IMG/VR virus record: IMGVR_UViG_3300006305_000183
Span: 1 to 26,699 of that record
Strand: one strand, 5' to 3'
Length of the DNA stretch: 26,699 nt
Source: a virus
The position numbers and the translations under genes are program-made. Below, one piece after another: positions 1 to 26,699 of the stretch. The notes below the pieces were generated by a model. That model was not told the origin of the DNA. It worked only from the letters and a program-made list of their open reading frames with translations, and did not search any database. Numbering within the stretch: the stretch's first letter is position 1; every line of letters begins with the position of its first letter.

Positions 1-520
1 TATTTAAAACAATCTTTTGTCCAGATACAACTTTAAGAGTTGACTGTGGTGGAATAGGTGCATCTTTTACAATATGAAATGCTTTAAATATTGTTATCGT
101 ACCAGCTGCACTTCCATCTGCTGCACTTGAGTTTTGTGCATATGTAAATGTAGTTGCACCAGTTCGTGTAATTTTATATATTCCATTAACATAGTTTGTT
201 GTAGAACCAGTTACATTTACATACATACCAGTTTGTAATCCGTGTGCAGTACCACAAGTAACCGTTGCAGTATCACTTGATGACACAACACTAGTTATTG
301 TCCCTAGTGTTGCACTAGTGTCTTGAAGATATGCAGTTGCAGTTATTGCTGTATCACCAGTATTAGCTGCATCTAATTCAATAAGAATTGAATTTACTCC
401 AGAACCATTGTTTGCAGTATAAACTGTTTGTGGGCCTGTTAAAGAGTCAGTTGCATTTGACTGATAATATTCTCCAGCAGAACTTACACTTACGAATGAA
501 TTTTTAAAATTATTTGCCAT
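1..520 (-). CDS. Tail-associated virion protein, C-terminus cut by window edge
   Basis: Reading the minus strand from the ATG at 520 gives an open frame of 173 codons that runs off position 1 without a stop, starting MANNFKNSFVSVSS. Near residues 83-140 it carries the pattern TATVTCGTAHGLQTGMYVNV followed by YVNGIYKIT and TTFTYA. This matches a small beta domain (TAHGL..G..V.I.G....NG.Y.V....TFTY) that I know from many phage tail and fibre proteins. The following AFHIVKDAPIPPQSTLKVV resembles small marine myovirus structural proteins that sit near the neck or tail genes. A purine-rich GAGAGAAA lies 6-13 bases upstream of the start, and a late-promoter-like GATAAATA lies at 537-544. The exact role is unknown; a tail or neck-associated decoration protein is inferred. 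Confidence 0.75.
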   Translation of the reverse strand, partial: MANNFKNSFVSVSSAGEYYQSNATDSLTGPQTVYTANNGSGVNSILIELDAANTGDTAITATAYLQDTSATLGTITSVVSSSDTATVTCGTAHGLQTGMYVNVTGSTTNYVNGIYKITRTGATTFTYAQNSSAADGSAAGTITIFKAFHIVKDAPIPPQSTLKVVSGQKIVLN

Positions 521-536
521 TTGTGTTTCTCTCTAT

Positions 537-544
537 TATTTATC
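537..544 (-). promoter_or_regulatory. Candidate T4-like late promoter (GATAAATA)
   Basis: Read on the minus strand this is GATAAATA, one base from the T4 late consensus TATAAATA. It lies 17 bases before the ATG at 520 and overlaps the stop region of the preceding gene. It is one of five similar elements found in the longest spacers of the window. The assignment rests on position and resemblance only. Confidence 0.35.
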
Positions 545-881
545 CAAGTGCAACTGCGACTGCAATCGCAAACCCTTGTGTTGTTGCAGCTGTTGATTGT
601 GAAGTTCCATCAGCAAATGTTAATGCACCAGAACTTAATGTTACACCAGCAAAGGTGCTACTACCAGCAAATGTATTATTACCAGTAAAAGCAATATTTG
701 CAGTTCTGTCAAATGCAACAGCATTTAGTGCTACTATAGCTTCTACTAAATCTGTTGAAGATGCAATAGTACCAGTTGCAGCCAGTAAGTCTGCAATATC
801 ACCAACATCATTTGCAGTTGAGTTAAATGTCGTTCTGAAAGTTTCAAACGAATTTGATGCTAGTACACTTCTATCAGCCAT
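540..881 (-). CDS. Small fibre-like virion protein
   Basis: This is a 113-aa protein starting MADRSVLASNSFETFRTTFN. The N-terminal part (about 1-55) looks mainly helical and contains TANDVGDIADLL, a pattern like the N-terminal attachment segments of marine myovirus fibre proteins. The C-terminal half (about 62-113) is low-complexity and beta-rich (FTGNNTFAGSSTFAGVTLSS, then DGTSQSTAATTQ), typical of a fibre shaft that stops early. Its ATG overlaps the end of the upstream 76-aa gene by eight bases, so the two are probably translationally coupled. A small fibre or fibre-attachment protein is inferred. It may equally be a remnant of a longer fibre that lost its tip. I recognise no catalytic motif. 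Confidence 0.7.
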   Translation of the reverse strand: MADRSVLASNSFETFRTTFNSTANDVGDIADLLAATGTIASSTDLVEAIVALNAVAFDRTANIAFTGNNTFAGSSTFAGVTLSSGALTFADGTSQSTAATTQGFAIAVAVALG

Positions 882-1104
882 TACTCTTCTCTAATATTTG
901 TTTCATCATACTTTTCATTTCGTGCATTTCCGATTTAATAGTATTTATCTCACGAACTGCATTTCTTAATTCATCTCTTTGTTTTTGTGCTTCCATTCTA
1001 ATTTTTCTACTTTTATTAAATGCACTTTCGTCTGTATTTAATATTGCACCAGAGTAAGTATCTCTAACTAAATAGTCTTTATCTTTTACTTTTAATTCTG
1101 ACAT
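874..1104 (-). CDS. Small coiled-coil protein downstream of the DUF4815 giant
   Basis: This is a 76-aa, highly charged protein. Residues 1-30 (starting MSELKVKDKDYLVRDTYSGA, then ILNTDESAF) resemble a short conserved segment of small marine T4-like phage proteins. Residues about 30-75 are rich in K, R, E and Q with hydrophobics at heptad-like spacing, consistent with one coiled coil. The start lies three bases after the stop of the 2447-aa gene, whose final GGATAA supplies the ribosome site, so coupling is likely. It has no signal peptide or membrane segment. A small virion or assembly-accessory protein that oligomerises through its coiled coil is inferred; the function is unknown. Confidence 0.75.
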   Translation of the reverse strand: MSELKVKDKDYLVRDTYSGAILNTDESAFNKSRKIRMEAQKQRDELRNAVREINTIKSEMHEMKSMMKQILEKSNG

Positions 1105-1107
1105 AAT

Positions 1108-4100
1108 TTATCCAGTTGCAACAACCCTTAATCTTTTTATGATTGGTGGGTTAGTAGAATCTGTTCCTCTCATTCTTATTTTAATTTGGAACGCATTAAA
1201 GTCTGCAAGGTCTTTCGCAGAGTATTCGTGTTCTATAAAGTCATCTCTTGTAGTAGATGAGTTAGTAGTAATATCTGGTTGTCCATTCGTATTAAAGAAA
1301 GTATAACCAACATCATTAAAGTCTGATGAATCATCTGTTCTTAATGTTTTAAACATCACATCAATAGTTGATGTTGCTGGTCTGACTGCATCAAATTTAA
1401 CATTTATCTGATTAGCTGCACTCTTCATCTGAACTTGTCGTGTTAGATATATTGCTTCTAAACTATCACCCTCTGGTTCAGTTGCTGGAACAAATAACGA
1501 GGTCGGATAAACATCTGATGAACTTTGAATATTATTAATTCTATGAGTTACAGCAGCAATAGATGCTCTATCTAAATCAACGACTGGTGTTAAGTTATCA
1601 AACTCTGAAGTCATTGTCAAAGTTAAGAAGAAAGATTTAGATGAGTTCAATTCATTTGTTTCATTAATAGTTGATGCAACCATTCTTGGTACATCATAAT
1701 AATAGTTTCTACCTAATACTATCGGTCTAGATGCACTAGTAGATTGTAGATTAAATGATGTTTGTGAACCATCAACAGATGTTGCAGTTGTTGTTCTGAT
1801 GTTTGCAGTAATTTTTGTATTAGGATATTCAACATTACTTACAAGTGGTTTCATAACATCCATCATTGCATTTTCAGTTGCAACAGTTGTAGTACCACCA
1901 AACTTAATACCAGCAGTTGCATTTGTGGCTGTTGTTGCAGTTGCAGTTTGAGTTGCAGCTGTGTTTGCAGTTGTAATTGTGTATGAATCTATCCCTACAT
2001 TTTGGACTGATGTATGAGTTCTATTAATCTGGTCTAATGGTATTCCATCTATTTCATATAGTTCAATAGCAGCACCAGAAGTATGTGCAATCGCACCAGT
2101 AGGTCTTGTTATACTGGTTACAGAAGAGCCAGAAATAGTACCACTAAAGATTTCATCTTCTCTTATTGCACCAGTAGTTGAATCTCTTGGAACTGTAATT
2201 TTTAATCTTACTGAACCACTGCCTGGAAACCCAGTATTACTAGTTAGTGTAAGTGAAGTATCTGAAGCACCAAAAGCACCGTTAATGGTTGTGTTAATTC
2301 CAGAAGACACACCACTTATTGTAACATTATTTGATGTTGAATACATATGGTGATTTCTATGTGTAACTTTTACTACACCAGAACTCGCAAGTGATTCTAA
2401 TGGATTTTCTTTTAGTGTTCTGTCTTCTGTTGGTGCATTTGTTAATACTAGATTTGATGTTTTACTTGTATCAAATTTTGCACGATAAATCGTAAACTTA
2501 ATATCTTCATCTTGATATGCGTTCCAAGTTCTATTGTTTTGTGATTTAAATAACACACCAAGATATGGTTGGTCGTTTACAATCGTTCCACTATCAATAT
2601 CTGCATCACCTAATTTAGAAATCCATAACTTATAATCTCTTGAATCTGTTTTGATAACTAATGCATATTCACTATGGTCTGCAACATATATTGGTGATTC
2701 AAATTCAAATGTTGTAGCCACAGTTGCATCGTCTGATAATAATATTTCAGAGGACTCTAGTGTTTTAGATGCGAGTGGTAATAGTTTTTCTGTTGGATAA
2801 CCATCTCTCATTTCTCTAATTTGGATGGTTACTGGAACTCTTTCATCTTTTTCTTGGAAAAATAAATCTACTTTTGTAATGAATTCACCACCAACACTAT
2901 CAACGATAAATGATTGAGCAAGGGGATCCCAAGGTTGTATTAATGTTCTACCTCTGTGTTGAAAACTTCTTGCCTCAAAAACTTCTTCTTGGAATAATTG
3001 TCCGTTTCTTGTTCTCGTAACAGTTTCTTCAATAGTGTTCAAGAAACCTCTTGCAGTGTAAATACCTTCTGCATATGTTTCAACACCCTCTAAATTAACA
3101 TCATCTGCTTCATTTATTTTAGATGAAGTTAATCTGAATTGTCTTTCACCAGTTTTAAATGCTGGATTGCCTGGAGCATTAGGGTCTGGAATAGTAAAGA
3201 CACCACTTATTGAACCAGTAGGGCCTGTGATAAATACAGAACCATCTTCGCCAGGTGGTAATAGTTTCTGAACAGTTCCACTTTCTGGAGTCTGTGTTCT
3301 TGTTCCAGTAAATAAATTATAAGTAATCTGAAGAACAGAATCTCTCATTTCCTCTTGTCTACCAATATTACCTGGCGTTACTGCACCAACTGGAGGAACT
3401 ATACCATCTATACTTGCACTTGGATTTGTTAAGTTTTGATGTTGAACAACAGAACAGAATTGTGTTAAATCAATATTGGTTGTCGCATCTGCATTGAAGA
3501 ATTCTACACCATATAATCTGTGTCCAGCACAAGTATGAATGGGGTCTATTGCTCTTTCAATTTGGATTCTCCAAAACTTCTCACCTTGAATATTTGGGCC
3601 AACTACACCTTCAGCTGCAGTTGTAAAGTCATAAGTATAAAATGCGTTACTTCCTCTTGCAATATTAATTGTAGTATGTAATGAAAACTGTCCTACTGTA
3701 TTAAATCCATATTCAGAATCAGAACTCATAATCTTCGCAACATAGTCATTTGCTTGGTCTGTGTTATCATAACCAAATCTAATTTTACCTACAGCAGTCC
3801 AGTTTGGAGTTTCTGGTAAAGTGATAGTTGTTAATGTACCACCAGGCTTACCACCATCTGGAACACAGAATGGGCCTATAAATTGTCTATCAAAGAAAGG
3901 ATAAACTCTTGTTTTAGGTTTCATTTTAGATGCTCTAAATGTTACATTTCTAGAACGAATAAATGGAACTACATCTTGTCTAATTAATTCATTACCGATT
4001 GGTTTATGTTCGTTAACTTCGGTTACAAAAGTTCTTGTACCAGTTCTAGTTTGGTCTGTTAAAACTAATTCCCAAAGACCACCTCGTCCCCAACCAGAAG

Positions 4101-7100
4101 AGGTTGTTCCGATAACACCAGATGAAATAGTTTCCCAAGCATTCCAAATAGTACCTAATGCATCTTCTCCACCAGCAGCTTGTAATATTTGGTCAAAGTT
4201 ACCTTCTAAGTTGATTACAATCTGTGGAAGTTTATTTACTTCAAACCACTCATCACCAGATGGGTCTAACTCTAATACACCAACCCAAGTAAAGAAAAAT
4301 GCAGCTTGAGCACTTTCTACTCTAGTTGCAAATTTGTTTTCAACAGTTGCAACAGAAGTAAATGGTAACATACATTGGTCACCAATTTTAGAATAACCAT
4401 CATTTGCTCTTGCAGTAGAAGTTGTATTTTGTTCTATGAGTGCTACATTTTTCATAGAGTATTTTGGTCTTAATGTTTTGTTTTCATAATCTATTGAACA
4501 ACTATAATCTTGGTGAGATACATCACCAGTTTTATGTCCAGTAAAATTATCAACAACAAAACCAGATTTAAATCTATCAAATCCGTTTGCATCTAATACT
4601 TGGAAGTTTTCTGTTTCTGCTTCTAATAAGTTAAGAGTTGTATAATCTTCTAATCGTTCAATTCTATTTTCTAAACGACCAATATCTCTCATTGTAAATC
4701 TATTATTTTTTTGTATTCTTAAAAATATATCTTGTTCTGGTTCTTTAACATAAGGTTGCATTAATACATCAACTATTTTCATAGCTTCATTTTCTGCAAG
4801 TGGTTTAGGTGGTTCTGTTATTTCTACTTCAACATCTAAACCTTCTTTGACTACAAACTCCATATCTTTAGTTAAGAACACACTATCTGTTCTACCTACA
4901 TAAAAATCTAAATCATATTGGAAGTTAGAATTATCTTGTGGAATATTTGAAACTATTGAACCAGATGCAGAAAAGTTTCTTTGTGCAAAATTAAATGTAA
5001 AAGAATCTACTCTCTCAGTTGATAAACTTTGTGAGGATGTTGTATGAGGAGTTAGTGTGGAAGCATTAGCAACAGTCGGTCTGAAATCTATTGAGTCGTG
5101 TAATAAGAATCTACCTCTAGGTTGTCTTTGTTCTGTGTCTACTCTTGTTGCAAGATATGTTGGTATTTCTTTGTAATCTATATTTGAATATGAATCCACA
5201 TTAAAGAAATCACCAGTACCGTGAGTAAAATGGTCACACACAATTAGTAGTTTACCGATAGGAACATCAACATTTGTTTTTCTAATTATTCTAGAAATAT
5301 CATAGTATGAATCTCTCATACCATCATCTAGAACAAAATTATTTGTAACTACTGCATCACCAGCAGTTACAGTGGTTGTTGTACCAGTTGCACCACTTGT
5401 TAAACCAGTAAATGTTTCACCATCAGAAAAGTTTGTAGTAGATAATAAAACATAAAAGAAAGTAGTTGGGCCTGTATTAATAAGAGAACCTATCGCACCA
5501 CTAGTTGAACCTTTTATTCTTTCACCTTTAGTGAATGTACCAGCTGAAACCGTACCAGTAAATTGTGGAACTACTGGGTCGGTGGATGAATTTGCAGATT
5601 CATATATTGCTCTTATTTTATAAACATCACTTCTACCTAATGAAATTTCTTTATGATGTGCAGATGTACCATATTCAGCACCACCACCAACTCCATTATT
5701 GTCTACAATAACTAAGTGAGCAGGATTGTTTATTTTATTTTTTTGTTGTGCAGAAGTTTTAGTTATTGTTGCAGTAACTTTTACTACACAATCTGAAGAT
5801 GTTCCGAAAACAGTTGTGTCTGTAAATGTTGCAGTTTTAGAATCACCAGCAAGAACAGCTGAAGTCATATCGTCAATATCTATAACATCACCATCATTAC
5901 AACCTCCAGAACCATCATCTAAAACACTAATTAAATAATTTGTATTAGATAATGCGTTAAATGTTTCATTAGTCCCAGCAGTTATTACTATTTGTCCAGA
6001 TGCATTTGATGTAACAATAAATTGTTTTTTAAATGTATATGAAGTTTGTGATACACCATCGTTGTCAACAGTTAACATTGATTTTGCATATTTTTTTACT
6101 GTTTTTCTTAAAAGAATATTTTTATTTACATCATTAATTTTTGTTCTTGTTCTAACTGCACCAACACTTGTTACATTTGAAGAGATTAAAATTACTTCTG
6201 CAACACCAGCACTAGCACCATCTGTGTTAGCAACACCAGAGTTAACTGGATATGTGCCTGTGTTATTACCAGTTCTTGTTAATGTTGCTTTACCATTATA
6301 TCCGTTATCTGCGTGGTCTTTAAATACAACCGTTCTACTTCCAGAACCACTTAATATTGAACCAGTAGTTGCAGTGAACGCTCCAGTTGCAGTAAATGTT
6401 GCAGTACCAGTGCTTTCAGTTGTTGCAGAAGTTGTAACAACTGCACCACCTTGAATACAAAAGTAAGTTGCAGTAGTATTATCTGTTACACTTTCAATAA
6501 CAATTTTTTCTGTTGCACTATTAGCACCAGTTGGAACTTCTAAAACATCACCAGCTCTTAACTCAGTATTAAATAAAGTGTTTTGTCCGACTAAAGTATC
6601 TGTATTTCTTGTGAGTGATACTGTACCAGTTAAATTAAATCTACTTTGCATAACACAATCAGCACTGAAGTTTGCTTGGTTTGAATCATCATCATTCATA
6701 AAGATTTGTCTTACTTGACTTATATCAAATGACTCTACTGCACTGATTGTTAAATCTGTTGTTGTTCCGTTTTCGTGTACTAATTCATCTGATTGAGTTG
6801 ATGCACTTGATTTTGCTTTCTCACCACTTGAGAATATACCATTAACATTTGTAAGATAAACTGCATCAGAACTAACAGAGTGAACAAATCCAGTTGCACC
6901 AGAATTTGCACCAGTTATTTTTGCACCAGCAGCAAATTCAGATGTAGTTACAACTCCACTAAAATCTATCTCTGTAAACATTTTAATATCAAATAATCCA
7001 AGATTAAATTGTGAATCATTATCTGCACTATTTGATAAAAAGTCGGTTACTGTGGAATTGTTTGCAGCTGTATCAAAACTTCTTGCTCTTGCAACACCAA

Positions 7101-8451
7101 TTTTTCCACCATCTTCTGTTAGAATACTATCCGTTTCTGTTCCTCTTGCAGGCCCACCAGTTGTACCAGTTGATTTTGATATTGTAAAGTTATCGTGAAG
7201 TGAAACTTCCATAAATGGTTCATCAATAGAACCTGGCGTTTCTGGACTTATGTCTGGAGAACCAAACACATTTTCAACAACGATTGTATTACCAACTTCA
7301 ACTGGTGTGATTGCATTATCAACATTTTCAGTTGTTCTTGGTTTTCTTATATCAATAAATGTTGGGTGACTTTTTTCTATTTCATAACCAGCAACATATG
7401 CTTTACCTGGCGTTAAATGTAAAGTAAGTAAATCTTCTGAGGCTGCGTTTCCACTATCAGTTGTAGTTCCAGATTCAAACACACCATTGTTAAGACCATC
7501 ATCTAAAGTTTCTCTAGCATCTGGTTTAAAATCTCTAACAATGTAGTGTCCAGATTCGTCATAAGTTCTTCTTGCAAGTGTTTCACCTAATACTGCATAT
7601 TCTGTATTTCTAGATGCAGATAAAACATTACCAAGATTAACTCTCATAATCTCAACAAAGTTTGTATCATTAGTATCTGTTAAAGATAATTTTGCAAGTG
7701 TTAATGAAATTTTTAATCTATGAGCACCAGCAGCGTTTTCATTTGATGTACCAGTTGCGTTATCATATAATGTAGTATCTTCTTCTGGAGTTACCAAATC
7801 CTCTGTAACTGTAAAACCAATTCTATAAGATGGTGTATTACCATACTTATCTAAAACTAATGTTTGTTCTGAAACATTTACAAAATGACCTCTAACAAAA
7901 TATGTACCAGCTGCAACAGTTACTGCTGAACCAATCGCAGTTGCATCTGATGATTGAATAGTTAATGATTCTTGACCAGCAACAAAAGAACCGATTGCAC
8001 CATCAGCAAATAAATTTTCTCCATCAGTAAATACAAATTGTTCACCAGTTAAATCTGGATTTAAATATTTTACAAATAAAGTTATTGGGTCATCACCACT
8101 TGCATCAGCAGTTCCTACAACTGTTGCAGCCACACCAGATGTTGCACCAGTAATAATTTTATCTTTGTATGATGATATATTTGATGTAATGTCTGTTGTA
8201 TTAAAAGTACCTTGAATCTTAACAGCATAATACTGTTTATCCATTCCAACTTCACCACCAGATATTATTGCACCTTCTTTGAAGATGTTTCTACCCATTT
8301 CTTCAACTTGATTTTGAAGTATAGATTGTTGTGAAGTTAATTCTCTAGCTTGTACTGCGAAGCCAGGTCTATATAATACTTTATGAAAATTTTTACTTGT
8401 ATCAAAATCATCATAATATGGTGATACATTTAAATTTGTTTTTTGTGCCAT
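1108..8451 (-). CDS. Giant DUF4815-type baseplate/tail structural protein (2447 aa)
   Basis: The start MAQKTNLNVSPYYDDFDTSK, followed by NFHKVLYRPGFAVQARELTS, is the hallmark of the DUF4815 family of large structural proteins in marine T4-like phages. Later conserved-looking segments include VDVPIGKLLIVCDHFTHGTG (about residue 1070), the IRSRNVTF...KTRVYPFFD block (about 1494) found in other phage tail proteins, and DPLAQSFIV (about 1840) followed by VDLFFQEKD and IREMRDGYPT. G-x-TSGA-T/I-G-type modules recur at about residues 92-113, 500-527, 969-1000 and 1004-1027. The gene follows gp8 by two bases and probably shares its transcript. It has no membrane segment. It likely forms a baseplate-peripheral or fibre-network protein. 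Its exact place in the virion is unknown. The frame is open throughout with no sign of a frameshift. Confidence 0.88.
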   Translation of the reverse strand: MAQKTNLNVSPYYDDFDTSKNFHKVLYRPGFAVQARELTSQQSILQNQVEEMGRNIFKEGAIISGGEVGMDKQYYAVKIQGTFNTTDITSNISSYKDKIITGATSGVAATVVGTADASGDDPITLFVKYLNPDLTGEQFVFTDGENLFADGAIGSFVAGQESLTIQSSDATAIGSAVTVAAGTYFVRGHFVNVSEQTLVLDKYGNTPSYRIGFTVTEDLVTPEEDTTLYDNATGTSNENAAGAHRLKISLTLAKLSLTDTNDTNFVEIMRVNLGNVLSASRNTEYAVLGETLARRTYDESGHYIVRDFKPDARETLDDGLNNGVFESGTTTDSGNAASEDLLTLHLTPGKAYVAGYEIEKSHPTFIDIRKPRTTENVDNAITPVEVGNTIVVENVFGSPDISPETPGSIDEPFMEVSLHDNFTISKSTGTTGGPARGTETDSILTEDGGKIGVARARSFDTAANNSTVTDFLSNSADNDSQFNLGLFDIKMFTEIDFSGVVTTSEFAAGAKITGANSGATGFVHSVSSDAVYLTNVNGIFSSGEKAKSSASTQSDELVHENGTTTDLTISAVESFDISQVRQIFMNDDDSNQANFSADCVMQSRFNLTGTVSLTRNTDTLVGQNTLFNTELRAGDVLEVPTGANSATEKIVIESVTDNTTATYFCIQGGAVVTTSATTESTGTATFTATGAFTATTGSILSGSGSRTVVFKDHADNGYNGKATLTRTGNNTGTYPVNSGVANTDGASAGVAEVILISSNVTSVGAVRTRTKINDVNKNILLRKTVKKYAKSMLTVDNDGVSQTSYTFKKQFIVTSNASGQIVITAGTNETFNALSNTNYLISVLDDGSGGCNDGDVIDIDDMTSAVLAGDSKTATFTDTTVFGTSSDCVVKVTATITKTSAQQKNKINNPAHLVIVDNNGVGGGAEYGTSAHHKEISLGRSDVYKIRAIYESANSSTDPVVPQFTGTVSAGTFTKGERIKGSTSGAIGSLINTGPTTFFYVLLSTTNFSDGETFTGLTSGATGTTTTVTAGDAVVTNNFVLDDGMRDSYYDISRIIRKTNVDVPIGKLLIVCDHFTHGTGDFFNVDSYSNIDYKEIPTYLATRVDTEQRQPRGRFLLHDSIDFRPTVANASTLTPHTTSSQSLSTERVDSFTFNFAQRNFSASGSIVSNIPQDNSNFQYDLDFYVGRTDSVFLTKDMEFVVKEGLDVEVEITEPPKPLAENEAMKIVDVLMQPYVKEPEQDIFLRIQKNNRFTMRDIGRLENRIERLEDYTTLNLLEAETENFQVLDANGFDRFKSGFVVDNFTGHKTGDVSHQDYSCSIDYENKTLRPKYSMKNVALIEQNTTSTARANDGYSKIGDQCMLPFTSVATVENKFATRVESAQAAFFFTWVGVLELDPSGDEWFEVNKLPQIVINLEGNFDQILQAAGGEDALGTIWNAWETISSGVIGTTSSGWGRGGLWELVLTDQTRTGTRTFVTEVNEHKPIGNELIRQDVVPFIRSRNVTFRASKMKPKTRVYPFFDRQFIGPFCVPDGGKPGGTLTTITLPETPNWTAVGKIRFGYDNTDQANDYVAKIMSSDSEYGFNTVGQFSLHTTINIARGSNAFYTYDFTTAAEGVVGPNIQGEKFWRIQIERAIDPIHTCAGHRLYGVEFFNADATTNIDLTQFCSVVQHQNLTNPSASIDGIVPPVGAVTPGNIGRQEEMRDSVLQITYNLFTGTRTQTPESGTVQKLLPPGEDGSVFITGPTGSISGVFTIPDPNAPGNPAFKTGERQFRLTSSKINEADDVNLEGVETYAEGIYTARGFLNTIEETVTRTRNGQLFQEEVFEARSFQHRGRTLIQPWDPLAQSFIVDSVGGEFITKVDLFFQEKDERVPVTIQIREMRDGYPTEKLLPLASKTLESSEILLSDDATVATTFEFESPIYVADHSEYALVIKTDSRDYKLWISKLGDADIDSGTIVNDQPYLGVLFKSQNNRTWNAYQDEDIKFTIYRAKFDTSKTSNLVLTNAPTEDRTLKENPLESLASSGVVKVTHRNHHMYSTSNNVTISGVSSGINTTINGAFGASDTSLTLTSNTGFPGSGSVRLKITVPRDSTTGAIREDEIFSGTISGSSVTSITRPTGAIAHTSGAAIELYEIDGIPLDQINRTHTSVQNVGIDSYTITTANTAATQTATATTATNATAGIKFGGTTTVATENAMMDVMKPLVSNVEYPNTKITANIRTTTATSVDGSQTSFNLQSTSASRPIVLGRNYYYDVPRMVASTINETNELNSSKSFFLTLTMTSEFDNLTPVVDLDRASIAAVTHRINNIQSSSDVYPTSLFVPATEPEGDSLEAIYLTRQVQMKSAANQINVKFDAVRPATSTIDVMFKTLRTDDSSDFNDVGYTFFNTNGQPDITTNSSTTRDDFIEHEYSAKDLADFNAFQIKIRMRGTDSTNPPIIKRLRVVATG

Positions 8452-8453
8452 TC

Positions 8454-9971
8454 TTAAAACTCAACTATAATTTTAACATCCTCTGTTTGGTCAGATGCTC
8501 GTGAAATAGGTCTTCTGTTTTCTATATAAATTATGTCTCCACTATCTGGGTGCATTTCTGGATTTGCATAACCACTTGAAAATGCTATACTATCAACAGT
8601 TTCAGAACTAGTTGATGATGGTGTACCAGATGCACTAGAGTCTGCACCAGTTATTGCATTTGCACCAGAAAATAAAACTGTATTACTTGCAGTATTCACA
8701 CCATAGTTTGAAAATCTTTCTTGTTGATAATATAAAATTTTATTTGTTGCATCCCATTCAACAACTCTACCTACTGCACCAGTAGATGCTTGAGTTATTT
8801 TTTCATCTGCATCAAAATCTCCACTTGGTGAAGGAATATAAATTGCATAAGTATTTCTTGCAGTTGAAGCAGTGAATAATGTTGAACTATTAAATTGAGT
8901 TGGGTTTTTCATAATACCAACTTGTCTGAAATCATTTGCAACTGTGATATCATTACCTTCTTCTTGTTCAAACTTTGTATTTAAAATTACAAAGTGTCCA
9001 CCTAATTCTTCTACTGCATCATGTCCGTGTCCAACTTGAGGTGATATGATTGGAGTTATAGTTCCAGCAGTTGCAGAGTTCCAAGTTGATAAAGTAGAAC
9101 CACTAATTAAAGATGTTGCACCAGTATCCGTATAAACATTAGTTCCTGCTAAATCTACTGTTGCAAAAGTATAATTTGCACCACCAGCTTGTACTGATGA
9201 TACACCAGTTTCACCAAACCTTGTAATTACATTTGAACTCACAACAACTTTAAGTATTGCACCACTTCCATCACCAGCAACCTTTACATAGTAAGTTCCG
9301 TCTGGATATCCACTACCTTGACTTGTTACCAAGAAAGTATCAATCGGAGCACCATTAAAAGGTGCAGAGTCTGTACTTGTTGTTACTGCACCAGATGATA
9401 CAGTTGAGTCTGTTGCGACTGCCATAAAGTCTGTTGTTAAAAATTTATCTACTTGAGTAGTTGTCAATGTGTACATATATTGTAGAAAATAACCACCAAC
9501 AAATTGTTTTACTGGAGAAGTAAATGTAGGTTCGGTTGTCAATGCGATTTTGTTTCCAGAAGAATTTAAGTTATACAAAACTTTGTAAACTCTAAAATCT
9601 GAAGTTATGAAAAAAAATGTAGAATCAAAAAGATTACTTGCACCAGTTTGATTTGAAGGATTAGCTGCACTGATGTTATGTTCATACATATCGTAAGTAG
9701 TACCAGATACATATGTTCTTCTAGGAACACCTCTTGATACATCAGAAGCTGCAATCGCATTTGCACCTAACATTGAATCCCATCTATAATTTTCTGATGT
9801 AATATCATCTACTGGAGTTGGTGGAGAAGTATCACTTCCACCAGAAGTTCCACTTGTAAAAGGAGTTGATTTTCCTACAAACATATAATAGTTTTCGTTT
9901 GTTTCAGAAAATGATTCCTCAAACTGAGCGGCATTTATTTGTCTAAATTTTTCTGTAATAATCGCAGCCAT
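8454..9971 (-). CDS. gp8: Baseplate wedge protein gp8
   Basis: This is a 505-aa protein, longer than T4 gp8 (334 aa). The C-terminus (about 473-505) contains SGDIIYIENRRPI, then DQTEDVKI and a final aromatic. From memory this aligns with the T4 gp8 end, SGEMIYMENRPPI ... DQTEEINI. The N-terminus also fits: IITEKFR, then YYMFVGKSTPF, a proline-rich stretch, W-x-x-MLG and VPRRTY correspond to gp8 features. The extra length lies in the middle, including a TSGATG-like unit (FDADEKITQASTGAVGRVVE, about 384-405) shared with the gp7-like and DUF4815 proteins. In T4, gp8 dimerises and binds gp7 and gp10 in the wedge. AAGGAA precedes the ATG. The gene follows the fibre block rather than gp7. Confidence 0.87.
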   Translation of the reverse strand: MAAIITEKFRQINAAQFEESFSETNENYYMFVGKSTPFTSGTSGGSDTSPPTPVDDITSENYRWDSMLGANAIAASDVSRGVPRRTYVSGTTYDMYEHNISAANPSNQTGASNLFDSTFFFITSDFRVYKVLYNLNSSGNKIALTTEPTFTSPVKQFVGGYFLQYMYTLTTTQVDKFLTTDFMAVATDSTVSSGAVTTSTDSAPFNGAPIDTFLVTSQGSGYPDGTYYVKVAGDGSGAILKVVVSSNVITRFGETGVSSVQAGGANYTFATVDLAGTNVYTDTGATSLISGSTLSTWNSATAGTITPIISPQVGHGHDAVEELGGHFVILNTKFEQEEGNDITVANDFRQVGIMKNPTQFNSSTLFTASTARNTYAIYIPSPSGDFDADEKITQASTGAVGRVVEWDATNKILYYQQERFSNYGVNTASNTVLFSGANAITGADSSASGTPSSTSSETVDSIAFSSGYANPEMHPDSGDIIYIENRRPISRASDQTEDVKIIVEF

Positions 9972-9987
9972 TGTTATTCCTTCTTAC

Positions 9988-9995
9988 TATTTAGT
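9988..9995 (-). promoter_or_regulatory. Weak late-promoter-like element before gp8 (ACTAAATA)
   Basis: The minus strand reads ACTAAATA in the 29-base spacer before gp8, two bases from TATAAATA and 17 bases upstream of the ATG. It is weak alone and is listed because its position matches the better candidates elsewhere in the window. Confidence 0.2.
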
Positions 9996-10000
9996 CCATC

Positions 10001-10294
10001 TTATGATGGTTCTTTTGGCCAAGTAACTTTATTTACTTTGTCCTCAGTATCTAATCCATTTGTCAAATCTCTTAACTCTTGTCTATAAGTTTTCCAAGAA
10101 GAACTCATACTTACATCAGAGTTGGCCATCCAATCTGATTGTGCAAGTTTATTATTTCTTTCCATTCTTAAACCAGCAATCGCTCTATCGTAAGCACCTT
10201 TTGCCCACTCTACATCTCTTGCTTCAAGTTCTTTTATTTCTGTTTCGGTCAAAGGTACTTTTTCACCATTAACCATTTTATGTGTGTATGCCAT
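10001..10294 (-). CDS. Tail fibre/tail assembly chaperone-like protein (Phage_tail_APC type)
   Basis: This is a 97-aa soluble protein. The second half has RMERNNKLAQSDWMANSDV, then SWKTYRQELRDL and an end of VTWPKEPS. The order RN..L..SDW....D, W..YRQ.LRDL and terminal WP..P is the familiar pattern of the Phage_tail_APC / fibre-assembly chaperone family. The first half (VPLTETEIKELEARDVEWAK) is charged and helical. Such genes usually sit directly after the fibre they help fold. Here it follows the 312-aa fibre protein by 19 bases and precedes gp8. AGGAGAT lies just before the start. The family assignment is by motif, and a chaperone role for the neighbouring fibres is inferred. Confidence 0.7.
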   Translation of the reverse strand: MAYTHKMVNGEKVPLTETEIKELEARDVEWAKGAYDRAIAGLRMERNNKLAQSDWMANSDVSMSSSWKTYRQELRDLTNGLDTEDKVNKVTWPKEPS

Positions 10295-10313
10295 TTTTAT
10301 CTCCTATGACTTA

Positions 10314-11252
10314 TTACTTTGACAATCCATATATAGTCGCATATCCAGTCATTGTTCCAGACGCTGGATATATTTTAAAATAATTTTGTTTTGTTTCTAA
10401 TTTAAGTTCACCACCACCTTCCCAAGTATAATCAGAACCTTGTGCGTTTATATTTGCATTAACTTTAATCCATTTATATCCAGTTGTTTCTCTAAAGTTT
10501 TGTAATCTAATAGACATTACAAGAACATCACCAGTTTGATTGCCTGGACTCCAACCAGTTGACATATAGTTTGATGAAGTTACCTTACTACCACCAGATG
10601 ATGATGTATCGTTTCTTGAATGTTGATATGCAAAAGTTGTAGTATAACTATTTGTTACACCATTGTCTGGACTTATTTGAAATTGCAATCCAGCATTTGC
10701 AGAAAATATTAGTTTAGTTTCAACTAAATAAGTAAGATAAGTATCAGTAATTAATGTGTCACCAAACTCTACACTAGATGAACCAGAGAAATCTGAATGT
10801 GATAGTTTAACCAATCCACCAGCACTTCCAAATTCAAATCCAGTTCCAGCACTATCAACTTTAAGTGCAGTGCCAGCAGAACCTAATGTATTAATATTAA
10901 ATAATCCTATTTTATCTACAAAAGTTTCATCATATAATATTCTGTGATTTGCATTTGAACTAGAACCATCAGTACCATCTAAAACTAAAAAATCACCAGC
11001 GTCTGCCGTTCCGTTTGTGGAATTTAAAATGATAGAATCTGATGAAATATTATTTACTGCGGCTGATTGTAACTCATCACGAGTGATTGCACTAGAAGCT
11101 ATTTCTGTTGAACCAACTGCATCATTTGGAATTTTTGCAGAGGTAACATTATCATCTAAAATCTTTGCAGTAGTGACAGCATTGTCTGCAATCTGTGTTG
11201 TTGAAATCGTTCCAGATTGTATTGCACCTACTGGTATTTTACTTATTGGCAT
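10314..11252 (-). CDS. Short tail fibre protein (312 aa)
   Basis: The N-terminal part (about 1-65) consists of fibre-shaft repeats, ADNAVTTAKILDDNVTSAKI followed by PNDAVGSTEI, a pattern common in marine phage fibres. Residues 75-108 hold two DGTD-type units (STNGTADAGDFLV, then LDGTDGSSSNANHRILYDE), also found in four-plus other places in this window. The C-terminal two thirds are beta-rich without cysteine and end in GTMTGYATIYGLSK, similar to the K/A-x-LYG-L/V ends of the MGTL paralogues. The ATG follows the stop of the 55-aa gene directly. This indicates a trimeric short fibre with a globular tip. Receptor specificity cannot be read from sequence. Confidence 0.75.
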   Translation of the reverse strand: MPISKIPVGAIQSGTISTTQIADNAVTTAKILDDNVTSAKIPNDAVGSTEIASSAITRDELQSAAVNNISSDSIILNSTNGTADAGDFLVLDGTDGSSSNANHRILYDETFVDKIGLFNINTLGSAGTALKVDSAGTGFEFGSAGGLVKLSHSDFSGSSSVEFGDTLITDTYLTYLVETKLIFSANAGLQFQISPDNGVTNSYTTTFAYQHSRNDTSSSGGSKVTSSNYMSTGWSPGNQTGDVLVMSIRLQNFRETTGYKWIKVNANINAQGSDYTWEGGGELKLETKQNYFKIYPASGTMTGYATIYGLSK

Positions 11253-11420
11253 CTATGAAACCTTCTTTCCAAAGTAACCAGTTTTTTCATCAATTTTTCT
11301 AGTTTCACCCTCTTTGTTTGCATCAAAAGGTGTTTTTGGTAATTCTATATAAGTAGAACCATCTGGTCTTTTTAATTTTGCACCACCAGTCGGTGATTGT
11401 TTTGTTATTCTAGTTACCAT
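11253..11420 (-). CDS. Small 55-aa protein of unknown function
   Basis: Reading from the ATG at 11420 to the TAG at 11253-11255 gives 55 residues starting MVTRITKQSPTGGAKLKRPD and ending KTGYFGKKVS. It is basic, soluble and has no cysteine or membrane segment. AAAGGAA sits 8-14 bases upstream, and its stop abuts the ATG of the 312-aa fibre gene (TAGATG), so it fits the operon architecture and fills what would otherwise be a 170-base hole. I do not recognise a family. A small structural or fibre-accessory protein is possible, but nothing in the sequence shows it. Confidence 0.6.
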   Translation of the reverse strand: MVTRITKQSPTGGAKLKRPDGSTYIELPKTPFDANKEGETRKIDEKTGYFGKKVS

Positions 11421-11441
11421 CTTAATTCCTTTTATTTATTA

Positions 11442-11449
11442 TATTTATC
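11442..11449 (-). promoter_or_regulatory. Candidate late promoter (GATAAATA) in 34-base spacer
   Basis: The minus strand reads GATAAATA, one base from the T4 late consensus, followed by a second near-match AATAAATA at 11433-11440. Both lie in the spacer before the 55-aa gene, about 13-22 bases before its ATG. They could drive transcription of the 55-aa, 312-aa and chaperone-like genes. Evidence is resemblance and location only. Confidence 0.4.
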
Positions 11450-11454
11450 ACAAT

Positions 11455-11760
11455 TTATTTCCATTGTAAAGACACTCCGTGTATTTTATTATTATTTTCA
11501 AGAGATGCACCAACTATTTTCCAACGAAGTTGTACTTGTGGTGACGCACTTCCAGTTAATGGAGTAGTACCACTAAAAATCTTAATACCACTTGACCCAG
11601 CAGAATATCCCTCATCTGTTAATGTAACAGAATTAAATGTTGTATTATCTCTAGTTACACTTGCATTAATCTCTGAATTTATATCATCAGCAAGTTCTGC
11701 AAATATTACAATTCGTGCTGTACTTGGCGTTGCGTTTGCAGTAAATGTATCGGATATTAA
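11455..11760 (-). repeat. Conserved C-terminal bookend, copy B
   Basis: It encodes about 100 residues that match the end of the upstream paralogue (13300-13605), with shared runs such as SATRDNTTF/SVTRDNTTF and TPLTG-x-ASPQVQ-x-RWKIVG. The similarity drops abruptly in the glycine-rich centre. Confidence 0.7.
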
Positions 11761-13296
11761 AGTCATAGAAGTGTTAGTAACAGTTGCATCAAATTGTAAA
11801 AATACTGCACCATCAGCACCATTAATTGGATTTGATTTAGTTGGGTTTGCACCATCACCTACAACTGGTGCATTGTCATCAAACAAAGTTCTTCCAGATG
11901 CTGGTAAAGTAGGATATATATCTGTTTTGAATGCAGCTTCGTGATTTATTGGACTTGATGGAAAAATTGGATTATCTTTAGTAATTGAAGGGGCAGGAAC
12001 TAGAGATGTGTCGTGATAACCAGCACCACCACCAGATTTACCAGAGTGTCCTACACCACTATTCCAACCATCTCCACCACCTCTGTAACCAGAACCGCCG
12101 CCACCCATATCATACTGTCCAGGCGAAGGTGGATTATAAGCTGCACCACCTCTAAAATATTGTGCAGGCCAAGATATACCGTCTCCTGCTTGAGTTGTAG
12201 AACCAGTTCTACCACTACCTTTAGCACCAACAGATGGAGAAGTTGGTGAAGGGTCGTAAGGTGATGTTGGGCCTCTTCCTCCACCACCAGATGCACCCTC
12301 TGGATATGAAACTGAACTAATTGTTTGAGAACCATCACCACCTCTTCTACCTTGACTAAAATCTCCAGCAGAACCACCAGTATGTGGTGCATATATATCA
12401 CCAGCCCCACCACCGACTGCAAGAACAGTTAAAGGTGCAGAACCAGGCGTTGCAGTTCCACCGTGACCAGGCCCTGCAGCTGGTGTTCCTTGTGGATTTG
12501 AAAAAGGAGAAGGGCCACTATCATCAACAAAAACCATACAGCCTGGTTGAATTGTTGCCTCACCATTAAATATGACAGATGCACCACCACCTTGAGCGTG
12601 AACTCCGTGTCCACCACCACCTATACCACCAGTTGGTAATTGAGGAGTTGCATTTTTATAACCACCACCAGCAACCATTATATCCCAAGTTGTTCCTCCC
12701 ATTTCTGGGTCGTTGATTGTTGCCTTTACAGAACCACCAGCACCACCATTATTAGGGCCGCCTGGATATGAACCACCACCTCCACCTATTAATGTTGCAG
12801 TACACGAAGTTGTTACACTAGGCCAAGTTATATTTGCAAAACTTGTAAGTTGTGTTGCTTTGTAGTAATTAGTTGAAGAAGTATATTGGGGATATGAAGT
12901 TGTATCTGCAATCGCTTGTGCTTCTGTTGCACCAACAACTTGTGCATTGTAAGTTAAAATTGGTGCTTGAGATGGATCAGCAAGATGAGCAGTGCTTGTA
13001 GTTAATAATAATTCAACATTATTTACTTGTTGATTTGCGAAAAAATCTCCAGATGAATCATATATTGTATTTGTACTTTCAGATGTGTCTACACCAGTGT
13101 TATCGTGAAATTCGTCTACTACACCATCTATCAGATTGAATACAGTTAAACCATCATTGACTGCAAGTTTAAAACCTAAAACACCAATATTAAATGCATT
13201 ACTATCTATTGCACCAGAAGGATTTAAACTTGTTTGTAATTTTGATTCAGTGATATCACCATCTTTGATATTAATACCATCAACTCTTGTTGTCAT
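11455..13296 (-). CDS. Glycine-rich adhesin/tail fibre, copy B (613 aa)
   Basis: This protein has three regions. Residues about 1-90 (IKDGDITESKLQ, then SNAFNIGVLGFKLAVNDGLT) form an attachment domain. Residues about 160-450 are rich in glycine runs (LIGGGGGSYPGG, GGGGHGVHAQGGGA, MGGGGSGYRGGGDGW), like the glycine-rich domains used by phage adhesins for receptor contact. The last 100 residues (starting FTANATPSTARIVIFAELAD and ending KIHGVSLQWK) form a conserved beta domain. Both ends are close matches to the neighbouring 544-aa protein while the middle differs, so the pair arose by duplication. GGGGATAA, part of the neighbour's stop, serves as the ribosome site. A receptor-binding role is inferred from the family type. 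Confidence 0.78.
   Translation of the reverse strand: MTTRVDGINIKDGDITESKLQTSLNPSGAIDSNAFNIGVLGFKLAVNDGLTVFNLIDGVVDEFHDNTGVDTSESTNTIYDSSGDFFANQQVNNVELLLTTSTAHLADPSQAPILTYNAQVVGATEAQAIADTTSYPQYTSSTNYYKATQLTSFANITWPSVTTSCTATLIGGGGGSYPGGPNNGGAGGSVKATINDPEMGGTTWDIMVAGGGYKNATPQLPTGGIGGGGHGVHAQGGGASVIFNGEATIQPGCMVFVDDSGPSPFSNPQGTPAAGPGHGGTATPGSAPLTVLAVGGGAGDIYAPHTGGSAGDFSQGRRGGDGSQTISSVSYPEGASGGGGRGPTSPYDPSPTSPSVGAKGSGRTGSTTQAGDGISWPAQYFRGGAAYNPPSPGQYDMGGGGSGYRGGGDGWNSGVGHSGKSGGGAGYHDTSLVPAPSITKDNPIFPSSPINHEAAFKTDIYPTLPASGRTLFDDNAPVVGDGANPTKSNPINGADGAVFLQFDATVTNTSMTLISDTFTANATPSTARIVIFAELADDINSEINASVTRDNTTFNSVTLTDEGYSAGSSGIKIFSGTTPLTGSASPQVQLRWKIVGASLENNNKIHGVSLQWK
13027..13296 (-). repeat. Conserved N-terminal bookend, copy B
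   Basis: It encodes about 90 residues matching those of 14665-14934: both contain NAFNIGVLGFK-x-AVN-x-GLT and DGVVDEF. Nearly identical DNA is visible around 13180-13220 and 14820-14860. Confidence 0.7.
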
Positions 13297-13299
13297 AAC

Positions 13300-13605
13300 T
13301 TATCCCCATTGTAATGCAACACCGTGTATTTTATTTTCAGCAGTTTGATTACTACCAACAATTTTCCAACGAACTTGTACTTGAGGACTTGCAGTTCCAG
13401 TTAATGGAGTAGAACCAGTAAATATTTTTGTACCACTACTACCACTTACATAACCAGTATCTGTTAATGTGATTGCATCAAAGGTTGTATTATCTCTTGT
13501 TGCAGAAACTGCTACATCTGTATTTAAATCGTCATTTATCTCTGCAAATAAAACTATTCTTGCTTTTGTTGGCACTGAGTTTGCAGTAAATGTATCTGAT
13601 ACTAA
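13300..13605 (-). repeat. Conserved C-terminal bookend, copy A
   Basis: Partner of 11455-11760. The protein match is dense over about 100 residues. The DNA also matches visibly in places, for example around TTAATGGAGTAG near 11560 and 13403. Confidence 0.7.
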
Positions 13606-14934
13606 TGTACTACTTGCAGATGAAGTTAAAGACTCCATTTCTAATACGACTAGTTGTCCACTACCACCTAAACCACCTCTTTTATCTGCATATGAACCAC
13701 CTGGCCCTCCACCAAAAGAACCACCTCCACCACCAGTATTTGCAACACCATCTTCACCTCTAGCATTTTCTGCTGGAGATTTAGTTGGGCCTGGTTGATG
13801 ACTTCCGTCTCCACCACCTCCAACACCACCTTCAACTTTAGCGCCTGGAGCATAAGAACCACCACCTCCACCACCACCGACATAACCATCTGGATGACCA
13901 TAACCAGCAGGAAACCAATTTAATTGTGGGTTGGGAGGCCCTACTGCAATACCAGCACCTCCAGTACCACCAACAGATGGTGGTGCATCACCACCTACGG
14001 CACCAGCGCCACCTCCTCCACCGCCACCATAATTAGAGCCTGGACGAATTTCACCACCATCAAATCCTTGTTGTGTGAAATCACCAGCAGGATGTCTATT
14101 TTCTCCAGTTTCACCTTCACCTACTACACCTTCACCTTGCCCGCCACCACCACCAGAACCGCCTGGAGCACCATCTGTGTATTCTAGGCCAGGAAATAAT
14201 GGGTCAGAACTGGGTTCACTATAAGTATATGCGTGACCACCACTTCCACCACCCTCTGCTAAGACAGTAGGGCCAAAAGTTGTATCTGCGCCTGGTTTAG
14301 AACGAGTACCAGGCGGTGAAGAAAATGGTGAGTAAGTTACCCACTCTGTGGGTCTTGAAGGGTGTGCAGAACCAACTGCTGGATAAGATGGGTGATTAGG
14401 TACAAAATGACCCTCACCACCAGCACCAACATTTACTGCAACACCAGAACCACCAGTTACTGGAACATCAGCATCTAAAAATACACCACCAGCACCACCG
14501 CCGCCGCCGCCTCCATTACCAGGCCCAGAACCACCACCAGCACCTCCGCCACCAAGTGCAAAAACTTTAACGACAGTTGTTGTAGGTTCAACACTATATG
14601 TGCTAGGCCCAGTTGATGTTATTTGAGTTAAAGATGCTTGTGGAGATGGAATAGGATTAGGGCCATCTAAATTTGAATAGAAATCGGAACTTGAATCATA
14701 TTTTGCAGTTACATTTTCTGATGTGTCTATACCACTTTCACTGTTAAACTCATCAACGACACCATCAACTAAATTAAAGATTGTTAAACCTTCATTGACT
14801 GCAATTTTAAATCCTAATACACCAATATTAAAAGCATTACCATCTGTTGCACCACTTGACTTTGCAGCTGCATTTAAATCATCTGTTGTAACTGAACCAT
14901 CGGTAATATTGTCACCAGTAATTTTTGTAGTCAT
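13300..14934 (-). CDS. Glycine-rich adhesin/tail fibre, copy A (544 aa)
   Basis: This is a paralogue of the next gene in the operon. The N-terminus (about 1-90) has NITDGSVTTDDLN, then GNAFNIGVLGFKIAVNEGLT and FNLVDGVVDEFN. The glycine-rich centre (about 128-435) begins VVKVFALGGGGAGGGSGPGN and includes VAVNVGAGG and many GGGG runs, matching the general layout of phage glycine-rich domains in which a short beta strand leads into glycine loops. The C-terminus (about 447-544) has FTANSVPTKARIVLFAEIND, then GTKIFTGSTPLTG and an end of HGVALQWG. The middle is more glycine-dense than copy B and lacks its PSPF and QPGCMVF segments. AGGATAA precedes the ATG and merges with the upstream TAG. It is likely a receptor-binding fibre tip. 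Confidence 0.78.
   Translation of the reverse strand: MTTKITGDNITDGSVTTDDLNAAAKSSGATDGNAFNIGVLGFKIAVNEGLTIFNLVDGVVDEFNSESGIDTSENVTAKYDSSSDFYSNLDGPNPIPSPQASLTQITSTGPSTYSVEPTTTVVKVFALGGGGAGGGSGPGNGGGGGGGAGGVFLDADVPVTGGSGVAVNVGAGGEGHFVPNHPSYPAVGSAHPSRPTEWVTYSPFSSPPGTRSKPGADTTFGPTVLAEGGGSGGHAYTYSEPSSDPLFPGLEYTDGAPGGSGGGGGQGEGVVGEGETGENRHPAGDFTQQGFDGGEIRPGSNYGGGGGGGAGAVGGDAPPSVGGTGGAGIAVGPPNPQLNWFPAGYGHPDGYVGGGGGGGSYAPGAKVEGGVGGGGDGSHQPGPTKSPAENARGEDGVANTGGGGGSFGGGPGGSYADKRGGLGGSGQLVVLEMESLTSSASSTLVSDTFTANSVPTKARIVLFAEINDDLNTDVAVSATRDNTTFDAITLTDTGYVSGSSGTKIFTGSTPLTGTASPQVQVRWKIVGSNQTAENKIHGVALQWG
14665..14934 (-). repeat. Conserved N-terminal bookend, copy A
   Basis: Partner of 13027-13296 in the neighbouring paralogue. 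It shares the attachment-domain residues and the ACACCAATATTAAA word on the plus strand, at about 14819 in this copy and about 13180 in copy B. Confidence 0.7.
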
Positions 14935-14943
14935 TTAATTATC

Positions 14944-15741
14944 CTATACTACTAAATATCTGACACCAATCTGTACTGTATTTGCTGGTGCAGTTGTAAA
15001 AGTTAAAGTTGTACCAGACACACCATAATCGGTGGTTGGTTTTTGAACAATTCCATTCTCTGTTACGATAACACTATTTACTGTATGTCCTGCTGTAATT
15101 GTAAATGCAGTTGTAGAACCATCACCAGTAAAATATGATGATGAATAAGTAAATGCAGCTTTAGCATTTGTTACCGAATCGTCTTGAAGTTTTGCAGTAG
15201 AGATTGCATTATCACTCACACTTCCTATATTAATCTCATTTGTCGTAGATAAATGAACCACCACTATAACAGCAGCTGTCCCTGGCGCAGAAGTAAAAGT
15301 TATTGTAGAACCAGAAATTGAAAAGTTGGTTGTATATTTTTGAAACACACCATTTACAAATGCTATTACAGTTGATGATGGATTTTGAGGAACTCTTGAT
15401 AAAGTAAAACCAGTTGTTGAATTATCACCAGTAAATGTATCTACGGTTGGAGTTGTATCTGTAACTGCTCTTGCAGAAACTAATTGTTGTCTACCAAGAT
15501 AAACTACAAAACATCTTACAGAGTTTGCTGGTGCTGATGCAAATGTAATTTTTTGAGAACCACTAACCATTGCAATATCATATGCACTACCTGGCTCTTG
15601 AATAACACCACCTAAAGAAACAATAATAGAAGTTGCAGAAGCAACTGTGTGGGTTAAAGTAAATTGTGTAGTTGAACCATCACCAGTAAAGATGTCTTTT
15701 TCAAATGCACCAAACGAAGGTTCTTTTCCAATATATGCCAT
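14944..15741 (-). CDS. Tail fibre protein with three FTGD repeats (265 aa)
   Basis: The protein is almost entirely three copies of a roughly 60-residue beta repeat: residues 18-82, 103-164 and 204-263. Each opens with FTGD(G/N)STT-x-FT-(L/I), continues with a V-NG-V-x-Q-x-P-type strand, then TFTSAP, and ends in a V-x-YL or VVVHL strand. This unit is common in fibre and tail-spike proteins of marine and T7-like phages. Residues 165-203 are a linker holding the shaft motif SDNAISTAKLQDDSVTNAK. The N-terminus MAYIGKEPSFGAFEKD is also typical of these proteins. The gene lies downstream of the XkdW-like gene by three bases, with AAAGGATAA acting as both stop and ribosome site. A virion fibre is likely. 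Confidence 0.78.
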   Translation of the reverse strand: MAYIGKEPSFGAFEKDIFTGDGSTTQFTLTHTVASATSIIVSLGGVIQEPGSAYDIAMVSGSQKITFASAPANSVRCFVVYLGRQQLVSARAVTDTTPTVDTFTGDNSTTGFTLSRVPQNPSSTVIAFVNGVFQKYTTNFSISGSTITFTSAPGTAAVIVVVHLSTTNEINIGSVSDNAISTAKLQDDSVTNAKAAFTYSSSYFTGDGSTTAFTITAGHTVNSVIVTENGIVQKPTTDYGVSGTTLTFTTAPANTVQIGVRYLVV

Positions 15742-15744
15742 TTT

Positions 15745-16020
15745 TTATCCTTTAGGGTACTTGTCTTTAATCGCTTTAATTTTTGTTTTCCAACTATCAA
15801 TTCCATTATGATAAATTTCATCTAGTTGGTCTACGATACTTGGATACTCATCTGCTCTTTTATATTGATATTCATTAGGGTCTTTCCAAGCATTAACCTT
15901 TGTCCAATCAACAGTAACTTCTTTGTTATCTTTATCAGTTGCAATAATAGTTTTTTCTGTACTACCATTTATGGTTACTACTGAGGTATGTATTGCTCTT
16001 ATTGCTTTATGTAAATCCAT
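15745..16020 (-). CDS. XkdW-like small tail-associated protein (91 aa)
   Basis: The protein opens MDLHKAIRAIHTSVVTINGS and has two notable stretches: VTVDWTKVNAWKDPNEYQYK and YPSIVDQLDEIYHNGIDSWK, with a final IKAIKDKYPKG. The YPSI..QLD.IYH segment followed by a helix ending in KDKYPK is the hallmark I associate with XkdW-like and fibre-adjacent proteins in marine phages. It is soluble and highly charged, with no cysteines. Its ATG overlaps the end of the 170-aa fibre gene by one base. A tail-assembly accessory or chaperone role is inferred from its position between fibre genes. It differs in sequence from the other chaperone-like protein at 10001-10294. Confidence 0.65.
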   Translation of the reverse strand: MDLHKAIRAIHTSVVTINGSTEKTIIATDKDNKEVTVDWTKVNAWKDPNEYQYKRADEYPSIVDQLDEIYHNGIDSWKTKIKAIKDKYPKG

Positions 16021-16532
16021 TATCCTCTCACTTCCATTAAAATTATTGATGATGCAGTTCTTGCTATAGTTGAATTATCTGAATCTGCTTGAGTTTTGTT
16101 TATCGTACCAGTTCCTGCTTGTACTTTATATTGTAACTTGTATGTTGTTGCAGATGTTGTACTTGGTGAGTCTAAAAAATTAAAAGTAAGAGTTAAACTA
16201 GAATTGGTGTCATTTATTCTTGATTGAGCAGATGCTTGTGCGTGTGAACTGTCTGCATCACCAATAAATATGTCTGTACTACCTCTGACTAATTTCATCA
16301 TTCCATTATTACCACCACTTGTTGATGTATTAGAACTTACCATTACTAACACTTTACTTGATGTACTTGATGGTGTTATAGTTGCAGAAAATCCAGTTAC
16401 ATCTGTATACGAGGTGCTTGTTGTAGAAAAATCATCTGTTTTAGAAGTTTGAACAACTTGTAATATTGTACCAACCGATGTAACTGACCCAGAACCTTTT
16501 AAGTTTAAATTATCTACTGTTAATGTTCCCAT
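16020..16532 (-). CDS. MGTL-family fibre tip protein, third copy (170 aa)
   Basis: It starts MGTLTVDNLNLKGSG, the same short N-terminal anchor as the two genes before it (MGTLKVDNLQ and MGTLKVDNIQ). The remainder is a beta-rich domain with LQVVQTSKTDDFSTTS, then SYTDVTGFSATITPSS and SSKVLVMVSS. This is a pattern of small jelly-roll-like phage fibre heads with a final SSIILMEVRG. The body does not resemble the other two MGTL bodies. The ATG overlaps the preceding stop (one base, TAATGG-like junction). A small receptor-contact or fibre-tip protein is inferred. Confidence 0.72.
   Translation of the reverse strand: MGTLTVDNLNLKGSGSVTSVGTILQVVQTSKTDDFSTTSTSYTDVTGFSATITPSSTSSKVLVMVSSNTSTSGGNNGMMKLVRGSTDIFIGDADSSHAQASAQSRINDTNSSLTLTFNFLDSPSTTSATTYKLQYKVQAGTGTINKTQADSDNSTIARTASSIILMEVRG
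16510..16532 (-). repeat. 5-prime cassette repeat, copy 3 (diverged)
   Basis: These 23 bases at the gene start match copies 1 and 2 with two differences. They encode the conserved MGTL-x-VDN anchor of the MGTL family. Confidence 0.75.
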
Positions 16533-17158
16533 TATGTTACTCCGTATAATTTCATTTTACCACTCGTGAAAGTTCCAGTTGATAATTCTATTTTTATGTG
16601 AGTATGATTAGATGATGAATTACAAAATGCACTTCCAACTGTTCTACATTTTGCCATACCAGATGGATGCACATGACCAGTATGATAATTCAAAGATGGA
16701 TATGTTCCGCCTGTGATAAATAACCGACCATCACAAAGTTCGCCAGTACCTCCACCCCACTGATTAGCACCATAGTGCAAAGATATATGGGCGGCACTGC
16801 TTGGATTACTTGCTACAGTATAATGAGCATTAGAGTAAACTGTTGTGTCCATTGAGTGTGAATAGACAGAACTCGTAGTAAATGTGTCAACTGCTGTACC
16901 AAAAGTTATATTCAAATTTGAACCAGCAGCTGTACTATGAACTAGTCTAATTAAATCAAGTATACAAACATCATTAGTTGAAATGTCAAATATTGCCGAG
17001 GTTGCACCACTTGATATTGTTGTGTCTGTTAATAATACCATACCAACACCAGCACTTTTTAATGATGCGTTAGAAAGTAAAGTTGTTGATGCAGCTCCAT
17101 CTGTGATGAGTGCAGTACCATCTCTTTTTTGTAAGTTATCTACTTTTAATGTACCCAT
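16532..17158 (-). CDS. MGTL-family fibre tip protein, second copy (208 aa)
   Basis: The N-terminus MGTLKVDNLQKRDGTALITD is the shared anchor. The rest is distinct. It contains a histidine-rich stretch around residues 155-190 (LNYHTGHVHPSGM, then FCNSSSNHTHIKIEL) and three cysteines further along. It ends GTFTSGKMKLYGVT, echoing the end of the first copy (LAGTFKLYGLV). The pairs of histidines (HTGHVH, HTH) could bind metal, as in some trimeric fibre tips that hold iron through H-x-H motifs, including T4 long-tail-fibre gp37. That is inference from pattern only. The start overlaps the previous stop by one base. Confidence 0.72.
   Translation of the reverse strand: MGTLKVDNLQKRDGTALITDGAASTTLLSNASLKSAGVGMVLLTDTTISSGATSAIFDISTNDVCILDLIRLVHSTAAGSNLNITFGTAVDTFTTSSVYSHSMDTTVYSNAHYTVASNPSSAAHISLHYGANQWGGGTGELCDGRLFITGGTYPSLNYHTGHVHPSGMAKCRTVGSAFCNSSSNHTHIKIELSTGTFTSGKMKLYGVT
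17136..17158 (-). repeat. 5-prime cassette repeat, copy 2
   Basis: The 23 bases here are identical to 17759-17781 and two bases different from 16510-16532. They cover the start codon and the next six to seven codons of the MGTL anchor. Confidence 0.85.
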
Positions 17159-17781
17159 TACACTAATCCATAAAGTTTAAATGTTCCTGCTAACACATTT
17201 CCACTTGAACAATAAAATGATATATAATTTATAACTGAGGTGTTATTAAAAACCATTCCATTTATGTCACCACCATAATAATTTGTATCATCACTATAAT
17301 CAGTTACATAATGACCAAAAAAACTTTTATGACCACCACCACTCACAGTTAAATTATTAAAACGAAATTCATAACAACTTCCTTTGCCTGCAGCGTTATT
17401 CATATAAAATCCGTGATTATAATATCCAGAATTATTTGATGAACCACTAGAATCTGCACCAGTTTGAGTTTTACCACCAGAACTTCTTGCACCATAACTT
17501 TCAGAAAGAAATGAACTTCCATTATCAGCAGAAAACTTAAAACTTAAAGATGCTTGGTCTGTTACTGGTCTCAAATTGTTTATTACCACATAATAAGATT
17601 CATAGTCAGTTGTAATCACACTACTATCAAAATTAATACTAGCAGAAGAAGATGCTGTTTGTGTTGAAAGTAATGTAAAACCAACATTAGAACTTCTTAA
17701 TTGTGCAGCTGGAATCGCACCGTTAGTAATGATTGCACTACCAGATTCAGTTTGTATATTATCTACTTTTAATGTACCCAT
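17158..17781 (-). CDS. MGTL-family fibre tip protein, first copy (207 aa)
   Basis: It starts MGTLKVDNIQTESGSAIITN, an anchor common in marine phage fibre proteins, followed by PAAQLRSSNVGFTLL. The body (about 35-195) is a beta-sandwich-like domain with INFDSSVITTDYESYYVVIN, SFKFSADNGSSF, a glycine/serine/tyrosine-rich loop (SSGSSNNSGYYNHGFYMN) and SCYEFRFNNLTVSGGGHKSF. The pattern resembles the phage fibre-head domain with an F-D-x-x-Y-x-x-Y-x-x-x-I-N-N-L-R-P motif. It ends VLAGTFKLYGLV. AGGTAGA lies before the start, nine bases after the 128-aa gene. A receptor-binding role is inferred. Confidence 0.74.
   Translation of the reverse strand: MGTLKVDNIQTESGSAIITNGAIPAAQLRSSNVGFTLLSTQTASSSASINFDSSVITTDYESYYVVINNLRPVTDQASLSFKFSADNGSSFLSESYGARSSGGKTQTGADSSGSSNNSGYYNHGFYMNNAAGKGSCYEFRFNNLTVSGGGHKSFFGHYVTDYSDDTNYYGGDINGMVFNNTSVINYISFYCSSGNVLAGTFKLYGLV
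17759..17781 (-). repeat. 5-prime cassette repeat, copy 1
   Basis: It is identical over 23 bases to 17136-17158. Similarity ends soon after the anchor, so each gene has a conserved head and its own body. Confidence 0.85.
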
Positions 17782-17790
17782 AAAATCTAC

Positions 17791-18177
17791 CTAAAGTATA
17801 ACAACATCTCCCTCTATTGTCAATGTATTACCAGAAGTAACCGTAAGGGGCCCAACTGCCATTGCATTGACTCCTTGAGGAATCGTAAGTGTTTCATTTA
17901 AAAATTTAGTGTTTGCTCTAAACTGTGCTGATTGTCCAAAAGATTGAGGAATGGCATTTGCATCTAGGACATCATCGTGTTGAACTTTATCACCAGCATT
18001 AGCACCAGCACCGTCTGTGCCATCAAGAATTAAATTATCACCAGCATTTGAACCTCCACCATCTGTTCCGTCAAGTATGACATTTACAGATGCACCGAGA
18101 CTAACTGATGCATTAATCTTTGCAGTTGTGATGGCACCGTCTGCGATACCATCAGTTGGAAGTTGAAAGACGGCCAT
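17791..18177 (-). CDS. Small virion protein with DGTD repeats (128 aa)
   Basis: The N-terminus (about 1-30) has LPTDGIADGAITTAKINASV, a fibre-shaft motif. Residues 33-65 are two perfect-looking copies of a 16-residue unit: VILDGTDGGGSNAGDN and LILDGTDGAGANAGDK. The C-terminus (about 95-128) is LTIPQGVNAMAVGPLTVTSG followed by NTLTIEGDVVIL, a tail seen in other phage fibre/decoration proteins. It is soluble and lacks cysteine. The gene starts eight bases after the 303-aa fibre gene, with AGGATAA as ribosome site. It is probably a small fibre or collar-type virion protein whose DGTD units form a beta-solenoid-like shaft (inference). Confidence 0.72.
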   Translation of the reverse strand: MAVFQLPTDGIADGAITTAKINASVSLGASVNVILDGTDGGGSNAGDNLILDGTDGAGANAGDKVQHDDVLDANAIPQSFGQSAQFRANTKFLNETLTIPQGVNAMAVGPLTVTSGNTLTIEGDVVIL

Positions 18178-18185
18178 AATTTATC

Positions 18186-19097
18186 CTATGATACGGTTGC
18201 ACCATTTACTGAAACTACATTCCAGTTTGAACCATTGTATATTAAAATAACACTTTCACCAACAGCATTAAATAAAATACTTGATGGTACATTGGTAGAG
18301 TTTAAGTTACCATTTGATTGTGTCATTGTTGCATTGTTACCAGCAACGGTCATAATGATTATTTTTCTTTGGCCAACAAAACGACCAGCAGAAAGAGTAA
18401 GTGATGCAGTACCACTAGCAGTATTTAAAAGTGATACTTCAATATCATCATCTAGTGCGTTAGAACCACCAGCACCAGTGATGGTTTCACTTGCAGAACC
18501 TTGAAGTGTTGATGTTTTGTTTGGTAGTGTGACTGTAACATTACCAGCATATACAGCGTGAGCTGGAGATTCTATTGCAACATAGTGTGCATTTGAACTC
18601 TCACAATATAATCTCACTTGTGATTTTGCACCACTATTCTTTATATCAATAATACCAGTTGTAAAAATGATATCATCATCACCATTTATTTTAAAGTGAA
18701 TAGTGTCGTCTGTATCGGCAGTAATAGATGTATCAGCGTCTGCATCTAAAACTAATTCTTTACCATTAAGGTCAAGTTTAGTTGCAGTCATCTGAAATAT
18801 ATCAGCACCACCTATTTTGAAATCTATTGTATCATCTGAATCAGCAGTGATTGAAGTATCTGCATCAACATCTAATATTAGTTCAGAACCATTTAAGTCT
18901 AAACTTGTGGCGATTACTGGTGCAGTCAAAGTTACTACTGTTGCAGTTGCACTAAGACCACTTGTTAGTGCAGAACCAGTACCTAATAATGTGTACAGTT
19001 CTACAAAGTTATCGTTTACCTTGTCACCTCCAGCTCTGAGGGTATCGCCTGTCCCATCATTTGCTGAACTTCCAAGTCCGATAGATTGATATGCCAT
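18186..19097 (-). CDS. Tail fibre protein with duplicated LDLNG repeat (303 aa)
   Basis: The N-terminus, SIGLGSSANDGTGDTLRAGG followed by KVNDNFVELYTLLG, is a widespread attachment domain of marine T4-like phage fibres. Residues 66-103 and 108-145 are two copies of a 38-residue unit, LDLNG-x-EL-x-LD-x-DADTSITAD and then DDTI-x-FKI-x-G-x-D, a repeat I recognise from many marine phage structural proteins. The C-terminal part (about 215-303) has LSAGRFVGQRKIIIMTVAGN and ILFNAVGESVILIYNGSNWN, a beta domain common in such fibres. It is the first gene of the fibre block and is preceded by the best late promoter in the window (19123-19130) and AGGAGAT. Confidence 0.8.
   Translation of the reverse strand: MAYQSIGLGSSANDGTGDTLRAGGDKVNDNFVELYTLLGTGSALTSGLSATATVVTLTAPVIATSLDLNGSELILDVDADTSITADSDDTIDFKIGGADIFQMTATKLDLNGKELVLDADADTSITADTDDTIHFKINGDDDIIFTTGIIDIKNSGAKSQVRLYCESSNAHYVAIESPAHAVYAGNVTVTLPNKTSTLQGSASETITGAGGSNALDDDIEVSLLNTASGTASLTLSAGRFVGQRKIIIMTVAGNNATMTQSNGNLNSTNVPSSILFNAVGESVILIYNGSNWNVVSVNGATVS
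18663..18902 (-). repeat. Two copies of a 38-residue coding repeat
   Basis: It encodes residues 66-103 and 108-145 of the 303-aa fibre. The two units differ by about a dozen residues, and words such as ACTAATTCTTTACCATTAAG and AGTTCAGAACCATTTAAG on the plus strand are visibly related. Confidence 0.75.
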
Positions 19098-19122
19098 TCC
19101 TATATCTCCTATTTTCTACTTT

Positions 19123-19130
19123 TATTTATA
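19123..19130 (-). promoter_or_regulatory. T4-like late promoter, exact TATAAATA
   Basis: The minus strand reads TATAAATA in the 37-base spacer between the gp7-like gene and the fibre block, 26 bases before the ATG at 19097. It matches the T4 late promoter consensus exactly and is followed by AGGAGATATAGGA. It is the longest spacer in the window, so it probably starts a transcript covering the fibre block. It needs the phage gp55-like sigma, which is not in this window. Confidence 0.65.
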
Positions 19131-19134
19131 AAGG

Positions 19135-22100
19135 TTAAGTTGCAGTATTATCAAAAGTTAATCCCATATCTGATAAAGTTGCATCAAATCTAAATGCACT
19201 TGCATCAAATGTAGTTGTTATATTTGCAGTTTGTGAGAAACTAAAGTCTGCATCAAATCTTGCATAGTCTCCACCTAATGTATCATCAAATTTATATAAT
19301 GTTTGTGAGAAGTCAAGTGGATTAGTTAATCCAGCAAAACCTATATCAAACTTGACACTATTTGAGTCAAATGTTTTGTGTGTCTCAGAGAAGTCTAAGA
19401 ACTCTTGACCTAATGTATCTATTGTCTTACCACCAGCATTGTCTTCATCAAATGTTTGTCTAATATCATCAAATGTTCTAAAGTCCATATCAAATGTTTG
19501 GAACATTCCAGTTTTAGTTATTCTTAACTCACCTCTTGGTGGTACATTAATTCTTGTAGTAAATGCAGATGGAGGTATAAAGTTTCTACTTTCATCAAAG
19601 AACCTTGTTGTGGAATCAAAGTTTTCTTCATCAGTATCACTAAATCCACCAGTAACAGATACTTCATTTATTTTTACATCTTTAAATTGGTCAATGGTAA
19701 AGTATGTGTCTACATTTTCATCATCACTTAAAAATCCCTCTTGCATAAATCCATATTTTGCAAGGTTAACTAAGAAAGGTGCAAATGATGATGAGGTTGC
19801 ACCTCCCATTGTAATAGAAACAGAACTTGATAATGTTAGTTCTCTTTTACCAGATGGTAATACTGTTCCACCACCACTAGTATTTTCTTGATAACCTATG
19901 GCTGGTGCAGTATTTAATGTTGTTCCGTCACTTGTTGTACCTAACCTACGACCAAATACAGTTGTGAATAGAGTTGTAAGTGTAGATGCAAGTTCTGGAG
20001 TAAATGTTTCAGTATCACCTACATATCCAGAAATTTCAGAACCAGTAGGTATTGTAAGTTGTGCATTGACTAATGATGCAATAGTAACTTGTCCGAATAC
20101 TGCAAACCCAGCAGGGTGTGTTGCAGTTCTAATACTATCACGCCACTCATTAATTGATTCACCTATTTTTACAACATATGAAAAATCTTGATAATAATAT
20201 GAATCTTGTATTCTCATAGTATCTTCAGATACAAAACCTTTTGAACCTATGAAGTTACCAGTTGTTCTACCAGTTGCACCAGTTGTTAGTTCACCATCAG
20301 CAGTTAAACATTGAACAACTATTGCACTTGCAGAACCAGTTGTAATTAAATCACCCTCTTCTGGTGTATGCGTTGAGTTAATTTTTATAGTTTGTTTTCC
20401 ACTATCAAAAGATACAATCGTACCTTGAGATGATGTTAATCCTTCTGTTGCAACAAATGTTCCAACAATGTCTTTTACTAAAACAGTTTTGTTAAATCTT
20501 ACACTATCTCTAACTGTTTCCTCATTTAAGATTGCATCACCCTCACCCTCATTCTCTAATAATATTTTTTGGCCAGGTATTGCTTCACCAGTAACAGTCG
20601 CATCTTCTAGTATATGATAAACAGAATCATTTTTATAACCAGAACCAAAATTTCTAATACCAACTTCTGTTACACCACCAACACCAGATGTAGATTTTGC
20701 AAGAAGTTTTGCACCAGTTCCACCAGATACAGTTATGGTTGGTAGTTTTGTATAACCATTACCCTCATTAGTAATTCTTATTCTTGTAATCTCACCTTGC
20801 TCTTGGGTTGGTAATGTTGCAGTTTCTAATTGAGTAAACTGTTCGTTTTCAAATAATAATACATCATCACTATCTGATATTTCCATAGTGATTCTAGAAA
20901 CACCGTCACTTTCTTGAACTATGTTATCGTCTGCATCATCACTATTTGCATTAGTACCATCAAGAACAATATGGTCAACAGTTGCATCTTGTTCTAATAT
21001 TAAAAACTCTGGTTCAGATTCTTCTCTTAGTAATCTAAAGTTTCCTAATTCATCCTCTAATATAAAATCGTTATCGTTATCTACTGGTAATGATTGTCTA
21101 AATCTTTCAGATGTATGAGTTTCTTCACCAACTAATACACCAGTTTGTATTGCACTCGTAACAACTGAATCTTCTGTTAATATTTTTGAATTTGCATTTG
21201 AACTATTTGCATCTGTTCCATTTAAAACTATATTAGTGACACCATCAGAATCGTCTTCTATTTGAATATGATTTGTAATAAAGTTGTCTGGGTCAACTGG
21301 TGTTTCAATAATTATATTATCACCAGCATCAACATGAGGAGTTGCAGTTCTATTTAAAACTATATTGATATTTTCAAAGGTTGCATCTTCTTGTTCTATA
21401 TCACCGACATCATTAACTACAATACTTTCTCTTTCATCCGTGATAATGTTATCACCAGATGTTGCATTTTCTAATTGTATTGAACCACCTACAATATCAA
21501 CATTTGCCTCTGCACCAGTTCCGTCTGTATCACTATTATCAAATTGTAGTTGAGCTCCATTTGTATAACCAGTACCAGAATCGTCAATGATAATTTCATC
21601 TATTCTACCTTTTGATACATCTGCAACAACCATCTCTGCAAAACCATCACCACCTATGACAGTTACTGGGTCATTGATTTCATAATACTGACCAGACCTA
21701 CTAATATCAACACCAGAAACAATTTCTTGTACGACTGCAAAAATATCAAAATCATTATTAGGGTCTGTTCCTAAAACAGTTTCACCTATTTGAAATGTTC
21801 CAGTAATAGAATTATCTGCGATTCTTAATTGTGCAAATGCTTTACCACCCTCTGTAAATTTAGTAACTGTTGTGACCCTTGCAGTTGCACCAGATGTTCT
21901 ACCAGTTATTACTTTGTTTGAAAGATTACCAAAGTTTGATGTACCAGTTTCTATAACTTTCATAACAATTTCTGTGTCCCAGAAACCATCTGAAACTCTC
22001 AACATATTATCTCTAGGAAATACTATTTCAGCTTCTTCATCAAATAGTAATCTAAAGAAATATTTGTGTCCATCAATAGTACCTTTAGAAGTATATAAGT

Positions 22101-22674
22101 CTTTAATTGTTTTTATTAGTTGTCTTTTTGATACACCACTTGCAACAGTTTCACTAATACCTTCTAAAAATGAATCTCTAAATTTACTTAGAAAATCATA
22201 TATTGTATTATCTACATCTGCATAATCTAAAAGTTGTTGAATGTTTTGTATTGGGTTTGCACGAAATTGTGTAATAGTGGCTCGTGCATTAGATGTTAAA
22301 CCTTGAATCTCTTCATTGGTTTCAAATTTATTTTGTGAGGTAATATATAATACTTGATTATCGTCAAAGTCATCAATTAATACTGTCGCAGTCGCATTAG
22401 ATGTAAGACCTTTGATTGTCTCACCCACTGTAAACTTTGCGACTGAATCTTCTAATACAACATTCTCATCACCTTTTTCATTTAGAATATAATTAGTAGA
22501 AGTTGTTTCTTGCAATACATAATTTACTTCACCAGATATCGTAAGTTGTCCACACTCAAGATATCTATAATAATCTTTTAAAAATTTTACAAATTTTGGA
22601 TGGTCAGATTTTAAGAACTCTGGAACGAATTCTTGCAATAAGGGTGAGATTTTTTTGTCAAATGTAGAAGACAT
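19135..22674 (-). CDS. gp7: Baseplate wedge protein, gp7-like (1179 aa)
   Basis: Residues 1-41 (SPLLQEFVPEFLKSDHPKFV, then FLKDYYRYLE) and about 165-224 (LYTSKGTIDGHKYFFRLLFD followed by EEAEIVFPRDNML) match, from memory, the C-terminal half of T4 gp7, including its YSTKGIEASYKFLF and LYNEEVEI run. WRDSIRTATHPAGFAVFGQ (about 842-860) corresponds to gp7 WKSDVIRFVHPVGFGFI. Between these blocks lie TSNAT/TSGAT modules (about 78-101, 115-136, 250-273) and DGTD modules (about 478-501, 568-590) not known to me in T4 gp7. The last roughly 110 residues repeat FD every 8-14 residues. Its position right after gp6 supports gp7. The T4 N-terminal half seems absent. It is a structural wedge protein contacting gp6 and gp8. 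Confidence 0.78.
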   Translation of the reverse strand: MSSTFDKKISPLLQEFVPEFLKSDHPKFVKFLKDYYRYLECGQLTISGEVNYVLQETTSTNYILNEKGDENVVLEDSVAKFTVGETIKGLTSNATATVLIDDFDDNQVLYITSQNKFETNEEIQGLTSNARATITQFRANPIQNIQQLLDYADVDNTIYDFLSKFRDSFLEGISETVASGVSKRQLIKTIKDLYTSKGTIDGHKYFFRLLFDEEAEIVFPRDNMLRVSDGFWDTEIVMKVIETGTSNFGNLSNKVITGRTSGATARVTTVTKFTEGGKAFAQLRIADNSITGTFQIGETVLGTDPNNDFDIFAVVQEIVSGVDISRSGQYYEINDPVTVIGGDGFAEMVVADVSKGRIDEIIIDDSGTGYTNGAQLQFDNSDTDGTGAEANVDIVGGSIQLENATSGDNIITDERESIVVNDVGDIEQEDATFENINIVLNRTATPHVDAGDNIIIETPVDPDNFITNHIQIEDDSDGVTNIVLNGTDANSSNANSKILTEDSVVTSAIQTGVLVGEETHTSERFRQSLPVDNDNDFILEDELGNFRLLREESEPEFLILEQDATVDHIVLDGTNANSDDADDNIVQESDGVSRITMEISDSDDVLLFENEQFTQLETATLPTQEQGEITRIRITNEGNGYTKLPTITVSGGTGAKLLAKSTSGVGGVTEVGIRNFGSGYKNDSVYHILEDATVTGEAIPGQKILLENEGEGDAILNEETVRDSVRFNKTVLVKDIVGTFVATEGLTSSQGTIVSFDSGKQTIKINSTHTPEEGDLITTGSASAIVVQCLTADGELTTGATGRTTGNFIGSKGFVSEDTMRIQDSYYYQDFSYVVKIGESINEWRDSIRTATHPAGFAVFGQVTIASLVNAQLTIPTGSEISGYVGDTETFTPELASTLTTLFTTVFGRRLGTTSDGTTLNTAPAIGYQENTSGGGTVLPSGKRELTLSSSVSITMGGATSSSFAPFLVNLAKYGFMQEGFLSDDENVDTYFTIDQFKDVKINEVSVTGGFSDTDEENFDSTTRFFDESRNFIPPSAFTTRINVPPRGELRITKTGMFQTFDMDFRTFDDIRQTFDEDNAGGKTIDTLGQEFLDFSETHKTFDSNSVKFDIGFAGLTNPLDFSQTLYKFDDTLGGDYARFDADFSFSQTANITTTFDASAFRFDATLSDMGLTFDNTAT

Positions 22675-24572
22675 TAGTAACCACTTGAAGAACTAGTTCC
22701 AGTAGAAATATAAGATGTAGAAGTATCAGCAGTTGTAACAGCAGCTGATGTTGTCGCAACAGATGAACCAGAACTTGAGGTTGCAGTATCTACCTTTCCT
22801 TCAATAGTTGAATTAGGTAAATCTATTTCTAATATATTGTTTCTCAAAGGTATAATATCTGGAGATGATGGGACTGCAACTATTCTAATTTGTGTAGATG
22901 TTGCACCATCAACATTAGATATACTTGTTATGTTTGCACTAGGTATAGATACTTTACCAGCAATATAATCAACAGTACCAAAATTTGCATCTACAATAGT
23001 CTTCGTTGTACCAACAAAATAATAAGTTCTTAACGCACCGTCTTTATCATCAATAAAAAGTTCATTATCATCTCCACTTATTTTAAATCCAGTTGACGAT
23101 ACGACAGCTTCGTGACCACTATGTGGATTGTATATTGAGTTACCAAAATTTACTTCGTATGAAGAGTTAGTGTTAAGAGTTGGTGTTATTTTTTTAGACA
23201 TTTGAATAGTAGTTACATTAGAAGTTATTGAATTATCAGTATCATCTATTTGTCCAATTAAATCTGAAAATCTAAATTGTGAATTAAATTGTTCTAAAGT
23301 ATTTGCACTATAAGTTGTGAGAGTAGTTGTTACTAATGCAATTAAATCATTAACAGTTTTTGTAGTGATTGTAGAATTATATTTAAAATTAGTAGTCAAT
23401 CTAATTTGAATAGTTTCTGGGTCAACTATTTCTGTTCTTATAGATGCAACATTATAAGGTTTTAAAGAATTTTGTATTGTGGTCTTTTGAGAATTTGTTA
23501 ATGTATTACCGTCAATAGTCTTTATTGATATATAAACCACTCCATATTTTGGTGGGTCATTATCCTCACCACCCCAAACTGAAACAGCTGCAGTATCTGG
23601 AAAAACTTGTCTTACAAATACTTTATAATCATTTACTGTTACTGCTCTATTTTGTGCAGAGTAATCTAAAGGTGCATTAAATTTAATACTATCAATAGTT
23701 TCTCTTGTTGCACCACCAGAGGCTGCACTTGTTGTTGTAACAGTATATGCAGTAGAACCACCAATCTGAGAAGAACCAGTAAGACTAGTTGCACCGTTAG
23801 CTAAAGTTTCGTTAGTAACGATATATTCTAAAATAACTATATTACCATCAGATAATTTTTTACCTATTACACCATCACCAAATAATATTTCGTGTTGTCC
23901 GTCTTCAACCTCTTGTACAAAGTATATATTAGAAGTAGATGTTGCTTGAACTATGTCAGCAGATTCTGTATATGTTTGAGTAGTAGAATCAGTAGATGAG
24001 TTTTGTACAGTTATTTTAAGGGTTGACATATCTGCTTTTACATCTGGTATAATAAATCTTTGGTCAACATTATCTGCATCAACAGTATATCTTGTTGTAA
24101 TTAATGTCCCTTCAAATACTTCTAATCCTTCAAACCTTAATACATTATTTTCTCTAGATTTTGTAACTGCTTCATTTGTAATAAAAAAGTATGGAACATT
24201 ATTAAGAGATGATTGAAAAGAAAATCCTTTTGGTATTGTTGCAGTTGATATACCAGTGACTGCATTAATCTCCACATTAATTATAGCTTTAGGTGCTCGT
24301 GAACTTCTTACTTTATAACCTAATAGTTTTGCGTGTGATACAACTGAAGAACGAAGTTGTGCAGTATCAAGAAACATTTCATTACCCATAAGGTTTGCGT
24401 TCATAGCTTGATAGTGCGTGTTGTATGCAAGAACATCTAATAAGATATTCATACCAGACCCTTCAAAGTCGTAGTCTGTAAATTCTGTTTGATTTTTTAG
24501 AAATGTTTTTAAATTATTTTTAATACCATCAAAGTCTAATTCTGTAATTCTTAATCTTTCTTTATTTGCCAT
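22674..24572 (-). CDS. gp6: Baseplate wedge protein gp6
   Basis: The protein is 632 aa, close to T4 gp6 (660 aa). The N-terminus is ANKERLRITELDFDGIKNNL, then GSGMNILLDVLAYNTHYQAM and a conserved helical block. Around residues 222-250 it has the LFGDGVIGKKLSDGNIVILE segment, the FGDG..G....DG..... motif shared by the gp6 / Mu gp47 (baseplate J) superfamily. Around 297-318 it has APLDYSAQNRAVTVNDYKVF, again typical. The C-terminal tail is Ser/Thr-rich. In T4, gp6 forms the ring that connects wedges around the hub. The ATG overlaps the stop of gp25 by one base. The assignment is secure at family level. Confidence 0.92.
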   Translation of the reverse strand: MANKERLRITELDFDGIKNNLKTFLKNQTEFTDYDFEGSGMNILLDVLAYNTHYQAMNANLMGNEMFLDTAQLRSSVVSHAKLLGYKVRSSRAPKAIINVEINAVTGISTATIPKGFSFQSSLNNVPYFFITNEAVTKSRENNVLRFEGLEVFEGTLITTRYTVDADNVDQRFIIPDVKADMSTLKITVQNSSTDSTTQTYTESADIVQATSTSNIYFVQEVEDGQHEILFGDGVIGKKLSDGNIVILEYIVTNETLANGATSLTGSSQIGGSTAYTVTTTSAASGGATRETIDSIKFNAPLDYSAQNRAVTVNDYKVFVRQVFPDTAAVSVWGGEDNDPPKYGVVYISIKTIDGNTLTNSQKTTIQNSLKPYNVASIRTEIVDPETIQIRLTTNFKYNSTITTKTVNDLIALVTTTLTTYSANTLEQFNSQFRFSDLIGQIDDTDNSITSNVTTIQMSKKITPTLNTNSSYEVNFGNSIYNPHSGHEAVVSSTGFKISGDDNELFIDDKDGALRTYYFVGTTKTIVDANFGTVDYIAGKVSIPSANITSISNVDGATSTQIRIVAVPSSPDIIPLRNNILEIDLPNSTIEGKVDTATSSSGSSVATTSAAVTTADTSTSYISTGTSSSSGY

Positions 24573-25015
24573 TATCTTATTCTCTCTAGTATAAACTCAA
24601 ATGATATTAGTTCGGTTGTTGCATTAATAATAAAAAAATCTAATCTGACATTGTAAGCATTTCTGTCTATGTCTGGTGTGCAATCAACTCTGTGTATTAG
24701 AATTCTTGGTTCGTGTGTTTCTAAAACATTTGTAATATTGTGAGTTAATACTCCAGCAGTTAATGTGTTTAAAGGTTCAAATAAAGATTGTCTAATATTA
24801 GAACCTATCTCTGGATGAAAAGGTTTTTCATAATGATTGATTGATATAAGATTTCTAACACTTCTTTTGATTGCCTCTACATCTGTAACTTTAGTAATAT
24901 CTTTAGTAACTGGATTCTGATTAAAGTTTAAACTCAAATCCTTAAAGATACGATTACTTCGTTTTTCATTATTTATTTGTGCATCAAATAATAAATTACC
25001 AGTTGTTAGTGCCAT
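24572..25015 (-). CDS. gp25: Baseplate wedge protein gp25
   Basis: This is a 147-aa protein of the GPW/gp25 family (T4 gp25 is 132 aa). The hallmark order is present: a helical segment with IKRSVRNLISINHYEKPFHP, then EIGSNIRQSLFEPLN (about 70-83) and the conserved EPR triplet at 102-104 within HEPRILIHRVD. In contractile tails gp25 joins gp6 and gp53 in the wedge core and contacts the sheath. It sits between the PAAR gene and gp6, the expected place. TAGGATAAG before the ATG merges the upstream stop with the ribosome site. Confidence 0.92.
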   Translation of the reverse strand: MALTTGNLLFDAQINNEKRSNRIFKDLSLNFNQNPVTKDITKVTDVEAIKRSVRNLISINHYEKPFHPEIGSNIRQSLFEPLNTLTAGVLTHNITNVLETHEPRILIHRVDCTPDIDRNAYNVRLDFFIINATTELISFEFILERIR

Positions 25016-25023
25016 ATCTTATC

Positions 25024-25341
25024 CTATCCACCAGCAAATACTGTTGTATTTTTTCTACAAAGTAACGCAGTAGTACAAGGAGGTACAAGAGTATCTGTTA
25101 ATCTTCCAACATTTGAACCTTCTGCAAAAACAGTTGATGAACCAAAGGCTATAGTCATTGAGTGCTTAGGACAAGGTTCACCATTATATTCATGGAAACT
25201 ATTGATACCTTGTGCAATGGTTCTGACTGGAGCTCCGTGAGTTAAAACTGTTCCACAACCGTCCATTACAGTTCCTTGGCCTGGACAAGGTGGTGGATGT
25301 GGTGTATCTAAATCACCTATGTTATGAATTAATAATCCCAT
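25024..25341 (-). CDS. PAAR-type spike tip protein (gp5.4-like)
   Basis: This is a 105-aa protein with PAAR-family features. A Pro/His/Cys-rich start (DTPHPPPCPGQGTV, about 12-25) is followed by GAPVRTIAQG and HSMTIAFGSSTVFAEGSNVG, then RLTDTL and a final TTVFAGG. Candidate metal ligands are His15, Cys19, His50, Cys57 and His60. Its length fits T4 gp5.4 (97 aa). PAAR proteins cap the gp5/VgrG needle and sharpen the membrane-piercing spike. A gp5-like needle gene lies about 1 kb upstream in the same operon, which supports the call. AAGGAA precedes the ATG, with a late-promoter-like AATAAATA at 25359-25366. It is notable for six cysteines, more than most PAAR tips I know. Confidence 0.88.
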   Translation of the reverse strand: MGLLIHNIGDLDTPHPPPCPGQGTVMDGCGTVLTHGAPVRTIAQGINSFHEYNGEPCPKHSMTIAFGSSTVFAEGSNVGRLTDTLVPPCTTALLCRKNTTVFAGG

Positions 25342-25358
25342 AAATATTCCTTTTTAAC

Positions 25359-25366
25359 TATTTATT
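25359..25366 (-). promoter_or_regulatory. Candidate late promoter (AATAAATA) before the PAAR gene
   Basis: The minus strand reads AATAAATA, one base from TATAAATA, in the 27-base spacer before the PAAR gene and 17 bases from its ATG. It could add a transcript for PAAR, gp25, gp6 and gp7-like genes. Evidence is positional. Confidence 0.35.
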
Positions 25367-25368
25367 AC

Positions 25369-26187
25369 TTATGGATGATAGGGTGAATAATAATTACCAA
25401 CAAATGCTGGTGCAAAAGAAAAATCATTTACTACATCGTGTGATAACATAAATGTTTTACATTCAGTTGGTTGTTTAATTTCGTGTTCTGTTGTCACCCC
25501 AGTGATAGGGTCAGTTTCTGATACGGTTTCCGTTTTAAAAAAACAGACAGTCACATTATATAAAAAAGTATATGATGATGTAGTATCTTGATTAAAAGTA
25601 ACAAGATTATAAGCTATACCATTTACAGATGTATCTTCTACTGTTGACGGCATTAAGTCTATACCTTTTAACTCAGTTTCATCTAACCTATTATCTTTAC
25701 TTTCTTCTCTAGGTAAAAAAAATCCAATATCATTAAACTTACGACTATAAAATCCAGATGTTGTTGCAGAAGTAACTCCATTTGTTATTGTAATGTCTGG
25801 TTCAGTATCTGCGACATAATCTTCGTATATTAATTTATCAAGATTAGATTGTACTTCATCACTATCATTTGTTGCATCTTCTAATAATAAAGTTGCATCT
25901 TCTACTGCACTTTCTCTTAATACTTTATCTCCAGCATCTGCACCAGAAAGATTAGTACCATCAAGTAATAAATTAGAACCATCTTCTAATATTATAGTAT
26001 CAGTAGATGCAGTTGTGCCAGGTTCTAAAACTAAATTGAAAAATTCTCTTTGTAATGTAAGTGTTGTAGATACTATTGTTTCTTGAGGGCCAGGACTTGC
26101 AGTAACAGTTCTTGAAAATGTTTCACTATGTCCACTTAATACTCTAGTTACATCTGCAAATTTTGTTGCTGGTGATATTGTTACCAT
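25369..26187 (-). CDS. Virion structural protein of unknown function (272 aa)
   Basis: I chose the start MVTISPATKF at 26187 rather than the upstream ATG at 26214, because that ATG lies inside the neighbouring 45-aa gene, while 26187 forms a one-base TAATG overlap like other junctions here. The protein has an N-terminal beta region (VTRVLSGHSETFSRTVTASP). It then has a DGTD-type unit (about 72-91, NLLLDGTNLSGADAGDKVL) with leucine/acid-rich LLEDATNDSDEVQ downstream. The C-terminal beta-rich part has KFNDIGFFLPREESKD and TFLYNVTVCFF and ends VGNYYSPYHP. I do not recognise a named family. Its place between gp5 and PAAR suggests a hub-associated or baseplate structural protein. Confidence 0.75.
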   Translation of the reverse strand: MVTISPATKFADVTRVLSGHSETFSRTVTASPGPQETIVSTTLTLQREFFNLVLEPGTTASTDTIILEDGSNLLLDGTNLSGADAGDKVLRESAVEDATLLLEDATNDSDEVQSNLDKLIYEDYVADTEPDITITNGVTSATTSGFYSRKFNDIGFFLPREESKDNRLDETELKGIDLMPSTVEDTSVNGIAYNLVTFNQDTTSSYTFLYNVTVCFFKTETVSETDPITGVTTEHEIKQPTECKTFMLSHDVVNDFSFAPAFVGNYYSPYHP

Positions 26188-26324
26188 TATCCTTGTCCAC
26201 GATACTTCTTCCAACTTCTTCTTTTATGTTTATTCATAGTTGAAGTTTTAACTCTACCTCTACCAATAGATGTTCTTTTAAAAGTAGGTTCATAGACTGA
26301 CATTGTGTGCATTTTTTTAGCCAT
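26187..26324 (-). CDS. Small basic protein (45 aa) between needle and baseplate genes
   Basis: Reading from the ATG at 26324 gives 45 residues, starting MAKKMHTMSVYEPTFKRTSI and ending KKYRGQG with TAA at 26187-26189. It is strongly basic (many K/R). I recall a very similar small protein next to the baseplate genes in marine T4-like phages, with TFKKTSIG, VKTSTMNKHKRRS and YRGQG segments, so this is probably a conserved gene. AGGAGAA lies upstream with suitable spacing. A role in the virion or as a nucleic-acid/peptidoglycan-binding factor cannot be decided from sequence. Confidence 0.72.
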   Translation of the reverse strand: MAKKMHTMSVYEPTFKRTSIGRGRVKTSTMNKHKRRSWKKYRGQG

Positions 26325-26333
26325 AGTATTCTC

Positions 26334-26699
26334 CTAGTTCAAGTCAATTCTTGGTGCAGTCACTTTATAATTACCACCAGCAGTGTGAGTTATTTTTGCA
26401 CCAGCTTTATTTGTTATCGCAGCACCAGCTTTCTCAGATATAAATCCACCAGCAGTATGAAGTATTGCACCTCCAACTGTGTTCATTTGAGCACCACCTA
26501 TTGTATTGGTTTCAGCTGCACCAACAATTTTAGTTCTAGCTGCAGCAATATTTAAAGAGTCTGTGGAATATATCATTGTATTTCGTGAACCTTTAATAAC
26601 TTCTGTTTTATTTCCGTCAACTTGTATATTCCAGTTACCTTTAATATATGTGTTACAGTTTTGGTCAATCGTTAAATTACAAGTTCCTTTTATGTTTAC
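26334..26699 (-). CDS. gp5: Baseplate hub needle gp5-like, C-terminal beta-helix (N-terminus beyond window)
   Basis: The frame stays open from the TAG at 26334-26336 to the window edge (121 codons). The true start is therefore outside, and the internal ATG at 26576 should not be used. The visible part has an interrupted repeat of short strands: NIKGTCNLTIDQNCNTYIKG, NWNIQVDGNKTEVIKG, SRNTMIYS, then KIVGAAETNTIGGAQMNTVG and GAILHTAGG. It ends PRIDLN. This periodic V-x-G-x-x-x-x-x-V-x-G/(N)-type sequence is the signature of the trimeric beta-helix needle at the end of T4 gp5 and VgrG-like proteins. A PAAR tip gene follows about 1 kb downstream. The lysozyme and OB-fold domains of gp5 would be upstream and cannot be checked. 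Confidence 0.85.
   Translation of the reverse strand, partial: VNIKGTCNLTIDQNCNTYIKGNWNIQVDGNKTEVIKGSRNTMIYSTDSLNIAAARTKIVGAAETNTIGGAQMNTVGGAILHTAGGFISEKAGAAITNKAGAKITHTAGGNYKVTAPRIDLN

Follow-up and report, generated by a model that had tools for sequence, protein, structure and literature searches.

The window, the whole stretch of DNA that we analysed, is a 26.7-kb viral record in which the genes run leftwards along the minus strand. The gene order starts with a PAAR-like gene, gp25, a gp6-type wedge gene, a 1179-aa wedge-type protein and a 303-aa gp9/gp10-like connector. It continues with a 128-aa gene, three genes that begin with the residues MGTL, a 91-aa accessory gene and a 265-aa gene named here after its MAYIGKEP motif. 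Two Gly-rich fibre genes, a 55-aa gene, a 312-aa fibre gene and a 97-aa Phage_tail_APC chaperone follow. After this chaperone comes a wedge protein of 505 aa, and the VrlC position is occupied by a protein of 2447 aa. The array of MGTL genes, with the 128-aa gene as its border, lies directly downstream of the gp9/gp10-like gene. We call its three genes slots A, B and C, and two fibre genes outside it positions D and E (Table 1).

Table 1. Coordinates of the fibre array and its surroundings in the window
Feature	Position	Strand	Length	Remarks
gp9/gp10-like baseplate connector	18186-19097	-	303 aa	T4_gp9_10_N (PF07880); phrog_677 (baseplate wedge tail fiber connector)
Conserved gene	17791-18177	-	128 aa	left array border
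Slot A gene	17158-17781	-	207 aa	MGTLKVDNIQTESGSAIITNG connector, hinge SSNVGF, G1 tip from about codon 33; phrog_14820 match
5' cassette, copy A	17759-17781	-	23 nt	
Slot B gene	16532-17158	-	208 aa	MGTLKVDNLQKRDGTALITDGAASTTLL..LKSAGVGM connector, then G1 tip with HxH motifs
5' cassette, copy B	17136-17158	-	23 nt	identical to copy A
Hinge motif AGTGCTGGTG (S-A-G-V)	17047-17056	-		start of tip homology, slot B versus other genes
Slot C gene	16020-16532	-	170 aa	short MGTLTVDNLN anchor, then G2 tip (predicted TNF-like) from about codon 21
5' cassette, copy C	16510-16532	-		2 of 23 nt differ
Accessory gene	15745-16020	-	91 aa	phrog_9114, function unknown
MAYIGKEP fibre-type gene	14944-15741	-	265 aa	fixed right array border in close relatives except L016/L017
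Position D, Gly-rich fibre gene	13300-14934	-		
Position E, fibre gene	10314-11252	-	312 aa	hinge at 10817-10826, then G1 tip
Phage_tail_APC (PF16778) chaperone	10001-10294	-	97 aa	adjoins position E gene; 52.2 bits

The gp25, gp6-type and other baseplate wedge genes stand in T4-like order. There are baseplate wedge matches to phrog_219, 261 and 438, and the annotated regions are syntenic with HTVC008M and Melnitz, whose gp25 is 47% and 48% identical to that of the window, respectively. By these comparisons the window is a T4-like marine myovirus of the HTVC008M/Melnitz type. At the position of the array, HTVC008M and Melnitz carry one or two fibre-type genes with other N-termini and no array. 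More distant relatives also have no MGTL array at this position.

The first-pass annotation had described three adjacent genes that start with MGTL-x-VDN, share 23 nearly identical bases and join by one-base overlaps. This description is correct. The first 23 nt of slots A and B are identical (ATGGGTACATTAAAAGTAGATAA), and slot C differs from them by GGT>GGA and AAA>ACA. Each MGTL gene has one base in common with the next (TA-ATG), and slot C overlaps the 91-aa gene by one base as well. In a repeat search the similarity reaches beyond the cassette to 65 nt (77% between A and B, 63% between C and B). The likeness of the anchors is more than chance, because the anchor is kept in the arrays of all nine relatives and identical codons, given the same peptide, have a chance of only about 2% (an estimate from codon-usage counts).

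Close relatives have 92-95% of the gp9-like protein in common with the window. Nine distinct complete arrays are available: the window, L001, L003, the L004 type, L006, L009, L014, the L016 type and L091. Exactly three MGTL genes follow the 128-aa gene in all nine, and the accessory gene and the MAYIGKEP gene come next in every array except the L016 type. Neither a stricter scan for the anchor pattern nor a profile scan found other slot numbers. Hence gene number is constant in this close group, and gene content varies.

Each slot has its own connector. Slot A reads MGTLKVDN[IL]Q[KT]E[DS]G[TS]A and slot B reads MGTLKVDN[LI]QKRDGTALITDG..LL..LRSAGVGM. Slot C reads MGTLTVDNLN, with almost nothing conserved past residue 10. 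Over 60 nt the identity within slots is 0.84, compared to a permuted mean of 0.71, and none of 5000 label permutations reaches the observed value. The bodies also correlate with the slot (their value is reached once in 5000 permutations), with many exceptions. These connectors bear on the earlier proposal of one shared attachment site combined with interchangeable tips. The tips are strongly supported, as described below. The single shared site is weakened, because the connectors are slot-specific past residues 8-9 in the nine complete arrays. Slot-specific connectors suggest three distinct sockets or an ordered assembly.

The main rival to separate sockets is a single composite or branched fibre in which A, B and C follow one another as parts and the connectors are the joints. 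The fixed order and number of the genes and the slot-specific connectors would fit such a fibre, and in Ackermannviridae conserved N-terminal domains serve to assemble the branched tailspikes (PMC11414711). However, the first 8-9 residues are common to all three genes, and slot C keeps hardly any conserved sequence after residue 10. Furthermore, the scan for the slot C anchor found a stand-alone MGTLTVDNLN gene with a putative chaperone gene outside the array in four contigs (L129, L133, L138 and L140), where it lies between a gp5-like gene and the PAAR gene. A composite fibre therefore seems to us rather unlikely, though it is the alternative that deserves most weight.

The bodies behind the anchors had been thought unrelated. 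This is true for slot C, which belongs to a different family, but not for slots A and B, whose tips are homologous. Without its anchor, body B matches a profile of the other A/B/E bodies with E=9.6e-9; body A without its connector matches the A/B/E profile with 6e-26, and body C is not found by the profile. Only A and B can be aligned along their full length (33%). phrog_14820, a family of unknown function, matches body A and also a relative of body B, the tip of contig L086. We refer to the A/B/E tips as G1 (hinge VGM.., end ..LYGx) and to the C/D tips as G2 (GKILQV .. FLDSPxTTSAxTY .. LMEI). In hhalign comparisons, body C matches the A/B/E bodies with 0.1% probability and no relationship between G1 and G2 tips was found. 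The slot C tips of L001 and L004 fit neither family.

Database searches add a functional hint. For the three MGTL genes nothing in Pfam scores above the cut-off. Slot C matches the tail fiber protein family phrog_6942 (E=3e-17) and is 46% identical to a tail fibre gene of P-SSP7. Likeness to annotated tail-fibre proteins and the fibre-operon context mark the three genes as putative tail-fibre or receptor-binding genes. A tblastn search with the slot A and B proteins against 50,697 phage records returned none at E<0.01. Despite this null result, gp30-32 of HTVC010P are related to the slot A tip by direct comparison; the low-complexity filter of BLAST may be why the search missed them.

Predicted structures are all-beta for both slots modelled with AlphaFold, at moderate confidence (pLDDT 71.5 for slot A and 69.2 for slot C, with the anchor at about 50 in each). 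The slot C model resembles the C-terminal domain of Pgp3 (Z 11.8) and the TNF-like lectins BC2L-C and PLTL (Z about 10.5). The slot C profile also matches residues 498-658 of 'orf22' in PDB entry 9efk (chain 9efk_AE, E=4.3e-22), which are the C-terminal 160 residues of a 658-aa protein present in 18 copies. A TNF-like jelly-roll at the C-terminus was found for slot C only, and judged by model and profile the slot C tip is TNF-like. The slot A model matches GH32 C-terminal and galectin-like sandwiches; the best Z is 9.0, with an rmsd of 4.0 over 120 residues, galectins score about 7, and these values are near background. Matches of slot A in the PDB to coronavirus spike N-terminal domains and GH32 C-terminal domains have a low TM-score, and we read them as generic beta-sandwich likeness.

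An all-against-all comparison of the genes uncovered long matches between different positions. Slot C of L006 is 94-95% identical in nucleotides to slot A of L001 and L004 over 457 nt, from nt 54/81 to the end. Slot B of L091 is 90% identical to position E of the window over 518 nt, from nt 101/425, and slot B and position E of L014 match from the same nucleotides (101/425). The position E tip of the window is thus the tip in slot B of L091, and also of L013. Position D of L006 matches slot C of L003 (88% nt, from nt 235/70), slot A of L010 matches slot B of L004 (90% nt, from nt 87/108), and slot A of L006 is 83% identical to slot B of L004 in amino acids. The position D gene itself is replaced by shorter MTTRI.. 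genes in L003, L006 and L132, which carry G2 tips in L003 and L006. A match of L160 to the position E tip was left out (small contig, odd context). Each hybrid that we examined closely begins with a 5' part near-identical to that slot in another phage, and its remainder is near-identical to a different slot.

L004 and L006 are almost the same phage in their flanks: 97.9% identical in the 1179-aa gene, 99.6% in the gp9-like gene, 98.7% in the 128-aa gene and 96.5% in the 265-aa gene. Their tips differ in all three slots, and two tips are found at a changed slot. The FQ tip occupies slot B in L004 and slot A in L006. The LQQI tip, together with its chaperone, occupies slot A in L004 and slot C in L006.

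Tips also occur on other anchors outside this group. The slot B tip of the window is present in L086 and L087 (87% nt over 500 nt) behind the N-termini MAILRANNN.. and MPLSKIQAE.., and the match begins at nt 121-123, just past SAGVGM. Both contigs have HTVC010P-like neighbours, from which we infer that they are podophage-like and that the tip crosses phage morphotypes.

All relatives are metagenome contigs and assembly chimeras are possible. L004-type arrays occur in four independent records and L016-type arrays in two, and L003 and L134 have slots B and C in common. Recurrence in separate records argues against chimeric assembly for these types. The hybrid that tells most, L006, comes from one contig of 10.2 kb. 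In it the junctions are intragenic and in frame, and each parent segment is several per cent away from the known copies, which a simple assembly chimera of these contigs would not be expected to give.

Could the same pattern arise through ordinary vertical divergence, with duplicated fibre genes whose bodies evolve fast and are never exchanged? As homologues, the A and B tips could stem from an old duplication. However, identity drops abruptly from about 97-100% to background inside one gene, and tips are 88-95% identical in nucleotides across different slots and backgrounds. Because of these junctions vertical divergence is contradicted, and we consider it almost certainly wrong as an explanation.

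The junctions are concentrated at the hinge. Tip homology starts at codons 18-41, beside the Gly hinge and not in the cassette, and all switch points are within about 15 nt of the glycine hinge (SAGVG, SGAG, SGVG or TAGG). The 10-mer AGTGCTGGTG is found at nt 103 of slot B in eight loci and at nt 427 of position E in two. The window holds three copies, compared to about 0.03 per strand expected by chance. Hinge junctions could be crossover sites, or they could reflect selection at a domain boundary where functional hybrids survive. In our reading recombination, rather than selection, may set their positions.

This leaves little role for the 23-base cassette, which had been proposed as a recombination seed that drives the exchange of tips as well as the gain and loss of slots. 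In favour of this, it is a near-identical direct repeat in the three genes. Yet the cassette lies upstream of every junction, and when a tip is replaced, the slot-specific stretch that follows the cassette remains in its slot. Repeat-mediated slot gain or loss is not seen in any complete array, all of which have the same slot number. The DNA of the cassette is not unusually conserved either: synonymous conservation is 0.97 in slot A, 0.93 in slot B and 0.89 in slot C, like the gene starts of four flanking genes (0.93-0.96) and a fifth (0.89) in the same phages. We therefore rejected special conservation of the 23 nt at the DNA level, and regard the cassette as a very improbable seed.

Programmed variation is another way to move tips. 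An invertible segment, a shufflon or a diversity-generating retroelement could rearrange them, and a tip can indeed sit in different slots in two phages with nearly the same flanks. Against this, inverted repeats in the 8.3-kb region are weak, widely spaced and 73-88% complementary, and the annotated proteins of the window (26.7 kb of genome) include no recombinase or reverse transcriptase. Moreover, whole domains change rather than adenine-specific points. It would be surprising if a programmed system were at work here.

Some tips travel with a small gene. The LQQI tip is followed by a 122-aa Phage_tail_APC gene in all five distinct arrays that contain it, four times in slot A and once in slot C. 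The 122-aa gene is 98-99% identical in nucleotides between arrays, and other tips in those slots come without it. The 122-aa gene (49.3 bits) and the chaperone next to position E both exceed the Phage_tail_APC gathering cut-off of 26.6. Behind the slot C tip of L001 lies an XkdW/phrog_9114 gene; within the phrog_9114-type family only this L001 member also matches XkdW (PF09636). The stand-alone MGTLTVDNLN genes of L129, L133, L138 and L140 carry a tip related to that of L001 slot C and the same kind of gene behind it. The 91-aa gene of the window may be a chaperone too. The KILQVQ tip is followed by an MSYTRHE gene in L003, L014 and L134 and by an MDLHKAIR gene in L016. Strict pairing of tip and chaperone is weakened, because in L016 the next gene is a different one.

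To explain these observations, we propose three positional sockets with interchangeable lectin-like tips that are swapped at the hinge, some together with their own chaperone; we consider this explanation probable. The three genes would encode three short adhesins, tail or baseplate fibres that are probably trimeric, in a T4-type virus like the pelagimyophages. In each adhesin the MGTL-x-VDN anchor and a connector of about 10-40 residues, specific to the slot, would be followed by a glycine hinge and then by a beta-sandwich tip at the C-terminus. Slots are fixed in number, order and connector, and tips would be drawn from a pool common to the phage population, other fibre genes and unrelated phages. 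Recombination with co-infecting phages would replace tips, leaving visible junctions at the hinge, and some tips would bring a dedicated chaperone gene when needed. The outcome would be a combinatorial set of three tips per phage. On the virion, each fibre would probably sit in its own socket near the gp9/gp10-like connector and display its tip, presumably to sugar receptors and with an effect on host range.

A more far-reaching version is an active combinatorial system: three dedicated baseplate sockets (five with positions D and E), position-neutral lectin-like tips with their chaperones, permutation at the hinge frequent enough to give different tip sets to phages that are 96-99.6% identical in flanking genes, and exchange with podophages of the same hosts. 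This version we think unlikely.

Tip swapping hints at a way in which these viruses could switch the cells that they bind. SAR11 and OM43 are among the most abundant bacteria of the ocean; pelagimyophage-type viruses are relatives of their phages, and little is known about the receptors that these viruses use or what sets their host range. The array offers a list of parts (anchor, hinge, tip and chaperone) and a set of natural swap experiments, with near-identical phages that carry permuted tips and one tip on three anchors. Matching of tips to receptors, slot specificity and chaperone specificity become directly testable. The array also suggests where tips begin and end, for use in annotation of the many short fibre genes that are listed as 'hypothetical' in marine phages.

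Much of this has precedents. That receptor-binding proteins can be modular, keeping the N-terminus and swapping the C-terminus, is well established (PMC10684548). Transfer of a fibre together with its chaperone (PMC10579305), a TNF-like short fibre with a chaperone (PMC9608196) and host-recognition islands in marine phages (PMC3909814, PMC7029224) are known as well.

The closest likeness in gene layout is found in the podovirus P-SSP7, the Pelagibacter phages Lederberg and HTVC010P, and Melnitz. As here, they have tandem fibre genes of 166-217 aa, mostly joined by 1-4 base overlaps or short gaps, with short N-termini (several of the form M-x-x-L-x-V-D/N), G1/G2 tips and a shared small chaperone-like gene. 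Unlike here, the N-termini differ within an array, and the literature on them that we found describes neither a slot-specific anchor family nor tip permutation. The gp24-gp25 pair of the myophage Pam3 (PMC9608196) consists of a short trimeric fibre, which docks by its N-terminus and has a TNF-like domain, and a small chaperone encoded by a paired gene. In Pam3, by contrast, the docking domain is helical, the tip domain is rich in Gly and the fibre stands alone instead of in a three-slot array. In the Alteromonas phages A5 and V22 (PMC10579305) a fibre and its cognate chaperone are exchanged jointly between unrelated phages, one module per phage, whereas here tip and chaperone also change slot.

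Ackermannviridae (PMC11414711) likewise carry more than one receptor-binding protein, with N-terminal domains that are conserved and C-termini that vary, and gp10-like linking domains are a further likeness. Their proteins are large enzymatic tailspikes with XD/TD/anchor domains, compared to anchors of 8-40 residues and lectin-like tips in the present array. Pfam and PHROGs find no gp10-like (XD/TD) domain in slots A-C, and the gp9/gp10-like N-terminus is a separate upstream gene. In this respect the array does not fit a branched tailspike system of the Ackermannviridae type.

In the host recognition cluster of pelagimyophages (PMC7029224), the same phage group as the window, and in marine metaviromic islands (PMC3909814), host-recognition genes also vary between close relatives. 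The pelagimyophage cluster lies between VrlC and gp14, whereas the present array is part of the baseplate operon, between the gp9-like gene and a gp8-type wedge gene. Unlike these clusters, it is resolved to tip, hinge and slot. As far as the literature covered here shows, three things are new: the baseplate operon holds an array of three slots whose very short anchors are specific to the slot, phages that are almost identical carry their tips in permuted slots, and the junctions are resolved to the level of the hinge.

In slot A of the fibre gene array, the connector between anchor and tip exists as two alleles, QKEDGTA and QTESGSA. The same FTLLSTQ tip is joined to one allele in the window and metagenome contig L014, and to the other in L009. 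Hence, connectors and tips recombine within this slot as well.

The LQQI tip matches the Pgp3 C-terminal domain in Pfam below threshold (23.1 bits, cut-off 25). The match fits with the slot C tip, a related tip whose fold is TNF-like.

Tip genes are also found outside the three-slot array. A lone MGTLTVDNLN tip gene is accompanied by an accessory gene of the XkdW/phrog_9114 type in L129, and the arrangement is the same in L133, L138 and L140. PAAR and gp25 genes follow downstream, and all four contigs stop before the array position. The tip of the position E fibre gene recurs with 99% identity in a 4-kb contig, L160. There it lies behind neck-type genes and lacks an ATG at its start, an odd context; the contig may be chimeric.

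Coordinates of the features
Sequence	Position	Feature
Window	11455-14934	Paralogous pair of Gly-rich fibre genes
Window	14944-15877	Region compared with HTVC010P
Window	17719-17757	Slot A connector
Window	24572-26576	PAAR-like gene and two genes upstream
L001	9317-9853	LQQI tip
L129	4624-5472	Lone MGTLTVDNLN tip gene and accessory gene
L160	3001-3519	Position E tip

In both Gly-rich fibre genes the ends are conserved and the Gly-rich middle part varies. Short MTTRI.. genes take the place of the pair in L003, L006 and L132, and the pair is missing from L004 and L016. The PAAR-like gene and the two genes upstream diverge strongly among close relatives, in which the PAAR-like protein is 105-145 aa long. 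This region is a second variable spot, located at the tail tip.

Where the 91-aa accessory gene ends and the MAYIGKEP gene, which borders the array, begins, 160 nt share 77% identity with podovirus HTVC010P. The host-recognition module is hence common to different morphotypes.
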